Positions 1 through 64,000 of a stretch of 64,000 bases of DNA are shown here, piece by piece. The stretch spans positions 434,001 to 498,000 of the forward strand of contig NZ_PUGE01000002.1 of assembly GCF_002967075.1 (NCBI RefSeq), in the 5' to 3' direction. Positions within the stretch are counted from its first letter, which is position 1; each line of letters begins with the position of its first letter. Made by a program: the position numbers and the translations under genes. A model generated the notes under the pieces. It made no database searches, was not told where the DNA came from, and saw nothing but the letters and a program-made list of their open reading frames with translations. The stretch comes from Corynebacterium sp. J010B-136 (GTDB lineage: Bacteria > Actinomycetota > Actinomycetes > Mycobacteriales > Mycobacteriaceae).

Positions 1-110
1 CTCTCTCTACAAAGGCAGAGCGCCACGCTTCTTATTTCCTCAATGAGCCAACGGCGCAGGATATTGAGGCAATCGACGCAGTTGCAGGTTTGCTCGATAG
101 CGCCGATTAG
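1..110 (+). CDS. 3' end of an unidentified protein gene
   Basis: A reading frame is open from the window edge to a TAG at 108-110. Its last 35 codons read LSTKAERHASYFLN..., ending in GLLDSAD. The composition is protein-like (charged and aliphatic residues, no rare-codon runs), and the frame stops 35 bases before the convergent mycolyltransferase gene ends. Only the C-terminal tail is present, so no family can be assigned. It could be a chance open frame. Confidence 0.4.
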   Translation, partial: LSTKAERHASYFLNEPTAQDIEAIDAVAGLLDSAD

Positions 111-144
111 CGCGATCAAAGACGTGGCTTAATCCCCTATGACG

Positions 145-1359
145 TTATAGAACTGCCGACTTAATGCCATCCCATGCTGGCTGTAGCTGCGGGCCAAACA
201 TAATCCAGCTGTGTGCACCCTCGTCCAAGTAATCCGTGGTGTGCGCGATACCGGACTTTGTCAGAGAGTCAGAAAGGTTTTCCGTGCACTGGCGTGATCC
301 GGCTTCTAGCAAGGAACCTGCAATCTGGTCAGTGACACCCCTGTCTGCGTAGAATTCGCGCTCTTCATCAGTAATTACACCGGTTGCAGCGGACAAGTAA
401 ATCTGCGTTCCGCGCAGGCCTTCAGGGTTGAGAACCACGTCATTGCGTTCCCAGGACTCTGGAGTGGACCACATGTTGTTGGGGTCGCCGCCCTGGTTGC
501 CGACGGTGAGTTTGACGGTGCCGGAACCGATGGAATCGGTAGTTGAGTAGCAGCCGGAGATACCAGCAACGCCGTCAAAGAAACCAGGGTTGTTGTTGGC
601 CATCATGACGGCACCGGAGGCACCCATCGATAGGCCGATGAGCCCACGCTTGCCGTTATGAGAGATTTCTTCCTCAAGGATAGGAGCAAGCTCTTCGGTT
701 ACGAAGGTATCCCACTTGTACCGACCGAGCTTTGGATCATCGTTGTCCCAGTCCTGCCACATGGAACCAGCAGCTTGCGTAGGGATAGCGATGGTGGCAT
801 CGGTGCCTGCGAAGACATCCTGCGCATAGCCTTCTCTAAACCAGTTGGAGTTCTGCGTAGCGCCAATGCCTTCTAACATGTAGACCACTGGCCCGCCATT
901 ACCAACGAGAACCTGGACCTCTACATTGCGGCCCATAGATGGGGATGCAATAACCCAGTTCTCGATACCTGGCACCTTGGCAGCCCCGCGGGAGACAAGG
1001 CTTGCCGTGGTGATGGACTCATCGACAGGAAATGGGTAGATATCTTGTTCTGACTTCCACAGGTCAGTGAGGATGGTGGAGTTATCACCAAGCAGGCCCA
1101 GAATTCCGAAAGTCGTATCAATCGCTGCAAGGGAGGAGCCGTAGTTGCGGCTAAATTCCTGATGAGTTTCTGGCAACGAGGAACCTGTAGAAGACAGGTT
1201 GCCAGAAGAAAGACCTTGGGTCAGGCCACTGGAAAGCTCGCCATTGGAGGAACCCAGGGAAGACATCCAACCGGTGGAATTCGCACTAGATTGTGCATGA
1301 GCAGCAGGTGCCAGGGTAAGCGCGAGTGCTGCCGCGGCCAGCGCGGGAAGAAGACGCAT
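145..1359 (-). CDS. Secreted mycolyltransferase of the antigen 85 / Cmt family
   Basis: Predicted trehalose corynomycolyl transferase, which moves corynomycolic acid from trehalose monomycolate onto trehalose or arabinogalactan outside the cell. The 404-residue product starts with a signal peptide ending at AHA-QS (about residues 1-23). A Ser/Gly-rich linker of about 40 residues follows, with repeated LSS units (ELSSGLTQGLSSGNLSS). The esterase domain has the nucleophile motif GLSMGASG (Ser about 244) and a late catalytic His in EGAHSW. The ATG has AAAGG seven bases upstream. The gene is monocistronic and convergent with the partial gene at the window edge. Corynebacteria carry several paralogues, so which cmt this is cannot be decided. 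Family call is firm; exact substrate is inferred. Confidence 0.9.
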   Translation of the reverse strand: MRLLPALAAAALALTLAPAAHAQSSANSTGWMSSLGSSNGELSSGLTQGLSSGNLSSTGSSLPETHQEFSRNYGSSLAAIDTTFGILGLLGDNSTILTDLWKSEQDIYPFPVDESITTASLVSRGAAKVPGIENWVIASPSMGRNVEVQVLVGNGGPVVYMLEGIGATQNSNWFREGYAQDVFAGTDATIAIPTQAAGSMWQDWDNDDPKLGRYKWDTFVTEELAPILEEEISHNGKRGLIGLSMGASGAVMMANNNPGFFDGVAGISGCYSTTDSIGSGTVKLTVGNQGGDPNNMWSTPESWERNDVVLNPEGLRGTQIYLSAATGVITDEEREFYADRGVTDQIAGSLLEAGSRQCTENLSDSLTKSGIAHTTDYLDEGAHSWIMFGPQLQPAWDGIKSAVL

Positions 1360-1520
1360 GAAAGTACCTTTCGTAAGAGGGAATCGATAATAAATATATC
1401 CTCACCTTTGGGTTTTCTAACAATTAACTGTGGGTTATCTGTGGCACAGTTTTTGTCAGGGTTGGCGGGGAGCATCGAAAAGCAGCGAAGCTCAACGCCT
1501 AATCTTGGTAAACTGCGGGA

Positions 1521-2141
1521 ATGATTGATCATCGCCATCACTTTGACGACCAAGCCGCTGAGTGGGATAAAGACCCGAAGAAGATTGAGCGTGCGCGCCG
1601 TACAGCCCAACTGATTGTGGATACGGTTCAACCTCAGGGAAGCGAGCGCGTCTTTGAGTTTGGTGCGGGCACGGGGCTGGTGTCGCAATTTCTAGCACCG
1701 CACGTAGGTGCGCTGACTTTGGCTGATAATTCTCACGGGATGCGGGAGGTAATCGCCAACAAGATTGAGGCGGGCATTCTGGAAGGTGGTGGGCTTTCAG
1801 ATTCTGACTTGGTTGAAGGACAACTTCCCGATGAGAAATACGACCTTGTCGTGGCATCACTGGTGCTGCACCATGTGGCCAATGTCCCAGCCTTATTGGC
1901 GTCATTTGCCGGCATTCTTGCACCTGGGGGAGTAGCGTGCATTATCGAACTCGATGACGCGGGCGGGAAGTTCCATGCCCATATCGATCATTATGACGGC
2001 CACGATGGTTTCAAGCGCGATGAGTTCGAGCAATCATTGCGTGAAGCCGGCTTCGCGGATGTTCAATTCCATGATGCTGGAAAGATTGAACGCGAGGACG
2101 GGGAGTATTCACTTTTCCTCGCAAACGCTTTTACCAGCTAG
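1521..2141 (+). CDS. Class I SAM-dependent methyltransferase
   Basis: A 206-residue protein with the Rossmann methyltransferase signature: motif I FEFGAGTGLVS at about residues 45-55, an acidic residue after the second strand (LTLADNS), and the VVASLVLHHV segment typical of small-molecule methyltransferases (Methyltransf_11/25 type). The start ATG has no clear ribosome site. A -10-like TAAACT sits at 1509-1514, six bases before the ATG, so the mRNA is probably leaderless or nearly so. It lies divergent from the mycolyltransferase and 48 bases upstream of the benE-like gene in the same direction. The substrate is unknown. Confidence 0.85.
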   Translation: MIDHRHHFDDQAAEWDKDPKKIERARRTAQLIVDTVQPQGSERVFEFGAGTGLVSQFLAPHVGALTLADNSHGMREVIANKIEAGILEGGGLSDSDLVEGQLPDEKYDLVVASLVLHHVANVPALLASFAGILAPGGVACIIELDDAGGKFHAHIDHYDGHDGFKRDEFEQSLREAGFADVQFHDAGKIEREDGEYSLFLANAFTS

Positions 2142-2189
2142 AATGGATAAGATGTATCTGGGTTAGTACTAACTAAGGAAGGGATTCGC

Positions 2190-3422
2190 TTGCCTAAGCC
2201 AGGGGCTTCACAGGGTGTTTTGTCTGTCATAGCAGGTATTACGACCGGCTTGGTGGGCTTTTTAGGTTCATTTGTCATCGTCATTGCCATGATGCAAAAT
2301 CTCGGTGCAACGGATGGGCAGATTTCCAGTGGGCTCCTCGCGGTGTGTTTCGCCATTGGCCTTACTACCTACTTTTTGGCCTATACCACCAAGGCTCCCA
2401 TCACCATCGCCTGGTCGACTCCTGGTGCAGCACTTATTGCTGGTGCCTTTGCTGCTGGCGAAGGCGATAGCGAGTTATTCTCCCACGCCATGGGCGCGTT
2501 CATGCTCACTGGCGTTTTGTTGATTGCCACCGGTCTTATCCGTCCACTGGCTGATTTAGTCTCCAAGATTCCTGGCGAAATCGCGCAGGCGATGCTCGCT
2601 GGCTTCTTGCTTTCTTACTGTACGAAGCCCTTCTTAAACCTCGCAGCGGAACCCTTGCTTGCCGGTCCCATCGTTGGCGTGTGGCTAATTGCTCTGTGGA
2701 AGGCGCCGCGGTGGGCGATTCCCGCAGCTTTCGTTGCCTCGTGTTTGGTCATTGCGTTTACTTTCAATGCAGCAGACCTTGAAGGCGTCAATATCTTCCC
2801 GCACTTGGAATTCGTGATGCCATCGATAAGCATTGCGGCGGTGGTTAACATCTCCCTTCCTCTGTACCTAGTCACGATGGCCTCGCAGAACCTACCGGGG
2901 CTCGCAATCTTGAAGGCCTATGACTACAAACTGCCGTGGAAGCGCGCGATGGTCTCCACTGGTTTCATGAGTTCTGTTGCTGCGCTGTTTGGTGGCTTGA
3001 CCATTAACCTGGCGGCTATCTCCGCAGCGCTATCTGCTGGCTCTGAATCTGGCGTAAAGCGCCTGCGTCGCTGGCGCAGCGCAATGTGGAGCGGAAACAC
3101 CTATCTCATCATTGGCCTGCTGTGTAGCTTCATCGCCGTAATTATCTCCGCAGCACCGGTTGAGGTGTTTAGTACCTTGGCTGGTCTTGCCTTGATAGGC
3201 ACCTTTTCCGGCTCTGTGGCTGGCGCGTGGAAGAACCCTGCGGAGCATTCCCGGTTGCCTGCTGCGATCACTTTTGTCATCGCTGCGTCTGGTCTGACTA
3301 TCTTCGGCATCGGTGCTGCAGTTTGGTCGATTGCCGGTGGTCTTATCGTGCGCGGCATCTTATTGGCTCGCAAGCAATCTCAGGAAGACAAAATCGCCCA
3401 AGAGCACGCTGATCACCAGTAA
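2190..3422 (+). CDS. BenE-family benzoate/aromatic acid:H+ symporter
   Basis: A 410-residue integral membrane protein with about twelve hydrophobic segments. It shows the BenE hallmarks: an N-terminal GLVGFLGSF, WSTPGAALIA in the third segment, and a long run of TM segments ending before a short charged tail. The start is TTG at 2190, preceded by a strong AAGGAAGGG at 2175-2183; no better ATG lies nearby. Known members import benzoate in proton symport, but no catabolic genes (benABC, catA) are adjacent, so the substrate here is open. It may be co-transcribed with the methyltransferase upstream and the thioesterase-like gene 64 bases downstream. Confidence 0.82.
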   Translation: MPKPGASQGVLSVIAGITTGLVGFLGSFVIVIAMMQNLGATDGQISSGLLAVCFAIGLTTYFLAYTTKAPITIAWSTPGAALIAGAFAAGEGDSELFSHAMGAFMLTGVLLIATGLIRPLADLVSKIPGEIAQAMLAGFLLSYCTKPFLNLAAEPLLAGPIVGVWLIALWKAPRWAIPAAFVASCLVIAFTFNAADLEGVNIFPHLEFVMPSISIAAVVNISLPLYLVTMASQNLPGLAILKAYDYKLPWKRAMVSTGFMSSVAALFGGLTINLAAISAALSAGSESGVKRLRRWRSAMWSGNTYLIIGLLCSFIAVIISAAPVEVFSTLAGLALIGTFSGSVAGAWKNPAEHSRLPAAITFVIAASGLTIFGIGAAVWSIAGGLIVRGILLARKQSQEDKIAQEHADHQ

Positions 3423-3486
3423 TCTGGATTGGTCTGCAAAAGTTGCGAGCAGCCAGCCGGGGGCTGGTGATTAAAGGAGAATCTTC

Positions 3487-4266
3487 ATGGCCTATTTCAT
3501 CCGTCAAGGCGCTAATACCTTTCTAGCAACACCGGAAACTGGTGGTGCGTGGAATACAGAAGAACAGCACATTGCGCCGATGATTGGTCTCTTAACGCAC
3601 TTAACGGAGCTTGACCATAAACAGCGCGATGCTGATGCTGCGCTTGTTCCAGGGCGCATGTCCGTAGAGATTCTCGGGGTACTAGGCTACGAGCCTTTCG
3701 ATGTCGAAGTAGAAGTTGTGCGTCCTGGCCGGACCATCGAACTTGTTGAAGCCGTGTGTATCCAAAACGGGCGACCTGCTGTACGTATGCGGACCTGGTT
3801 TATGGCGCAGACCGACACCTCCGCCATTGCGGGAACTGCCTTCTCGTCGATTCCTGGTCCTACGGAAGAAGAATCCCTGCCTGGCGTCGGCACCACCTGG
3901 GGCGGCGGGTTCGTGGAATCCATCAAGGGATACCGCAAACCAGGGGAGCTGGGCCGCGGGTTTGCGTGGTGGCAAACCGATACCGAACTTATCGAATCCG
4001 AACCAGTGTCTAACCTGGCCACCTTTATGGGGTTAATGGACATGACCAATGGCATCGTCGTGCGCAAAGACCCCAGCGAAGTCATTTACCCAAATCTTGA
4101 TCTCACCGCGCATCTCTTCCGGATTCCTGAAGGCAAGTGGCTGGGCGCAGATATCAGCGTCAGCTTCGGCGCCAATGGCATCGGCGAGACCCATTCCGTC
4201 ATCCACGATGAGCACGGACCGGTTGGAACCTGCTCGCAGATCCTCACCGTGCGCCCACGTACGTAG
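3487..4266 (+). CDS. Acyl-CoA thioesterase-like protein (double hotdog fold)
   Basis: A 259-residue cytosolic protein matching the thioesterase/TesB-like family. The N-terminal hotdog half has GGAWNTEEQHIAP, and a second half carries LATFMGLMDMTNGI and DLTAHLFRIPEGKWLG, where D-L-T-x-H resembles the active region of this family. The ATG follows AAAGGAGAATCTTC, a good ribosome site. Probable role is hydrolysis of a CoA thioester. Its position behind a BenE-type transporter suggests a link to uptake of an aromatic or organic acid, but that is inference. A weak hairpin 33 bases downstream may end the transcript. Confidence 0.78.
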   Translation: MAYFIRQGANTFLATPETGGAWNTEEQHIAPMIGLLTHLTELDHKQRDADAALVPGRMSVEILGVLGYEPFDVEVEVVRPGRTIELVEAVCIQNGRPAVRMRTWFMAQTDTSAIAGTAFSSIPGPTEEESLPGVGTTWGGGFVESIKGYRKPGELGRGFAWWQTDTELIESEPVSNLATFMGLMDMTNGIVVRKDPSEVIYPNLDLTAHLFRIPEGKWLGADISVSFGANGIGETHSVIHDEHGPVGTCSQILTVRPRT

Positions 4267-4298
4267 TCGACGCATATAACTTTCAACTGGCAATACTA

Positions 4299-4332
4299 TG
4301 CACAACGCTGTAAACTCGCCAGCGTTTGTGCA
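4299..4332 (+). terminator. Weak terminator-like hairpin after the thioesterase gene
   Basis: TGCACAACGCTG (4299-4310) can pair with CAGCGTTTGTGCA (4320-4332), leaving one bulged T, around a nine-base loop. No clean U-run follows, so termination is uncertain. Confidence 0.4.
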
Positions 4333-4839
4333 GAACAACGATAGTTTTCGGGGGAAATCTACGAACTGGTCTTGTCCTACCCCTTACCGGTTGCGCGCCA
4401 ACCCAGGTGAGACCAGGGTCACTATTATGACCAGGGTTAAGACCACAACGATTTTTAGCAAACCTCTTCCACCGAAAAATACCGCGGGTTAAGCTTCAGA
4501 TATAAGAAGTTACCGACAGCAAAGGAGATTAGATGAAAGAAAATACGCATCATATTTCTCGACGCAACTACGGTGAGCATCCTTAAAAACAGAAGCGGCA
4601 TAGCCATAATCCAGAACTTCTAGCCACCAACAATTGTCGAAGTAGAGGAGCTACTAAGGATGCACAACGCGAATAGCGTCATCCCGAATCATCCTCAACA
4701 AGCACAGTTCTAACCGGTCAATCATTATCCACAGATAAGCAGCGGAATAACCACTGAATCGATCCGCACCTCGACCGCAAGAGTAGTACACCGCAAGTTG
4801 AGCCACATGATTCGGGATTTTCAATGAATAAACGCATAT
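4333..4839. other. Gene-poor stretch with short repeats
   Basis: No convincing gene longer than about 20 codons is seen. The stretch holds a 17-codon ORF with a good ribosome site (4533-4586) and a second 17-codon ORF at 4660-4713 that begins MHNANS. The 11-mer ATGCACAACGC occurs at 4298-4308 and again at 4660-4670. A 12-bp perfect inverted repeat, ATCCCGAATCAT at 4681-4692 and its complement at 4807-4818, encloses 114 bases. These look like decay products of former genes or small elements; nothing shows a function. Confidence 0.4.
4533..4586 (+). other. 17-codon ORF with strong ribosome site, possible gene remnant
   Basis: AAAGGAG at 4521-4527 precedes ATG 4533 and a frame reading MKENTHHISRRNYGEHP, then TAA. 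The twin arginine after a polar start looks like the first residues of a Tat signal, but no hydrophobic core follows. It could be the stump of a longer gene or a leader peptide. Weak evidence. Confidence 0.2.
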
Positions 4840-4890
4840 AAACTACCGATAGCCAGGCAATTTGTCTTAAAAGCTATCGGTAGTTTACTC
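4840..4890 (+). terminator. 14-bp inverted repeat upstream of tRNA-Glu
   Basis: AAACTACCGATAGC (4840-4853) and its perfect complement GCTATCGGTAGTTT (4873-4886) are separated by 19 bases. The flanking A-rich and T-rich ends make it usable as a terminator in either direction, and it insulates the tRNA gene, which starts 27 bases later. An operator function cannot be excluded. Confidence 0.5.
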
Positions 4891-4912
4891 TTATCAAGTC
4901 CGAAAGGTACAG

Positions 4913-4985
4913 GCCCCGTTCGTCTAGCGGCCTAGGACGCCGCCCTCTCACGGCGGTAACACGGGTTCAAATCCCGTACGGGGTA
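4913..4985 (+). tRNA. tRNA-Glu (anticodon CUC)
   Basis: A 73-nt cloverleaf. The acceptor GCCCCGT (4913-4919) pairs with ACGGGGT (4978-4984), with a G-U pair at position 1-72. The anticodon stem CCGCC/GGCGG encloses the loop CTCTCAC with anticodon CTC. The T arm CGGG-TTCAAAT-CCCG is complete and the discriminator is A4985. CCA is not encoded. The sequence closely follows other bacterial tRNA-Glu genes. A terminator hairpin begins six bases after the gene, so it is a single-gene transcript. Confidence 0.95.
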
Positions 4986-4991
4986 CAAATT

Positions 4992-5030
4992 AGAGGCAGT
5001 CAGTATTTCTACTGGCTGCCTCTTCGCATG
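4992..5030 (+). terminator. Rho-independent-type terminator of tRNA-Glu
   Basis: AGAGGCAGTCAGTA (4992-5005) pairs with TACTGGCTGCCTCT (5010-5023) with one G-T wobble around a four-base TTTC loop. The sequence after it (TCGCATGTCTTGT) is only moderately T-rich. Confidence 0.7.
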
Positions 5031-5381
5031 TCTTGTCGGTCGTGGCTTAGCTGGGGAGACCACACGGTTTCGGCCCGCGAATTTTCTAAATATCCTGGCG
5101 CAGGGGCGTGTAGTGCGAACATAATCTCCGGACTGTGCGCATGAACGGCGAAACGAATTTAGAAGCGGTCTGTCGGCAACTGTAGTCTTCCATGCTTACT
5201 GTTGCGATTTGCAGATTCTTATAGGTGATATCTGGATCCGCGAGTGAAGTGTTCAATTTGATTCAGGTTTCGCTAGAAATCTGCAGTGTCTCTACCTGCA
5301 GCTATGGCAACTTTGGCCGTTATTTGAACAATAAGTTGTTAAGTCGCGCGCGTTTACCAATTCTCTGTTACAACAGGCGTT
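5024..5381. other. Intergenic stretch without recognisable gene
   Basis: No protein-coding frame with a ribosome site, no tRNA and no strong promoter is visible. The long open frame that crosses 5225-5545 has no family resemblance and runs through the structured RNA element at 5382, so it is not taken as a gene. Confidence 0.4.
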
Positions 5382-5443
5382 GTAGATGGCCTGCCCCATT
5401 CGAGCTTCCCCCGAGGCTTGGACAGTGTGTGCGGGCCATCTAC
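5382..5443 (+). ncRNA. C-rich hairpin RNA element, copy 1
   Basis: An outer stem GTAGATGGCC (5382-5391) / GGCCATCTAC (5434-5443) encloses CTGCCCC, an inner hairpin CGAGC/GCTTG with a C-rich loop (TTCCCCCGAG), and the conserved GGACAGTGTGTGCGGG. The same architecture occurs at 8010-8073, and base changes between the copies preserve both stems (see that entry). This copy has only a weak -10-like TACAAC at 5369-5374 and no evident terminator. It lies about 110 bases upstream of the small membrane protein gene at 5556, so it may be a 5' leader element or a decayed copy. Family not recognised. Confidence 0.5.
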
Positions 5444-5555
5444 CCCGTTTGGGGAAAGACCTTTGTTGGGTCAGGGGAAATAAATCCAGTGTACGAGCGT
5501 ATATGTGTTCGATCTATTGCGTCCTATGTCCAATGCCTAGGTTAACGTCAGGCTC

Positions 5556-5870
5556 ATGACAACTGAAAAAGAAACTCAGGCACCACAGGTGCAAGAATCA
5601 GATAGTGATTCTGAAAAGAAGTTCCGTCTCGTTGATGCGCAGTGGTTGCGAGCGCAGCGTTCCGCAGTCAATGGGGAAGCCGAACTTAAAGCGTTCCAGG
5701 ACAAACTCACTGACGCCGCGACGTCGTTTCAGAACAGTCAAGGCCATGGTGTTGGCGTCGCTATCGGCATGACTCTGGGAGCCATTGTTCTTGGCATCCT
5801 AGGCGTATCACTTGGCATTTTCATCATGGTTTTGGCTGGTGACTGGATTTCTTCGATGGCGGAGGGCTAA
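5556..5870 (+). CDS. Small hypothetical membrane protein
   Basis: A 104-residue protein of unknown family. Residues 1-65 are hydrophilic and charged (KFRLVDAQWLRAQRSAVNGE). One long glycine-rich hydrophobic segment, about residues 72-97 (GVAIGMTLGAIVLGILGVSL), is followed by a short tail. It looks like a tail-anchored or single-pass protein. The ribosome site is weak (CAGG, six bases before the ATG). It is followed after three bases by another small membrane protein gene, and the two are almost certainly co-transcribed and may form a complex. Confidence 0.6.
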   Translation: MTTEKETQAPQVQESDSDSEKKFRLVDAQWLRAQRSAVNGEAELKAFQDKLTDAATSFQNSQGHGVGVAIGMTLGAIVLGILGVSLGIFIMVLAGDWISSMAEG

Positions 5871-5873
5871 ACA

Positions 5874-6335
5874 ATGGGTAAGGGTGGATCAGGCTGCGCT
5901 GCGGTCGTCGTTATTGTCTTTGTTATCGCTGTGGTGGTGTGGGCAGCAGCGATTGCATTTTGGCTCTTTGGTGGATTAGTTGTCCTCGGCTCTGTGCTGA
6001 TGGCTATCTTCGGCATAGTCCATGCATGGGCCGAAGTAGCGCGCAAAAAGGAAAGTGCTCGAACCGCAGAAGTCGTCGAACTAATGGCCCTGGATTGCGC
6101 TCAGGACCTTCGACGCTTGCAATACCATTGGGCTGAAGCGGTTACGACCAAGGGCATTGGTACGCAATTGGAAGAGAAATTGCGTCTAAACCCAGCCCTG
6201 GCAGACAACCGAAGCCGTCAAATTGAAGCGATGATTGTGCTGGTTGAACAAGCACCGGCAACCGAGCAGCGCCTCGAAGCGATTTCCCAAGCGGAAAGCT
6301 TCCGTCACGAGATACAAACGCAGATGGCGCAATAA
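5874..6335 (+). CDS. Hypothetical membrane protein with C-terminal helical domain
   Basis: A 153-residue protein of unknown family. The N-terminal half has two hydrophobic segments separated by a short turn (about residues 9-32 and 34-55). From about residue 58 on it is charged and helical (ARKKESARTAEVVELMAL) with coiled-coil tendency and no enzyme motif. It starts three bases after the preceding small membrane protein gene and ends ten bases before the convergent acetyltransferase gene. Function unknown; the pairing suggests the two proteins work together. Confidence 0.6.
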   Translation: MGKGGSGCAAVVVIVFVIAVVVWAAAIAFWLFGGLVVLGSVLMAIFGIVHAWAEVARKKESARTAEVVELMALDCAQDLRRLQYHWAEAVTTKGIGTQLEEKLRLNPALADNRSRQIEAMIVLVEQAPATEQRLEAISQAESFRHEIQTQMAQ

Positions 6336-6345
6336 AGCCCGGGTT

Positions 6346-6798
6346 CTAGGCGTTGTTTAAGAGCTCCATGGTGATGTGAGGGATGCCGTCCTCGTAGAAA
6401 ACATCGCTAACCGGAGTAAAGCCAAACGATCCGTACCAGCCTTGCAGCGGTGCTTGGGCATCCAAGACCATTTTCAGGTCGGGGTCGATTTGTGCGCAGC
6501 GTTCTAGTGCATAGGCGAAGAGTTCGCGTGCGACACCTGTGCCGCGATGCTTAGCTGCGACGACGACTCGCCCAATTCGGAGAGCATCGGCATCGCGCAA
6601 GATACGGATGGTGCCAGCAACTTCATCGTCGACAGTAACCCACAGCTGCTCGCTGTCTGGCTCTAAGTCGCGACCGTCAAGTTCTGGATAGGGGCAATTT
6701 TGCTCGACAACGAATACGTCGGTGCGGATCTGCAGAATCTTGTACAAGATGCGTGGATCCATGGTGGAGATATTTGCGTTGAAGAATTTGTGCGTCAT
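6346..6798 (-). CDS. GNAT-family N-acetyltransferase, ElaA type
   Basis: A 150-residue protein with the ElaA/YjcF-like layout: early LRTDVFVVEQNCPYPELDGRD-type segment (here LQIRTDVFVVEQNCPYPELD), then IRILRD, IGRVVVAAKHRGTGVARELF (acetyl-CoA binding loop, R-G-T-G), and a final GWYGSFGFTPVSDVFYEDGIPH. The substrate of this family is not established. The start ATG has AGGGAGTAAGCC directly upstream. The TetR gene lies 85 bases upstream in the same direction, so the two may share regulation. Confidence 0.85.
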   Translation of the reverse strand: MTHKFFNANISTMDPRILYKILQIRTDVFVVEQNCPYPELDGRDLEPDSEQLWVTVDDEVAGTIRILRDADALRIGRVVVAAKHRGTGVARELFAYALERCAQIDPDLKMVLDAQAPLQGWYGSFGFTPVSDVFYEDGIPHITMELLNNA

Positions 6799-6883
6799 GG
6801 CTTACTCCCTAAGGGTTTGGTGATGATTGCGAAATTGGTAACGGCAGTTGTTTTGAGATGGTCGCTTGAGTTAATAACGGTGT

Positions 6884-7468
6884 CTAGGCATCGGTAAGCG
6901 AATCTATCTCCTGGTTGAGAAGCAAACGCTGGGTATCCGCGCTGTACATTTCCGGATCCAGCGAGGACAGTGTGGCAAGCCCCTCTGTCAGGGCGATGAG
7001 CTTTACCGCGCAAGCTTGTGCCTCGGACTCTGAGACTGACGGCTTGAACTCTGTAACAAGACGGGTGATGCGCTGGAGCCAGTTGCGGTTGCCGGAAATA
7101 TGGAGCTGACGAATCTCGCTGTCCGGTAGGGCAGCAGCTGCAAACCCCATCCAGACACGCGCTTCCTGCTGCCTTTCGGTATCCAAGGTAAGTGAGCCGG
7201 AAAGCACCTCGTACAAGGTGTCACGTGGGTTCAGGCCAAGCTTTTCGGCTTTATCGGCGCGCGCACCAGTGCGCATGTAAAGCATTTCCCGGGCATGGGT
7301 GAGCATTGCGGTTCGGGTCTTGAATTGGTGCATAAGAAGCCCAGTGGTGCACTCAGCTCGCTCAGCCACACGCCGAACTGTCGTCGCTTCAATTCCATCA
7401 TTGGCAACTGTTTCCCATACTGCTTGGGAAAGACGCAGATTGGTGGCTTCGGTCGTGTCCTCAGACAA
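6884..7468 (-). CDS. TetR-family transcriptional regulator
   Basis: A DNA-binding regulator of about 194 residues. The N-terminal helix-turn-helix (AVWETVANDGIEATTVRRVA... followed by LLMHQFKTRTAML) occupies about residues 12-57, followed by an all-helical ligand domain of the BetI/TetR_C type. I choose the TTG at 7468, preceded by AGAGGA six bases upstream. A longer frame begins 60 bases earlier, but that segment contains a near-consensus promoter and a palindromic operator, so it is not coding. The palindrome over the predicted transcription start implies autorepression. Possible targets are the acetyltransferase downstream and itself; the ligand is unknown. Confidence 0.82.
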   Translation of the reverse strand: MSEDTTEATNLRLSQAVWETVANDGIEATTVRRVAERAECTTGLLMHQFKTRTAMLTHAREMLYMRTGARADKAEKLGLNPRDTLYEVLSGSLTLDTERQQEARVWMGFAAAALPDSEIRQLHISGNRNWLQRITRLVTEFKPSVSESEAQACAVKLIALTEGLATLSSLDPEMYSADTQRLLLNQEIDSLTDA

Positions 7469-7480
7469 AGAATTTCCTCT

Positions 7481-7528
7481 CGTAACGACTGTTACGGAAA
7501 GGTTAGAATCATTTGAGGAGGCTGTCAA
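7481..7528 (-). promoter_or_regulatory. Promoter and operator of the TetR gene
   Basis: On the minus strand TTGACA (7528-7523), a 17-base spacer and TAACCT (7505-7500) form a good sigma-A promoter. The expected start point near 7493 falls inside the perfect 6-4-6 inverted repeat CGTAACGACTGTTACG (7481-7496). A repressor bound there would block its own transcription. Confidence 0.65.
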
Positions 7529-7661
7529 CGCGGGCCCTATTTTGCTTCGATAGCCTCCGGTGTTAGAAGGTGGAGAGAGTCTTTATATGTCGAGCATGCT
7601 CGGAATATGAGCCAGAGCTAGAAGCTAGGGCCTATTAACTGGTTTCGACCAGGGGGTGGCA

Positions 7662-7866
7662 ATGAGTATTTGGGACGATATGGCTGACGCCAGCGGTGAG
7701 GCTGAGAATCTTAAGGTGCGCGCTGAGTGTATGCGCGCTATCGGCAACGAGATCTCCAAAAGGGGATGGAATCAGGCTTGACACATTCGCAAATATCGGT
7801 GCCAAAATCGGTGTCCGTGCTGAGGTTGTAGTGGAGCCCTTAGGGTGGGGTAGCGGCCAACTTTGA
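7662..7866 (+). pseudogene. HigA/XRE-type antitoxin remnant with internal deletion
   Basis: ATG 7662 opens 39 codons (MSIWDDMADASGEAEN..., then MRAIGNEISKRGWNQA) that match the start of HTH_37/XRE antitoxin-like proteins, which continue into a helix-turn-helix of about 40 residues. Here a stop comes at once (7779-7781). The other frame resumes at 7777 with LDTFANIGAKIGVRAEVVVE, the characteristic C-terminal strand of the same proteins, ending at TGA 7864-7866. The helix-turn-helix core is therefore missing and the two halves are out of frame. No toxin (HigB/RelE-like) frame is recognisable on either side. The gene is dead as written. Confidence 0.6.
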
Positions 7867-7973
7867 GTTCTTTTTCAAGGTTTTTAGGGTACGGCGACAA
7901 AATATATTCAGTTTATCTACCTGCTGGTTTGGTGGTTTTTGAAGAGTTTTAAAAACATTGTTTTGTAAATGTG

Positions 7974-8001
7974 TTGCGTACGTGAGAGAGCGTGCTATAG
8001 T
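7974..8001 (+). promoter_or_regulatory. Promoter of the C-rich hairpin RNA, copy 2
   Basis: TTGCGT (7974-7979), a 16-base spacer and TATAGT (7996-8001). The predicted start at about 8009 coincides with the first base of the outer RNA stem, which supports a dedicated RNA gene. Confidence 0.6.
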
Positions 8002-8008
8002 TGTCTTC

Positions 8009-8130
8009 AGTAGGCGGCCTGCCCCATTCAAGTATCCCCCCCGAGACTTGGACAGTGTGTGCGGGTCGTCTACCCATTTTCAGAGGAAGCCTCTTCGCGA
8101 CGGTGAAGAGGCTTCCTCGCTTTCTTCTTC
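8009..8130 (+). ncRNA. Candidate small RNA with C-rich hairpin, copy 2
   Basis: A transcript of about 120 nt is predicted from a promoter ending at 8001 and a terminator at 8083-8130. The first 64 nt repeat the element at 5382. The outer stem is GTAGGCGGCC (8010-8019) / GGTCGTCTAC (8064-8073), where the changes relative to copy 1 keep pairing through G-U wobbles. The inner hairpin CAAGT/ACTTG has a loop with seven consecutive C; copy 1 has CGAGC/GCTTG, so pairs changed from C-G to U-A and G-U to A-U without loss. TTGGACAGTGTGTGCGGG is identical in both. The C-loop recalls actinobacterial 6C RNA, which has two side-by-side C-loop hairpins, but only one is present here, inside an enclosing stem. 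Target and role unknown. Confidence 0.6.
8083..8130 (+). terminator. Strong intrinsic terminator of the small RNA
   Basis: A perfect 14-bp stem, GAGGAAGCCTCTTC (8083-8096) with GAAGAGGCTTCCTC (8105-8118), has an eight-base loop and a T-rich tail (GCTTTCTTCTTCC). No protein gene precedes it within range, so it must end the RNA transcript. Confidence 0.85.
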
Positions 8131-8146
8131 CAACTAGTGTGAAGTC

Positions 8147-8455
8147 ATGAACAGTAATGACTTTTACATAGGCACATGGGGAAGCAGTGAACCTGGCCAG
8201 CCGCACCTGGTGTTCGCTGAAGGTGGAGCGGTCTCAGGAAGCGATGGCTGCAACCGGCTCATGGGCCAGTGGACCGTGGAAGACGGTGTAATCACTTTCA
8301 GTCAGATGGCATCGACGATGATGTACTGCGAGAGTGTGGATACCTGGCTGCGTGGGGCAGTGACTGCGTATGTGCAAGAAGATGTTCTGCATATACGCGA
8401 TGGTGAGGGGGCGGAGATAGGGACGTTGTCAAAGGATTGTGCTGCCGGTGGCTAA
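8147..8455 (+). CDS. META-domain (HslJ-like) protein
   Basis: A 102-residue protein that is essentially one META/HslJ domain. It has the start GTWGSSEPGQPHLVFAEGG, the signature GSDGCNRLMGQW (about residues 30-41) and the second motif ASTMMYCE (about 57-64). Family members in other bacteria are tied to heat-shock or antibiotic tolerance, but the biochemical role is unknown. No signal peptide is seen, unlike exported HslJ. The ATG lies 17 bases after the small RNA terminator and has no strong ribosome site. Tail-to-tail with the CDF exporter gene. Confidence 0.75.
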   Translation: MNSNDFYIGTWGSSEPGQPHLVFAEGGAVSGSDGCNRLMGQWTVEDGVITFSQMASTMMYCESVDTWLRGAVTAYVQEDVLHIRDGEGAEIGTLSKDCAAGG

Positions 8456-8471
8456 GTCGGTTTAGCCGCCT

Positions 8472-9365
8472 TTAAGCGGTGGCGAGTGTGCGTGGCTCGG
8501 TGTGGATCATTGATTGGGAATTGGGGAGGGCGTTATCGATGGCGGCTTCGAGGGCATCGGCAAGCTCATGCGCGTATTCAACAGTCCACTCACCGGGCAC
8601 GGTCATGATCATGTAAACGAAACGCTGGCGGCCAGAAGCCACGGTCTTCAGGTCTTCAATGGTCACGCCGTGTTCTGCTTCAAAGTCGGTAATGGCGGCT
8701 TTGACAACGTCGACGTCTTCGGGTGGGAGAGCCTCGCTGATGAGGTTGCTGAGTGACTGTTGTAGGAGTTTGTAGCCGGTCCACAAGATGTTGACACCAA
8801 CCAGTAGGGCGATAACAGGGTCGAGCCAGAACCAGCCGGTAAACGCAACCGCGGCGATGCCGGCGACGACACCGACGGTGGTCCAAACATCGGTAAGCAA
8901 ATGGTGCCCATCGGCGTTAAGCGCTGCCGAGCGGTACTGCTTGCCTGCTTTGAGCAAAGCCAAGCCGACGCCGAGGTTAATCAGCGTTGCGGCGATGGAG
9001 AGAAACAGGCCGATACCGACTTGCTCCAAAGGGGCGGGATCTAGCAGGCGGCCGATGGCGGTGTAGATAATCATCGCAGCGGCGACGAAAATCATGGCGC
9101 CTTCTACCAGTGCTGAGACGTACTCGGATTTGCCGTGACCGAAATTGTGGTTGGCATCGGCAGGCTTAGCGGCGATGCGGGTAGCGATTAATGCCACGAT
9201 GGCGGCAACCAGATTGACGACTGATTCCAGCGCATCGGAAAAGAAGCCGACGGAGCCGGTGAGATAAGCCGCGGCGGATTTGAGCGCGATAGTTAAGATA
9301 GCAGCAGCGATGGATAAGAGCAGGAAGCGTTCGATGATCTTCTGCTCTTTTGCATGACTTGTCAT
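8472..9365 (-). CDS. Cation diffusion facilitator family metal exporter
   Basis: A 297-residue inner-membrane protein with the CDF plan: six TM segments in residues 1-205, metal-site motifs FFSDALESVVN in TM2 (Asp about 44) and DGHHLLTDVW in TM5 (HxxxD), the conserved NHNFGHGKSEY loop after TM2, and a cytosolic C-terminal domain of about 85 residues. Known members exchange Zn2+, Co2+, Fe2+ or Mn2+ for H+; the DALES/HHLLTD pair suggests a site of the mixed D-x-x-x-x / H-x-x-x-D type, and the metal cannot be named. The gene is preceded by a 130-base leader with a small upstream ORF and long-range pairing that covers the ribosome site, so expression is probably controlled at RNA level. Confidence 0.9.
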   Translation of the reverse strand: MTSHAKEQKIIERFLLLSIAAAILTIALKSAAAYLTGSVGFFSDALESVVNLVAAIVALIATRIAAKPADANHNFGHGKSEYVSALVEGAMIFVAAAMIIYTAIGRLLDPAPLEQVGIGLFLSIAATLINLGVGLALLKAGKQYRSAALNADGHHLLTDVWTTVGVVAGIAAVAFTGWFWLDPVIALLVGVNILWTGYKLLQQSLSNLISEALPPEDVDVVKAAITDFEAEHGVTIEDLKTVASGRQRFVYMIMTVPGEWTVEYAHELADALEAAIDNALPNSQSMIHTEPRTLATA

Positions 9366-9510
9366 AGCGAGACCTTATGCAAAACGGGTGCCGGGAGAGT
9401 TCCTGCCCGACACGAGGAATACGGGCAGAAGGTCTCGTTCGCTAACCAGTGGTGAGCTGGTGGCCGGGCTCAACGCCAGTATGTCGACCACTCATCGCCA
9501 TAAAAATTAT
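9366..9510 (-). promoter_or_regulatory. Structured leader of the CDF exporter gene
   Basis: Immediately upstream of the exporter ATG, CGAGACCTT (9368-9376 on the plus strand) pairs perfectly with AAGGTCTCG (9429-9437), enclosing a second hairpin CTGCCCG/CGGGCAG (9403-9409 / 9422-9428). The closing stem occupies the bases just before the start codon, so it hides the ribosome site. Further upstream, CCAG 9446-9449, CTGG 9457-9460 and CCAG 9476-9479 can form two mutually exclusive hairpins within the upstream ORF. This is the layout of a metal- or translation-sensing switch. It does not match any riboswitch consensus I know well enough to name. Confidence 0.5.
9442..9495 (-). CDS. 17-residue upstream ORF in the CDF leader
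   Basis: The frame from ATG 9495 to TAG 9442 encodes MSGRHTGVEPGHQLTTG. It ends five bases before the stem that covers the exporter ribosome site and overlaps the alternative CCAG/CTGG pairings, so ribosome progress along it could decide which structure forms. Two histidines are notable for a gene controlling metal export. No strong ribosome site precedes it. Peptide coding is unproven. Confidence 0.4.
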   Translation of the reverse strand: MSGRHTGVEPGHQLTTG

Positions 9511-9611
9511 GGGTGTGAACTACTCCCCTTCGAATAGGGAAGTTTACACGGTGGGCACGTGAAATCAAGAGTTAAGTCTCTAGCTCACAGAAGCGACGTA
9601 GGGTGGTGAAT

Positions 9612-9995
9612 ATGAATGACTCCACACATAAGCAATTTCCACAACTAGTCGGTGACGTCGCTGAAGTGCTCTCTGCTCCTGCGGATGCATCAGGCTCTAT
9701 CTGGAAACTAGAACCGCACACGCGCGGGCTTGATTGCAATGTGATTGCTATTCCAGAAGGGGAGGAAATTGCCAAGCACGAAGGCCCCGACCTAGACGTG
9801 GTCATCGTCGTGCTGGATGGCTCTGGTGTGTTGGAGACTGAAGAAGAGACCATTGCCTTGGAAAATGGTTCTATGGTCTGGTTGCCTAAGCTTTCTGTCC
9901 GCCGCTTTGTGGCAGGGGAGAATGGCTTGCGCTATTTCAGCGTGCATACGCGTAAACGCGGGCTGCAGATTGGTCGTCCACCAGCCCACGACTAG
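9612..9995 (+). CDS. Cupin-fold protein
   Basis: A protein of 127 residues with a small cupin barrel: PEGEEIAKHEGPDLDVVIVVLDGSGVLE as motif 1, with G(X)5HXH reduced to one His, and ALENGSMVWLPKLSVRRFVAG as motif 2. The usual metal-binding His residues are mostly absent, so a non-catalytic or ligand-binding role is likely. I choose ATG 9612 because AGGGTGGTG sits just upstream; two in-frame GTG codons lie within that site. It precedes the AlkZ-like gene by 26 bases in the same direction. Confidence 0.7.
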   Translation: MNDSTHKQFPQLVGDVAEVLSAPADASGSIWKLEPHTRGLDCNVIAIPEGEEIAKHEGPDLDVVIVVLDGSGVLETEEETIALENGSMVWLPKLSVRRFVAGENGLRYFSVHTRKRGLQIGRPPAHD

Positions 9996-10021
9996 AGCAA
10001 GCGTTCGGTAGAATTCGCGAC

Positions 10022-11185
10022 ATGGTTAATAAACCGCTTGCTCGCGCCCGACTCATCACCCAAGGTGTTGCTGCACCCCTAGAAAGCAATGTGCCTGCGG
10101 GGACTCCCGAGCACGCGCAAGAGATCGCCTCTTACTTTGCTGCCACCCAAGGCCAAGATTTTCCAGGGGCAATCTCTTCCTTGGCTTATCGCATGGGGAC
10201 GCCTGATGCCGTGGACACGGTACGTGAAGCCTTTAACCAAGGACTTATCGTGCGCGGATATCCCATGCGTGGCACGGTCTTTGTCACCTCCTCGGTGGAC
10301 CTGGCGTGGATAACCCAACTCTGTGGCGCACAACGGCTCAAAGCCATGGAGAAAAACCGTCCGCGCTTAGGCTTAGACAACTCCCATGTTGACCAAGCCG
10401 CGCAGATTATTCTCGAGGTAGCAGGCAAACATGGCGCTACTCGTGCTGAGCTCTTCGAAGCTTTTGAACAAGCAGGTATACCCATGGCACCTGGCAACGG
10501 CTATCACCTTGTGCGCTCCATGTTGCACGCTGGCACCGTGGTATACGGACCAATTGCTGAAGAATCCAACCGCGTCGAAAACCTCGTGATGCTCGCCAAA
10601 GACTGGCTACCATCAGGTACAGACTTGGAAGGCGTATTCAACGGGGATGAACATGCCGCGATTACGGAGCTGCTCCGCCGGTATCTCAAGAGCCACGGTC
10701 CTGCGACTCTGCGTGACTTCGCCTGGTGGTCCAAATTGCCCTTGGGCAAGATTCGTAAAGCCTTCGCTGACATTCACACCGACTACATCTCCTGGGATGC
10801 AGCTACTAGCGCGCCGGGCAGGTCTACGGCTAAAGCGGTACCCGGTGAGGCACTTTGGGTGCGTGAAGATGCGCTGGGCAAAATTTCTGAACACGAAAAG
10901 GAGGCGAATAAGCTTCGGCTTCTAGCCGCCTTTGATGAAATTATTTTGGGCTACCAAGACCGCATGTACATTGTTCCGGAGCAACACCATGCCGCGCTGG
11001 TGCCGGGAAATAATGGCGTCTTCCGGCAAGCCGTAGTGGCATCCGGCGAAGTGGTGGGCTTTTGGAAGCGCCAGGGACCTGCCTCAAAGCGCAAGATTGA
11101 AGTCGAAGAATTCAAGGCGTTGAGCGCGACCCGCATCAAGCAGGTGCAGGCGCGGTTTAACGCTTATCCGTTCGCTAATGCCTAG
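10022..11185 (+). CDS. Winged-helix protein of the AlkZ/YcaQ-like DNA glycosylase family
   Basis: A 387-residue protein of the HTH_42 (formerly DUF1006) family. The N-terminal region carries TQGQDFPGAISSLAYRM, the central winged-helix modules include LIVRGYPMRGTVFVTSSVDL and RRYLKSHGPATLRDFAWWSKLP, and the C-terminal part has LLAAFDEIILGYQDR and NNGVFRQAVVASGEVVGFW. Characterised members (AlkZ, AlkX) remove alkylated bases or unhook interstrand crosslinks. R-G-T followed by hydrophobics matches the conserved DNA-contact element, while the second glutamine of the Q-x-Q active site is not certain here. Activity is therefore inferred. Likely co-transcribed with the cupin gene. Confidence 0.8.
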   Translation: MVNKPLARARLITQGVAAPLESNVPAGTPEHAQEIASYFAATQGQDFPGAISSLAYRMGTPDAVDTVREAFNQGLIVRGYPMRGTVFVTSSVDLAWITQLCGAQRLKAMEKNRPRLGLDNSHVDQAAQIILEVAGKHGATRAELFEAFEQAGIPMAPGNGYHLVRSMLHAGTVVYGPIAEESNRVENLVMLAKDWLPSGTDLEGVFNGDEHAAITELLRRYLKSHGPATLRDFAWWSKLPLGKIRKAFADIHTDYISWDAATSAPGRSTAKAVPGEALWVREDALGKISEHEKEANKLRLLAAFDEIILGYQDRMYIVPEQHHAALVPGNNGVFRQAVVASGEVVGFWKRQGPASKRKIEVEEFKALSATRIKQVQARFNAYPFANA

Positions 11186-11191
11186 TGCGGG

Positions 11192-11665
11192 CTAGAACAT
11201 GTAGACCGCGGCACCCACGCCACCGGTGCAGGTGATCAAGTTATCTTGGCCGGTGACACAGTCCATGTCATAGTCTTGACCAGTAACCGGACTGTGCGCA
11301 TGCACGGTGGTGGGAGTAAGGCCACGCGCGTTATCTTCCGGCGTGGAGCCTTGGATTAGGCTTGCAAAGACTTCACCGGCGAACTCACAACTGGTGTTGG
11401 GGCCAACTGCTAGGCCGTGGACTCCATAGCCATTGCCCATCATGCACAAGGTGGCGGCGCGGTCACCAAGCTTGAATGAGTCACCGCGGTTGACTTCGCC
11501 GTCTTTGAGTTGGTCATAAATCTGGCCATACAGTGCTTTGGTCGCAGCGGGATCACTTGTGCTCGGCGTAGATTCTGCCGCGCCGGCAATCGCCGGGGTG
11601 CTAAGTCCGGCGACAATGATGCCGGCGAACAAAATCTTGGCGGGTGTTCCAATGCGCGTGTTCAT
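11192..11665 (-). CDS. Secreted protein with four conserved cysteines, paralogue A
   Basis: A predicted exported protein of about 157 residues. The signal peptide MNTRIGTPAKILFAGIIVAG... ends near PAIAGA-AE. The mature C-terminal domain (about 90 residues) contains GDSFKLGD, TLCMMGNGYG, NTSCEFAG, HSPVTGQDYDMDC and NLITCTGG. The same elements occur in the neighbouring lipoprotein at 11766-12401, so the two are tandem paralogues. Four cysteines in matching positions suggest two disulfides. I start at the second ATG because it begins the signal peptide; a longer frame starts 42 bases upstream. No known family recognised; likely an actinobacterial cell-surface protein. Confidence 0.65.
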   Translation of the reverse strand: MNTRIGTPAKILFAGIIVAGLSTPAIAGAAESTPSTSDPAATKALYGQIYDQLKDGEVNRGDSFKLGDRAATLCMMGNGYGVHGLAVGPNTSCEFAGEVFASLIQGSTPEDNARGLTPTTVHAHSPVTGQDYDMDCVTGQDNLITCTGGVGAAVYMF

Positions 11666-11765
11666 ACCTTTTAAGGCTAGGCCATCACACTGGAAACTCG
11701 GGTGCATTTAGGTAACGGCGCGGCGTCGGTTTGGCAAAGCTTCAAGCACTAGCTTTACTGCGAAA

Positions 11766-12401
11766 TTAGTACATAAAGACCACGGCATTATCGCCACCGG
11801 TGCACGTGATGAGATTGCGCGCATCGGTTGAACAATTCATCATATAGCTCTGGTTGGTTACCGGGCTTGAAACTTCCACAGACTGCGGCATGATGTCGCG
11901 GATATTTTGCCCAGTGGGGTTCAAGTCCTGGCTGGTGGCCTCCAGTAGGTTCGATGCGAAATCGCAGCTGGTATTGGCACCGGCTGTCACCACGTTGAGA
12001 CCAAAACCGTCACCATGGATGCATAGTTCGGTGGGCTGGCCATCGATGGTAAATGTGTCACCAATCTGGCCATTATTGCGCATTTCTTCGGCCATCAGTG
12101 CTTGGAAGTCTTCTGGGCTCTGTTCCGATGGGTCTGGCTGCTCAGGTTCTTCAGACGGTGTATCGCCGTCTTCTTCAGCCGGGGTGCTGTCGCCAGCCGA
12201 AGCTGAGTCCTCGGCAGCCTCTGATTCGCCCCCGGAATTGTCGGAGTTGCTTTCGGAAGCTGATGGGGCGGCAGTGGTTTCATCAGCTGTGACTTCTTGC
12301 GTCACGGTAGATGTTGCTGGGGCTTCATCTTCGGCAGGAGCGCCACAGGCGCCCAAAGCTAGTGCGGTGGATGCGGCAAATAGTGCAAGTGTGCGCTTCA
12401 T
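11766..12401 (-). CDS. Lipoprotein with four conserved cysteines, paralogue B
   Basis: A 211-residue lipoprotein. The signal peptide ends with the lipobox LGAC at about residue 19, then comes a low-complexity acidic linker of about 80 residues (Glu, Ser, Asp, Pro, Ala). The C-terminal domain has GDTFTIDGQ, TELCIHGDGFG, NTSCDFASN, SSPVTNQSYMMNC and NLITCTGGDNAVVFMY. The domain is clearly homologous to the shorter secreted protein immediately downstream in the same orientation, so the pair arose by tandem duplication. One copy is membrane-anchored with a long stalk and one is free. Function unknown. AAGGA lies a few bases upstream of the ATG. Confidence 0.7.
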   Translation of the reverse strand: MKRTLALFAASTALALGACGAPAEDEAPATSTVTQEVTADETTAAPSASESNSDNSGGESEAAEDSASAGDSTPAEEDGDTPSEEPEQPDPSEQSPEDFQALMAEEMRNNGQIGDTFTIDGQPTELCIHGDGFGLNVVTAGANTSCDFASNLLEATSQDLNPTGQNIRDIMPQSVEVSSPVTNQSYMMNCSTDARNLITCTGGDNAVVFMY

Positions 12402-12535
12402 GATGAGGTCCTTCCTCTTGCTCTTTTCAAAGCGTTGTGGGGTGTCTCTTCTGGTTCATATTTCGCCGACGCCTTTCGTGGACACCTATTGTAATACGCC
12501 TCACAATAGATTTCTGGCGGGTAGACTCAATTGTT

Positions 12536-13114
12536 ATGAGCGATCGACTTCTTCGTGCCATCAATGCAGCTGCTTGGGCGCACGACGGTCAGCTGCGCAA
12601 AGGTACTGATATTCCATATATTTCCCACGTCTTTGCAGTCATGCACCTGGTAGGTCAACAACCGGGAGTAGATGAAGATACGCAGATTGCAGCGCTTTTC
12701 CATGACGTATTAGAAGACGCTCCCGAGCGGTACTCTGCCGTCACCATGGAAGAAGAATTCGGAGCAGACGTTGTCACAACTGTGCAGTGGGTGACCAAAG
12801 ACAAAGCACTGGAATCTTGGCGCGAGCGGGCAGAAGCCTATCTAGAAAAGCTCGATGATGCCCCACGGGAAGCACTGGTTATTGCCGCCTGCGACAAGGT
12901 ACATAACCTGACATCCATTCTTGGTGATTATCAAGAGGTGGGCGAGCAGTTGTGGTCGCGGTTTAACTCCGGGAAAGAGTCGCAACGATGGTGGTACTGG
13001 GCAGTCTATGAAACTTTGCAGCGTAGGTTGCGGGCTCTGGGTTCCGCAGATTTACCGATTCTCGATGACTACCGTGCGCTGCTGGTGGAGTTTGACACCA
13101 TTGGGGATGCCTAG
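12536..13114 (+). CDS. HD-domain hydrolase related to (p)ppGpp pyrophosphohydrolases
   Basis: A 192-residue single-domain protein with the RelA/SpoT-type HD signature. AAWAHDGQLRKGTDIPYISH gives the first His residues, AALFHDVLEDA the H-D pair with E-D, and ACDKVHNL the last metal ligand (D-x-x-x-N). Small enzymes of this kind (MESH1-like) hydrolyse (p)ppGpp or NADPH; synthetase and regulatory domains are absent. I choose ATG 12536. No ribosome site precedes it, but a -10-like TAGACT (12522-12527) lies eight bases upstream, which points to a leaderless mRNA. A longer frame upstream lacks conserved sequence. Substrate not proven. Confidence 0.8.
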   Translation: MSDRLLRAINAAAWAHDGQLRKGTDIPYISHVFAVMHLVGQQPGVDEDTQIAALFHDVLEDAPERYSAVTMEEEFGADVVTTVQWVTKDKALESWRERAEAYLEKLDDAPREALVIAACDKVHNLTSILGDYQEVGEQLWSRFNSGKESQRWWYWAVYETLQRRLRALGSADLPILDDYRALLVEFDTIGDA

Positions 13115-13131
13115 GCATTTAAATTCAAAGC

Positions 13132-13154
13132 CACAATTCCAGGAGGGGATTGTG
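13132..13154 (+). terminator. Hairpin after the HD hydrolase gene
   Basis: CACAATTCC (13132-13140) pairs with GGGATTGTG (13146-13154), nine pairs with one G-T. The tail ACCTTACCCTCTTCTT is pyrimidine-rich but not a clean U-run. Confidence 0.45.
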
Positions 13155-13164
13155 ACCTTACCCT

Positions 13165-13184
13165 CTTCTTAATGCATTAAGAAG
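13165..13184. promoter_or_regulatory. 20-bp perfect palindrome upstream of the GntP-type permease gene
   Basis: CTTCTTAATGCATTAAGAAG reads the same on both strands. It stands alone in the 182 bases between the hairpin and the permease start, the expected place for an operator. Which regulator binds is unknown; GntR- or LacI-type proteins use such sites. Confidence 0.45.
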
Positions 13185-13346
13185 GTCGCCAGCAAGTATT
13201 GACGATCGGGAGTTGTGGATCACTTCGGCGGTATGATTTTCGCTCACCTCACATGGTGCTTAGAATTCTTCTCGATAGGAAACTAGGTGCCATATTTTGT
13301 GGGCCTTCCTAAAAGACAACGTGGGGAATTGAAAGGAAGGCTTCCT

Positions 13347-14807
13347 GTGGTTGCTTTGCACACGTTGATCACCATCGTGGTGGTCGTGTTGCTAATTATC
13401 CGTTTTAAAGTCGATCCAGTTATCAGCTTGGTTTTAGGCTGCTTGTATTTAGGACTTGCCACCGGCGTTGGACTGGGCGGAACGATTGAAGCTATCACCG
13501 TCGGTTTCGGTGAAATCATGATCGAAGTCGGTCTGCTCATTGGCTTCGGCGTGCTCATCGGAGCGCTGATGCAGTCCACCGGGGCTTTTACAAGACTCGT
13601 CCGGCTGTTAGTGCGAACTGTTGGTGCGCACCGCTTGCCATATTCGATGGCGGCTTTGCTGTCGATGATCATGCCGTCGATTTACGTTGATGTGCAGGTA
13701 GTTTTGGCCGCACCTGTGGCGCGTTCTGCTGCACCCGCTTTGGGCAAGCGTGGCTTGCCGCTGATGGCCTCGGCCATTGGTACGGGTATTTTCTCCGGTT
13801 ATGTCTTTGTGGTTCCAGGTCTTGCTGCCATCTCCATTACGGGACTGATGGGTATTCCGCTGGGTAACTGGTTGCTCTTTGGATTGGTTCTTGGTCCGGT
13901 AACTGCGTTGCTGACCACCTTTGTGATGAAGCTGATGTTGCGCACCAATTACTGGAAGGCAGAATCGGATGAAGAAGATTCGGTAGATTCAGAGTTCGCT
14001 GAGGTAGCTGTTGGCCAAGCACAGGCGGAAGAAGATGGTGAGACTTCTGTCGTAGCTGGTTCTGGTGGCGGTGCTGGTACAAATGGCACGGGGTCTGCAG
14101 ATGTTGCCGGCGCTGATTCAACGCCAGAAGGCTCTAAGGCACACGAGCTGCCACTATTAGTTTTGTTCCTGCCTATTTTGGTTCCACTGTTGCTCATTGG
14201 TTTCGGCGCTTTTGCTGGGCTCTTCGGCTTTGCTAACCCGGTGATTGAATTCTTCGGCGATGCCAATATCGCGCTATTTATTGGTTTGCTCGGTGCATAT
14301 GTCTTATCGCGTGCAGCCAACGGCAATGACACCACCGGTGATGCTATGCAGTCAGGCTTTAGCACCACGGGCGAGATCCTGCTGATTACCGGTGTTGGAG
14401 GCTCCCTGGGTGCGGTTATCGGCGCTTCTGGTTTGGATAAGGTTCTCGAAGACCTCTTTACCGCCAATGAGAGCATGCCGACTATCACCATTGTGTTGCT
14501 GGCATGGTTTGTGGCCGCTGTCTTGCACTTGGCTATCGGCTCGGTGTCTGTGGCTGCTATCGCCGCCGCAGGTATCATCGCGCCAATTCTCGGTGCGGTG
14601 GCGGTTAGCCCTATCGCGATGGGTCTAGCGATTGCTTCTGGAGCACTTTTTGCTCTGCAAGTAAACAGTAACTTCTTCTGGATGTTTAAGTCCTTGCTGG
14701 GACTGACCACCAAGGGCGCGCTAAAGACCATGACCATGGCTACTACATTGTCCTCGGTAATCTCACTGCCATTCGTGATGATTCTGGCTCTGGTTATCCC
14801 TGCTTAG
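13347..14807 (+). CDS. GntP-family gluconate-type permease
   Basis: A 486-residue membrane protein with the GntP/DsdX plan: about twelve hydrophobic segments with GLATGVGLGGTIEAITVGFGEI near the start, MPSIYVDVQVVLAAPVARS, GIFSGYVFVVPGLAAI and the C-terminal AAIAAAGIIAPILG. Members take up gluconate or related hydroxy acids with protons. Between segments 6 and 7 it has a hydrophilic acidic insertion of about 60 residues (ESDEEDSVDSEFAE, then Gly/Thr/Ser-rich), longer than in the enterobacterial proteins. I choose GTG 13347, preceded by AAAGGAAGG six bases upstream; the frame extends 60 bases further back without a ribosome site. No gluconate kinase gene is adjacent. Confidence 0.82.
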   Translation: MVALHTLITIVVVVLLIIRFKVDPVISLVLGCLYLGLATGVGLGGTIEAITVGFGEIMIEVGLLIGFGVLIGALMQSTGAFTRLVRLLVRTVGAHRLPYSMAALLSMIMPSIYVDVQVVLAAPVARSAAPALGKRGLPLMASAIGTGIFSGYVFVVPGLAAISITGLMGIPLGNWLLFGLVLGPVTALLTTFVMKLMLRTNYWKAESDEEDSVDSEFAEVAVGQAQAEEDGETSVVAGSGGGAGTNGTGSADVAGADSTPEGSKAHELPLLVLFLPILVPLLLIGFGAFAGLFGFANPVIEFFGDANIALFIGLLGAYVLSRAANGNDTTGDAMQSGFSTTGEILLITGVGGSLGAVIGASGLDKVLEDLFTANESMPTITIVLLAWFVAAVLHLAIGSVSVAAIAAAGIIAPILGAVAVSPIAMGLAIASGALFALQVNSNFFWMFKSLLGLTTKGALKTMTMATTLSSVISLPFVMILALVIPA

Positions 14808-14815
14808 AAAAGAAG

Positions 14816-14855
14816 AAAGCTGCTCACCGTACATAGTTATGGTGAGCAGCTTTTT
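14816..14855 (+). terminator. Intrinsic terminator of the GntP-type gene
   Basis: AAAGCTGCTCACC (14816-14828) pairs with GGTGAGCAGCTTT (14841-14853), 13 bp, 12-base loop, followed by TTGC. The A-run on the left makes it usable from the opposite strand for the ABC remnant. Confidence 0.85.
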
Positions 14856-14869
14856 GCATGTCTAGGGCA

Positions 14870-15363
14870 CTATTTCGCATGCAGCGGAATGACCGCGGGG
14901 TAGGAGCGGTCACCTATTGCGACATTAGAAATCGCTATCTCGACGCCAAAGGTAGATTGCAAATTCTCTGCGGTAATGACCTTTTGCGTTGTTCCAAACT
15001 TCGGCGGTTGGTGTGGATGCAGCAACAGCGCCGAGGTGGAAATCCGCAAGGCATGGGCAGGGTAGTGGGTATTTATGATGATCGTCAGCTCGTGGTCTTT
15101 GGCCAGACTTTCCAAAAGATTGAGCACAATGAGCTGGTTGCGGAAATCGAGTCCGGTTTCTGGCTCATCGAGGACCAAGATCTGTGGCCTGCCGGCGAGT
15201 GCGCGGGCGATGAGCACCATCTGAAATTGCCCGCCACTCATCTGGCCACACAGCTTATGCGCTAGGTGGGAAATACCGATTTCAGCCATGACTTCTTCGG
15301 CAATCTCCCAGTCTTTAGGTCCTAGTCGAAACAATAAGCCAAGTCGCGCAGAGCGACCCGGCG
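14870..15363 (-). pseudogene. 5'-truncated siderophore/iron-type ABC ATPase gene
   Basis: The surviving frame encodes the second half of a FecE/FepC-like ATPase: ARLGLLFRLGPKDWE, the signature MSGGQFQMVLIARAL (ABC loop, with Q in the SGGQ), Walker B ILVLDEPETGLD, and H-loop TIIINTHYP. Walker A and everything before it is missing. The open frame continues back only to about 15391, where a stop is met and the divergent Crp-like remnant begins. Without Walker A the product cannot hydrolyse ATP. No permease or binding protein gene remains nearby. In such loci these usually lie on the 5' side, the side that is lost here. Confidence 0.7.
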
Positions 15364-16033
15364 TTGCTAGCGCCCGCGGGCTTTCAGCGCTTCAAGCCGG
15401 AAGAGATTGAGCGGGTCACTAGCTGTATTGGGGTGCAGGTTAAGACCTTCGCGCCGAAAGAGGTGATTGCGCATGCTGGGGAGCGAAGCACGAGTATTGG
15501 CGTAGTTATCGATGGAGCGGTGCTGGCGCGAAATATTGACTCCGATGGCGATACCTTGTTGCTGGATGTCAACGGCGGCGGCGAAGTCTTCGGTGCTGAT
15601 ATTTTATGGACGCCGGAAAATATCACGAACTATACAGTCCGTGCACTTGATTAATGCCAGGTGCTGATGGTCGGGATGGACAAGATCGTCCATGCCGAGG
15701 GCGCATTGTGTGAGTTGCGCACGCGCGTGGTGGAGAACCTGTTTTCTTGTCATGACAGAGAAAAACCGCAAGATGGAAGAACACTTGCGGTTGGTTTCAT
15801 TGAAATCTTTACGCAGCCGGTTAGAACTTTTCTTGAAAGCACAGTCGCTCAGGTTCAACTTTTCGATGTTTACGGTGCCCATTAGCCGGCAGGAGATGGC
15901 GGAGCATCTACATGCGGATAGGGCAGCGCTATCGCGTAAATTATCGCGTATGAAAGCAGAAAGCCTCATTGATTATCACCGCAACAGCTTTAGGCTGTTG
16001 CGGATTAACGCCCTTGAATCTGCGGCGGTTTAA
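15364..16033 (+). pseudogene. Crp/Fnr-family regulator, disrupted
   Basis: The pieces add up to a Crp-like protein. A cyclic-nucleotide-type barrel (RFKPEEIERV... VIAHAGERSTSIGVVIDGAV, GEVFGAD) runs to YTVRALD, where a TAA at 15652-15654 stops it. The frame continues in register as CQVLMVGMDKIVHAEGALCE up to VVENLFS, where one extra T near 15747-15748 shifts the frame. The rest, MTEKNRKMEEHLRLVSLKSL and the winged helix SRQEMAEHLHADRAALSRKL, follows to TAA 16031-16033. One nonsense codon, one frameshift and a missing N-terminal region make it a pseudogene. The start region abuts the truncated ABC gene, consistent with one deletion. Confidence 0.75.
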
Positions 16034-16713
16034 AGATTAGCGCTGAGCTTTCCGGCTGCTTCAAGTAGTTGCGTGCCGAATTTCTTAAAAGGAGAAGGCT
16101 TAAAGCGGTCGACGGAGCCGGAGATGGATAGCACCGCGGCGAGTTGGCCGTTGGAGTCCATGATGGGGGCAGAAACAGAAGCAAGGCCTGCTTCGCGCTC
16201 TTCGACGGATTCGGAGTAGCCTGCACGTCTAGCGGCATCGACGTCATCTTGGCTAAAGGTTGCGCCGTCGATGGTGATCTCAGCAAAAGCGGCGATCACG
16301 CGGGCTGCAGAACCAGAAGTCAGCGGTAGTTGGCTGCCCACAGGCACAACGTTGTGTAGGCCTTGGCTGGGTTCGGCGGTAGCCACGCAGGTACGGGTGG
16401 TTTCTGTCCACTGATATAACTGAATGGATTCGCCGGTATCTTCCATTAGCTGATCCATAATTGGCTTAGCGCTGGTGAGCAGATCATTGCGGTTGCCAGG
16501 AAATGCGGAGCCGATGGTCCATTTGCCTTCGGGGGTACGTGCAACCAGCCGGTGTGCTTCTAAAGCTGTGGCCAGACGGTGTGTGGTTGCCCGTGGCAGG
16601 CCGGTGGTTTCGCACAAATCACTGAGCGTTGATGGTTTGTTGGCGGCGGCCATCATAATCGCTACTGCGCGATCGAGTACCTTAATGCCAGAAACTGCGC
16701 TATAATCTCCCAT
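16030..16713 (-). CDS. ltbR: IclR-family regulator of leucine/tryptophan biosynthesis (LtbR-like)
   Basis: A 227-residue IclR protein. It has an N-terminal winged helix (VLDRAVAIMMAAANKPSTLS, then DLCETTGLPRATTHRLATAL, about residues 11-60) and a C-terminal effector domain ending SPFKKFGTQLLEAAGKL. It is divergent from leuC, the arrangement of C. glutamicum LtbR, which represses leuB and leuCD; the name rests on that context and on the MG-x-YSAVSGIKVLDRAV start. I choose ATG 16713 as a leaderless start, because -35 TTGAAA and -10 TATGTT lie at fitting distances and the -10 ends seven bases before it. An in-frame extension of seven codons upstream would run into the promoter. Confidence 0.85.
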   Translation of the reverse strand: MGDYSAVSGIKVLDRAVAIMMAAANKPSTLSDLCETTGLPRATTHRLATALEAHRLVARTPEGKWTIGSAFPGNRNDLLTSAKPIMDQLMEDTGESIQLYQWTETTRTCVATAEPSQGLHNVVPVGSQLPLTSGSAARVIAAFAEITIDGATFSQDDVDAARRAGYSESVEEREAGLASVSAPIMDSNGQLAAVLSISGSVDRFKPSPFKKFGTQLLEAAGKLSANL

Positions 16714-16749
16714 ATATTGAAACATACGTCCCAATTAGTGAGATTTCAA
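16714..16749. promoter_or_regulatory. ltbR promoter in the ltbR-leuC divergent region
   Basis: On the minus strand TTGAAA (16749-16744), 17 bases and TATGTT (16726-16721) form the ltbR promoter. On the plus strand another TTGAAA (16717-16722) could be the leuC -35. The two TTGAAA boxes are inverted relative to each other and leave about 50 bases between the genes, so a regulator bound here would affect both. Confidence 0.55.
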
Positions 16750-16762
16750 GTGGAGTGATGAA

Positions 16763-18211
16763 ATGTCCGAGAAATTGACGCTGGCAGAAAAGGTGTGGCG
16801 CGACCACGTTGTTACCAAAGGTGAGAACGGTGCGCCAGACCTGATTTATATCGATTTCCAGCTGTTGCACGAGGTTACCAGCCCACAGGCCTTTGACGGT
16901 CTGCGCTTGGCCGGACGAAAGATGCGCCACCCCGAGCTGCATCTGGCAACCGAGGACCACAACGTGCCAACCTTGGGAATTAAAACCGGTAACTTGCTGG
17001 AAATCATCGATAAGACTTCCCGTACCCAGGTATCTACGCTGCGCGATAACTGTGAGGAATTTGGTGTGCGTCTGCACTCCATGGGCGATGAACAGCAAGG
17101 CATTGTCCACACCGTTGGTCCTCAGCTGGGCATTACCCAACCCGGTATGACCATTGTGTGTGGTGACTCGCATACCTCTACCCACGGTGCTTTTGGCTCT
17201 ATTGCGATGGGCATTGGTACCTCTGAGGTTGAACACGTTATGGCTACCCAGACCTTGTCGTTGAAGCCTTTTAAGACCATGGCTATTGAAGTCAAAGGTG
17301 AATTAAAAGAAGGCGTATCTGCCAAGGACTTGATTTTGGCAATTATTGCCAAGATTGGCACCGGCGGCGGCCAAGGCCACATTATCGAATACCGCGGTGA
17401 AGCGATTCGCAAGATGTCCATGGAAGCACGCATGACTATTTGCAACATGTCCATTGAGGCAGGCGCTCGCGCGGGCATGGTCGCACCAGACCAGATTACT
17501 TATGACTATGTCGAAGGCCGCGAGTTCGCACCGAAGGGTGAGGACTGGGACAAGGCAGTTGAATACTGGAAGACCTTGCCAACTGATGAAGGCGCAGTCT
17601 TTGACACCGTCGTGGAAATTGACGCTGATGAGCTGACCCCATTTGTTACCTGGGGTACCAACCCTGGTCAGGGTCTGCCATTGGGTGCTGTTGTACCAGA
17701 CCCAGAAGATGCTGGCGATGACAATGAGAAGTCAGCTATCTCCAAGGCGCTGGAGTACATGGACTTGACCCCAGGTATGCCGCTGCGTGATATCTCCATC
17801 GATACTGTTTTCTTGGGCTCGTGCACCAATGCACGTATCGAAGACCTGCGTGCAGCCGCAGAAGTGGTAGAAGGCCGCACGATTGCCGCTGATACCCGCA
17901 TGATTGTTGTGCCGTCGTCTGAGGTTGTAAAGAAGCAGGCTGAAGATGAAGGCCTGGATAAGATCTTCACCGACTTTGGTGCGGAATGGCGTACCGCAGG
18001 CTGCTCGATGTGCTTGGGCATGAACCCAGATCAGCTGAAGCCAGGTGAGCGCTCCGCGTCGACCTCAAACCGTAACTTCGAAGGCCGTCAGGGCCCTGGC
18101 GGACGTACCCACTTGGTCTCCCCATTGGTTGCAGCAGCTACTGCTGTTACCGGTCACTTGTCTTCGCCAGCTGACTTAGATCCGCGCGAGCCTGCCGCGC
18201 AGGCCTCTTAA
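16763..18211 (+). CDS. leuC: 3-isopropylmalate dehydratase large subunit
   Basis: Isomerises 2-isopropylmalate to 3-isopropylmalate together with LeuD, the second dedicated step of leucine synthesis in the cytosol. The 482-residue protein has the aconitase-family layout: N-terminal [26 protein letters not shown], and the iron-sulfur cysteines in [15 protein letters not shown] (about residue 354) and the CSMC pair of [14 protein letters not shown] (about 414-417), then FEGRQG. The ATG follows GGAGTG with good spacing. It is followed by leuD after 50 bases and divergent from ltbR. Confidence 0.97.
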
Positions 18212-18261
18212 GACACCCGGCTACCAATCAGGCTACGAAGACGAATAAGGAGAAGTAAGTT

Positions 18262-18873
18262 ATGGAAAAGTTCACCACGCACACCGGCATTGGCGTTCCA
18301 CTGCGCTATTCCAATGTGGATACCGACCAGATCATCCCAGCGGTCTACCTCAAGTCTGTCAAGCGCACGGGCTTTCAAGATGGCCTGTTTTCTAACTGGC
18401 GCAAGGATGAGAACTTTGTACTGAACCAGGAGCCATACAAGAATGGCTCGGTGCTATTCGCTGGCGCGGACTTCGGCACGGGTTCTTCGCGTGAGCACGC
18501 AGTGTGGGCTTTGGGAGATTACGGCTTCAAGGCGGTATTTTCCTCCCGCTTTGCTGATATTTTCCGCGGCAACTCCGGTAAGGCTGGCATGCTGACCGGC
18601 TTGATGGAACAAGAAGACATTGAGCTGATCTGGAAGCAGCTGGAATCCGGCGATACGGAAGTCACCGTCGATTTGGAAGCACGCACTGTCACCGTCGGTG
18701 GCAATGTCTACAGCTTCGACATTGATGACTACACCCGCTGGCGCTTGATGGAAGGCCTCGACGACATCGGGTTGACCCTGCGCGATGAGGATGCTATCTC
18801 CAACTTTGAAAACAAGCGTCCTGCATTCAAACCAGCAGTGGCACCAGGCTCTGGTCCGGTGGCTCAGGTTTAA
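18262..18873 (+). CDS. leuD: 3-isopropylmalate dehydratase small subunit
   Basis: A 203-residue partner of LeuC carrying the swivelling domain: [23 protein letters not shown] near the N-terminus, [17 protein letters not shown] (substrate-contact loop, about residues 70-86) and [20 protein letters not shown]. Length and order match the bacterial family. The ATG is preceded by AAGGAGAAGTAAGTT. It ends a two-gene transcript closed by a strong hairpin 24 bases downstream. Confidence 0.97.
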
Positions 18874-18896
18874 GTTGATTGAAACTTGTATAAAAC

Positions 18897-18928
18897 TTAT
18901 GCCCCAGGGAATATACCCTGGGGCATAA
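18897..18928. terminator. Hairpin after leuD
   Basis: TTATGCCCCAGGG (18897-18909) and CCCTGGGGCATAA (18916-18928) form a perfect 13-bp stem with a six-base AATATA loop. The T-run is poor, yet stem strength makes termination likely. Confidence 0.75.
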
Positions 18929-18946
18929 ACTATTGCGAGTACTACT

Positions 18947-19930
18947 ATGAATAAAATGTCCCACACCCCTGATCCCTCTGGCGAAGCAGAGCGCAGCGAC
19001 GCGAATGCGCAGCGCTCGCTTATCCCACCGGCAGGTCCATCCTGGACTGGGTCGCTGATGGGAACCTCGATCATTGCTGCATTGCTTGCCATTCACGGGC
19101 AAGCTGCCGTGGGGTTGGTCTTTGCGGTCATTGGTACCGGTATCTTCGCCGTCACGCTTTATGGATTGGTGCGTTATCGCAGCCCGCGCTTTTTACCGGA
19201 GTACATGGGTCCGTGGGGAATGTTTGCCATGGGTGTTATCTCCCTGGGCTCGGCGTGGACAGCTATTAGCGGGGATTCGCTCTATCAGCTCATTGGTTAT
19301 CTCACCGGCGGGCTGGGCGGATTTATCATCGCGTTAAATCAGTGGCGCAAATTTATCGGCTTACCGAATTTCCAGTGGGGATTAGCCTTGGTAGTACCCA
19401 TGGTGGCGGCAACTAATGCCGCGCAGCTGGGTTTTATTGGGCTGGGCCGATTTGGTTTCATCCTCGTGTGGATTATCGGCGTACCGGTCTTTGTTTATGT
19501 GTACTTCGCGCTGATGCGCCGACGTACAACCATTCCGGTGCTCTTGGGGCATACCGCGTGGATTCCGGTGGGGGTTGTTGGGCAATCCACAGCGGCTGCG
19601 CAACTGCTTTTCCCGCAAGGATTTGGGCTGGCTTATGCCACGGTCATGTTGCCGCTGGGTGCTGCGGCAAGTGTCTTCGCGCTGTATCACGAATTTCGCA
19701 CTGTACGCGCCTGGGCGCCCTATAACCCCGCTTGGTGGGGCGCAACGTTTCCCGTGGGCACCATGAGCCTGGGCACGCACTTTGTTGCAGAAAATGCCCA
19801 GCTGCCCATCTTTGATCTCATCAGCCAGATTTTCTTAGGCTTGTTGATCTTCAACTGGTGCCTGTGCGCTGTGCGCTTTGGATTCTGGTTCTCCCAGTCC
19901 TATCGCACAGGCAAGGGCGAAGCTAAGTAA
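18947..19930 (+). CDS. TDT/SLAC1-family C4-dicarboxylate or tellurite-resistance transporter
   Basis: A 327-residue membrane protein with about ten hydrophobic segments and a charged N-terminal tail of about 28 residues. The segments PPAGPSWTGSLMGTS, PEYMGPWGMFAMGVI and FPVGTMSLGTHFVAE resemble the repeated G-P-x-W-x-G and F-P-V-G-T motifs of the TDT family (Mae1, TehA). Members move malate-like acids or anions. No adjoining gene hints at the substrate. The ATG at 18947 and another three codons later are both possible starts; neither has a strong ribosome site. The 3' end overlaps the convergent mutT-like gene by 31 bases. Confidence 0.8.
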   Translation: MNKMSHTPDPSGEAERSDANAQRSLIPPAGPSWTGSLMGTSIIAALLAIHGQAAVGLVFAVIGTGIFAVTLYGLVRYRSPRFLPEYMGPWGMFAMGVISLGSAWTAISGDSLYQLIGYLTGGLGGFIIALNQWRKFIGLPNFQWGLALVVPMVAATNAAQLGFIGLGRFGFILVWIIGVPVFVYVYFALMRRRTTIPVLLGHTAWIPVGVVGQSTAAAQLLFPQGFGLAYATVMLPLGAAASVFALYHEFRTVRAWAPYNPAWWGATFPVGTMSLGTHFVAENAQLPIFDLISQIFLGLLIFNWCLCAVRFGFWFSQSYRTGKGEAK

Positions 19931-20901
19931 TCAGCGCCGATGAGCTCGCCTTCTAAGAAGCTCAAAACCCATACGGAAGCTTTCTTTACCTTCAAATCCT
20001 CGGTGTCCATAAACGCAGGCGCATAAGACTCAATCACCGAAGGAATAGTCAGTCCTTGGGAGACTACGATCGGGGTGCCGCCGCGCGCGACGATGGATTT
20101 AAAGGCCAGAAGGGCTTTGGAGGGTTGGTCTAACCAGGCGTCATCGCCAAGCAAGGCGTCAACGTGCACGGGAAGATTGAGCTCATCGGCAATGGGCGCG
20201 GCTGTGTTCAAACAGCGATCCGGGGTGGCGGAATAAATCGCCGTGGGCTGATAGGGGCTAAGCTCCGCAATGAGCATTTCTGCCTGCCTGCGGCCCTTTT
20301 TATCCAGCGGGCGCAAATTATCATCCCCGCTCCAATTCTTGCGGTTATGCGCGCGAGCATGGCGAACATAGAGCACCAAAGCATCAGGAATCAGCTGCAA
20401 GCGCTTGGCGGCCTTATCCAGCACGTCTTCATCGAGTTGGTAGGTCACGCGCTCGCGGGCCTGCTCAATGGGCATCCAGACCAATTCATCGGCTTCTTCA
20501 TTCGGGGTAAATTCGCCAGATAGCACCTGGGCTAGCCAGTAGTAGACCACTTTGGTGCGGCCTTGGACCGGGTAGGTGACCTTGCCAACGAGTTTGCCGA
20601 GCTTGACCTTGTAGCCGGTTTCTTCCCACAACTCGCGCGCGACGGTGGCGGGCAAGGATTCGCCGGGGTCTACTTTGCCCTTGGGCAAAGACCAGTCGTC
20701 ATAGTGCGGGCGGTGAATGAGTGCCACCTCGGGGGCAGCGGGGTTCCCGCGCCACAAAATAGCGCCGGCAGCCAGGGTGGTGCGTTTGAACTCAGCCTTG
20801 GGATCTACAGGAACGTGCTGCAAGCGGCCGGAGATGAAAGACTTCGAGGAGATGTCCTTATCTGTTTCATGCATGTCTTTAACCTTGGGTGTCTTGGCCA
20901 C
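19900..20901 (-). CDS. MutT1-type protein: Nudix hydrolase fused to histidine phosphatase
   Basis: A 333-residue two-domain protein. The N-terminal Nudix domain carries the full box GKVDPGESLPATVARELWEE-TGY (about residues 78-100). The C-terminal domain is of the phosphoglycerate-mutase type, starting with LVLYVRHARAH (catalytic R-H) and ending before LSFLEGEL. This architecture is that of mycobacterial MutT1, which removes 8-oxo-dGTP and diadenosine polyphosphates. I choose GTG 20901, which has AAAGGAG six bases upstream; a frame from 20931 lacks a site. Divergent from gpsA, 125 bases away. Confidence 0.88.
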   Translation of the reverse strand: MAKTPKVKDMHETDKDISSKSFISGRLQHVPVDPKAEFKRTTLAAGAILWRGNPAAPEVALIHRPHYDDWSLPKGKVDPGESLPATVARELWEETGYKVKLGKLVGKVTYPVQGRTKVVYYWLAQVLSGEFTPNEEADELVWMPIEQARERVTYQLDEDVLDKAAKRLQLIPDALVLYVRHARAHNRKNWSGDDNLRPLDKKGRRQAEMLIAELSPYQPTAIYSATPDRCLNTAAPIADELNLPVHVDALLGDDAWLDQPSKALLAFKSIVARGGTPIVVSQGLTIPSVIESYAPAFMDTEDLKVKKASVWVLSFLEGELIGADYLASPLPVR

Positions 20902-21026
20902 TTTATGCTCCTTTGGGGGTGATTGCTTCATCCATATCCTAAACCCTGTCGGGTAAAGAGTCAGGGTAAAGCGCGTGCATGTTTTATGATGGGTTGCGTA
21001 CTAACGGTGCAATGAAAGGTGAATGA

Positions 21027-22028
21027 ATGGCACAGGTGGCTGTGATGGGTGCGGGTTCGTGGGGAACCACGCTGGCGAAAGTCTTTGCCGACGCCGGCAG
21101 TGACGTACGCCTGTGGGTTCGGCGCCCAGAATTAGCCGAAGCCATTGCTACCTCGCACATCAATGCGGACTACCTGCCTAATATTTCGCTGCCTGAATCC
21201 ATTGCCACCACCACCGATGCCCAAGAAGCCTTGCGTGGGGCAGATATCGTGGTCTTTGCTGTGCCCTCGCAGGCGATGCGCGTTAACTTGGCAAACTGGA
21301 ACGCAGATTTGCCTGCCGATGCCACCTTGGTGTCCATTTCCAAAGGTATCGAGAAAGAAACCTTTAAGCGCATGAGCGAAGTCATTGCCGAGTGCACTGG
21401 CGCATCACCGGAGCGCATCGCGGTGCTCTCGGGCCCGAACCTCGCGCGCGAAATCGCTGAGAAACAAGCCGCGGCGACTGTGATTGCGTGTCCGGATGAA
21501 CAGCGGGCGAAGGCCGTGCAGCAAGCCGTGGCGACGTCCTATCTGCGTCCCTATACCAATACCGATGTTATCGGTTGTGAAATTGGCGGCGCGTGTAAAA
21601 ACGTCATCGCGCTGGCCTGCGGTGTGGCTACCGGTATGGGCATGGGCACTAACACCATGGCAACGCTTATTACCCGTGGGCTTGCGGAGATTACCCGCTT
21701 AGGCGAAGCCCTTGGCGCGGATTCGCGCACCTTTGCCGGGCTCGCTGGGTTGGGTGACTTGGTAGCTACCTGTACTTCCGAGCTTTCGCGTAACCGCACC
21801 TTTGGTTTCCGCCTGGGCCAGGGCGGAAGCTTAGAAGAAGCAGCGGCTGCTACCAATGGGCAAGTTGCTGAAGGCGTGATTTCTTCGGCCTCGATTTACC
21901 GTCTCGCCAGCGATCATGGCGTGGATATGCCGTTGACCCAAGCAGTCTTTGGGGTGTGCCATAAAAACCTTTCGGCGGAAGACATGGTGATCGCTCTGAT
22001 GGGTCGCAGCAAGAAGTCTGAAGTTTAA
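21027..22028 (+). CDS. gpsA: Glycerol-3-phosphate dehydrogenase [NAD(P)+]
   Basis: Reduces dihydroxyacetone phosphate to sn-glycerol 3-phosphate for phospholipid synthesis. The 333-residue protein shows the N-terminal dinucleotide fold [38 protein letters not shown], the catalytic-site lysine region [21 protein letters not shown] and [19 protein letters not shown]. The ATG has AAAGG seven bases upstream. ddlA follows 18 bases later in the same operon, as in other actinobacteria. Confidence 0.97.
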
Positions 22029-22046
22029 TCGCTAGACTAACGGGCT

Positions 22047-23117
22047 ATGACTTCGAAAACCCGCGTAGCTGTCATCTATGGTGGCAAAAGTACTGAGCAC
22101 TCTGTTTCTTGCGTAACTGCCGGCGCCATTATGAACAATTTGGACCCCCAGCGTTATGAGATTGTTCCCATCGCCATTACCCGTGAAGGCACCTGGACTA
22201 TTGGTGTTACTGAGGGTTTGGAGATTAAAGATGGCAAGTTGCCAGAGGTAGAAGAAGCCGATGAATTGACTGTTTCTTTAAATCCACAAGGTGCAGGCCA
22301 GATTCACAATGTCACCCGCGGGACCTTGCACGCTGAAGTAGATGTGGCTTTTCCTGCACTGCATGGTGTCAACGGTGAAGATGGCACCATCCAAGGCGTC
22401 TTTGAAATGGCCGGCATTCCTTATGTAGGCCCAGGCGTTATGGCTTCGGCAGTAGGCATGGACAAAGAGTTCATGCGAAAGCTGATGGCGGCTGAAGGCC
22501 TGCCCGTTACCCGCGATGTTATCTTGCGTGGGCGTACCGAACTGACTGAGGAAGAAAAGGATTTCTTAGGCCTGCCAGTCTTTGTAAAGCCTGCCCGCGG
22601 TGGCTCTTCCATCGGTGTATCCAAGGTGTCTTCCTGGGATGAGCTCGACGCGGCTATTGCTGAAGCTGCGAAGAGCGATGACAAGGTCATTGTCGAAGCA
22701 GAACTTATCGGCGCTGAAGTCGAAGTAGGTGTTCTCGAATACCCCGACGGTAAGTTGGTGGCTTCTGTGCCTGCGAAGCTCAACGGCACCGAAGATTCCG
22801 AGGAAGGCTTCTACGGCTTTGACACCAAATACCTCGATAACACCGTCACCGCGACCATCCCGGCACCTTTTGATGATGACACCATCAAGTCCATCCAGGA
22901 CCTTGCGATCGAAACCTTCAAGTCACTTAACTGCGAAGGCCTCTCACGCATTGATTTCTTTGTCACCGACAACGGCCCGATGATTAACGAAATCAACACC
23001 CTGCCGGGCTTTACCCCGATTTCCATGTACCCACAGGTCTTCTTAGCCTCCGGTGTCAGCTACCCAGAGCTACTAGACACCCTGCTGGCCACAGCGCTAG
23101 CCAAAGCGCAACGTTAA
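22047..23117 (+). CDS. ddlA: D-alanine--D-alanine ligase
   Basis: Makes the D-Ala-D-Ala dipeptide for peptidoglycan. The 356-residue ATP-grasp protein has N-terminal RVAVIYGGKSTEHSVSCVTA, HGVNGEDGTIQGVFEMAGIPYVG (substrate loop), KPARGGSSIGVSKV (ATP loop) and the C-terminal INEINTLPGFTPISMYPQ with metal-binding E and N. Length is normal. Co-transcribed with gpsA. Two copies of a 14-base repeat and then a terminator follow. Confidence 0.97.
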   Translation: MTSKTRVAVIYGGKSTEHSVSCVTAGAIMNNLDPQRYEIVPIAITREGTWTIGVTEGLEIKDGKLPEVEEADELTVSLNPQGAGQIHNVTRGTLHAEVDVAFPALHGVNGEDGTIQGVFEMAGIPYVGPGVMASAVGMDKEFMRKLMAAEGLPVTRDVILRGRTELTEEEKDFLGLPVFVKPARGGSSIGVSKVSSWDELDAAIAEAAKSDDKVIVEAELIGAEVEVGVLEYPDGKLVASVPAKLNGTEDSEEGFYGFDTKYLDNTVTATIPAPFDDDTIKSIQDLAIETFKSLNCEGLSRIDFFVTDNGPMINEINTLPGFTPISMYPQVFLASGVSYPELLDTLLATALAKAQR

Positions 23118-23125
23118 CTCGCATC

Positions 23126-23192
23126 AAGTGCTCGTTAACGCAGTACAATGTAGCGCTCATCAACTCAAAAGCAGAGTTAAGTGCTCGTTAAC
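23126..23192. repeat. Two 14-bp direct repeats behind ddlA
   Basis: AAGTGCTCGTTAAC occurs at 23126-23139 and 23179-23192. The second copy also sits in an inverted repeat AGTTAA-N7-TTAACT. The 53-base offset and position between a stop codon and a terminator do not suggest a particular function. Confidence 0.5.
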
Positions 23193-23208
23193 TTTAAGAT
23201 TTGAATGG

Positions 23209-23245
23209 CGGTAGTTAGCTTTAGTGCTAGCTACCGTTTATTTTT
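23209..23245 (+). terminator. Intrinsic terminator of the gpsA-ddlA operon
   Basis: CGGTAGTTAGC (23209-23219) pairs with GCTAGCTACCG (23226-23236), eleven pairs with one wobble, followed by TTTATTTTT. The right arm overlaps the stop codon of the convergent EamA gene. Confidence 0.88.
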
Positions 23246-24240
23246 GCCCGGGGTCTGCGCGTAGCAGGGCCAAGTGAGAGCACGAGCAGTGCTGCGCCGA
23301 TTGCGACCATGCCAATCCAGCCGATGGGAGCTAGGCGTTCACCGACGATGAAGACTGCGAGGATAGCGGCGATGGCGGGTTCAGCAAGTGTCAGCGTGGT
23401 GGCAGCGCTTGCGGTGACACGCGTGAGGCCATAACCAAAGAGTAGGTAGCCTACGAACATGGGGATTATCGCCATGTACGCGCCAACTGTGAGGGTGCGT
23501 GCGTTGGTCAGTAGCGGCGCGCCGGTTGCGAGAAGCACGGGCATAAGGGCAAGCCCACCAAGACCGAAGATGGCACCCATGCCGGCGGCGCGTCCGATGG
23601 TGCCGCGGTCTGTTCGGCCAATGAGATTATGTGCGCTGAAGGAATATAGCGCGTAGGTAAACCCGGCGATTAGCCCTAAGACAATGCCAAAGATGGTGGG
23701 CCAGGTTTCACTGGGAGCGTTGTGCATCTTCGCTAGGCACAAGAGTGTGCTGCCAGTGATACCGAGCGTGGCGGCAAGCATCCACCAGCGGCTGAGTTTT
23801 TGCTTTTCAATGATGCGCTCTAATAAGCCAGAGGCAATGGGCGCGGAGCCCAGGGAGACCACTGTGCCAATGGCGACACCGGCAAGATGCATGGAGCTAT
23901 AAAACGCTAGTGGGTAGATAAAGACGCCTATGGCACCGGTGATGATGGTGCCAATATTTGCCCGTAATGCTGCCCGCGCGCGGTATAGCGCCGGCAAGGC
24001 GATAAGTGCTTGAAGTAGTCCGCCAATGCCTAATGCCGCAGCACCCATGGCAAGCGGGCCTACTTCTGGGGCGAAGGTTGCAGCGGTTCCCGTTGTACCC
24101 CAGAGTCCAGCTGCACCAAGCACGGCAAGAGTTCCCAGCAACGTGCCCGCCGGCTTAGTGGGCGACTGCGTGCTACGCGGTTGCGGCGTGCGTGGCTGCG
24201 GTGAGCGCTGCTGTTGGGAGCGTGGCTGCGGGGCAGACAA
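23227..24240 (-). CDS. EamA-type (DMT superfamily) transporter
   Basis: A 337-residue membrane protein with ten hydrophobic segments in two EamA repeats (AAGLWGTTGTAATFAPE opens the first; FGIVLGLIAGFTYALYSFSA opens the second; TLAEPAIAAILAVFIVGERL is the classic late-segment motif). The N-terminus is odd: 30 residues of tandem R-S/T-P-Q units (RSQQQRSPQPRTPQPRSTQ). Such proteins export amino acids or other small molecules. The start is a TTG four bases after the stop of the DUF3515 gene, so translational coupling is likely. No ribosome site stands out. Confidence 0.8.
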   Translation of the reverse strand: MSAPQPRSQQQRSPQPRTPQPRSTQSPTKPAGTLLGTLAVLGAAGLWGTTGTAATFAPEVGPLAMGAAALGIGGLLQALIALPALYRARAALRANIGTIITGAIGVFIYPLAFYSSMHLAGVAIGTVVSLGSAPIASGLLERIIEKQKLSRWWMLAATLGITGSTLLCLAKMHNAPSETWPTIFGIVLGLIAGFTYALYSFSAHNLIGRTDRGTIGRAAGMGAIFGLGGLALMPVLLATGAPLLTNARTLTVGAYMAIIPMFVGYLLFGYGLTRVTASAATTLTLAEPAIAAILAVFIVGERLAPIGWIGMVAIGAALLVLSLGPATRRPRAKINGS

Positions 24241-24244
24241 GGTC

Positions 24245-25150
24245 TTAGTCTTGCTCGTCGGTGTTGGCAGTGATGACTCCGCCTAGTTCCACAAGAGCGG
24301 TGTTGGCGACATCCTGTGGGGCGCTGACGGCAATGTCAGTTTCACGGCCTAGCGCAAACCAGGTGCCGGCGGTGGTGCCTTCGCCCAAGGTGGTGTCTTG
24401 GAACCACGGGATCTCATTGATCTGCTGCAGCTGTGCACCGGCCTCATAACCTTCTGGTGGGGCAACGCCACAGCGGATAACAACGGGCTCGCGGCCTTCG
24501 GCACCCCAGGCGGCGGTGTTATCTTCCGTGACGTCGAAACGCTCGTAGTCTTCACCGATAGTGTCAGGCAGGGCTTCCATCAATGGAGAACAGACCTCAG
24601 CATCGGTTGCTGGATCCAGCTGGGACAGGGGAGCAGGACGTGGTGCTTGGGGGTCTTTGCTGAGAACCTCCAAAGCCTGGCTCAGGCCCTTGGGCTTTTC
24701 ATCAGTATGGGTGGTGACTGCAACCGCTGGGGTGTAGTCGGTGTTGTACCAGGTGGTCAGCGTAGAGCCTTCGGTCATATCGCGAACTTCTAGCCACTGG
24801 GAGCCATCGATATCAACGGTTTGGGAATAGTCGGTGTACTGCAATGGCATATCCACCCCACAGCGTAAGACCGTGGCCATGGAAGAAATATCGGCCCATG
24901 CCGCCACGCCATCGGGAGCAGGCTCAACCAACTCAGAGCGCTTTTGACCCATCATCCGCTCAGGCAGATTCTCCACAAGCTCCGCACACTCAGGCAGGGA
25001 TGCATCAGGGGAGTCAATCGCACTGACTGAAACAGGTTGTCTTGCCACATTTTCAAAGTAGTATTTTGTGCCAAACAACACGCCAACCACTAAAGCTAAA
25101 GACAGCCCAAGTGAAACATAAATAGCCGGGCGATTAAATTGGGTATTCAT
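24245..25150 (-). CDS. DUF3515-family membrane-anchored protein with two repeats
   Basis: A 301-residue protein. One TM segment lies at about residues 10-28, followed by an extracytoplasmic part. Two similar halves are visible: CAELVENLPERMMGQKR then AAWAD...VLRCGV (about 53-100), and CSPLMEALPDTIGEDYE then AAWG...VIRCGV (about 188-236). Each holds two cysteines that could form a disulfide. DUF3515 proteins next to thiL are typical of actinobacteria, but the function is unknown. The gene is divergent from thiL with 28 bases between start codons, so promoters overlap or transcripts are nearly leaderless. Confidence 0.8.
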   Translation of the reverse strand: MNTQFNRPAIYVSLGLSLALVVGVLFGTKYYFENVARQPVSVSAIDSPDASLPECAELVENLPERMMGQKRSELVEPAPDGVAAWADISSMATVLRCGVDMPLQYTDYSQTVDIDGSQWLEVRDMTEGSTLTTWYNTDYTPAVAVTTHTDEKPKGLSQALEVLSKDPQAPRPAPLSQLDPATDAEVCSPLMEALPDTIGEDYERFDVTEDNTAAWGAEGREPVVIRCGVAPPEGYEAGAQLQQINEIPWFQDTTLGEGTTAGTWFALGRETDIAVSAPQDVANTALVELGGVITANTDEQD

Positions 25151-25178
25151 AAAGCCACATGTTACTGAAAGGCAATCT

Positions 25179-26174
25179 GTGAAAAATACTCCGACCCTCC
25201 GTGAGGTAGGCGAACACGGTGTGATTCAAGAAATCATCGCCGCCGCGCCCAGTTCCCTCAACGGAGATGACGCCGCCGTACTTTTGCCCATGGCGCCCAA
25301 TTCGCGCACGGTGGCTACAACAGACATGTTGGTTGAAGGAAGACACTTTCGCCTAGATTGGTCCACACCCTACCAAGTCGGCATGAAAGCCATTACCCAA
25401 AACTATGCCGATATCGAAGCCATGGGCGCACGCCCCATCGGTGCGCTCATGGCGCTAGGTGCGCCTTTAGATACCCCGGTGTCAGTAGTGCGCGAGATCG
25501 CAGAAGGCATCGCTAAGCGAACCGGCGATTACAACACGGAGCTGGTCGGCGGCGATGTCACCCAGGCGGAGAAGATCACCGTCTCTGTCACCGCCATTGG
25601 CGCACTCGGCGGGGATAGAGAACCCTTAGCCCTAAGCGCTGCGCGCGCCGGGCAAAAGGTTGTAGCCCACGGCAAAATCGGATGGTCGGCTGCCGGGTGG
25701 GCATTGCTGGAACGCTTTGGCACCAAGCTTCCTGATTCCTCGCTGCAGCCACTGGTAGAATTTCACTGCGCACCAGTCATCGACCCCGGCCGCGGGGTGA
25801 TTGCGCGAGCCACGGGCGCAACCGCGATGACGGATAACTCGGATGGGTTAGTCCATGACCTTACGACCATCGCTAAACGCTCAGCGGTGAAGATCAATAT
25901 CTTTACCGACGCGGTAGCCCCCGATGAGCTACTGGTTCGCGCCGGCGAGCTTTTAGACCACGACCCATGGGATTGGGTCCTAGCTGGGGGAGAAGACCAC
26001 ACCCTTTTAGGTACCACCATGAAAGATGCCCCTTCAGGCTTTCGCGTGATTGGCGAAGTTACCCGTCGCAATGGCGATGGGGTGCTGACCATCGATGGGC
26101 AACCCGCGCGCTATTCCACCGGTTGGGAGTCCTTCCCCAGCGATAGCTTTCCCAGCTCGCTGAAGGAGGACTAA
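25179..26174 (+). CDS. thiL: Thiamine-monophosphate kinase
   Basis: Phosphorylates thiamine phosphate to thiamine diphosphate. The 331-residue protein has the ThiL/PurM-like fold motifs: [22 protein letters not shown], the metal-binding [53 protein letters not shown] and [13 protein letters not shown]. The GTG start has AAAGG six bases upstream. Its last base overlaps the ung start (ATG at 26174), so the two are translationally coupled. Confidence 0.96.
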
Positions 26175-26800
26175 TGCACCCTGACTGGCAACCTATTATC
26201 CAACCAGCGCTCGATAAGATCAGCCCGGATATCTACGGGCCCAGCACGCTGCCGGCACGCGATGATGTCATGCGTGCTTTTGATCTTGCACCCAGCGACG
26301 TCAAAGTCTTAATCCTTGGCCAAGACCCCTACCCGACACCCGGGCATGCCATGGGGCTGTCTTTTTCCACCCAACCCGGTGTGCGCCCGCCGCGCTCTTT
26401 GGTCAATATCTACGCTGAACTCGAATCAGACCTAGACCTTGTTCTCAGTGATGCCGGCCGCGCTGATGGTGACCTCACCAGTTGGTTTAACCAAGGCGTG
26501 ATGTTATTAAACCGCGTGCTTACCGTAGAAGCAGGAAATGCTGGCTCACATAGGAAAATGGGCTGGGAAGAAGTCACCGAAGCCGCCATTCGCGCACTCA
26601 ACCGCCCGGAGCTCGTCGCCATTTTATGGGGCAAAGACGCCCAATCCGCCGCACGCTTTATCCCAGATGCCACCATCATCGCCTCCCCACACCCATCACC
26701 GCTGTCAGCGCGCCGGGGCTTTTTCGGATCGAAGCCTTTTTCGCGCGCGAATGAGGCGTTGGTTCAGGCCGGCGAGGTAGCCATCGACTGGCAATTGTAG
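26174..26800 (+). CDS. ung: Uracil-DNA glycosylase
   Basis: Removes uracil from DNA in base-excision repair. The 208-residue protein has the family-1 catalytic motif [20 protein letters not shown] (Asp about 57) and the DNA-contact loop [20 protein letters not shown] (about residues 173-192). It is slightly shorter than E. coli Ung but complete. It starts on the last base of thiL and is followed after 11 bases by the DAK2 gene. Confidence 0.96.
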
Positions 26801-26811
26801 ACTTAAGCCTC

Positions 26812-28134
26812 ATGGCTATAAACCACATTGACGCACCCACGCTTCATGCGTGGGCGAAGCGATCCGTGGCAGAGCTTTCCCTGCGCCGCGCCGAGTTAAA
26901 TCAGCTCAACGTCTTTCCCGTTCCTGATGCTGATACCGGCTCGAATATGGCGCACACCATGGAAGCAGCGCTGGCAGAAGCAGACAAAGGCGGGGATGTT
27001 GCTGAAGCGCTCGCCATTGGCTCCGTGCGCGGGGCGCGGGGAAATTCCGGCATGGTGTTATCGCAGGTGCTGCGCGCGGTGGCTGATTCCACCGCTGATT
27101 CGCATATCGATGCAACCACTTTGGTGGATTCTTTAAAGCTCGCGGTGGATTTAGTAGACCGCGCGATTGCCCAGCCGGTTGAAGGCACGGTGGTCTCCGT
27201 GCTCAAGGCGGCGGCACAAGCCGCTGAACAAGCACTGGAGCACACGAAGGTCTTGGTCGAAGTACTCACCATTACCTGCGATGAGGCAGCTAAGGCTTTG
27301 GCCAATACGCCCTCGCAGTTGGAAGTCTTGCGCAAAGCCGGCGTGGTCGATGCCGGGGGAGCCGGCCTGGTTATCTTGCTCGAGTGCTTGCTGGCGGAAG
27401 TATCTGAAACTGAGCCGCGCGAAGGTATCGCTATCCCGGAAAGCGTCTTCGAGATGGAAGTGGTGTTTTATTACTCCGGGGACATCGACAAGTTAGAAGC
27501 TGCGATTGCGCCCTTGGGCGATAGCCTGGTCATCGCGCGTGCTACGGAGACAGAAGCCAATATCCACATCCATACCCTCGCTGCCGGGGAGGTCATTGAA
27601 AAGGCCTTTGGGCTTGGTCAGGTTAGTAACCTGCGCTTAGAGGTGCTTCCGGCCAAGGTGGTCGCAGCAGAGCCGCTTGTCGATGACACCCCGCGGGTTT
27701 TAGTCTCCACCCGCGACGCCGAATTGGCGAAGCTTTTTAGCTCCATCGGTGCAACGATCTATAAAGCCGGGATGGAACTTAGCCCGGAAGATATTTTTGT
27801 CGGCACCCCGCGCGGGATTGATCTCGGCGGCGCGCAGGTCGTGCCCGTGCACAGCAACGTAGAAGCACTCGCGGCGATTTCGGTCTATGCGCCCGATGCT
27901 GGTGCGGTGACCGCGATGACTGAAGTCGCCGCGGCTATGCGCGTGGATAGGCCCAGCGATGAAACCGTCGGCGCGATATTGGCGTGCTGCCATGACCTGC
28001 TGCGCGAAGGCGATGAGCAGATGACCATCCTTACCTCGCTGACCCTAGATACTGAGCAATTATCGCGACAGCTGGGGGTAGAAGTCATCGCGGTGAAGGT
28101 ACCCGGCCTGCGCACCGAAATCGGGGTAGAATAA
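26812..28134 (+). CDS. DAK2-domain protein (FakA/YloV-like)
   Basis: A 440-residue cytosolic protein. The DAK2 phosphotransferase domain (about residues 8-200) has LNQLNVFPVPDADTGSNMAHTM (Mg-nucleotide aspartates), GARGNSGMVLSQ and VVDAGGAGLVILLECL. A C-terminal domain of about 200 residues contains ATETEANIHIHT-AGEVIEKAFGLG. In Firmicutes the homologue FakA is the kinase part of fatty acid kinase, acting with DegV-type FakB proteins. The position next to recG is conserved in actinobacteria. No FakB gene is present in the window, so the role is inferred. Confidence 0.88.
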   Translation: MAINHIDAPTLHAWAKRSVAELSLRRAELNQLNVFPVPDADTGSNMAHTMEAALAEADKGGDVAEALAIGSVRGARGNSGMVLSQVLRAVADSTADSHIDATTLVDSLKLAVDLVDRAIAQPVEGTVVSVLKAAAQAAEQALEHTKVLVEVLTITCDEAAKALANTPSQLEVLRKAGVVDAGGAGLVILLECLLAEVSETEPREGIAIPESVFEMEVVFYYSGDIDKLEAAIAPLGDSLVIARATETEANIHIHTLAAGEVIEKAFGLGQVSNLRLEVLPAKVVAAEPLVDDTPRVLVSTRDAELAKLFSSIGATIYKAGMELSPEDIFVGTPRGIDLGGAQVVPVHSNVEALAAISVYAPDAGAVTAMTEVAAAMRVDRPSDETVGAILACCHDLLREGDEQMTILTSLTLDTEQLSRQLGVEVIAVKVPGLRTEIGVE

Positions 28135-28140
28135 CAGCTC

Positions 28141-30237
28141 ATGTTGGGGTGGAGCGATGACCGGCCATTATCTGCCGTGCTGCCGGGCAAGGTAGCCAAG
28201 GCACTAACGAAAAGTTTCGGGTACACCACCTGCGGGCAGCTGCTGTTAAATCACTATCCGCGCGATTACATCCGCCAGGGTAAAAACTTCCGTGCCTTCG
28301 CGGAACGAGAAGCCCCCGAAGGCGCCTTTATCACTGTCTCTGGCACGGTGACGTGGATTTCTAAGCGCCCGACTTCTAATGGCTTTGTCCTCAATGTCAC
28401 CGTTGATGATGCCTACACGGCTGTCTTCTTCAACGGCATCTGGCAAGAACGCGTGCTGCAAAAGGGCGTGCGCGTGCTCTTTTCAGGCAAGCTGAAATTC
28501 TATAATCGCCAGGCACAGTTGCAGCATCCCGAGTTTTTAATCCTTGATGCTCCACCGGGGTCTACGGCGGTGTCCAAGCGCTGGGGCGGAACGCTGAAGG
28601 CGATTTCGCAGTTCGTCGATGTTGAAGAACTGTTGCGCGACCGCGAATGGTTACCGGTATACCCGGCGTCCTCGACGCTGAAGACCTGGACCATCATGGC
28701 GGCAGTCCACCACGTGTTAGAGACGATGCCGCCGGTGGAAGACCCACTGGATATTTCCGATCTCACCTTCGACAAAGCCCTGCGTGATATCCACGAGCCC
28801 GGCCCTGAAGGCCCCCAGCGCGCCATTGATCGACTCAAATACAACGAGGCATTGGGCATTGGCCTTGTGATGGCGCTGCGCAGGCGCGATACCAAGCACT
28901 GGCGTGCGTTTGCGCTGCCGCCAGCAGATGATGGCTACCGCGCGGAGATGTTAGCCAAGCTGCCTTTTGCGCTCACGGATGGCCAGCAGCGCGTGATTCG
29001 CGATATTGACCGCGACATCACACGGCCTGAACCGATGACCAGGCTTTTGCAAGGCGAGGTCGGCTCCGGTAAGACACTCGTCGCGGTGGCCGCGATGCTC
29101 TCTGCTGTCGACGCGGGCCACCAAGCAGCCTTGCTTGCACCTACGGAAGTCCTCGCGCACCAGCACGCGCGCTCTATCGCGGCGATGCTGCCAGAAGATA
29201 TCCGGCTGACCGTACTATCCGGTTCGATGAAAGTCGCCGAAAAGCGCCAGGCGTTGCTCGATATTGTCTCCGGCCAAGCCGATATTGTCATCGGCACGCA
29301 TGCGATCATTCAAGACACCGTGGAGTTTTTCTCCCTCGGTTTCGTTGTCATCGACGAGCAACACCGCTTTGGTGTTCAACAGCGCGATTCTTTGCGTCTG
29401 AAAGCCCCCGAAGGCACCTTCCCACACGTTCTGGTGATGACGGCAACGCCGATTCCGCGCACCATCGCGATGACGGTCTTTGGCGACTTGGAAGTCTCCT
29501 CGCTGCATGAGCTACCCGGTGGGCGCAAACCCATCCAATCCTCGGTGGTGCCAGAGGGCAAGCCCGTGTGGGTCAGGCGCGCGTGGCAGCGCATCCGCGA
29601 AGAAGTTGCCGCGGGACACCAGGCTTATATCGTCTGCCCACGCATTGAAGGCGAAGGCGGCGTATTAGAGCTCGCGGAGGAACTGCAAAACGGAGTTCTT
29701 GCAGGTTTGCGGATCATGGTGCTGCACGGGCGCATGGACGATAAGGATGAGCGCATGGCAGCCTTTGCCCGTGGGGAAGTAGACGTGCTGGTCTCCACCA
29801 CGGTCATCGAAGTCGGCGTGGACGTTGCCAACGCGACTGTTATCTTGATCCGCGAATCTGAGAACTTTGGCGTCAGCCAGCTGCACCAGCTGCGCGGGCG
29901 TGTCGGCCGTGGCGGCAATGCCTCATTGTGTCTCTTCCACACACTTAGCGCACCGAATAGCCCGAGCTTGGAACGCATCAATAAGATCGCTGCGACCGCC
30001 AGCGGCTTTGAGCTGACCGAACTCGACATGGACTACCGCCGCGAAGGCGACGTGCTAGGTACCCGCCAGTCAGGCCGTCAGCGCACCTTGCAGCTGCTGG
30101 ACTTAAACGAGGACCTGCTCATTATTGAGCGCGCCTATGAAGATGCCTACCAGCTGGTGGAAGATAACCCTGAGCTGGCTTTTGAGCTGACAGCGGAGAT
30201 TCGGGAAAAAGAGCAGGAATACTTAGACAAAGCCTAA
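28141..30237 (+). CDS. recG: ATP-dependent DNA helicase RecG
   Basis: A branch-migrating helicase that remodels stalled forks and Holliday junctions. The 698-residue protein has an N-terminal wedge/OB part (about residues 1-240), Walker A LLQGEVGSGKTLVAVAAML (about 304-322), motif II VVIDEQHRFGVQQRDSLR (DEQH), motif III VMTATPIPRTIAMTVFGDL, and the C-terminal motifs TTVIEVGVDVANAT and QLHQLRGRVGRGG, then FELTELDMDYRREGDVLGTRQSG. Starts six bases after the DAK2 gene stop; operon with rsmD. Confidence 0.97.
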   Translation: MLGWSDDRPLSAVLPGKVAKALTKSFGYTTCGQLLLNHYPRDYIRQGKNFRAFAEREAPEGAFITVSGTVTWISKRPTSNGFVLNVTVDDAYTAVFFNGIWQERVLQKGVRVLFSGKLKFYNRQAQLQHPEFLILDAPPGSTAVSKRWGGTLKAISQFVDVEELLRDREWLPVYPASSTLKTWTIMAAVHHVLETMPPVEDPLDISDLTFDKALRDIHEPGPEGPQRAIDRLKYNEALGIGLVMALRRRDTKHWRAFALPPADDGYRAEMLAKLPFALTDGQQRVIRDIDRDITRPEPMTRLLQGEVGSGKTLVAVAAMLSAVDAGHQAALLAPTEVLAHQHARSIAAMLPEDIRLTVLSGSMKVAEKRQALLDIVSGQADIVIGTHAIIQDTVEFFSLGFVVIDEQHRFGVQQRDSLRLKAPEGTFPHVLVMTATPIPRTIAMTVFGDLEVSSLHELPGGRKPIQSSVVPEGKPVWVRRAWQRIREEVAAGHQAYIVCPRIEGEGGVLELAEELQNGVLAGLRIMVLHGRMDDKDERMAAFARGEVDVLVSTTVIEVGVDVANATVILIRESENFGVSQLHQLRGRVGRGGNASLCLFHTLSAPNSPSLERINKIAATASGFELTELDMDYRREGDVLGTRQSGRQRTLQLLDLNEDLLIIERAYEDAYQLVEDNPELAFELTAEIREKEQEYLDKA

Positions 30238-30262
30238 AACCCGATGCGTTAGGGTATATGTC

Positions 30263-30832
30263 ATGACCAGAATCATCGCCGGCCAAGCCCGTGGTCGCAC
30301 CATCACCGTGCCCGAAGAAGGCACCAGACCCACCTCCGATAGAGCCCGCGAAGGGCTATTTTCTTCGCTCGCTGTGCGCTGGGGTTTTGAAGGCTCCTAC
30401 GTACTCGAGCTCTTCGCCGGCTCCGGCGCACTCGGCCTTGAAGCCGCCAGCCGCGGTGCGGAGGAAGTCCACCTGGTGGATGCCAGCGAGCTCGCTGTGA
30501 AGCACATGACCAACAACGCGAAGGTCGTTGGCCACCCCAAGGTGTATATCCACCAGATGAAAGCCGGCACCTATCTCGACCGAGCTCCGCGTGAGCATTT
30601 CGATATGGTGCTCGCCGATCCGCCCTATGGCTTCGACGATGTTGATGGCCTTATTGCCAAACTCGCCCCGGTGCTCGCAGATCGTGCCATAGTGGTCATC
30701 GAGAGGCAGGTGGATAGCCCAGAGCCTAACTGGCCCGAGGAATTCACACCCACCGGCCAAAAATTAAAGAAGCGCACCTACGGCATCGCTCGCATGGACA
30801 TGGCCATTTTTGAAAGGAATACACATGACTAA
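30263..30832 (+). CDS. rsmD: 16S rRNA (guanine966-N2)-methyltransferase
   Basis: A 189-residue enzyme that methylates G966 of 16S rRNA with SAM. Motifs: N-terminal RIIAGQARGRTI, RPTSDRAREGLFSSL, the SAM loop VLELFAGSGALGLEAASRGA (about 47-66) and the catalytic MVLADPPYGFDD (N-P-P-Y type, here D-P-P-Y). It is 26 bases behind recG and overlaps the coaD start by eight bases, the usual rsmD-coaD pairing. Confidence 0.95.
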   Translation: MTRIIAGQARGRTITVPEEGTRPTSDRAREGLFSSLAVRWGFEGSYVLELFAGSGALGLEAASRGAEEVHLVDASELAVKHMTNNAKVVGHPKVYIHQMKAGTYLDRAPREHFDMVLADPPYGFDDVDGLIAKLAPVLADRAIVVIERQVDSPEPNWPEEFTPTGQKLKKRTYGIARMDMAIFERNTHD

Positions 30833-31301
30833 AGCAGTCTGCCCCGGCTCTTTTGACCCGATGACCTTAGGCCATCTCGACATCTTCCACCGCGCCGCAG
30901 CGCTTTTCGATGAAGTCACGATCTTAGTTACGGGCAACCCGAATAAGCAGTCCGGGCTGTTTAGCATCTACGAACGCGTGGACCTGATCAAAGCGGCCAT
31001 TGACCTGCCCAATATTAAGGTTGATTACTGGGCCGGATTGCTCGTCGACTACACCACGGCGCACGGTATTGATTCCATCGTGAAGGGGCTGCGCTCCTCG
31101 CTGGATTATGAATATGAGCTGCCCATGGCGCAGATGAATAAGCGCCTCTCTGGCATCGATACCGTGTTATTGCTTACCGATGAAAAATACGGCTACATCT
31201 CCTCCTCGCTGTGCAAGGAAGTGGCCAAATACGGCGGGGATATCTCCGGATTTTTCCCTGAACCTGTGGCACAAGCCGTGCTGGAGAAATACCGGGTATG
31301 A
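30825..31301 (+). CDS. coaD: Phosphopantetheine adenylyltransferase
   Basis: Transfers AMP to 4'-phosphopantetheine in CoA synthesis. The 158-residue protein has the nucleotidyltransferase motif CPGSFDPMTLGHLDIFHRAA (T/H-x-G-H), VKGLRSSLDYEYELPMAQMN and the C-terminal YGYISSSLCKEVAKYGGD (ISSS). I start at ATG 30825, which begins MTKAVCPG as in homologues, with AAAGGAA upstream inside rsmD. coaE, the last enzyme of the pathway, is at 45322 in this window. Confidence 0.96.
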   Translation: MTKAVCPGSFDPMTLGHLDIFHRAAALFDEVTILVTGNPNKQSGLFSIYERVDLIKAAIDLPNIKVDYWAGLLVDYTTAHGIDSIVKGLRSSLDYEYELPMAQMNKRLSGIDTVLLLTDEKYGYISSSLCKEVAKYGGDISGFFPEPVAQAVLEKYRV

Positions 31302-32038
31302 TTATTGCGCTAGCTGTCTTCGCCGCCATTGCCGTGGGCTCGTGTATGCAACGAGTCTCCGGCATGGGAGTGGGCCTGATTTCCGGGCCGATCTTGTCCC
31401 TGATTCTGGGACCGGTCGAAGGCATCATGGTGCTCAATATTCTTGCCTGCATCAACGCGGGCGCCACCACTATCGTCGTGCGCAAAAACGTCGTGTGGTC
31501 CCAAGTCGTTCTCTTGGGCTCTGTTTTAGTTTTAGGCTCAGTGCCCGCGGCCTTTCTCATCGCCGCGATGGACACCGCACCGCTGTTGATCCTCGTCGGA
31601 GTCTCCCTGCTGATTGCACTCGCCGTCGTGACCCTCGGCAAAAACTATGTGCCCACAATTAACGGGCGTGGTCCAGGCCTTGTCGCCGGCGTTATCGGCG
31701 GGTTTACCAACACGCTCGCTGGGGTAGCAGGGCCCGTCTTTACTGTGTACTTCTCGGCCGCACGATGGGCACAAGCAAATCTCGCGGCGACCATGCAGCC
31801 GCTCTTTATGCTCGGCGGCGGCATCTCTTTTACCGTCAAAGCACTCGTTGGCGCGGCTGCTATCACCAGCATCGACTGGTTGGTCTGGCCCGCAGGCGCA
31901 CTCGGCATGCTCGTCGGTATTAGCTTGGGCTCATTAATTTCCCATAAGATCGAACAAGCGGCAGCCCGGAAGTTCTCACTCCTCGTAGCTGCCGCTGGTG
32001 CCATCGCCGCTGTTATCCGCGGTGTGACATCACTTTAA
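31298..32038 (+). CDS. TSUP-family membrane permease (TauE/SafE)
   Basis: A 246-residue protein with about seven hydrophobic segments and the two-repeat TSUP layout (RVSGMGVGLISGPILSLILG at the start of repeat 1; GVIGGFTNTLAGVAGPVFTV at the start of repeat 2). Relatives export sulfite or move sulfur-containing organic anions; the substrate here is unknown. Its ATG overlaps the coaD stop codon (ATGA), so it is translated from the same message. Convergent with the amino-acid ABC operon, 19 bases apart. Confidence 0.85.
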   Translation: MIIALAVFAAIAVGSCMQRVSGMGVGLISGPILSLILGPVEGIMVLNILACINAGATTIVVRKNVVWSQVVLLGSVLVLGSVPAAFLIAAMDTAPLLILVGVSLLIALAVVTLGKNYVPTINGRGPGLVAGVIGGFTNTLAGVAGPVFTVYFSAARWAQANLAATMQPLFMLGGGISFTVKALVGAAAITSIDWLVWPAGALGMLVGISLGSLISHKIEQAAARKFSLLVAAAGAIAAVIRGVTSL

Positions 32039-32057
32039 AAGCATTATTTTAAAGTCA

Positions 32058-32825
32058 TCACTTAAGAAGCGACGACAAAAACTCTTTCGTCCTCGGCTGC
32101 TGTGGATTATCCAGCACCTGTTGCGGAGTGCCCATTTCCACCACGGAGCCATCAGCCATAAAGACCACCTTGTCGGCGACCTCTTTGGCAAAGCCCATCT
32201 CGTGGGTTACCACGATCATGGTCATGCCACCTTTGGCCAAGTCCTTCATCACGCGCAAAACTTCGCCGACGAGTTCAGGGTCCAGGGCCGAGGTAGGCTC
32301 ATCGAAAAGCATGAGCTTGGGCTCCATCGCCACTGCACGCGCAATTGCTACGCGCTGTTGCTGACCACCAGACAGCTGCACTGGATACGCATTGGCCTTG
32401 TGCGCTAGACCTACCTGGTCGAGCAGCTCCATGGCCTTCTTCTTGGCCTCTGCAGGTTTTACACCCTTGATGTGAATCGGGGCCTCAATAATATTTTCCA
32501 GCGCCGTGCGGTGGCTGAAAAGGTTAAAGGACTGAAAGACCATGCCGATGTGCTGGCGCTGCAGCGAGGCATCCTTTTCAGAAATCTCATAGAGCACGCC
32601 GTCGCGCTCGCGGTAACCAACGAAGTTACCGTCGACATAGAGGCGGCCGGCGGTGATCTTTTCCAGGTGGTTCACACAGCGCAGGAAAGTCGACTTACCG
32701 GAACCTGAAGGGCCAATCAGGCACATAACCTCACCGGGTTCAACCGTGAGATTAATACCTTTGAGTACCTCGAGTTGGCCGAAAGACTTGTAGACGTCAA
32801 TGGCTTCTACCATGGGCTTATTCAT
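32058..32825 (-). CDS. Polar amino-acid ABC importer, ATP-binding subunit
   Basis: A 255-residue ATPase of the GlnQ/HisP type. It has Walker [18 protein letters not shown] (about residues 36-52), the Q-loop FQSFNLF, the signature [14 protein letters not shown], Walker [21 protein letters not shown] and the H-loop [16 protein letters not shown]. All catalytic residues are present. Last gene of a four-gene minus-strand transcript; its start overlaps the permease gene by eight bases. Confidence 0.93.
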
Positions 32826-33735
32826 TGCGGTTGACCTCCGGGATAACGGATACGTTGCGCGGGATGGTGCCTTCAGCGTCGGCTAAAGCGGCCAGCTGGC
32901 GCGAAGTTAATTCGCGGGTAGCGCCTTTTTCAAAGTACTTCTCCAGGTAGTGCTGGCCGACCATGAAGATGGACGTGATGACCAAGTACCAGGTTGCGGC
33001 GACCAGCAGCAGGGGAATGGGCTCGAATAGTGCTGCGGAAATATCCGTGGCGCGGCCGAAAATCTCATGGGTATAAGGAATCGCGACAACCAGCGAGGAG
33101 GTCTTCAGCAGCGAGATGAACTCATTGCCCGTGGGCGGGATAATGATGCGCATGGCTTGTGGCATCACGGTGCGGCGCATGGTCATCCACCAGCCAAAGC
33201 CCAAGGCCTTCGAGGCTTCCTTCTGGCCCTCAGGCACGGAAGAAATACCGGAGCGGACAATCTCTGCCATGTAAGCGGCTTCATTAAGACCTAAGCCCAC
33301 AACCGCGAGGAAGAAGGCGGAAGAGAGCACGCCTTCGAGCGAGATCTCGGCAAAACCTAGGTTGATGGACTGATACAGCGCACCGAGTAGGCCCCAGAAC
33401 ACCAGCTGGACATAAATTGGGGTGCCACGAAAGACCCACAGGAATACCCAGGAGACTGCGCGCAGCACGGGGTTGGGGGACATGCGCAGCACCGCTAAGA
33501 TGCCGCCGCCGACAACACCGATGATCATCGCGAGGAAGGTAATCGCCAGCGTGTGCAGCGATGCAATAGCGATACGGGTATCCAGGAGATACGCGAAGTA
33601 GGTATCCCAGCCGTAGGCTTCATTGCGGGCCGCGCCGATTAAAAACCACGCTGCGAGAGCCAGGATGATGACGGCGAAGGTCCAGCGCCACGGGTGGCGT
33701 AGCGGCTTGGCTTCAATCCTTTCAGGAGTACTCAA
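32818..33735 (-). CDS. Polar amino-acid ABC importer, permease
   Basis: A 305-residue membrane protein. After an N-terminal TM segment, the HisMQ-type permease domain has the start [21 protein letters not shown], the motif [17 protein letters not shown] and the ATPase-coupling loop [20 protein letters not shown] (E-A-A-x3-G type) followed by [11 protein letters not shown]. The C-terminal tail of about 50 charged residues is long for the family. A single permease gene implies a homodimer. Overlaps the binding protein gene by four bases. Confidence 0.92.
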
Positions 33736-34625
33736 AATTGGGGCCTTTCATTAATCATTGCCGTATCGATAAGGCCGTCTTCAATACCCCACTGGGCAAG
33801 AATGCGGGCATAATCTCCGGTTTCAATTAGGTGTTGGAGGGCAGCGGCCATAGCTGGGCCGTAGTCAGAATCTTTGGCAACAGCCATGCCATAAGGGGCA
33901 GCTTCAAACATGTCGCCGACAAGTTCTAGCTTGTCATCGGAACGGTTGACCGCATAGGCGGTCACAGGGGAGTCCGCTGAGAAAGCATCGGCGCGACCGG
34001 TTAACGCGGCAATAGCTGCGTTATCGGAGGTGTCATAGCTTAAGATTTCAATTTCGTCTTCGCCGTTGTCGACGCAGTCTTGCGACTTAGGCCGCACATC
34101 GTCGGTTTCAGAGACGGTGGTGCGCTGGACAGCAACAGTGAGCCCGCAGGGGTTTGCTGGGTCGACTTGCTTGCTTGTCGATGTCGGCTGCGCCCACTGA
34201 ATACCCGCATACAGGTAGTTGACGAAGTCGAAGTTCTGGCGACGTTCTTCTGTATCCGTAAAGCCAGAGACGCCAATATCAAGTTGTCCGCCTTGAATTG
34301 AGGGCAAAATCATGGCGAAGTCTTGCTCAACGGGACGAAATTCTAGTCCCATGACCGATGCCATAGCGCGCGCGAGATCCATCTCCACGCCGACGATTTG
34401 GCCCGAGTCAGACTTGAACTCAAAAGGCGCAAAGGGCGGGTTGGTGCCAGCGGTGAGTACGCCGTCGGCGTCATCGACCATGGCGGCGATTTCATCGACA
34501 CGCTCTGGAGTAATCTCTTCCCAGCCATCGGGCAGGGCGGGTTCCGTGTTGGTTACGCAGGCAGACAGCAGTGCGCCAGAGGCCAAGACGGACGTGGCGA
34601 GCGCGGTGATTTTCTTGGCGCTCAT
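33732..34625 (-). CDS. Amino-acid ABC importer, substrate-binding lipoprotein
   Basis: A 297-residue lipoprotein with lipobox LLSAC (Cys about 23) and the family-3 binding fold: GVLTAGTNPPFAPFEFKSDSG, VGVEMDLARAMASVMGLEF, PSIQGGQLDIGVSGFTDTEE-RR, and the hinge region GRADAFSADSPVTAYAV. This signature is typical of polar or basic amino-acid binders, but the ligand cannot be read from the sequence. Its ATG follows directly on the stop of the DUF368 gene (TAAATG), so all four genes are likely one operon. Confidence 0.92.
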   Translation of the reverse strand: MSAKKITALATSVLASGALLSACVTNTEPALPDGWEEITPERVDEIAAMVDDADGVLTAGTNPPFAPFEFKSDSGQIVGVEMDLARAMASVMGLEFRPVEQDFAMILPSIQGGQLDIGVSGFTDTEERRQNFDFVNYLYAGIQWAQPTSTSKQVDPANPCGLTVAVQRTTVSETDDVRPKSQDCVDNGEDEIEILSYDTSDNAAIAALTGRADAFSADSPVTAYAVNRSDDKLELVGDMFEAAPYGMAVAKDSDYGPAMAAALQHLIETGDYARILAQWGIEDGLIDTAMINERPQF

Positions 34626-35474
34626 TTATTTCACTGCCTGTGCGCTGTGTGCTTGGGCGGTCTTTTTGACTGCAATGCGGTAATCGGCAATCAAGAATGC
34701 CAGAACGATGGCAATGCCCAGAACAAACATTCCGATCATCGGCAGAAGGGATGCGTCCTGGTCCTCACCGAATGGCCACAGCGCGCGCAGGGAGCCGAGC
34801 AAGAAGCCGGTCATGACAAAGAGCGTGGGGCTGCGGTGGTTGTCCAGCAGGTAGTTCAAAAAGCGCACGATAAAGACCACGCCGCACAATGCACCTGCCA
34901 TAAAGACCAAGATGACTGCGATATCTAATTCAGAGACCGCGCGCAGAACAGGCTCGTACATACCCAGCATCAACAGCACCAAAGAACCAGAAGCGCCTGG
35001 CATAATCAGCGCACAAATTGCGATAGTTGCCGCAAGGAAGACGAAGATCAGATTCGGGTCTTCAACCTGGTTAGAGGTAAAGCCGGTGACGATGAAGATA
35101 AACACCGCCGAGGCCAGCGCAAAAAGGTAATACTTCGGGTTGCGGCGGTCTTGCTTGTCAATCATGGAAAACGGTACCCACACCGAAATGAGCACCATGC
35201 CGGCAAATAACGAGTGCGATAGCGAGAAATTGCCTGCCACAAAAGTGGAGATGATGCCAGAGAGCCCAAAGACTGCAGCGACCATACCCAGGCCGATGAA
35301 AGCGATGAAAAGCCACTCCACCTGAGCGAATTTACGCTTAATAATCTTGTCTGCATTGTGCAACGCGCGCTCGTAGATGCCGATGATAAGTGCTACGGTG
35401 CCGCCTGAAATACCCGGCGACAATTCCGCCGCGCCGATGAGCGCGCCCCGAATTAAATTGAGAATATGCTGCAA
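34626..35474 (-). CDS. DUF368-family polytopic membrane protein
   Basis: A 282-residue membrane protein with about eight hydrophobic segments. The family signatures are visible: GAAELSPGISGGTVALIIGIYE at the N-terminus, and the second-half counterpart ALIMPGASGSLVLLMLGMYE, so the protein is an inverted or tandem repeat. DUF368 proteins have been implicated in recycling of polyprenyl-phosphate carriers (PopT-type). Whether that holds here is inference. It is the first gene of the transcript that continues into the amino-acid importer. Confidence 0.85.
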   Translation of the reverse strand: MQHILNLIRGALIGAAELSPGISGGTVALIIGIYERALHNADKIIKRKFAQVEWLFIAFIGLGMVAAVFGLSGIISTFVAGNFSLSHSLFAGMVLISVWVPFSMIDKQDRRNPKYYLFALASAVFIFIVTGFTSNQVEDPNLIFVFLAATIAICALIMPGASGSLVLLMLGMYEPVLRAVSELDIAVILVFMAGALCGVVFIVRFLNYLLDNHRSPTLFVMTGFLLGSLRALWPFGEDQDASLLPMIGMFVLGIAIVLAFLIADYRIAVKKTAQAHSAQAVK

Positions 35475-35550
35475 TTCAAACCCCTTAACGTGTCTAGATC
35501 AACGTCTCACGCTACACGTTTATGCGCATAAAAATTAATCCCAACGCGCA

Positions 35551-35925
35551 TTATCCACGTAGGAAGGGAGCAATGTCATAGAGATCGAAATCTGGCAGAT
35601 TCGGGGCAATGACCGATCCATAAATAGAACCTAGAATCGCCCACACGCCCACGGCGATAACCACATCGAGCAACGCTGCTTGCCCAGGATTTTCTTCGGC
35701 CCCATCTTTAGCGTCCGAGGAGAGTTCGCCTCCACGGACGGCGGAGGAGAGGTCATCAACCTTCAGCTTCGACGAGAATCCTTCGATGTCGACCTTCGAG
35801 GAGAGGTCTGCTCCTTTGACTGCGGAGGACAGTTCTTCGACCGGATTCGCATGAGCGGTAGCTACGCTTAGCGGAGTGAGGGTCACAGCGGCGGCGGTGA
35901 TGACAGCAGCGAGTTTTGTGCGCAT
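35551..35925 (-). CDS. Small secreted protein with LSS repeats and a C-terminal hydrophobic segment
   Basis: A 124-residue protein. The signal peptide ends at AHA-NP (about residue 26). Residues 29-72 consist of repeated acidic units of the type DDLSSAVRGGELSSDAK, and a hydrophobic stretch (about 83-106) lies near the C-terminus. The LSS units resemble the linker of the mycolyltransferase at 145-1359, which hints at a shared envelope location. No family recognised. A ribosome site AGGAGC lies about eight bases before the ATG. Monocistronic between the DUF368 gene and the divergent peptidase gene. Confidence 0.65.
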   Translation of the reverse strand: MRTKLAAVITAAAVTLTPLSVATAHANPVEELSSAVKGADLSSKVDIEGFSSKLKVDDLSSAVRGGELSSDAKDGAEENPGQAALLDVVIAVGVWAILGSIYGSVIAPNLPDFDLYDIAPFLRG

Positions 35926-36017
35926 ATTTATAAGCTCCTGAAGATATTCTGAGAATTTTCTCCCTTATCTTAATCAAGCCTGCCCCCCGATGAGCAGCAA
36001 GGCGTATTTTTGGGACC

Positions 36018-37220
36018 ATGATTAATACTGATTTGAGTACCCAAGCACGTGAGAAAATGCTCTCCACCTACCGGCACTTGCACCAAAACCCCGAGCTTTC
36101 CATGCAGGAATATAAGACGCAGGAGTTCATTGAAAAAGAACTCGACGATATCGGCCTAGAACACTTCCGCTGTGGCGGCACCGGCGTGGTCGCCATCGAT
36201 AAAAATGGCGACGGCCCCACGGTGGCTTTTCGCGCGGACACCGACGGTTTGCCGATTGAGGAGCAAACGGGCGTGGAGTATGCATCGACAAGCACTGGCA
36301 AATTAGACGGTGCCACCGTGCCCGTGATGCATGGCTGTGGCCACGACAGCCACGTCACTGCCGCACTGACCGCCGCGCGTTTGATTCACGAACAACGTGA
36401 CGCCTGGTCCGGCACGATTGTGTGGATCTTCCAGCCGGCGGAAGAAACCGCCGAAGGCTCCCGCGCCATGGTCGCCGATGGCCTATGGGATAAAGCGCCC
36501 AAGCCTGCGATCGTCTTAGGCCAGCACGTCTTTCCTTTTGAATCGGGCACGTTGCACTACACGCTCAATGCTGCGATGGCTGCGGCCGATGCGCTGAAGA
36601 TTACCCTCTACGGCGAACAAGCTCATGGCTCCCAGCCGCAAGATTCCATCGACCCGATTGTGCTGGGCGCGCATATTGTCACCCGCCTGCAAACCATCGT
36701 CGGCCGCGAAATCGCGCCGTTGGATTCCGCCGTGGTCACCGTGGGCACCTTCAATTCCGGGCTGAAAGAAAATATCATCCCGGACCGCGCGGAGCTTAAG
36801 CTCAACATCCGCACGCTAGAGCCTGCCGTGCGCGAGAAAGTCCTGTCCGCGATTACCCGCATTGTCAATGCCGAGGCCGAAGCCTCTGGCGCACCGCAGC
36901 CTGATATCGAGGAAATCTATACTTTCCCGCAACTGAAGAATGACCCTGAAGAAGGCGCGAAAGTTGCGGAAGCCCTGCGCGCGGAGCTCGGCGAGGACAA
37001 AGTCATCGAAACCCCACCGCTGATGGGCTCTGAGGACTTTGGCCACCTGGCTGACTCCATCGATGTCCCCAGCATGTTCTGGTTCTTCGGCGGGGCAGCA
37101 GCCGATGATGCTAACCCGGCGAAAAACCACTCGCCGCGTTTCTTGCCAGTAGAGGACCCCACGCTAGAAACCGGCGTGCGTGCAGCAATTGCGGCCATTG
37201 GCGCATACGTTGCCCGCTAG
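36018..37220 (+). CDS. M20-family amidohydrolase/peptidase
   Basis: A 400-residue metal-dependent hydrolase of the M20D group (N-acyl amino acid amidohydrolase, hippurate hydrolase, IAA-amino acid hydrolase type). Metal and catalytic motifs: RADTDGLPIEEQTG, MHGCGHDSHVTAAL, FQPAEETAEGSRAM (catalytic E-E), LGQHVFPFESG and the late GSEDFGHL. A dimerisation insert lies between about residues 180 and 290. Substrate not determinable. Ends in a strong bidirectional terminator shared with the convergent tRNA gene. Confidence 0.9.
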   Translation: MINTDLSTQAREKMLSTYRHLHQNPELSMQEYKTQEFIEKELDDIGLEHFRCGGTGVVAIDKNGDGPTVAFRADTDGLPIEEQTGVEYASTSTGKLDGATVPVMHGCGHDSHVTAALTAARLIHEQRDAWSGTIVWIFQPAEETAEGSRAMVADGLWDKAPKPAIVLGQHVFPFESGTLHYTLNAAMAAADALKITLYGEQAHGSQPQDSIDPIVLGAHIVTRLQTIVGREIAPLDSAVVTVGTFNSGLKENIIPDRAELKLNIRTLEPAVREKVLSAITRIVNAEAEASGAPQPDIEEIYTFPQLKNDPEEGAKVAEALRAELGEDKVIETPPLMGSEDFGHLADSIDVPSMFWFFGGAAADDANPAKNHSPRFLPVEDPTLETGVRAAIAAIGAYVAR

Positions 37221-37230
37221 CTCGTAAAAC

Positions 37231-37278
37231 ATAGAAAAATCCTCGCAAACTCAGGAAAGTTTGCGAGGATTTTTCTAT
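37231..37278. terminator. Bidirectional terminator between the M20 gene and the tRNA
   Basis: A perfect 21-bp stem (37231-37251 with 37258-37278) includes CCTCGCAAACT and its complement, with a six-base CAGGAA loop and ATTTTTCTAT-type T-runs on both strands. It ends transcription from the peptidase gene and from the tRNA. Confidence 0.92.
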
Positions 37279-37280
37279 CG

Positions 37281-37354
37281 TGCCCCTGGTGAGACTCGAA
37301 CTCACACTGGACGGGTTTTGAATCCGTTGCCTCTGCCAATTGGGCTACAGGGGC
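37281..37354 (-). tRNA. tRNA with anticodon CAA (Leu by codon), class I body
   Basis: The minus strand gives a 74-nt cloverleaf: acceptor GCCCCTG/CAGGGGC, D arm with AATTGGCA, T arm GTGAG-TTCGAGT-CTCAC and discriminator A. The anticodon stem ACGGA/CCCGT has four pairs and an A-C mismatch next to the loop TTCAAAA, so the anticodon is CAA. The variable region is only five bases (CCAGT), whereas bacterial leucine tRNAs carry a long variable arm. The gene is therefore a real cloverleaf of uncertain identity. CCA is not encoded. Confidence 0.75.
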
Positions 37355-37419
37355 TGACATGAAAGATACTATCTTAAGTAGTTCGCAAAAATAAAATCGT
37401 GCCGTCTACACTGGTAAAC

Positions 37420-40050
37420 GTGACTTCAAAGCTACTTCTTATTGACGGCCATTCCATGGCATTTCGCGCGTTCTACGCATTGCCGGTGGATAAGTTCTCT
37501 ACCTCCGGCGGGCAGCACACCAATGCTGTCTATGGATTCATGTCCATGATGGCGACCTTGTTAGGCGATGAAAAGCCAGATTCCATTGCCGTTGCCTTTG
37601 ACGTAGGCCGCAAGACTTTCCGCACGGAGATGTTTCCGGAGTACAAGGCGCAGCGTGAATCCGCACCCGAAGAATTTAAGGGCCAGGTAACCATTATTCG
37701 TGATCTCCTCGACAAGGCAGGCATTACTACGTTGTCGCGCGAGAATTTCGAAGCCGATGATATTTTGGCCACCCTGGCTACGCAGGCCAGCGACATGTCA
37801 GGTTTTGAAACCCTCATCGTCACCGGCGACCGTGACTACCTGCAGCTGGTCAACGACTCCACCACGGTGTTGTACCCCATGCAGGGCGTATCCAAGCTGC
37901 ACCGCTTTACTCCGGAGGCAGTGGAGGAAAAATACGGGCTGACACCTCAGCAGTACCCGGATTATGCGGCGCTGCGCGGTGATAACTCCGATAACCTCCC
38001 CGGCGTGCCCAAGGTCGGGGAGAAGACTGCGCTGAAATGGATTCTGCAGTACAACGACTTAGAAAATCTGCTTAACCACGCCGACGAGATTAAGGGCGTG
38101 GTGGGCAATAACCTGCGCGAGCGCATCGAGCAGGTGCGCTTAAACCGCACGCTGACGCAGATGATCACCGATATGGACTTAGAAGTCGGTCCAGCAGACT
38201 TGGCGTTTCGCCCCGTCGAGAGCGCTACCATCGCAGAGCTTTTCGATGAACTCGAATTCGGCGGCAACCTGCGCGAGCGCGTCGTCGATGCGTTCCCGAA
38301 TATCGAAGGCAGCATGCCGGAACCCGAAAATGACGTCAAGGTCAACGTCACTGACAAGAGCGTTGCCGAGTGGCTGAAGGATAAAAGCGGCGTAGCAGTG
38401 TTCATCACCGGCGATGGCCGTCCTGGCCAAGGTGATGCCACGAGCATTTCGCTCGTCGATGACTCCTTTGACGGCCTCCACATTGAACTTGCCGACCTCA
38501 GCGCCGAAGATGATAAAGCCCTTGCAGGCTGGCTGGAATCGGATGCCGAGAAGTACCTGCACGAGGCCAAAGCCGCCTATCACATGCTCAAAGGTCGCGG
38601 CATTGAGCTCAACGGCATCGCGCATGACACTGCACTGGCCGCATACTTGCTACGTCCTGGCCAACGCACCTATGAGCTTCCCGATGTCTACCAGCGCCAC
38701 CTGCGTAAGACCCTGGAAGCGTCCAGCGAGCAGTTGTCACTTCTCGATGACACCGGCGGCATCGATTCCGCAGCCGCCATCATGGAACTAACAGTTGAGC
38801 TAACCAAGCTTTTGCAAGAAATCGATTCCTACCAGCTCTACGCTGAGCTGGAGATTCCACTGGTGTCCATCTTGGCCAAGATGGAAGCGACCGGCATCGC
38901 TGTTGATATCGACACTTTGGAATTGCAGCAGGAGGTCTTCGCCAACCACGTCGAGGCCGAAGAAAAGGCCGCGCGTGAGCTCGCTGGCGATGACAAGCTC
39001 AACCTGAATTCGCCCAAGCAGCTACAAACCGTGTTGTTTGAAACTTTGGACCTGCCGAAGACCAAGAAGACCAAGACCGGTTATTCCACGGCGGCGAAAG
39101 AAATTGAGCAGCTCGCGGTGAACCACCCGCACCCCTTCTTGGACCACTTGCTTGCGCACCGTGAGTACCAAAAGCTCAAGACCACGCTTGAGGGGCTCAT
39201 TAAGACCGTGCAGTCCGATGGACGTATCCACACCACGTTTAATCAGACGGTGGCGTCGACGGGACGTTTGTCTTCGACGGACCCGAACCTGCAAAATATC
39301 CCGGTTCGTACCGAATCCGGACGGACGATTCGCTCGGCATTCATCGTCGGCGAAGGCTACGAGACTTTGCTGACGGCTGACTACTCGCAGATTGAAATGC
39401 GCGTGATGGCGCACCTGTCCCAGGACCCAGGTTTGATTGAGGCATACAAGGAAGGCGAGGACCTACACAACTACGTCGGCTCCCGCGTCTTCGATGTGCC
39501 GGTCGACCAAGTCACCCCTGAACTGCGCCGCCGCGTGAAGGCTATGTCCTATGGTCTAGTCTATGGCCTTTCTGCATTCGGTTTATCCCAGCAGCTGTCC
39601 ATTCCTGCCGGCGAGGCGAAGAAGATCATGGAAGCCTACTTCGACCGCTTCGGTGGCGTGAAGAAGTACCTCGCGGACGTGGTCGATCAAGCCCGCAAGG
39701 ACGGCTACACCGCTACGGTCTTTGGCCGTCGCCGCTACCTACCGGAGCTGACCTCCGATAACCGCCTCGCCCGCGAAAACGCCGAGCGCGCCGCACTCAA
39801 TGCACCGATCCAGGGCACCGCCGCGGACATCATCAAGGTCGCGATGATTCGCGTGGACAAAGCCCTCGAAGGCTTCAAGTCGCGTGTGCTGTTGCAGGTG
39901 CATGACGAATTGGTCGTCGAAATTGCTCCCGGTGAGCTCGCCGAGGTGCAGGAGATTGTGGAGCGGGAGATGGATGCATCGATTAGCTTGCGCGTCCCAC
40001 TCGAAGTCTCTGCCGGCACCGGCGATAACTGGGACGCTGCCGCGCACTAA
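37420..40050 (+). CDS. polA: DNA polymerase I
   Basis: An 876-residue enzyme. The N-terminal 5'-3' flap nuclease (about 1-290) has LLIDGHSMAFRAFYALP, FDVGRKTFRTEMFPEYKA and GDNSDNLPGVPKVGEKTA. The middle 3'-5' exonuclease-like domain lacks the acidic catalytic residues of E. coli PolI, as in other actinobacteria. The polymerase domain has LLTADYSQIEMRVMAHLSQD (motif A), RRRVKAMSYGLVYGLSAFGLS (motif B) and LLQVHDELVVE (motif C). I choose GTG 37420: a -10-like TACACT (37407-37412) ends seven bases before it, so the mRNA is likely leaderless. A GTG 21 bases upstream would lie across that element. Confidence 0.95.
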   Translation: MTSKLLLIDGHSMAFRAFYALPVDKFSTSGGQHTNAVYGFMSMMATLLGDEKPDSIAVAFDVGRKTFRTEMFPEYKAQRESAPEEFKGQVTIIRDLLDKAGITTLSRENFEADDILATLATQASDMSGFETLIVTGDRDYLQLVNDSTTVLYPMQGVSKLHRFTPEAVEEKYGLTPQQYPDYAALRGDNSDNLPGVPKVGEKTALKWILQYNDLENLLNHADEIKGVVGNNLRERIEQVRLNRTLTQMITDMDLEVGPADLAFRPVESATIAELFDELEFGGNLRERVVDAFPNIEGSMPEPENDVKVNVTDKSVAEWLKDKSGVAVFITGDGRPGQGDATSISLVDDSFDGLHIELADLSAEDDKALAGWLESDAEKYLHEAKAAYHMLKGRGIELNGIAHDTALAAYLLRPGQRTYELPDVYQRHLRKTLEASSEQLSLLDDTGGIDSAAAIMELTVELTKLLQEIDSYQLYAELEIPLVSILAKMEATGIAVDIDTLELQQEVFANHVEAEEKAARELAGDDKLNLNSPKQLQTVLFETLDLPKTKKTKTGYSTAAKEIEQLAVNHPHPFLDHLLAHREYQKLKTTLEGLIKTVQSDGRIHTTFNQTVASTGRLSSTDPNLQNIPVRTESGRTIRSAFIVGEGYETLLTADYSQIEMRVMAHLSQDPGLIEAYKEGEDLHNYVGSRVFDVPVDQVTPELRRRVKAMSYGLVYGLSAFGLSQQLSIPAGEAKKIMEAYFDRFGGVKKYLADVVDQARKDGYTATVFGRRRYLPELTSDNRLARENAERAALNAPIQGTAADIIKVAMIRVDKALEGFKSRVLLQVHDELVVEIAPGELAEVQEIVEREMDASISLRVPLEVSAGTGDNWDAAAH

Positions 40051-40110
40051 AAACCTGCAGCTGGCAGGAATCGCAGCGCATCTTGCGTGGATAACTTCGC
40101 GCGCCCCTGA

Positions 40111-40554
40111 CTAGTTATCCACCCGGGTGCGCTCCACCATGGTCTTAGTGAAGTAATCAAAGGGATGCTGCGCGAAGCCGAAGATAGATAGGCCGAGTAT
40201 GGCCACGATGGTGGGCTCAACGTAGGGAATGCCGAATGCTGCGAGGACAGTCAGAAGGACCCAGCTGTTGCGAATCGCCGCGGTTATGTAGCCCCGGTTA
40301 ATCGAGATGATTTCCAGCTGCAGTGACCACTTGCCCAACGAGGTGTTCCAGCGGCCTTCGACGATGGTGCGGTAGGCGAAAAAGACCAAGGAGAACGCGT
40401 AAATCTGGTACAACGTTGCTGCATCACCAGTCAAGGGAGCATCGGCAGCGAGATTGATGAGCCACTGGATAAGAAGGATGACGGCTCCGACGGCAAAACC
40501 GTCAATCCAAAAGCCGATCGCGCGGCGAATAAGAACAGACAAGCGGTAGCGCAT
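40111..40554 (-). CDS. RDD-family membrane protein
   Basis: A 147-residue protein with the RDD domain: R-R-A-x-G-F-x-I-D-G-F near the start (RRAIGFWIDGFAVGAVIL, Arg and Asp of the motif), RTIVEGRWNTSLGKWSLQLEI in the middle, and three to four hydrophobic segments. The family is widespread and mostly uncharacterised; some act as Na+/H+ antiporters. It lies convergent to polA (60 bases) and divergent from rpsA. A hairpin CCTGC/GCAGG at 40054-40068 lies between it and polA. Confidence 0.82.
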   Translation of the reverse strand: MRYRLSVLIRRAIGFWIDGFAVGAVILLIQWLINLAADAPLTGDAATLYQIYAFSLVFFAYRTIVEGRWNTSLGKWSLQLEIISINRGYITAAIRNSWVLLTVLAAFGIPYVEPTIVAILGLSIFGFAQHPFDYFTKTMVERTRVDN

Positions 40555-40772
40555 GAAAAATACGTTACATGGCTCGTGTCAAATATTGCACTGCTTGCTG
40601 CAAGGATGTAGGGTTGTTGGAGCGTGTCTATGCCCGCAAGCGCTTTCAATCAGTATAGGAGGGTTGACCTCGCTGGCGCGGTGAGATTGAACGGTGTGTC
40701 TAACACTACCAGTCCAAGAGATACGTTTCTGTCCATTTTCGATCTCCTAACAATTTCGGAGCACACTTAAAT

Positions 40773-42242
40773 ATGCCCACTTCTAACACCCCTCAGGTAG
40801 CGATTAACGATATCGGTACCGCTGAGGACTTCCTCGCAGCAGTCGACGCCACCATCAAGTACTTCAACGATGGTGACATCGTCGAAGGCACCGTGGTTAA
40901 GGTTGACCACGACGAGGTATTGCTCGATATCGGATACAAGACCGAAGGTGTCATTCCGTCCCGCGAGCTGTCCATCAAGCACGACGTCGACCCAGATGAG
41001 GTTGTCGAGGTCGGCGATCAGATCGACGCTTTGGTTCTGACCAAGGAAGACAAAGAAGGTCGTCTGATCCTCTCCAAGAAGCGTGCACAGTACGAGCGCG
41101 CTTGGGGCGCAATCGAAGAGCTGCAGGCCAAGGAAGAGCCAGTTACCGGTACCGTTATCGAGGTTGTCAAGGGCGGCCTCATCATCGACATCGGACTGCG
41201 TGGCTTCCTGCCAGCATCGCTTGTTGAAATGCGTCGCGTCCGCGACCTGGAGCCATACATTGGCCAGGAGCTGGAAGCAAAGATCATCGAGCTCGACAAG
41301 CAGCGTAACAACGTTGTTCTGTCCCGCCGTGCATTCCTTGAGCAGACCCAGTCTGAGGTTCGCTCTGAGTTCCTGCACCAGCTGCAGAAGGGCCAGGTCC
41401 GCAAGGGCGTTGTCTCTTCCATCGTCAACTTCGGCGCATTCGTCGACTTGGGCGGCGTAGACGGTCTGGTTCACGTTTCCGAGCTTTCTTGGAAGCACAT
41501 TGATCACCCATCCGAGGTTGTCACCGTTGGCGACGAAGTAACCGTAGAGGTTCTCGACGTCGATCTGGACCGCGAGCGCGTATCGCTGTCCCTGAAGGCA
41601 ACCCAGGAAGATCCATGGCGCGTATTCGCACGCACCCACGCTGTGGGCCAGATCGTGCCAGGCAAGGTCACCAAGCTCGTTCCATTCGGTGCGTTCGTTC
41701 GCGTCGAAGAGGGCATCGAGGGCCTTGTTCACATCTCCGAGTTGGCTCAGCGCCACGTTGAGGTCCCAGACCAGGTTGTCAACGTTGGTGAAGAGGTTAT
41801 GGTCAAGGTTATTGACATCGACCTCGAGCGTCGTCGTATCTCCCTGTCCGTTAAGCAGGCAGACGAGGATTACACCGAAGAGTTCGATCCATCCAAGTAC
41901 GGCATGGCTGACTCTTACGACGAGCAGGGCAACTACGTCTTCCCAGAAGGCTTCGACTCTGAGACCAATGAGTGGAAGGAAGGCTTCGACGAGCAGCGTC
42001 AGGCTTGGGAGGCACGCTACGCAGAGTCCGAGCGTCGCTTCCAGCTGCACACCGCTCAGATCGAGCGCCACCGTCAGGCAGCTGCAGAAGCAGCTGAGAC
42101 CGAGGCAGCTTCCGCTAACTACTCTTCCGAATCCAACGATGCAGCTCCGGCATCTGAGGCACCGGCAGAGTCCGCAGGTTCCCTCGCGTCTGATGAGCAG
42201 CTCGCTGCTCTGCGCGAGAAGCTTGCTGGTGGCGAGAACTAA
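40773..42242 (+). CDS. rpsA: 30S ribosomal protein S1
   Basis: Binds mRNA upstream of the start codon and helps load it on the ribosome. The 489-residue protein has four S1 RNA-binding domains at about 36-105, 122-190, 205-275 and 290-362, each ending in R-x-x-L-S-x-K/R-like strands (VSLSLKATQ, ISLSVKQAD). An acidic, Ala/Ser/Glu-rich tail of about 100 residues follows. Actinobacterial S1 has four domains instead of the six of E. coli. Codon use is strongly biased (CTG, GTC/GTT, AAG), as for a highly expressed gene. A strong terminator follows 36 bases after the stop. Confidence 0.97.
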   Translation: MPTSNTPQVAINDIGTAEDFLAAVDATIKYFNDGDIVEGTVVKVDHDEVLLDIGYKTEGVIPSRELSIKHDVDPDEVVEVGDQIDALVLTKEDKEGRLILSKKRAQYERAWGAIEELQAKEEPVTGTVIEVVKGGLIIDIGLRGFLPASLVEMRRVRDLEPYIGQELEAKIIELDKQRNNVVLSRRAFLEQTQSEVRSEFLHQLQKGQVRKGVVSSIVNFGAFVDLGGVDGLVHVSELSWKHIDHPSEVVTVGDEVTVEVLDVDLDRERVSLSLKATQEDPWRVFARTHAVGQIVPGKVTKLVPFGAFVRVEEGIEGLVHISELAQRHVEVPDQVVNVGEEVMVKVIDIDLERRRISLSVKQADEDYTEEFDPSKYGMADSYDEQGNYVFPEGFDSETNEWKEGFDEQRQAWEARYAESERRFQLHTAQIERHRQAAAEAAETEAASANYSSESNDAAPASEAPAESAGSLASDEQLAALREKLAGGEN

Positions 42243-42278
42243 TTCTCACCGCTAGATAGCTAATAGCAACCAGCTAAG

Positions 42279-42318
42279 AAAACGCCCACCGCTTCATTGC
42301 GGTGGGCGTTTTCTTTTG
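42279..42318 (+). terminator. Intrinsic terminator of rpsA
   Basis: GAAAACGCCCACCGC (42279-42293) pairs with GCGGTGGGCGTTTTC (42299-42313), 15 bp, six-base TTCATT loop, then TTTTG. Confidence 0.95.
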
Positions 42319-42363
42319 CCAAAACCTGAAAATTAATTAAATGTTTAATAACAGTTGATTTTG

Positions 42364-42391
42364 TTGGCACAGTCTGCTTAGTATGTAACCT
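42364..42391 (+). promoter_or_regulatory. Promoter of the PTS-antiterminator operon
   Basis: TTGGCA (42364-42369), 16 bases and TAACCT (42386-42391). The region just upstream is AT-rich. A start near 42398 would place the antiterminator RNA site at the 5' end of the mRNA. Confidence 0.55.
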
Positions 42392-42403
42392 ACAACACCC
42401 ACA

Positions 42404-42475
42404 GGGTTGTTACTCGTAATGGAGGCAAGACCTGAGTGGCTTTTCTATTGTGAATTGCTGCTCAGGTCTTTTCGT
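42404..42475 (+). promoter_or_regulatory. RAT antiterminator site overlapping an attenuator
   Basis: Bases 42404-42432 match the 29-nt ribonucleic antiterminator of the BglG/LicT/SacY system (GGGTTGTTACT... and ...GGAGGCAAGACC). Its last bases overlap the left arm of a terminator, AAGACCTGAG (42427-42436) paired with CTCAGGTCTT (42461-42470) and followed by TTCGTGTTTT. The two structures exclude each other. The antiterminator encoded at 44504 is the obvious ligand: when bound it lets transcription enter the PTS gene. Confidence 0.88.
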
Positions 42476-42506
42476 GTTTTACCGAGAATGAAAGAAGGTA
42501 CATCTC

Positions 42507-44492
42507 ATGTCCAAGACTGAGATGCGCACCGCCGCAGAGGAAATCCTCGCAGGCATTGGCGGGGCGGATAACATCGCATCGTTTACACACTGTGCAACGC
42601 GGTTGCGCTTTGAGCTTAACGATGCATCCAAGGCCGACAAAGATAAGCTCGACGCCATCCCGAAGGTCATGGGCGCAGTCCCACAGGGCGGGCGCAACTA
42701 CCAGGTTGTCATCGGTGGCGATGTTGCCAGCGTCTACAACGAAATGGTGCAGCTGCCAGGCGTGCGCAAATCTGATGCTGATGTGAAAGCGGCCAGCCGT
42801 GCGAAGGCACAAGGCAAGATGCCATGGCTCGATACGGCGTTTGAGTATCTGTCCGACTCCTTCCGCCCCATTTTGGGCGTGCTGCTGGGCGCCTCGCTGA
42901 TCATTGCGTTTACCGCAGTGATGGAGGCTTTCGGCGTCGTCGATACGCGTGCCGATGACAAGGCTGCGATCTGGTTCTTCATCGACGCCATGTGGCGTTC
43001 GGTGTTTTACTTCCTGCCCGTGATGGTGGCGTATAACGCCGGTAATAAGCTGCGCATTGACCCCTGGGTTCCTGCCGCGGTTATGCTCGCGCTCTTTACA
43101 CCAGAGTTCTTAGGGCTGAAAGAAAACCCTGTCGCCAACTGCATGGTTGATGAAGCACTGGGTACTGAAACCTGTTCCATTGACTTGCTGGGCATCAACG
43201 TTGCACTGCCAGACTATGGCGGAAACGTCTTCGTGCCGCTGATTATGGCACTGGTGGCAGCCGGAATTTACAAGGGCTTCCAGAAGATCATTCCATCAGC
43301 TGTCCACATGGTCTTCGTGCCATTTTTGACCCTGCTGTTTACCATCCCAATTACCGCAGTTCTGATTGGCCCATTTGGCGTGTGGCTCGGCAGCACCATC
43401 GGGGTGGGCCTGGCATGGATGAACGGTAACGCACCATTCGTCTTCGCCATCCTGATTCCAATGCTGTACCCATTCCTCGTGCCACTGGGCCTGCACTGGC
43501 CACTCAACGCACTGATGCTCGTAAACATTGAGGCTCTGGGTTACGACTTCATCCAAGGCCCAATGGGCGCCTGGAACTTCGCTTGTTTCGGTGCAACCGC
43601 CGCGGTCCTAGCTATCTCCATGCGTGAGAAGGACCCAGAAATGCGCCAGACCTCCGGTTCGGCACTGGCAGCCGGTCTCTTTGGTGGTATTTCCGAACCG
43701 TCCCTCTACGGTATTCACCTGCGCTTTAAGCGTATTTACCCACGCATGCTGGTCGGTTGTTTCGCAGGTGGTCTTACCATCGCCATCTTGGGCACGGCAT
43801 CCGGCGGCGTAACCACCAACGCGTTTGTCTTTACGTCTTTGCTGACCATCCCGGTCTTTTCCCCAATGCTGACCTATACCATCGCGGTCGCTATTGCTTT
43901 CGCCGTAGCCTTCCTGCTGATTTACTTCACTGACTACCGCACCGCAGAGGAAAAGGAAGCATCGCGTGAGCGCGCAGCTGCAGCGGGATTAGTTCCGAGC
44001 GAGACTAATCCCGAAACAGAAGCCAGCACAACCACTGAGACTGCAGATCTGGTCTCACCAGTCGATGGCATGGCCGTCAAACTCGAAGACATTGATGACA
44101 AGGTCTTTGCCGGCGGAACCCTCGGCAACGGCATCGGAATCGTGCCAGTCAACGGTAATATCCAAAGCCCAGTCGCAGGCACCATCGCGACGGTCACCAA
44201 GACCGGGCACGCCTTCGGCATCAAGACTGATGATGGGGTAGAGGTTCTAGTCCACATCGGCATTAACACCGTGCGCATGAAGGGCGAAGGCTTTGAGCCC
44301 AAGGTCGCCAAGGGAGACGTCGTTAACATCGGCACGCCACTGGCCGAAGTCGACCTAGACAAGATTAAGGAAGCCGGCTACGACAACACCGTGGTTGTCA
44401 CCGTCACCAACACGAAAGCCATGGGGGAGGTCGCAGGCATCGCCGAAGGAGCAGTCAAGGCTGGTGAGGCGGTCGTTGCCATTAAGCGCTAA
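42507..44492 (+). CDS. Sugar PTS permease, fused EIIBCA of the beta-glucoside/sucrose type
   Basis: A 661-residue membrane protein that imports and phosphorylates a sugar with phosphoenolpyruvate. IIB (about 1-85) has the phospho-cysteine motif SFTHCATRLRFEL. IIC (about 105-480) has eight to ten TM segments with FGGISEPSLYGIHLRFK-type sequence near its end. IIA (about 520-660) has the phospho-histidine motif EVLVHIGINTVRMKGEGF. The family covers beta-glucosides, sucrose and trehalose; no glycosidase or hydrolase gene is adjacent to narrow it. Controlled by the upstream RAT/attenuator and followed 11 bases later by the antiterminator gene. Confidence 0.92.
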   Translation: MSKTEMRTAAEEILAGIGGADNIASFTHCATRLRFELNDASKADKDKLDAIPKVMGAVPQGGRNYQVVIGGDVASVYNEMVQLPGVRKSDADVKAASRAKAQGKMPWLDTAFEYLSDSFRPILGVLLGASLIIAFTAVMEAFGVVDTRADDKAAIWFFIDAMWRSVFYFLPVMVAYNAGNKLRIDPWVPAAVMLALFTPEFLGLKENPVANCMVDEALGTETCSIDLLGINVALPDYGGNVFVPLIMALVAAGIYKGFQKIIPSAVHMVFVPFLTLLFTIPITAVLIGPFGVWLGSTIGVGLAWMNGNAPFVFAILIPMLYPFLVPLGLHWPLNALMLVNIEALGYDFIQGPMGAWNFACFGATAAVLAISMREKDPEMRQTSGSALAAGLFGGISEPSLYGIHLRFKRIYPRMLVGCFAGGLTIAILGTASGGVTTNAFVFTSLLTIPVFSPMLTYTIAVAIAFAVAFLLIYFTDYRTAEEKEASRERAAAAGLVPSETNPETEASTTTETADLVSPVDGMAVKLEDIDDKVFAGGTLGNGIGIVPVNGNIQSPVAGTIATVTKTGHAFGIKTDDGVEVLVHIGINTVRMKGEGFEPKVAKGDVVNIGTPLAEVDLDKIKEAGYDNTVVVTVTNTKAMGEVAGIAEGAVKAGEAVVAIKR

Positions 44493-44503
44493 CCTGGTTA
44501 TCG

Positions 44504-45325
44504 ATGCAGATCCTTCGAGTATTTAATAACAACGTCGTCCTCGCACGCCGCGGGGACGAGGAAGTTATTGTCACAGGTCGCGGTCTGGGTTTTAAAGCCC
44601 AGCACGGCGAAGAGATTGACGGCAATCGCATTGCCCAGGTTTTTACACCGTCGCTTGGCCGCGACCCGGACCACCTTGCCATCATGTTGGCGGCGTTGAG
44701 CCCGGACTATATCGACAAAGTCGTAGCCGCGCTAACTGCGGTTAACGTCGAAGCCGAGCTCACGCTGGTGGTCGCGCTCGCAGACCACATCCAGTCCGCA
44801 GTCGAAAGAACCCGCGCGGGCCACATCGTGGATTACCCACTGCGCGCCGAGGTCGAACACCTTTATCCCGAGGATTATCAGCGCGCCGTCAAGACGCTAG
44901 AAGTCATCAACGCCGAGCTGGATACGCCGTTGCCAGATTCCGAGGCCATCGCCCTAGCATTGCATTTGGTCAACGCGGGCTTTGCCTCCGGTGACTTGTC
45001 ACAGACCTACCGCATGACGGGGCTAATTCAGCAGCTTATCGAAATCATCGGGGAGTTCTTCGGTACCCAGCTAGATACCAGCGAGGTCACGGTCGCGCGT
45101 TTTATCACCCATTTGCGGTATCTTTTTGTGCGCATGCAGCAAAACAAACAGCTTTTTGCCGAACATTCGGCCATCGGTCGCGCTATCGTGGAAGCGTACC
45201 CGCGCGCCAGCGAATGCGCGAAGGTGTTGGCAAATATCATCGAGATGCGCATGGATGAACATCTCACGGATGATGAGGTGTCATACCTGGCATTGCACGT
45301 AGCACGACTTGAAGGAAAGCAATGA
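44504..45325 (+). CDS. BglG/LicT-family transcriptional antiterminator
   Basis: A 273-residue protein. The N-terminal RNA-binding CAT domain (about 1-55) has [14 protein letters not shown] and [15 protein letters not shown]. Two PTS regulation domains follow (PRD1 about 70-165, PRD2 about 175-273) with histidines in [29 protein letters not shown] and [10 protein letters not shown]. Family members bind the RAT when their PRDs are correctly phosphorylated by the PTS, so sugar presence allows read-through. The target RAT is in the same operon. Its stop overlaps the coaE start (ATGA). Confidence 0.93.
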
Positions 45326-45921
45326 AAATTATCGGTTTAACTGGCGGTATCGGCAGCGGCAAGTCTACGGTCGCGCAACTTTTTGTAAACGAAGGCTACC
45401 CGCTTGTCGATGCCGACAAGGTCGCACGCGAAATCGTCGAGCCCGGGCAGCCAGCATTGCAAGAGCTTGCCGATGTTTTTGGCGCAGACATCATCACCGC
45501 CACCGGGGAATTAGACCGCCAGCTTTTAGCCCAGCGTGCTTTCGTCGATAAAGAGCACACTGAGCAAATTAACGCGATTACCCATCCGAAGATTCAAGCG
45601 CGTACGCAAGAGCTTTTCGATGGCTACCGTAAGCAAGACGTCGAAGCAGTTATCTACGATATGCCGCTGCTGGTCGACAACGGCCTCGATCGCGCGATGG
45701 ACTGGGTCATCGTCGTCGATGTGTCCCCAGAAGAGCGCGTGCGCCGCCTGGTGGAATACCGCGGCATGGATGAAGAAGATGCCCGCCGCCGCATGAAGTC
45801 GCAAATTCCTGATGGTTTGCGCCTGGCATCAGCGGATTCGGTCATTGATAACAACGCCGCGGAAGAAAACTTGAAACCACAAGTGGACCAACTGATCTCG
45901 GATGCGCCGTGGCTTGTGTAG
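45322..45921 (+). CDS. coaE: Dephospho-CoA kinase
   Basis: Last step of CoA synthesis. The 199-residue P-loop kinase has [17 protein letters not shown] (about 4-20), [27 protein letters not shown] and the lid-region [20 protein letters not shown]. It normally stands behind rpsA in corynebacteria. Here the PTS-antiterminator pair lies between, and coaE overlaps the antiterminator gene by four bases, so its translation is coupled to a sugar-controlled gene unless an internal promoter exists. Followed after 18 bases by uvrB. Confidence 0.95.
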
Positions 45922-45939
45922 CCGCGTAGTATTGAGGGT

Positions 45940-48033
45940 ATGGCTTTTGCAGGAGAACACCCGATATATTCGCAGTCTGAGCACCGCCCGGTGGGCGAAA
46001 TTGAACGCACCGGGCGGGCCTTCGAGGTAGTTTCTGAATATGAACCTGCTGGTGACCAGCCCACCGCCATCGCGGAATTAGACCGCCGGCTCAACGACGG
46101 CGAACGCGATGTCGTCCTGATGGGTGCCACCGGTACGGGTAAGTCGGCGACGGCGGCGTGGCTCATCGAAAAGCAGCAGCGCCCAACGCTGGTGATGGCG
46201 CCGAATAAGACCCTGGCGGCGCAGCTCGCCAATGAGCTGAAACAGCTGCTGCCGAATAACGCGGTAGAGTATTTCGTCTCTTACTACGACTACTACCAGC
46301 CAGAAGCATATATCGCGCAGACCGATACCTATATCGAAAAAGACTCGTCTATCAATGAAGATGTCGAGCGCCTGCGCCACTCAGCAACCTCGGCGCTGCT
46401 CTCGCGCCGCGATGTGGTGGTAGTCAGCTCCGTGTCCTGTATCTACGGCCTGGGTACTCCGCAGTCTTACCTGGACCGCTCGGTGCTTTTGCATATCGAC
46501 GATGAAGTCGAGCGCGACCAGCTGCTGCGCCTCTTGGTCGATATCCAATATGAGCGCAATGACGTGGGCTTTACCCGCGGTACTTTCCGCGTCAATGGTG
46601 ACATCGTCGATATCATCCCGGCTTATGAAGAACGTGCTGTACGCATTGAGTTCTTTGGTGATGATATTGATGCGCTCTACTACATCCACCCGGTCACCGG
46701 CGATATGATTGAGCAGGTCGATGAACTGCGTATCTTCCCGGCGACGCACTATGTCGCGGGACCGGAGCGCATGGCCAAAGCTGTGGAAGCCATCAAAGAA
46801 GAACTTGCCGAGCGTCTCGCGGATTTGGAAAACCGCGGCAAGCTGCTGGAAGCGCAGCGCCTGCGCATGCGTACCGAATACGACCTGGAGATGATCGAAC
46901 AGGTCGGGTTCTGCTCCGGCATTGAAAACTATTCCCGCCACATGGATGGCCGCGGGCCAGGTACAGCACCTGCGACCTTGATGGATTATTTCCCTGAAGA
47001 CTTCCTCACCATCATCGATGAGTCGCATGTGACCGTGCCGCAGATTGGCGGCATGTTTGAAGGCGATATGTCACGCAAGCGCAACCTGGTGGAATTCGGC
47101 TTCCGCTTGCCGTCGGCCGTGGATAACCGCCCGCTGACCTTCGATGAGTTCGAGCAGCGCGTCGGCCAAACTGTCTATCTCTCCGCGACTCCGGGCAATT
47201 ACGAAGTTGCAGCGGCTGGCGGCGAATACGTCGAGCAGGTTATTCGCCCGACCGGTCTGGTGGACCCGAAGGTCACCGTCAAACCGACCCAGGGCCAAAT
47301 CGATGACCTTATCGACGAAGTCCGTGAGCGCACCAAGAAGGACGAGCGTGTCCTGGTGACAACCTTGACCAAGCGCATGGCCGAGGACTTAACGGACTAT
47401 CTTCTCGAGCACGGCATCCGCGTGCGCTACTTGCACTCGGATATTGATACCTTGCAGCGCATCGAGCTGCTGCGCCAGCTGCGCTTGGGCGAATATGACG
47501 TGCTCGTTGGCATTAACTTGCTGCGTGAGGGCCTCGACCTGCCCGAAGTATCACTTGTGGCCATTTTGGATGCCGATAAGGAAGGTTTCCTGCGCTCGAC
47601 GACCTCGTTGATTCAGACCATTGGCCGTGCGGCTCGTAACGTCTCCGGCGAAGTCATCATGTACGCGGACAAGGTCACTGAGTCCATGGAACGCGCGATC
47701 GATGAGACCGAGCGCCGCCGCGAAAAACAGATTGCGTACAACAAGGAGATGGGCATCGACCCACAGCCGCTACGCAAGAAGATCGCCGATATCTTGGACC
47801 AGGTCTATGAAAACGAGGGCACCGGTGACGGCGAGTCTGACCCGGCCTCGATCGTGGACGCCCCGGATGTCTCGACGATGGCCGCAGATGAAGTGCAAAA
47901 GCTTATCGATGACCTCTCGCAGCAAATGGCCGCCGCCGCCCGCGAGCTGAAATTCGAACTAGCTGGACGTTTGCGCGATGAGATCGCTGATTTAAAGAAA
48001 GAACGCAGAGGTCTCAAAGAAGCCGGCATTTAA
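45940..48033 (+). CDS. uvrB: Excinuclease ABC subunit B
   Basis: A 697-residue helicase-like subunit of nucleotide excision repair. Motifs: [20 protein letters not shown] (Walker A, about 62-81), [20 protein letters not shown] (beta-hairpin region), [15 protein letters not shown] (motif II), [39 protein letters not shown], and a C-terminal UvrC-binding helix pair near 655-690 ([20 protein letters not shown]). The first 25 residues form a short extension. uvrA is in this window at 59218. Confidence 0.97.
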
Positions 48034-48087
48034 TGCCATAATAAATCACATAGGTTAATTTCTATTTCCTCGAGAAAGTGAATTCAC

Positions 48088-48537
48088 ATGCTCAATTACA
48101 ACACCATCGCGGTGGGCACCGATGGATCGCAGACTTCGTTGCGTGCGGTGCAAGCAGCGGCGAGTATGGCGCGAGCCTATGACGCGAAGCTGATTATTAT
48201 TTCAGCCTTCTACAATCAACCAGGTGCGATGCTGGGCGCGCCAGATTCTGAAAGCCTGCCGGTGATTGACCGCACTGAAGCGCAAAATTACTTGGATAAC
48301 GCAGCCTCGATTGCGCAGGAAGAAGGCGCCAAGTCCATCGAGGTCATTGGTAAGTCTGGCGAGCCAGTCAAAGCCATGTTGGAAGTGGAGAAAGACTACG
48401 ACGTGGACATGTTCGTCGTGGGCAACCGCGGCATGAACTCCGTGCGCGGCCGTGTCTTTGGCTCGGTTGCTACGGAGCTAACGCGTAAAGCACACGCTGA
48501 CGTAGTCGTGGTAAACACCACCTCTGAACGCAATTAG
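48088..48537 (+). CDS. Universal stress protein (UspA family), copy 1
   Basis: A 149-residue single-domain protein: YNTIAVGTDGSQTSLRAVQ at the start, and the ATP-binding loop VVGNRGMNSVRGRVFGSVATEL (G-2x-G-9x-G-S type) at about 116-137. It is probably cytosolic and ATP-binding. A second homologue follows 55 bases later; the two share the same layout with different middle regions. The ATG has GAGAAAGTG about eight bases upstream. Confidence 0.9.
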   Translation: MLNYNTIAVGTDGSQTSLRAVQAAASMARAYDAKLIIISAFYNQPGAMLGAPDSESLPVIDRTEAQNYLDNAASIAQEEGAKSIEVIGKSGEPVKAMLEVEKDYDVDMFVVGNRGMNSVRGRVFGSVATELTRKAHADVVVVNTTSERN

Positions 48538-48592
48538 ACAATTCTATTGTTAGACTGAAAATCAACTTATTAACGTGTGCGAAAGGTCCATT

Positions 48593-49033
48593 ATGAGCGA
48601 ATATGACACCATCGTTGTTGGTACCGACGGGTCGAAATCGTCCCTTCTTGCAGTAGAGCGCGCAGCACGTATTGCTGCGGCATTCGATGCTCGTCTGATT
48701 ATCGGCTGCGCTTACTATGAAAATAAGGAAGAAGCCTCCAAGACGCTGCGCCAGGAATCTGTCACCATCTTGGGCGACGATGTGGCCGCAGAGAACCTGG
48801 CTTCGGGCAAGGCACATGCCGAAAAGTTCGGTGTAAAAAACATCGAGACTGCAGTACGCGCGGGCACCCCAGTCCAAGCGCTGATGTCGATTGTCAACGA
48901 TAACAACGCTGACCTGCTCGTGGTTGGTAACCGCGGAATCAACTCGCTCACCGGCCGCCTGCTAGGTTCGGTTCCAGCAGACGTTGCCCGTCAGTCCGAC
49001 TGCGACGTCATGATTGTGCACACCGTCAACTAA
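48593..49033 (+). CDS. Universal stress protein (UspA family), copy 2
   Basis: A 146-residue paralogue of the preceding gene: YDTIVVGTDGSKSSLLAVE and VVGNRGINSLTGRLLGSVPADV. I start at ATG 48593, six bases after AAAGG; a frame 18 bases longer lacks a site. The 55-base gap contains a possible -10 (TAGACT at 48552-48557), so it may have its own promoter. The last four bases overlap the convergent App1-type gene. Confidence 0.9.
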   Translation: MSEYDTIVVGTDGSKSSLLAVERAARIAAAFDARLIIGCAYYENKEEASKTLRQESVTILGDDVAAENLASGKAHAEKFGVKNIETAVRAGTPVQALMSIVNDNNADLLVVGNRGINSLTGRLLGSVPADVARQSDCDVMIVHTVN

Positions 49034-50079
49034 GCCTCGACGGGCTCAGCCTCAAATTCTTCGATCAGCACGTGACCATTTTGCCCATGAATAATGGGCA
49101 CGGTGGCACGTGCATTTTTTGCGACTTCCGCCAGCGGTGCGAGCGTGCCATGCGATAACACGTGCTCGCGTGGGCTCAGCGTGCGCACAGCCACCATCTT
49201 GATCAGCGTCGGATGTTCTTTGATCACTTCGGAGAAAATCAGCGGGTCATGCTGACCATCATCGCCAATGAGAATCCACGTCATGTGCGGATAGTCGATG
49301 ATCAGGTTCCGCAGCTGCACCTTCTTATGCTCCATGCCGTTGCGGAAAAGTCCGGTCTCGGTTGGACCCCAATCTGTGAGCAGCATTGGGCCTTCGGGAA
49401 ACCCGTGTTGGCGCATAAAGCGCTTGAGCGTGCGGTAGGTATTCCACGCGCCTGTGGAGAGATAAAAGACCGGCGCATCGGGGTGTGCCTGGCGCAGTCG
49501 CGCAAAGAACGCCGCCATGCCATCGACCGGCTTGCGCGTATTGGTCTTCTTAATCCACGAATTCCACGCCGCCACCAAAGCGCGCGGCAGCCACGTTACC
49601 AAGATGGTGTCATCAATATCGCTGATGATTCCCACCGGGTGCTCAGAATCCACGATCATAATATCGGCTACTGCGTCTTCAGCTCCCGCGGTCGACAGCC
49701 GCGCCTTATGCCAACCCGGTTCCAACCCCGGGTTGTCCATGCTGATATCGATATAGCCATTGTCATCGGTATGCGAGTGAATCTCTTTATCGCCCACCGT
49801 CACCGTGAAAGGGTGGTCGGTTAACTGCACGGTCAAAAACTGCCGCCAGCCCCGCTGCGCGGTTTTATCGTCTGGGTTGCCGACTTCGGGCGGCACCGGA
49901 CGCGCCCGATGCACAGCCGAATCGACCGCCAAGATGCGGCCGTAGATCCGAATGCTGTGCTTAGAGCCATAACCGGTATACCCGCTAATCGCCGGCACCC
50001 AGCCGCGCCGAGACGCGACTTTCACCGCCGTCTTATTCAGAGCTTGTTCTGCACCACGCACAATGTCGCTTAAGGCCAT
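49030..50079 (-). CDS. App1-type phosphatidate phosphatase domain protein (DUF2183)
   Basis: A 349-residue protein with the App1 catalytic motif: GIISDIDDTILVTWLPRAL (D-x-D-x-T, about residues 150-168), then VFYLSTGAWNTYRTLKRFM, GFPEGPMLLTDWGP and ILIGDDGQHDPLIFSEV. An N-terminal beta-rich domain of about 140 residues is present. Yeast App1 dephosphorylates phosphatidate, while bacterial members are little studied. Its start lies 12 bases from a ten-codon remnant that copies the helD 3' end (50091-50123), so it probably once followed helD in one transcript. Confidence 0.85.
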   Translation of the reverse strand: MALSDIVRGAEQALNKTAVKVASRRGWVPAISGYTGYGSKHSIRIYGRILAVDSAVHRARPVPPEVGNPDDKTAQRGWRQFLTVQLTDHPFTVTVGDKEIHSHTDDNGYIDISMDNPGLEPGWHKARLSTAGAEDAVADIMIVDSEHPVGIISDIDDTILVTWLPRALVAAWNSWIKKTNTRKPVDGMAAFFARLRQAHPDAPVFYLSTGAWNTYRTLKRFMRQHGFPEGPMLLTDWGPTETGLFRNGMEHKKVQLRNLIIDYPHMTWILIGDDGQHDPLIFSEVIKEHPTLIKMVAVRTLSPREHVLSHGTLAPLAEVAKNARATVPIIHGQNGHVLIEEFEAEPVEA

Positions 50080-50102
50080 AGTGGCTAATTCTAGTGGAAC
50101 TG

Positions 50103-50119
50103 CTCCGGCCAGTGCCCAA
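50103..50119. repeat. 17-bp direct repeat, left copy (helD 3'-end remnant)
   Basis: CTCCGGCCAGTGCCCAA is identical to 55111-55127. On the minus strand the remnant reads IFGHWPEQFH then TAG (50091-50093); the true helD end reads IVGHWPEEFR then TAG. The stop codons align exactly, so this is a copy of the helD 3' end separated from helD by 5 kb. Confidence 0.75.
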
Positions 50120-50161
50120 AGATACTTCGTGGGACGAAATTTCCCCAGAGTTCACTTTGAT

Positions 50162-50176
50162 TGAACATTACGTTCA
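50162..50176. promoter_or_regulatory. Candidate operator upstream of the phosphonate-type operon
   Basis: The palindrome TGAAC-ATTAC-GTTCA lies about 85 bases before the first gene of the operon. RpiR-family proteins often bind such TGAA/TTCA repeats, and the operon ends with an RpiR gene. A hairpin with CCCAG/CTGGG (about 50200-50221) lies in the leader downstream. Confidence 0.4.
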
Positions 50177-50261
50177 TAACGCTGTCTTAGGCTGAACGCA
50201 ACGTCCCAGAAACTGGGCGTTATTCAACAAAGTGGCAATCACTTCGGGCACAAGGAACTCT

Positions 50262-50912
50262 ATGAATTCACGACTCGGCATGCGCAGGAACGCTGCAATC
50301 ATTTTCGACTTCGATGGGACCGTAACTCTTGGGAACGGACCTGTGAGGGCATATGCACAGGCCATCCAAACGGAATTGCTAGCTGATCCCGCAGCCTTCG
50401 CGAAACAGGTAGAAGCCGCACTCGCAGATATTGATGACCTTCAAAGTCCCTACCGCGATGGCTATCATGCGGTGGCTGACCTTGCTATTGCCCAGGGCAT
50501 AGACACCGCAGAACTCTCGCGAGCTTACCTAAAGAGCAGACAGCTTTTGGGAACGGAGAAAGCACCCGTGGAGATGCCGAGTCAACTCCCGGCACTTCTT
50601 AAGGCGATTGCCCCTCATGCGTGGGTGGTTCTGGCTACCAATGCGCCTGCGGAAGGCATCGAAAAGTTGCTTGACCGCTGGAAAGTCGGTGAGTTCTTCG
50701 ACCAAATTTCCTTCAACACGAACAAGCCCGCTGGTTTGAGTTCACTCATCGAAGAACTGGATTCTCAGCGGATTCTGGCAATCGGTGACATTGCCGAAAA
50801 TGACCTTGCTCCAGCTGCAGAGCTGGGCGCACACACCCTACTAGTAACCCCACAGCACACCCTCGATGATGCCTTTGAAGACATCATCACATGGGCACGA
50901 CAAGGAGAATAA
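50262..50912 (+). CDS. HAD-family hydrolase
   Basis: A 216-residue haloacid-dehalogenase-type phosphatase. Motif I is IIFDFDGTVTLGNG (about residues 12-25), motif II VVLATNAPAEG, and motif IV is IGDIAENDLAPAAELGAH with two aspartates. The cap is a helical insertion after motif I. I choose ATG 50262 because AAGGA stands five bases upstream; a longer frame has no site. It heads the transporter operon (six bases before the binding protein gene), so it probably releases phosphate from the imported compound or a derivative. It does not carry the phosphonatase (PhnX) signature as far as I can see. Confidence 0.82.
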   Translation: MNSRLGMRRNAAIIFDFDGTVTLGNGPVRAYAQAIQTELLADPAAFAKQVEAALADIDDLQSPYRDGYHAVADLAIAQGIDTAELSRAYLKSRQLLGTEKAPVEMPSQLPALLKAIAPHAWVVLATNAPAEGIEKLLDRWKVGEFFDQISFNTNKPAGLSSLIEELDSQRILAIGDIAENDLAPAAELGAHTLLVTPQHTLDDAFEDIITWARQGE

Positions 50913-50918
50913 ACCACC

Positions 50919-51890
50919 ATGAAAAAGCAGATCCTCGCAGCAGCCGGCGCAGTAGCACTGACCCTAGGTCTCACCGCATGTAGCACGACAGAAGACGATA
51001 CCCTGACCATTTCTCTAGTCCCTTCAACTGAGGGAGAGGACTTGGCCGAAGCACTCGGGCCACTGACTGACTACCTATCTGAGCAACTTGGCGTCGAAGT
51101 CGAAGGCGTTGTTGCCAGCGACTACGCCGCGACTGTGGAAGCTTTGGGAGCTGGTCAATCTGATGTCATCATCACCGATGCCGGCTCGCTATATAATGCG
51201 ATGGAGCAGCACAGTGCTGAACTCATCCTACGTGACGTCCGCTTCGGCGCGACCAGTTACTCGTCCGTCGCATATACCAACAACCCAGATAAGTACTGCG
51301 ACGACGAACCAACGATGGCGACCTATGCCGCAGCCGATGCGGAAATGGCGTACTGCAATGGCATTGAACCGGGTGATACCGCGACCGGTGAAGGTCCAGC
51401 TGCTGTTGAGCAATTAGGCAAAATTACCGGCGATACCTCTGTGGTGTTGCAAAGCTCGACCTCGCCAGCAGGCTACCAATATCCAGTTGTTGCTATGGAG
51501 GAAGAAGGCGTCAATATCGATGACGTCAATCAGATCCCAGTAGAAGGCAATAACAACGCCGTCCTGGCGCTTGCTAACGGCGATGGCGAAGTTGCCTTCG
51601 GTTTTTGGGATGCGCGTTCGTCGGTGATTGAAGAAAACCCTGATGTAGCGACTGATGTGGTTGCTTTCGCCTACACCGAGCAGATTCCAAACGGTGGTGT
51701 GGCTGTGCGCAGTGACCTTGATACAGAGCTTAAAGACAAGCTCACCGAAGCAATGGACAGCTACGCAGAATCTTCTGATGAAGCTGCATCAGTCATGTAC
51801 GACCTTGTAGGACTGTCCGACTGGACTGCGGACACCCAGGAAGAAGACATCAACCGATACGGCGAGATTCTGGAGTACTTTTCCAAGTGA
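50919..51890 (+). CDS. Phosphonate/phosphite-type ABC importer, binding lipoprotein (PhnD family)
   Basis: A 323-residue lipoprotein with lipobox LTAC (Cys about 21). The PhnD/PtxB-type fold is indicated by [61 protein letters not shown] (the S-x-S-x-S/T-G-like oxyanion loop) and [13 protein letters not shown]. The ligand is probably a phosphonate, phosphite or phosphate ester. Four cysteines in the middle (KYCDDE, MAYCNG) may form a disulfide. ATG is six bases after the HAD stop; the downstream ATPase gene overlaps by four bases. Confidence 0.88.
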
Positions 51891-52681
51891 TTAAACAAGA
51901 GAGCTGGCCGATAGCGTTAGACCGAGTGAGCGTGACTTATCCCGGTGGTCTACAGGCCATTAAGGACGTATCCATCAACATCCAGCCCGGTGAGATGGTC
52001 GGAATTATTGGGCCATCGGGTGCCGATAAATCCACTTTGATACGCACCATCAATGGGTTGAACCCGGTTAGTGCAGGGCAGGTAAGCGTCGGACCGCATC
52101 AGATTGATAGTCTTCGCGGTCGTGCACTGCGCAAAGCCCGTGGAGATATCGGGATGATATTCCAGAGTTTCAACCTGGCGGATCGTATTAGCGTCATGGA
52201 TAACGTTCTTGTTGGACGGTTTGCGCACACACCGGTTTGGCGTTCAGTTCTCGGACTTCACACAGCAGGGGACAAAGATTTAGCACTGCGTGCTTTGGAC
52301 TCTGTCAATATTGCCGACAAGGCAGAAACGCGTGCGGGAGCTTTGTCAGGCGGACAGAAGCAGCGGGTGGCGATTGCTCGGGCGCTGTCGCAGCAGCCAA
52401 AGATTTTGCTTGCCGATGAACCCATCGCCTCCCTTGACCCACCCACTGCACACACGGTGATGCGAGATATTCAAAGAATCAACCGGGAGCAGGGCATCAC
52501 CGTGGTGGTTAACCTGCATCAACTGGACATGGTGCAAAAATACACCGACCGAGTCATCGGCGTGCGCGCGGGGGAAATCGTCTTTGACGGGGCTACTGAA
52601 AGTGCACAGCAAGCTGACTTTGAAGCCATCTACGACCGCCCGATCATGGCCGATGATGTGGCAGAACAGGACGCGCTATGA
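51887..52681 (+). CDS. Phosphonate-type ABC importer, ATPase (PhnC-like) with altered Walker A
   Basis: A 264-residue ATPase: [20 protein letters not shown], Walker [18 protein letters not shown]-loop [18 protein letters not shown], signature [15 protein letters not shown], Walker [21 protein letters not shown] and H-loop [15 protein letters not shown]. In Walker A the invariant glycine before the lysine is replaced by aspartate (codon GAT at 52024-52026, one base from GGT). The rest of the enzyme looks intact. An aspartate there should disturb phosphate binding, so the importer may be weak or dead, or the base may be a sequencing error. It starts at a GTG overlapping the preceding gene. Confidence 0.85.
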
Positions 52682-53478
52682 CGTCCTTGTACACTCCCAC
52701 CTCAAAGACTGGGAACATCCGGACGTGGCTTGCGGTCTCGGGTGTAATCTTCATGACCGTGCTCGCTGCTGCACCAGGATTAGGCGGCGTCGAAATCGAT
52801 ATACGCTCACTCATCCGCAACTGGAGCAACGGCTACAACAAACTCCTGCAGATGCTCCAGCCCAACTTTGAGTTCGTCCCACGCACCATAGGACCAATGG
52901 TTGAAGCTTTGCAGATGGCCTGGGTGGGTGCTGCCATCTCCGCGATAATCTCCGTCCCGCTCACGCTATGGGCGGCGCAAGCTACGAACCACTCAACAAC
53001 CGGACGATTTATCGTTCGGACCTTCATCAACGTTGTCCGCGCCGTACCAGACCTGGTCTATGCCACCGTCTTGGTCGCAATGGTTGGCGTGGGTGCTCTA
53101 CCTGGTGTGATGACGCTTATCTTGTTCAACATCGGAATCGTGGTCAAGCTGGTCTCCGAATCGATTGATTCTGGCGACCATGACTACATGGAAGCCGGCC
53201 GGGCAGCTGGCGGTACCCAGTTTCAGATCAATCGTGCAATGACCATGCCACAAGTTCTACCGCTCTTCATGAATCAATGGCTCTACACCTTGGAACTTAA
53301 CGTGCGCATTTCAGCAATCCTGGGCATTGTCGGTGCTGGCGGAATCGGACGCCTGCTTGATGAGCGCCGGTCGTTCTACGCTTACAGTGATGTTTCCGTG
53401 ATTATCCTCGAGATCCTCATCGTCGTCATCGCCATTGAGCTGCTATCTAACTACCTGCGCAGGCGGTGGACTTCATGA
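52678..53478 (+). CDS. Phosphonate-type ABC importer, permease 1 (PhnE-like)
   Basis: A 266-residue protein with about six TM segments. The PhnE signature is present: [21 protein letters not shown], and the coupling loop [26 protein letters not shown] (E-A-x3-G). The late motif [18 protein letters not shown] is typical. Its start overlaps the ATPase gene by four bases (ATGA) and its end overlaps the second permease gene by 13 bases. The two permeases share only moderate identity, so the channel is a heterodimer. Confidence 0.87.
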
Positions 53479-54239
53479 TCTTAAAGGCTTTGGATTTGAG
53501 AAAGCTTGTCCCCGCTGTTCTGCTTGTCCTCGCATTGATGACCCTAGGCATTGAATGGCGAGCGCTTCCGGAGGTACCTGGGCAAGTATGGCACTACCTG
53601 CAGCTTATGTTTTCTTCCCCCGACTGGTCACGGCTTCCACGAGCAGTTGCCGAGATGTGGCGGTCCATTGCGATGGCTTGGATCGGATCTCTTATTTGCG
53701 TTATCGTCTCGGTTCCACTCGGGTTCCTCGCCGCGTTCGGCGTGGGGCCACTGTGGTTACGACAGGCTCTCAAGATCGTGTTCGCGGTTATCCGTGCATT
53801 CCCAGAGGTCGTCATCGCCATCATCTTGCTCACCGTCACCGGTTTAACACCTTTCACTGGTGCATTAGCGCTGGGAATTTCCGGAATCGGTCAACAAGCC
53901 AAATGGACTTATGAAATTGTGGAGTCCGCGAAAACTTCCGCACCCGAAGCAATCCGTGCCGCAGGTGGAACTACAGCGACCATCGTGCGCTGGGGACTAT
54001 GGCCTGCGTGTGTGCCAGCTATTTTGTCCTTTGCCTTGTACCGGTTCGAAATTTCTATTCGAACCTCGGCAGTGCTCGGCATTGTTGGTGCTGGCGGAAT
54101 CGGTAGCATGCTGGCCAATTACACCAACTATCGAGCCTGGGACAGCGTAGGTGTGCTTTTGATAGTGATGGTCGGCATTACGATGATTATTGACGCCATT
54201 TCCGGACGCCTACGCCGAGCTATCATGGGCCAAGCTTGA
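53466..54239 (+). CDS. Phosphonate-type ABC importer, permease 2 (PhnE-like)
   Basis: A 257-residue paralogue of permease 1: six TM segments, LPRAVAEMWRSIAMAWIGSLI, the coupling loop SAPEAIRAAGGTTATIVRWGLWP and [24 protein letters not shown]. The start is a GTG inside the previous gene. It overlaps the frame leading to the regulator gene. Predicted inner-membrane partner of permease 1. Confidence 0.87.
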   Translation: MDFMILKALDLRKLVPAVLLVLALMTLGIEWRALPEVPGQVWHYLQLMFSSPDWSRLPRAVAEMWRSIAMAWIGSLICVIVSVPLGFLAAFGVGPLWLRQALKIVFAVIRAFPEVVIAIILLTVTGLTPFTGALALGISGIGQQAKWTYEIVESAKTSAPEAIRAAGGTTATIVRWGLWPACVPAILSFALYRFEISIRTSAVLGIVGAGGIGSMLANYTNYRAWDSVGVLLIVMVGITMIIDAISGRLRRAIMGQA

Positions 54240-54256
54240 ACTTAGAAAGACACAGC

Positions 54257-55096
54257 ATGATGAACGAGTCTTCACAAACTCAACACCCATTCCTGCCAGC
54301 GGACTCGCCGGCCTCAGCACGTTTGGCGGCAACTGCACGTTCGCTAAAACCGAATCAATACAAGGTTGCGCAGTTTGCCATGGACAACCTGGAAACAGTG
54401 GTGGACATGACTGCTCAGGAGGTCAGCGAGAAAGTCGGCGTGGGACGCGCAACAGTCGTCCGCACTGCGCAAGCACTTGGATACGACGGATTTCCACAAT
54501 TTCGAGTGGCTTTGGCCCGGGAAATTCCGCAGGCACAAAACCATGCTGAAGGAATTGCTGCGGCAGCGGCAGCAGTGGCCGCTAATTTGCAGTCCCTAGT
54601 AATTGATGAAGAAGAAGTCGATCGTATCGCGGGTTTGCTCAGTCGAGCCCACAAAGTGCTTGTAGTAGCTCATGGGATGTCTGCTCCATTGGCGACAACC
54701 TTAGTTGCGCGACTTGTTAGCGTCGGAATTTCTGCGATGATGCACGCGGATCACACCACAGCCAATATAGCTGCGGCTGGGCTCGGCAAGGACTCCGTGT
54801 GCGTCGCAATCTCTGGCTCCGGAGTAAACAAACCAACCCTTCGCACAGCTGCTCTTGCACATAAAGCCGGTGCGAAAGTCGTTGCTTTAACGTCTTTTTC
54901 GAGCACCCCACTTATCGAGCTCGCCCACCACAACTTGATTGTTCCGAAGGCATACAGCTCTTTTCGAGACGAAATCTATCATGCGTCCCGCGTTGAGCTC
55001 CTGTTCGTTTGCGAACAACTAGCAGCACGAACCGCTCCTTCACGCAGTTTGAAGGCCGACCCGCTAGATATTGTCAGTGAAGGATTGCGCGAATAG
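54257..55096 (+). CDS. RpiR/MurR-family regulator with SIS domain
   Basis: A 279-residue regulator. The N-terminal helix-turn-helix (about 24-95) has VVDMTAQEVSEKVGVGRATV-type sequence and AQALGYDGFPQFRVALARE. The C-terminal SIS (sugar isomerase) domain (about 125-260) has VLVVAHGMSAPLATTLVARL and CVAISGSGVNKPTLRTAALA, then AKVVALTSFSSTPLIELA. SIS regulators usually sense phosphosugars, which suggests that the imported compound or its product is a sugar phosphate or similar. I choose ATG 54257 with AGAAAGA upstream; a TTG start 21 bases earlier is possible. Last gene of the inserted operon. Confidence 0.86.
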   Translation: MMNESSQTQHPFLPADSPASARLAATARSLKPNQYKVAQFAMDNLETVVDMTAQEVSEKVGVGRATVVRTAQALGYDGFPQFRVALAREIPQAQNHAEGIAAAAAAVAANLQSLVIDEEEVDRIAGLLSRAHKVLVVAHGMSAPLATTLVARLVSVGISAMMHADHTTANIAAAGLGKDSVCVAISGSGVNKPTLRTAALAHKAGAKVVALTSFSSTPLIELAHHNLIVPKAYSSFRDEIYHASRVELLFVCEQLAARTAPSRSLKADPLDIVSEGLRE

Positions 55097-55098
55097 CG

Positions 55099-57363
55099 CT
55101 ACCGGAATTCCTCCGGCCAGTGCCCAACAATGGTCAAGGTCTGTGTCGCGCGCGTTAGGGCTACGTAGAGGTCATTGACACCCAGCGGACTGCGGTTGAT
55201 GATCTCCTCCGGATTAACCACGGTGACGTGGTCGAACTCGAGCCCCTTCACCTCTTCGACATTGCTGACATCAATAATCGCATTGAGCCGGCCGCCCTCA
55301 TCGGTGAAGATGCCCGCCTCCAATGGCCCCTCGGCATCGTCGGAGTCGATAAAGCGCACCGGTTCGCCATCGCGGATGGACTCAGTGGGCTGTGCATACT
55401 CATCGACGCTGCGGCGTACCTTATACGCCAAATCCGCAATCGGTTGAGGAGTGCGGTAGTTGACCGTGAGCTGATGCACGCGAAAACGCTCGCCCACAAA
55501 TTCACTCAAGGTATCTTCCCACGCATCCACGCCAGCAGGGGAGCTGGTCTGGCCGGTATCGCCAACCACCGTCATCCAACGCGACGGTGTACGGCGAAAG
55601 ACCATGCGCCATTCCATTGGCGTGAGCTCTTGCGCCTCATCGATGACCACATGGCCATACGCCCAGGTGTAATCCGCAGCAGCACGCTCCGCCGTTGAGC
55701 GATGGTCCACGGTTTGCTGACGTCGCGCCAAGGTCTCAGCGTCGATAACGTCATGCGCGGACAAAATCTCCGCCTCAAACATGTCATCGTCATTATCGGT
55801 CGACATCGACGAAGACAAGATATCCAAAGCATCCTCAGCATCAGCGACCTGTTCTTTCCACGCTGCGCGCTCGGCTTCCTGCTGTGCTTCCACGTCCGGC
55901 ATGCCTACCAGCACAGCCAACTCATCTAAGAGCGCCACATCAGATACCGACCAGACTTCCTCGCCATCAAATTGCCACGGACGGTACAGCGCCGAACGCG
56001 TCTCATCGTCATAGTCATAAGCAGCATGCTCAATGGCTTCTTCCGAGCCCAAAAGCTCCGCCAAGACTTGTTGGGGAGTCAGGGTGGGCCAGAAGGCATC
56101 GATAAGCTCTTGCACCGCTGGGGTATCGGAGAGGTCATCGAAGAGCTGATCCACATCCGCACGCGAGAGCAGATTTTGCCCACCGAGCGGATCAGCGCCG
56201 ATTTTATCCGCCATCTGCTCCGCCAACGACTGCACGAAGTGCTCGATGAAAGCACCGCGGGCATCGTTGTGCGGCTTGCGCGAACGACGCGCGCGAGTAC
56301 GCGCAGCCTTGACCATCGCAGGGGTCGCAGTCAAGTACAGTTGCTCGACTTTGATGGTGACATCCTCATCGGGCACGACCTGATAGGCCTGCAACGCCGC
56401 GCGCAAAATATCGACCATTGCCGCAGAGCCCTTAATCTCACGCGTCAGCAGACTGTCCTGCGCGGTCGCGGTGACACCGGGGAAAAGCTGCGAAATCGTA
56501 GACAACACCACGCCGGTTTCACCCAGTTCGGGCAGCACGCGCGAAATATAGTCCAAGAAAGTCGAATTCGGGCCCAGGATGAGCACGCCGGTAGAAGACA
56601 GACGCTCACGGTGGTTATAGAGCAAATACGCTATACGATGCAACGCCACCGCCGTCTTGCCCGTACCCGGGCCGCCGTCGACGACCATGACCCCACGGCG
56701 TTCATCGCGAATGATCTCATCTTGCTCGCGCTGGATGGTTTCCACGATGGAATTCATGTGCGAGGTACGCGCGCGGTCCATCGCCTGGTGCAGTGCGGAT
56801 TCGCTGGTGATGCTGACGTCATCTTCTTCGACGTAACTTGCGGCGAGTTCGCGGGAGAGCACTTCATCGGTGATATCTGTGACCGTGCGTCCCTTGGTGC
56901 GGATATGGCGGCGCACCGCGACATCTTCCGGCTGCGCTGTCGTAGCGAGGTAGAAAGGCCGCGCCATAGGTGCGCGCCAATCTAACAGCAACGTGCGGTA
57001 ATTTTCTTCGCGGGCATCTAGGCCCATCCGGCCGATGTAGCGGCGGTCTAAACCTTCCGTAGTGGGGTTATCGCCGGGTGCGTTAACATCCACGCGGCCA
57101 AAGACAAGCCCGAGCTGCGCGAGATTGAGGCGGTCTAGTTTATCTTGCAGTAGGTGGTATTCGGTTTCACGGCGCACAAGTGCATCGGAATCAGGGTTGG
57201 CAGGATCGACATCTGCCTGTACTTCATTCAGGCGCTGGTTGGCATCAGCAACTTCTTTATCCAAGCGGTCGAAGAGCATGTCAACATAGGTCTGCTCAGC
57301 GGCAATAGCTTGGGTTTTAGGGTGAGATGGGTTAGGTGTTGACGACGTGGTCACGGAGGGCAT
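55099..57363 (-). CDS. HelD-family RNA polymerase-recycling helicase
   Basis: A 754-residue superfamily 1 (UvrD/Rep) ATPase. The N-terminal helical domain and the insertion YIGRMGLDAREENYRTLLLDWRAP lead to Walker A VVDGGPGTGKTAVALHRIAYLL (about residues 222-243), motif II HVVIDEAQELTPMEWRMVFRR, VVGDTGQTS, and the terminal motifs VEEVKGLEFDHVTVV and VNDLYVALTRATQTLTIVG. This matches actinobacterial HelD/HelR, which removes RNA polymerase from DNA; some confer rifampicin tolerance. I choose ATG 57363 with AAGGA five bases upstream. Its 3' end contains the right copy of the 17-bp repeat. Confidence 0.88.
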   Translation of the reverse strand: MPSVTTSSTPNPSHPKTQAIAAEQTYVDMLFDRLDKEVADANQRLNEVQADVDPANPDSDALVRRETEYHLLQDKLDRLNLAQLGLVFGRVDVNAPGDNPTTEGLDRRYIGRMGLDAREENYRTLLLDWRAPMARPFYLATTAQPEDVAVRRHIRTKGRTVTDITDEVLSRELAASYVEEDDVSITSESALHQAMDRARTSHMNSIVETIQREQDEIIRDERRGVMVVDGGPGTGKTAVALHRIAYLLYNHRERLSSTGVLILGPNSTFLDYISRVLPELGETGVVLSTISQLFPGVTATAQDSLLTREIKGSAAMVDILRAALQAYQVVPDEDVTIKVEQLYLTATPAMVKAARTRARRSRKPHNDARGAFIEHFVQSLAEQMADKIGADPLGGQNLLSRADVDQLFDDLSDTPAVQELIDAFWPTLTPQQVLAELLGSEEAIEHAAYDYDDETRSALYRPWQFDGEEVWSVSDVALLDELAVLVGMPDVEAQQEAERAAWKEQVADAEDALDILSSSMSTDNDDDMFEAEILSAHDVIDAETLARRQQTVDHRSTAERAAADYTWAYGHVVIDEAQELTPMEWRMVFRRTPSRWMTVVGDTGQTSSPAGVDAWEDTLSEFVGERFRVHQLTVNYRTPQPIADLAYKVRRSVDEYAQPTESIRDGEPVRFIDSDDAEGPLEAGIFTDEGGRLNAIIDVSNVEEVKGLEFDHVTVVNPEEIINRSPLGVNDLYVALTRATQTLTIVGHWPEEFR
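55111..55127. repeat. 17-bp direct repeat, right copy (within helD-like gene)
   Basis: CTCCGGCCAGTGCCCAA, identical to 50103-50119, encodes VGHWPEE on the minus strand as part of the helD C-terminus, immediately before the stop codon. Confidence 0.8.
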
Positions 57364-57387
57364 CAACTTCCTTGGGTGATGAGAGAT

Positions 57388-57430
57388 GAAAAATGAAACA
57401 ACGGCCCAGCATACAAAAAGCTGGGCCGTT
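57388..57430 (-). terminator. Intrinsic terminator of the DoxX-like gene
   Basis: On the minus strand AACGGCCCAGC (57430-57420) pairs with GCTGGGCCGTT (57410-57400), 11 bp with a nine-base loop, followed by GTTTCATTTTT. It separates the DoxX-like gene from the helicase gene. Confidence 0.85.
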
Positions 57431-57450
57431 GCGGGTAAACGTAGAAGAAT

Positions 57451-58428
57451 TTAGATGTTCTTGCCTACCTTTTTAATTGCCTTAGCGATCTTCTTATCGG
57501 CTTCCTTCTGGAATTTACCAGCCTTCTTATTCCACTTTTTCATGGAACGACCGCTGGACTTTTCTGCCTTGTTCAAAGCCTTATCGGCCTTGTCCTGAGC
57601 CTTGGAAGCGTTCTTGACTACTGCCTTGCGTGCGGTCTTCGCGTTATCCTGTGCAGCATCGAGCCAGTCGCCAGCGTTGTTGTTGACAAAGCCGCGTGCG
57701 GATTCGCCGTAATCCTTGGCGGTGTCGCGCACGTTAGCGATAAGGCCTTTGCCGGCCTTTTGCCAATCGTCCTTATTGTCATCAACATAAGAGCGCGCTT
57801 CATCCACGTAGGACTTTGCGGTGTGCAGCAATTCCTTGCCGGTGTCCTGCCAGTCATCCTTGTGGTCATCGACGTAGCTGGAGACGCGATCAGTGGTGTC
57901 TTCGAACCAGTCGGTGGCCTTGCCGGTGAGGTTTTGCGTCTCAGACTTGGTTGGCAGCGCTGCCTGGACCTTCTTGCTGGTGCGCTCGCCGGCCTTCTTT
58001 GCGCGCCAGCCTAGCGATGGCTTGCCCTCACGGTCCTGGGTGGTGATAAACAAAGCACCGAGCAGGGCAGTGTTGGTAATCAGGGCATTGCGGCCATCGG
58101 TCTTTTCCTTTTCGGAATCTGCAGACCAGAAGGCATTAGCGCCCACCAGCGCTGGCAGGGTAGTGCCAGCCAGGACTGCAGCGGAGGTGCGCGGTGCCTT
58201 GCCGAGCGCCAGGAGGGAACCTGCGCCAACGCGTGCGCCAGCGAGGCCGCGAGCAACAAGCTCCGGGTCATTAGGAACGAAGCTTGCGTATTCACGAGGC
58301 AAAACCTTGCGCAGACGGGCCAGCATGTTTTCGGTCTCTTCGACGTGCTGGTCAGTGTTGCGTAGTGTGTCCACGCCATCCCACACGAAGAAGGATGCGA
58401 GCATCGGACGGGCGATCTTACGTAGCAT
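57451..58428 (-). CDS. DoxX-family membrane protein with basic repeat tail
   Basis: A 325-residue protein in two parts. Residues 1-130 resemble the DoxX family (ARPMLASFFVWDGVDTLRN, then hydrophobic segments RVGAGSLLALGKAPRTSAAVL and ALITNTALLGALFITTQDREG). Residues 165-325 form a charged, lysine- and alanine-rich helical tail with three related units (YVDDHKDDWQDTGKELLHTA, SYVDDNKDDWQKAGKGLIAN, GFVNNNAGDWLDAAQDNAKT), ending in about 70 Lys-rich residues. The tail recalls apolipoprotein- or histone-like repeats and may bind acidic surfaces or nucleic acid. The function is unknown. Confidence 0.78.
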   Translation of the reverse strand: MLRKIARPMLASFFVWDGVDTLRNTDQHVEETENMLARLRKVLPREYASFVPNDPELVARGLAGARVGAGSLLALGKAPRTSAAVLAGTTLPALVGANAFWSADSEKEKTDGRNALITNTALLGALFITTQDREGKPSLGWRAKKAGERTSKKVQAALPTKSETQNLTGKATDWFEDTTDRVSSYVDDHKDDWQDTGKELLHTAKSYVDEARSYVDDNKDDWQKAGKGLIANVRDTAKDYGESARGFVNNNAGDWLDAAQDNAKTARKAVVKNASKAQDKADKALNKAEKSSGRSMKKWNKKAGKFQKEADKKIAKAIKKVGKNI

Positions 58429-58540
58429 GATTTTTAAAGCTCCTTAAACTAAGTTCGCAATCTTTTCTAATCCACCAGTGTACGCAAATTCATCACTCGG
58501 GTGCCGGAATTTTTATGTTTGCCGCAAAATTGTTACGCCA

Positions 58541-59143
58541 TTACCAACGCCTATCCCACCAGGTGCCCAGCTGCGGGCGTTCATCGCCGAGCGTGGTGGC
58601 CTTACCGTGGCCGGGCCAGACCACGGCCTCATCCGGGTAGATATCAAAGAGACGCTCGGTGACATCCTTGTACAAACGCACGAAGTCACCTTCAGAATTG
58701 GTTTTGCCAACGCCACCTGGGAAAAGCGAATCGCCCACGAACAGCTGCGGAACGCCGTCGAGGTTCACCGCCAGGGCCGCGCCACCTGGGGTGTGACCGC
58801 GCAAAATGATGACATCATGGTTGCGGCCGCCGAATTCGATGGTGTCATCGTGCTGCAACTCGACATCGACAGGCGAAGGCAATGCAGGCGACTCCAGGAA
58901 AGCCGCATAGTGCTTCGCGCCAGTTGCTGCCAAAACTTCTTCCAGGGCGCGGACGTGATCCCAGTGGCGGTGCGTGGTCAAAACCTTCGTGATCTTCACC
59001 CCGGCTTTCTCCGCCATAGCGAGGATGGCTGGGGCGTCATCGGCGGCATCGATAAGCAAGCCTTCACCGTCGGCAGCGAGCAGATAGCAATTATTGTCCA
59101 TCTCCGAGACGGAGATGTGATGCAGAGTAATTTCGTTCGTCAT
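58541..59143 (-). CDS. MBL-fold metallo-hydrolase
   Basis: A 200-residue protein with the metallo-beta-lactamase fold of the glyoxalase-II-like group: THRHWDHVRALEEVL (H-x-H-x-D-H), RGHTPGGAALAV (third His), VGDSLFPGGVGKTNSEGDF (bridging Asp) and VWPGHGKATTLGDE (last His). All metal ligands are present. I choose ATG 59143 with AAGGTGGGTGAT upstream; a longer frame extends 51 bases further. Substrate unknown, perhaps an S-acylthiol. Divergent from uvrA with 74 bases between, as in other actinobacteria. Confidence 0.9.
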   Translation of the reverse strand: MTNEITLHHISVSEMDNNCYLLAADGEGLLIDAADDAPAILAMAEKAGVKITKVLTTHRHWDHVRALEEVLAATGAKHYAAFLESPALPSPVDVELQHDDTIEFGGRNHDVIILRGHTPGGAALAVNLDGVPQLFVGDSLFPGGVGKTNSEGDFVRLYKDVTERLFDIYPDEAVVWPGHGKATTLGDERPQLGTWWDRRW

Positions 59144-59217
59144 ATCACCCACCTTACGGGTATGTTCGATGAAGAGTAGAACACTAGAAGTCATCAGAGG
59201 AAGAGAAAAACCAACAA

Positions 59218-62067
59218 GTGGCTGATCGCTTAGTAGTCCGCGGTGCGCGTGAGCACAACCTTAAAGGAGTGGACATTGATGTCCCGCGCGACAAAATGGT
59301 CGTTTTTACCGGTCTATCCGGATCGGGTAAGTCTTCGCTGGCTTTCGACACAATCTTTGCCGAAGGACAGCGTCGATACGTTGAGTCTTTGAGCTCTTAT
59401 GCCCGCATGTTTTTGGGGCAAATGGACAAACCCGATGTGGATTTCATCGACGGGCTCTCACCTGCGGTATCCATCGACCAAAAATCCACCAACCACAACC
59501 CACGTTCGACGGTGGGTACGATTACGGAAATTTATGACTACCTGCGTCTGCTGTTCTCGCGCGCGGGCACGCCACACTGTCCGAAGTGTGATGCGATTAT
59601 TGAGCGGCAGACTCCGCAGCAGATCGTTGACGATGTTTTAAGCCAGGAAGAAAAGCTAAAGTTCCAGGTGCTGGCGCCGGTGGTGCGCAAGCGCAAGGGC
59701 GAGTTTGTCGACCTGTTCGAAGACCTGGCTGCCCAAGGTTTTGTGCGCGCGATGGTCGATGGCGAGCTGATTCAGCTGAGCGACCCGCCGAAGCTAAAGA
59801 AGCAGATTAAGCATGACATCAACGTTGTGGTTGACCGTTTGCAGGTCAAGGCATCTGCGAAACAGCGCATGACTGATTCGGTGGAGACTGCGCTGCGGCT
59901 TGCCGATGGCCTGGTCACCATCGAATACGTGGACAACGAAGAGCTCACCCATACTTATTCGGAGAAGGCCGCGTGTCCTAATGGCCACCCGTTGACCATT
60001 GAAGAATATGAACCGCGTGCTTTTTCCTTCAACGCGCCATTTGGTTCCTGCCCAGCCTGTGACGGCATTGGTACCAAAACGGAAGTTGATTTGGACCTGC
60101 TGATCCCTGATAAGGATGCCCCAGCAGTCGATGCTATTCAGCCGTGGACTTCGTCGCCGAACTCCAAGTACTTTGTCAAGCTCGTCGAAGGCCTGGGTAA
60201 AGCACTCGACTTTGACCCGGAAGCGCCGTTGAGCTCGCTTAGCGATGAACAGCGCGACGCCCTGATTTACGGCTCCGATGAGGAAGTCAACGTCCGCTAT
60301 AAAAATCGCTACGGCCGCCAGCGCAACTGGACTGCGCCTTTCGAAGGTGCCGTGGGCTTTTTAGAGCGCAAACTGGAACAAACCGATTCCGAGTGGGCCA
60401 AAGACCGGCTTTTGCAGTACACGCGACTGGTGCCGTGTCCGACGTGTAAAGGCTCGCGTCTGCGCCCAGAGATTCTCGCGGTGCGTTTAGCCGCGAAGGG
60501 CTTTGACGAGCTTTCCATCGCCGGACTTACGGCGTTGTCGATTGAGGATGCCTCGACCTTCCTCAACTCCTTGGTCCTTGGCCACCGTGAAGAAATTATC
60601 GCTGGTGCCGTGTTGAAGGAAATCCAGGCCCGCCTGCGCTTCTTGCTCGACGTCGGCTTGAACTATTTGACCTTGGACCGCGGTGCTTCGACGCTTTCCG
60701 GTGGCGAGGCACAACGCATTCGCTTAGCGACGCAAATCGGCTCCGGTCTAGCGGGTGTCCTTTACGTACTCGACGAGCCATCGATTGGCTTGCACCAGCG
60801 CGATAACCACCGCTTGATCCAAACGCTCAAGCGCCTGCGCGATATTGGTAACACTCTGATCGTCGTCGAGCACGATGAAGACACTATCCGTGAGTCGGAC
60901 TGGCTTATCGATATTGGCCCGCGCGCGGGTGAGTACGGCGGCGAAGTTGTCTACCAGGGCGAGCCGAAGGGCATTTTGAAGGCCAAGGATTCGCTGACGG
61001 GGCAGTACCTCTCCGGTGCCAAGGTCTTAGGAATTCCGGATACTCGCCGCGAGATCGACAAAGAACGCATGTTGAAAGTCGTTGGCGCGCACGAAAATAA
61101 CCTGAAAGATATCGACGTGGAAATCCCACTGGGAGTTCTGGTGTGTATCACCGGCGTGTCTGGCTCGGGTAAATCTACGGTGGTTAATCAGATTCTGGCC
61201 AAGACTTTGGCAAATAAGTTAAACCGTGCCCGCCAGGTGCCCGGTCGTGCGGTGCGCGTGGAAGGTGTTGAACACCTGGACAAACTCGTGCAGGTCGACC
61301 AATCACCGATTGGGCGCACCCCACGGTCGAACCCAGCTACTTATACGGGCGTGTTCGACAAAATCCGCAACCTTTTCGCCGAAACCCAAGAGGCCAAGGT
61401 ACGCGGCTATAAAGCCGGGCGGTTCAGTTTCAACGTCAAGGGTGGGCGCTGTGAGGCCTGCCAAGGCGATGGCACCATCAAGATTGAAATGAACTTCCTG
61501 CCGGACGTGTATGTCCCGTGTGAAGTCTGTGATGGCGCGCGTTATAACCGTGAGACTCTTGAGGTCTTGTACAAGGGCAAGAATATTGCCGAAGTACTGC
61601 ACATGTCGATTTCGGAAGCGGCTGAGTTCTTCGAGCCGATTACCTCGATTCACCGCTACCTTGCCACGCTTGTCGATGTCGGGCTTGGCTACGTGCGACT
61701 TGGCCAGGCAGCCACCACGCTATCGGGCGGTGAGGCTCAGCGCGTGAAGCTGGCTTCTGAACTGCAAAAGCGCACCAATGGCCGCACCATCTACATCTTG
61801 GATGAGCCGACTACTGGTTTGCACTTTGAAGATATTCGCAAGCTGATGCTGGTCATCCAAGGATTGGTGGACAAGGGCAACTCCGTCATCATCATTGAGC
61901 ACAACTTGGACGTGATTAAGTCTGCTGACTGGATTGTGGACATGGGCCCAGAAGGTGGCTCCGGTGGCGGCACTGTCGTGGCCGAAGGCACACCAGAAGA
62001 CGTTATTGCAGTTGAGGGCTCATACACCGGGCAGTACCTCAAGCCCTTACTGGAGGGGCAGAATTAG
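59218..62067 (+). CDS. uvrA: Excinuclease ABC subunit A
   Basis: Damage-recognition ATPase of nucleotide excision repair. The 949-residue protein holds two ABC modules: Walker [21 protein letters not shown] (about 28-47) and [20 protein letters not shown] (about 640-659), with signatures [20 protein letters not shown] and [19 protein letters not shown]. Two zinc fingers are visible (CPKC at about 123, and CEACQGDG with CEVCDGARY at about 745-775). The start is GTG. A half-site TGTTCGA occurs at 59163-59169 but no complete SOS box is seen. Confidence 0.97.
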
Positions 62068-62088
62068 CCCAGGTAGTTTCCTGGGCTA
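62065..62088 (+). terminator. Short hairpin at the end of uvrA
   Basis: TAGCCCAGG (62065-62073) pairs with CCTGGGCTA (62080-62088), nine pairs with the loop TAGTTT, and includes the uvrA stop codon. The tail GTGTTTG is a poor U-run. Confidence 0.5.
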
Positions 62089-62100
62089 GTGTTTGATGGC

Positions 62101-63102
62101 GTGATTTCTTTCCAACCCTTGCCGCGCCGCGCGATTGCGCTGGCGGCGGCTGCATCGATAGCCGTGCTCACCGGCTGCTCTACCTTAAGCGGCCCTGGTG
62201 CGCCCACGGCAACAACCTCGTCGACCGCTGCGGATACCGTTATCGCTGATGATATTGCGGTGCTCGAGGATGAAAACCTCGAAGCCGCAATGGCGCATCT
62301 AGTCGAAGACGTCGAAAAAGAATTCGGCGCGACAGTCTCGCTGGCCGTCGTCGACGGCAAGCAGGATTTCTTGGCCGGCGCTGATGGCAGTGAGCCTGCC
62401 TGGTCAACCATCAAGGTGCCCATCGCAATTGCCGCCTTGCGCGATGGTGCAAGCGAAGAGCTCGTCGATGCCGCCATTAAAGAATCCGACAACGACGCAG
62501 CCTTAGCGCTGTGGAACCAGGTGGAGTGGACCGAGGGCAGTGCGCAGCAGAGCATTGAGGATTTGCTCGATAGCTTTGACTCTGAAGTCGAGACCGATGA
62601 AGCTTTTGGCATGTCGACGTGGACGGTCAAAGACCAAGCGCGTTTTGCATCGCATTTAGGATGCATCCCGGAAGCGGAGTACGTCTATGACGCCATGAGC
62701 GATATCGTCGACTGGCAAAAGTGGGGACTATCTGGCCTGGACGGCGTGCACTCTAAAGGCGGCTGGGGTCTCGATGAGGAAGACGGCGAATACACCTCCC
62801 GCCAGATTGGCGTTATGCCTGTTGATGGGGGAGAGATCGGCATTGCCCTTTCCGCCTCCTGGCAAACCTGGGATGAAGACAAGTCCTATCTGGAAGATAG
62901 CGAATATGACGCCGTCGAAGATATCTCTGCTGCCGCACTAGATGAGATTGCCAGCCGTTTGGAAATCTTGATTGAAAAGGCCCTGGAAACCGGCGAGCTC
63001 GACCCTGTCAATGATTGCTCCGAGACTTCCAAGTTGGCTCCGGTAACAACTGAACCCAGCGCTGAGCCCACCGAAGAACCTGCGAAAGAGTCCGGCCATT
63101 AG
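62101..63102 (+). CDS. Beta-lactamase-fold lipoprotein (serine hydrolase-like)
   Basis: A 333-residue lipoprotein with lipobox LTGC (Cys about 26). The body has the three motifs of serine beta-lactamase/DD-peptidase enzymes: WSTIKVPIAIAA (S-x-x-K, about 101-112), ESDNDAALALW (S-D-N, about 127) and VHSKGGWGLD (K-T/G-G-like). A glutamate/proline tail of about 30 residues follows. The third motif is K-G-G instead of K-T-G. It may act on cell-wall peptides or be a beta-lactamase relative; no antibiotic role can be claimed. GTG 62101 follows TAGTGT (62087-62092) by eight bases, so a leaderless start is possible; a GTG 12 bases earlier is the alternative. Confidence 0.75.
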   Translation: MISFQPLPRRAIALAAAASIAVLTGCSTLSGPGAPTATTSSTAADTVIADDIAVLEDENLEAAMAHLVEDVEKEFGATVSLAVVDGKQDFLAGADGSEPAWSTIKVPIAIAALRDGASEELVDAAIKESDNDAALALWNQVEWTEGSAQQSIEDLLDSFDSEVETDEAFGMSTWTVKDQARFASHLGCIPEAEYVYDAMSDIVDWQKWGLSGLDGVHSKGGWGLDEEDGEYTSRQIGVMPVDGGEIGIALSASWQTWDEDKSYLEDSEYDAVEDISAAALDEIASRLEILIEKALETGELDPVNDCSETSKLAPVTTEPSAEPTEEPAKESGH

Positions 63103-63411
63103 TACTGAATTGCTGGCCGATTTGGGAAGTTGCGCATAGAGGTGTTAAAGTAATCCTCACTACCGCCCGTAGCGCCATTTTCAGGAGCATCGGGTTGCAA
63201 GCGGAGCATCTCCCACCTCAAGCCGCACATTATTTAATGTGCAGGATACGGGTAAAAGGTAGCTGAGTTTAGCGCGAACTATTTGTATCGTGGTGAAGCT
63301 TAGCAACTTTGAGAGCTCCCGGCTGCACTGGTTTAACTATCAGGCAGGCGGGATTTTCGTTTGTGACGTGGTAGGCGAACAAACTATCCCTTCTCACTTA
63401 GGAGACACACA
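63103..63411 (+). promoter_or_regulatory. infC upstream region and leader
   Basis: The 309 bases before infC hold no protein gene. A possible promoter is TTGGGA/TAAAGT around 63124-63153. In the predicted leader, GCACATTA-TT-TAATGTGC (63225-63242) is a perfect hairpin arm pair. infC leaders in bacteria are often structured for autogenous control, but no named element is recognised here. An open frame at 63290-63490 crosses the infC start and lacks support. Confidence 0.4.
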
Positions 63412-63933
<522 letters not shown>

Positions 63934-64000
63934 CCCGCAAGTTCACTTCGACGGTTGTACCGCGCACTTTAAGAAAGTGTGCTGCACCGCGATATCGACC

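Follow-up and report, generated by a model that had tools for sequence, protein, structure and literature searches.

Two copies of a hairpin element and their surroundings

The window, a stretch of 64,000 nucleotides from Corynebacterium sp. J010B-136 (G000), contains two copies of a structured element in direct orientation, 2628 bases apart and at the positions given in the preliminary description (Table 1). Copy 1 precedes a gene for a membrane protein without a Pfam match, and copy 2 precedes a gene for a META-domain protein. Both copies fold into the same long hairpin, in which an outer stem and an inner stem carry a loop of C5GAG in copy 1 and C7GAG in copy 2. This architecture had been described earlier, with the five to seven C of the loop and with substitutions between the copies that preserve pairing, and both of these points were found as claimed; the stems themselves also stood, but folding lengthened the outer one from 10 to 13 pairs and the inner one from 5 to 6 bp. 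None of 200 shuffles matched the stability of copy 1, of copy 2, or of the predicted 120-nt copy-2 transcript (8006-8125; z -7.35 by single-strand folding). The minimum-energy fold contains a further CAU/GUG pairing, which is broken in one of the homologues described below (G110) and was kept out of our model of the element.

Copy 2 is flanked by predicted signals of its own. The promoter-like hexamers lie exactly where they had been reported, and in a sister species (G194) and a third species (G110) they take the form TTGCGY-N16-TAKAGT. A degenerate pattern written from the three species matched once in the 64 kb, at the promoter itself, against an expectation of 0.03. The promoter fails a strict sigma-70 consensus scan, and the promoter region as a whole is conserved no better than its flank (27/32 and 19/32 positions in the two other species, versus 54/62 and 37/62). 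Downstream of copy 2 a terminator is predicted, as had been claimed, but with a stem of 16 rather than 14 bp. Terminator-like sites are not enriched in the region (2, versus a shuffle mean of 3.7), and the site after copy 2 exceeds the other in stem length by 10 pairs. A terminator hairpin follows copy 2 in all three species; that of G110 is unrelated in sequence, yet has a T-rich tail and occupies the same place.

For copy 1 the scan found no terminator, and neither a sigma-70 scan nor comparison with G194 revealed a clear promoter. A block upstream of this copy, TTGTTAAGTCGCGCGCGTTTAC, is identical in G194, while the upstream intergenic DNA is only 74% identical; allowing up to 3 mismatches, we found the block nowhere else in the window.

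Table 1. Features of the two element copies and their flanks, in window coordinates.
Feature	Position	Strand	Basis
Possible regulatory site before copy 1, conserved block TTGTTAAGTCGCGCGCGTTTAC	5336..5357	+	Identical in G194
Copy 1 of structured element	5381..5445	+	Outer stem 5382-5443; fold z -5.39
C5 loop of copy 1, then GAG	5408..5412	+	Sequence and alignment
TAACGT, likely -10 box of leaderless membrane-protein gene (5556-5870)	5543..5548	+	TANNNT in orthologues
Copy 2 promoter, TTGCGT-N16-TATAGT	7974..8001	+	Predicted; hexamers and spacing kept in two other species
Copy 2 of structured element	8009..8075	+	Outer stem 8010-8073; fold z -3.80
C7 loop of copy 2, then GAG	8036..8042	+	Tract located; seed role inferred
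Copy 2 intrinsic terminator	8083..8118	+	Predicted; 16-bp stem, loop GACG, then T-rich tail; z -6.09
TAGTGT, likely -10 box of leaderless META-domain gene (8147-8455)	8135..8140	+	TANNNT in orthologues

Distribution and conservation

We searched 242 Corynebacterium genomes with a covariance model of the element (R1) and found matches in three: two copies here, two in G194, where they lie 5034 bases apart, and one in G110, which carries copy 2 alone. The five copies scored 88-95 bits (copy 1, 88.7), and the next best match in the genus 24.3 bits. Homologues in two further species keep the pairs, and to that extent the earlier proposal of a small-RNA family that preserves its pairing is borne out. 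A wider search of the same three genomes returned the same five copies, at most two per genome; neither this nor the R1 search found copy 1 in G110, where the region is missing and another ORF occupies its place. With R1, nothing outside G000 exceeded 27.0 bits across 397 genomes of the order. Because few candidates per genome were scored in searches of more than 40 genomes (in G000, 21 of 332 with R1), absence from a genome is not proof that the element is lacking there.

Between G000 and G194 the element stands out from its surroundings. Copy 1 is identical at 64 of 65 positions, against 285 of 383 in the upstream intergenic DNA, and its conservation exceeds that of four neighbouring genes (91-94%); copy 2 is identical at all 67, against 54 of 62 in the flank upstream of its promoter. 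Copy 2 of G110 is identical to ours at only 53 of 67 positions, but its pairing is kept. All 74 pair cells across the copies are paired, a value reached by 1 of 500 shuffles, while slid controls were 27-49% paired; four pairs changed on both sides (reached by 16 of 500 shuffles). With only four distinct sequences this covariation is thin. Sequence comparison establishes the fold and its conservation, along with the promoter-like hexamers and predicted terminator of copy 2. In the alignment of the five copies the loop CCCCCGAG does not vary. The 3' segment ACAGYGYGYGCGGG is conserved too, despite being partly unpaired in the model.

Rfam searches of the window at gathering and permissive thresholds gave tRNA and matches far below cut-offs, and no family at the element. 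Among the best 20 of 172 plasmid records, matches cover a tRNA-Glu stretch only. We rejected kinship to phages: 25 Escherichia phage records match, and the 20 listed do so only in the terminator hairpin stretch, with E about 0.1. A pattern scan of genome_contigs, a collection that may omit near relatives, gave two matches in unrelated MAGs, which we take as chance; viral_contigs gave no match to the element pattern.

Proposed function

We consider it somewhat probable that the copies are paralogous, clade-restricted non-coding RNAs, and that copy 2 is a stand-alone RNA whose C loop represses mRNAs carrying G tracts in trans. Transcription of copy 2 would be driven by its own promoter, with the 5' end a few bases upstream of the stem and the 3' end at the terminator, for a length of about 110-120 nt; a similar, putative RNA most likely comes from copy 1. 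The long GC-rich hairpin would present a run of five to seven C ahead of GAG, and this loop, acting as the seed, would probably pair with G tracts around ribosome-binding sites or near start codons of target mRNAs and reduce translation, by analogy with the C-rich loops of 6C/B11 RNA. Pairing of C-rich loops with G-rich ribosome sites is the mechanism presented for 6C/B11 in PMC10470900, where loop mutants are given as support for pairing of the B11 C loop with a G tract.

A pattern search for predicted targets is only suggestive. G-tract sites before ATG outnumber those of the reversed pattern (21 vs 3 in G000, 39 vs 18 in G194, 24 vs 6 in G110). These raw counts include overlaps and the antisense of copy 2 itself, and Shine-Dalgarno (SD) sites are rich in G in any case. 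The list for G110 contains none of the sites that G000 and G194 have in identical form.

Alternative explanations

The element could instead be a cis-acting leader, an orphan riboswitch or attenuator that senses something and uses the terminator to control the downstream gene. Both copies share a strand with the next gene, copy 2 precedes the META gene in G194 and G110 too, and in the window 28 nt separate the end of its terminator stem from the META start. In G110, two overlapping 6-base stretches of the terminator hairpin are complementary to that copy's own C loop, so self-pairing is possible there. In the window, however, no exact Watson-Crick stretch of at least 5 bases connects the element to the terminator region, which leaves no evident antiterminator, and copy 1 lacks a terminator in the scan. 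The two downstream genes also do not form a single class, as those of a riboswitch would, one encoding a META-domain protein and the other a protein without a Pfam match. In all orthologues read, moreover, a leaderless-type -10 box lies between element and start: TANNNT occurs 6-7 nt before the start of the META gene in four of four (against a background of 60 among the window's 2090 ATGs), and 7-8 nt before the ATG of the membrane-protein gene in three of three, one of each set being without the element. This argument is tempered by the TTG start of META in G194, a start not seen among the leaderless mRNAs of the C. glutamicum study. Finally, a fourth species (G127) has both downstream genes, each with such a box, and neither element was found there. 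We regard a leader as unlikely, and the independence of the copies from their neighbouring genes as well supported.

If the copies are RNAs in their own right, they might bind a protein, as a sponge or scaffold whose C-rich loop is read, with no pairing to mRNA. The invariance of the CCCCCGAG loop and the conservation of the partly unpaired ACAGYGYGYGCGGG would suit this, but our analysis found no protein partner, and a review (PMC8628891), in its account of 6C, mentions a chaperone screen that found none; we judge such a role quite improbable.

The element might also belong to the 6C family proper (RF01066) and have diverged strongly. It has GGCCTGCCCC and the C-run-GAG loop in common with that family, and its local similarity to 24 6C RNAs was reached by only 6 of 400 dinucleotide shuffles for copy 1 and 2 of 400 for copy 2; the copy of G110, reached by 74 of 400, does not stand out. 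The comparison with Rfam's 6C family, however, gave no RF01066 match anywhere in the window at gathering (47 bits), none in 4800-8700 at E up to 5, and none at the element in the homologues at E up to 10. Because 28 of the 37 genus genomes with a 6C match also fall below that gathering score, we used a genus-specific 6C model as well (R2, from 24 sequences; 16 of 610 candidates scored in G000). On the element strand it gave 5-11 bits, where unrelated stretches reach 12 and G228, taken to be C. glutamicum, scores 118.6. Together with the single C loop in place of two, these scores make a diverged 6C RNA very unlikely. We also tried weak R1 matches elsewhere in the genus as traces of 6C homology, several of them in 6C loci, and did not use them because in some cases the match is to the opposite strand and arises from the GC-rich stem.

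That the copies are a duplicated DNA element with no RNA function, such as mobile-element ends or a protein-binding palindrome, is extremely improbable: two near copies lie 2.6 kb apart and the copy 1 region is replaced by another ORF in G110, but insertion-sequence ends do not fit their direct orientation, the lack of a transposase family among 8 ORFs scanned in the interval separating them and its surroundings (2 of which match nothing) and the presence of copy 2 alone in one species, and there are at most two copies per genome, with promoter hexamers and terminator retained and pairing partly through G-U wobbles, which suit RNA, not DNA.

Comparison with 6C RNA

Taken as non-coding RNAs, the copies appear to be a new relative, confined to few species, of the 6C sRNA, known as B11 in mycobacteria and cgb_03605 in C. 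glutamicum. 6C is an intergenic sRNA of about 100 nt found in the same genus; a run of C in its hairpin loop usually precedes GAG, and most of the corynebacterial sequences aligned have the 5' flank GGCCTGCCCC; copy 2 and hairpin 1 of the 6C RNA of G100 share the words GGCCTGCCCC and TATCCCCCCCGAGA. The architecture differs, as had been noted on first description: the element has one C loop in one long hairpin, whereas 6C carries a C loop in each of two hairpins; in copy 2 a plain terminator makes up the second hairpin; and the conserved 3' segment is an addition. The locus differs too. A HAD phosphatase gene adjoins all four Corynebacterium 6C loci whose flanks were read, and the element lies elsewhere.

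The intergenic region of the usual 6C locus contains no run of more than 5 C in G000, G194 or G110, and R2 found no 6C in G127. All three element-bearing species have a degenerate 6C-like, C-rich RNA near sigA (G000:C21:274643-274702), which scores 19-23 bits with R2 in each, and 31.9 bits with RF01066 in G000 but not in G194 or G110. Like the element it has a C-rich loop followed by GAG; unlike the element it keeps a part resembling the second hairpin of 6C, and it occurs also in G127, where the window element was not found.

We tentatively raise the possibility that this Corynebacterium clade lost the ancestral 6C RNA from its original locus and that C-loop regulation is now split between the rearranged 6C near sigA and two newly built one-loop paralogues. 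If so, a conserved actinobacterial sRNA was rebuilt and split within one genus, with the C-run-GAG loop the sole part kept. The element would also show that a small-RNA family may occur in only a few species and be missed by Rfam. 6C is widely conserved among actinobacteria, and target choice by its C-rich loops is still poorly known. A one-loop variant, in two copies and alongside an empty usual 6C locus, would separate the loop from the rest of the molecule, and would offer a simple system for the regulation of G tracts by C loops.

Two copies of a structured C-loop RNA

The two copies of the element lie 2.6 kb apart on the same strand and share a 13-bp outer stem and a 6-bp inner stem. The hairpin and C loop of the preliminary description are borne out, and its stem lengths of 10 and 5 bp are not. 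Both copies fold with much greater stability than their dinucleotide shuffles (z = -5.39 for copy 1 and -3.80 for copy 2), with z = -7.35 for the predicted 120-nt copy-2 transcript.

Features of the window and of the genome containing it (G000)
Feature	Position	Strand	Description
Copy 1	5381-5445	+	structured RNA element, loop with C5 then GAG
Copy 2	8009-8075	+	structured RNA element, loop with C7 then GAG
22-bp block	5336-5357		upstream of copy 1, identical in the sister species G194; imperfect palindrome by eye
Small hairpin	5451-5480		directly after copy 1; GACCT...GGGTC, flanked on both sides by GGGGAAA
Variable region	4986-6345		after tRNA-Glu, by comparison with stretches L088 and L153 of related genomes
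Gene remnant	7662-7782		small helix-turn-helix gene by eye, frame ends early
RNA near sigma-70 gene	G000:C21:274643-274702 (stretches L083, L089)		C-rich, 6C-like RNA

A covariance model based on both copies in the window, two in the sister species G194 and one in a third species, G110, was searched against 242 genomes of the genus and 397 of the order. In the genus only five copies scored highly (88.1-95.3 bits; next best 24.3 bits), these being the five sequences from which the model was built; a laxer search of G000, G194 and G110 gave the identical set, and in the order nothing exceeded 27.0 bits except in G000. The covariance search proposed earlier located homologues with preserved pairing in G194 and G110. 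Across four distinct sequences all 74 of 74 pair cells hold standard pairs and four base pairs changed on both sides, upholding the claim that substitutions keep pairing; sliding the partner by 1-3 columns lowers pairing to 27-49%. Among 500 shuffles, 16 reached the count of doubly changed pairs, one reached the percentage paired and the covariation score, and 128 reached the number of pair types. Pair conservation thus supports the predicted fold, short of strong statistical proof because the structure was derived from the same, few sequences. In comparison with G194, copy 1 of the window is identical at 64/65 positions, its upstream intergenic DNA at 285/383, and four neighbouring genes are 91-94% identical. 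Copy 2 is identical to the window at 67/67 positions in G194 and 53/67 in G110, and the DNA upstream of its promoter at 54/62 and 37/62, respectively.

Copy 2 as a putative separate transcript

We infer that the element is transcribed. Upstream of copy 2, TTGCGY-N16-TAKAGT is present in all three species; in the window it occurs once, at copy 2 itself (0.03 expected). The hexamers are kept, yet conservation over the whole promoter region (27/32 identical in G194, 19/32 in G110) does not exceed that of the flank, and a strict sigma-70 scan did not list this promoter. Promoters of C. glutamicum are described as having a TAnnnT -10 box and a weak -35 (PMC3890552). A terminator of 16 bp, rather than the 14 bp first described, follows copy 2, the hexamers and spacing being as described. 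In G110 a hairpin unlike it in sequence, with a T-rich tail, occupies the matching place, so the terminator seems to be kept where its sequence is not.

The genes downstream of the two copies probably start on their own, the copies not being their leaders, because both have TANNNT boxes, both occur in a fourth species, G127, where neither copy was found, and leaderless mRNAs are common in C. glutamicum (33%; PMC3890552). The box lies 6-7 nt before the start of the META-domain gene after copy 2 in 4/4 orthologues read and 7-8 nt before the ATG of the gene after copy 1 in 3/3, with a background of 60 in 2090 ATGs. The TTG start of the META-domain gene in G194 fits a leaderless reading poorly, as the C. 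glutamicum study gives only AUG and GUG as leaderless starts (PMC3890552).

Surroundings of copy 1

The terminator scan found none after copy 1, and its -10 candidate reads TACAAC in the window and TACGGT in G194. The 22-bp block upstream may be a regulator site. The G tracts around the small hairpin could pair with copy 1's own C loop; in G194 the hairpin keeps its pairing and the second repeat is GGGAAA.

The variable region holds copy 1 and two small genes in the window and G194, and in G110 a different ORF (399 codons stop to stop, - strand); relatives of the two small genes lie beyond the META-domain gene in G127. The helix-turn-helix remnant has a longer relative beyond the GNAT gene in G110 (L088) and another before the META-domain gene in G127 (L153).

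Proposed action

In M. abscessus, B11 is reported to repress a reporter with a six-G tract in its 5' UTR, either C loop alone being enough (PMC10470900). By analogy, G tracts at start codons would be the pairing partners of the element's C loop; its targets and direction of regulation are likewise inferred. GGGGGG at 2-14 nt ahead of an ATG is counted 21 times in G000 (raw, overlaps included), 39 times in G194 and 24 times in G110, against 3, 18 and 6 for the reversed pattern. The sites sequence-identical in G000 and G194 lie, in G000, before the genes of cytochrome c oxidase subunit III, a helix-turn-helix protein and a protein with no Pfam match; none is in G110's list, so these genes are candidates only.

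Relation to 6C RNA

Most corynebacterial matches fall short of the Rfam 6C gathering score: RF01066 has matches in 37 of 61 Corynebacterium genomes at E up to 1, and only 9 of 61 pass, the C. glutamicum control falling below. A genus-specific model of 24 sequences that includes the 5' hairpin (R2) detects 6C in 161 of 242 genomes under the same E limit, a set that does not include G000, G194, G110 or G127. R2 places the 6C RNA of G228 at 314677-314783; cgb_03605 of C. glutamicum is listed at 314679-314787 (PMC4046766), a match by which we take the genus that G228 shares with the window to be Corynebacterium.

A HAD phosphatase gene (assigned by Pfam on the G000 orthologue) adjoins 6C in 4/4 Corynebacterium 6C loci with flanks read. 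We take rv3660c and rv3661 of M. tuberculosis to be ssd and a HAD gene. B11/6C is placed between these two genes (PMC8628891). Next to the orthologous HAD gene, no six-C run is present in the intergenic region of G000, G194 or G110; that of G194 has one CCCCC near the start of the next gene.

Near the sigma-70 gene, a DNA search found a C-rich RNA in G000, G194, G110 and G127, a fifth match, in genome G065, covering 25 bases only. Its first hairpin is degenerate and its second intact; with RF01066 it gives a weak match in G000 (31.9 bits, below the Rfam cut-off) and none in G194 or G110, while its R2 scores in these three are 19-23 bits. It is possibly the displaced 6C RNA of the clade. All four genomes thus seem to carry a 6C-like RNA that is displaced and degenerate, and G000, G194 and G110 have the window element in addition.

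The window element itself matches no Rfam family, in the comparison with 6C proposed earlier, and is not 6C by model score: R2 gives it 5-11 bits on its own strand, within the background of up to 12 bits for unrelated stretches. In the alignment of corynebacterial 6C RNAs, each has a 5' hairpin, which in most of them ends in GGCCTGCC, and two further hairpins whose loops hold about five to nine C and mostly continue with GAG or GAT. Both GGCCTGCCCC and TATCCCCCCCGAGA of copy 2 recur in the 6C RNA of genome G100. Best local similarity to the 24 6C RNAs was reached by 6/400 shuffles for copy 1, 2/400 for copy 2 and 74/400 for the G110 copy; shared ancestry of the loop hairpin with 6C is plausible, not proven. 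Searches of open-licence papers on 6C RNA and C-rich loops, including those on Corynebacterium, turned up no description of the element.
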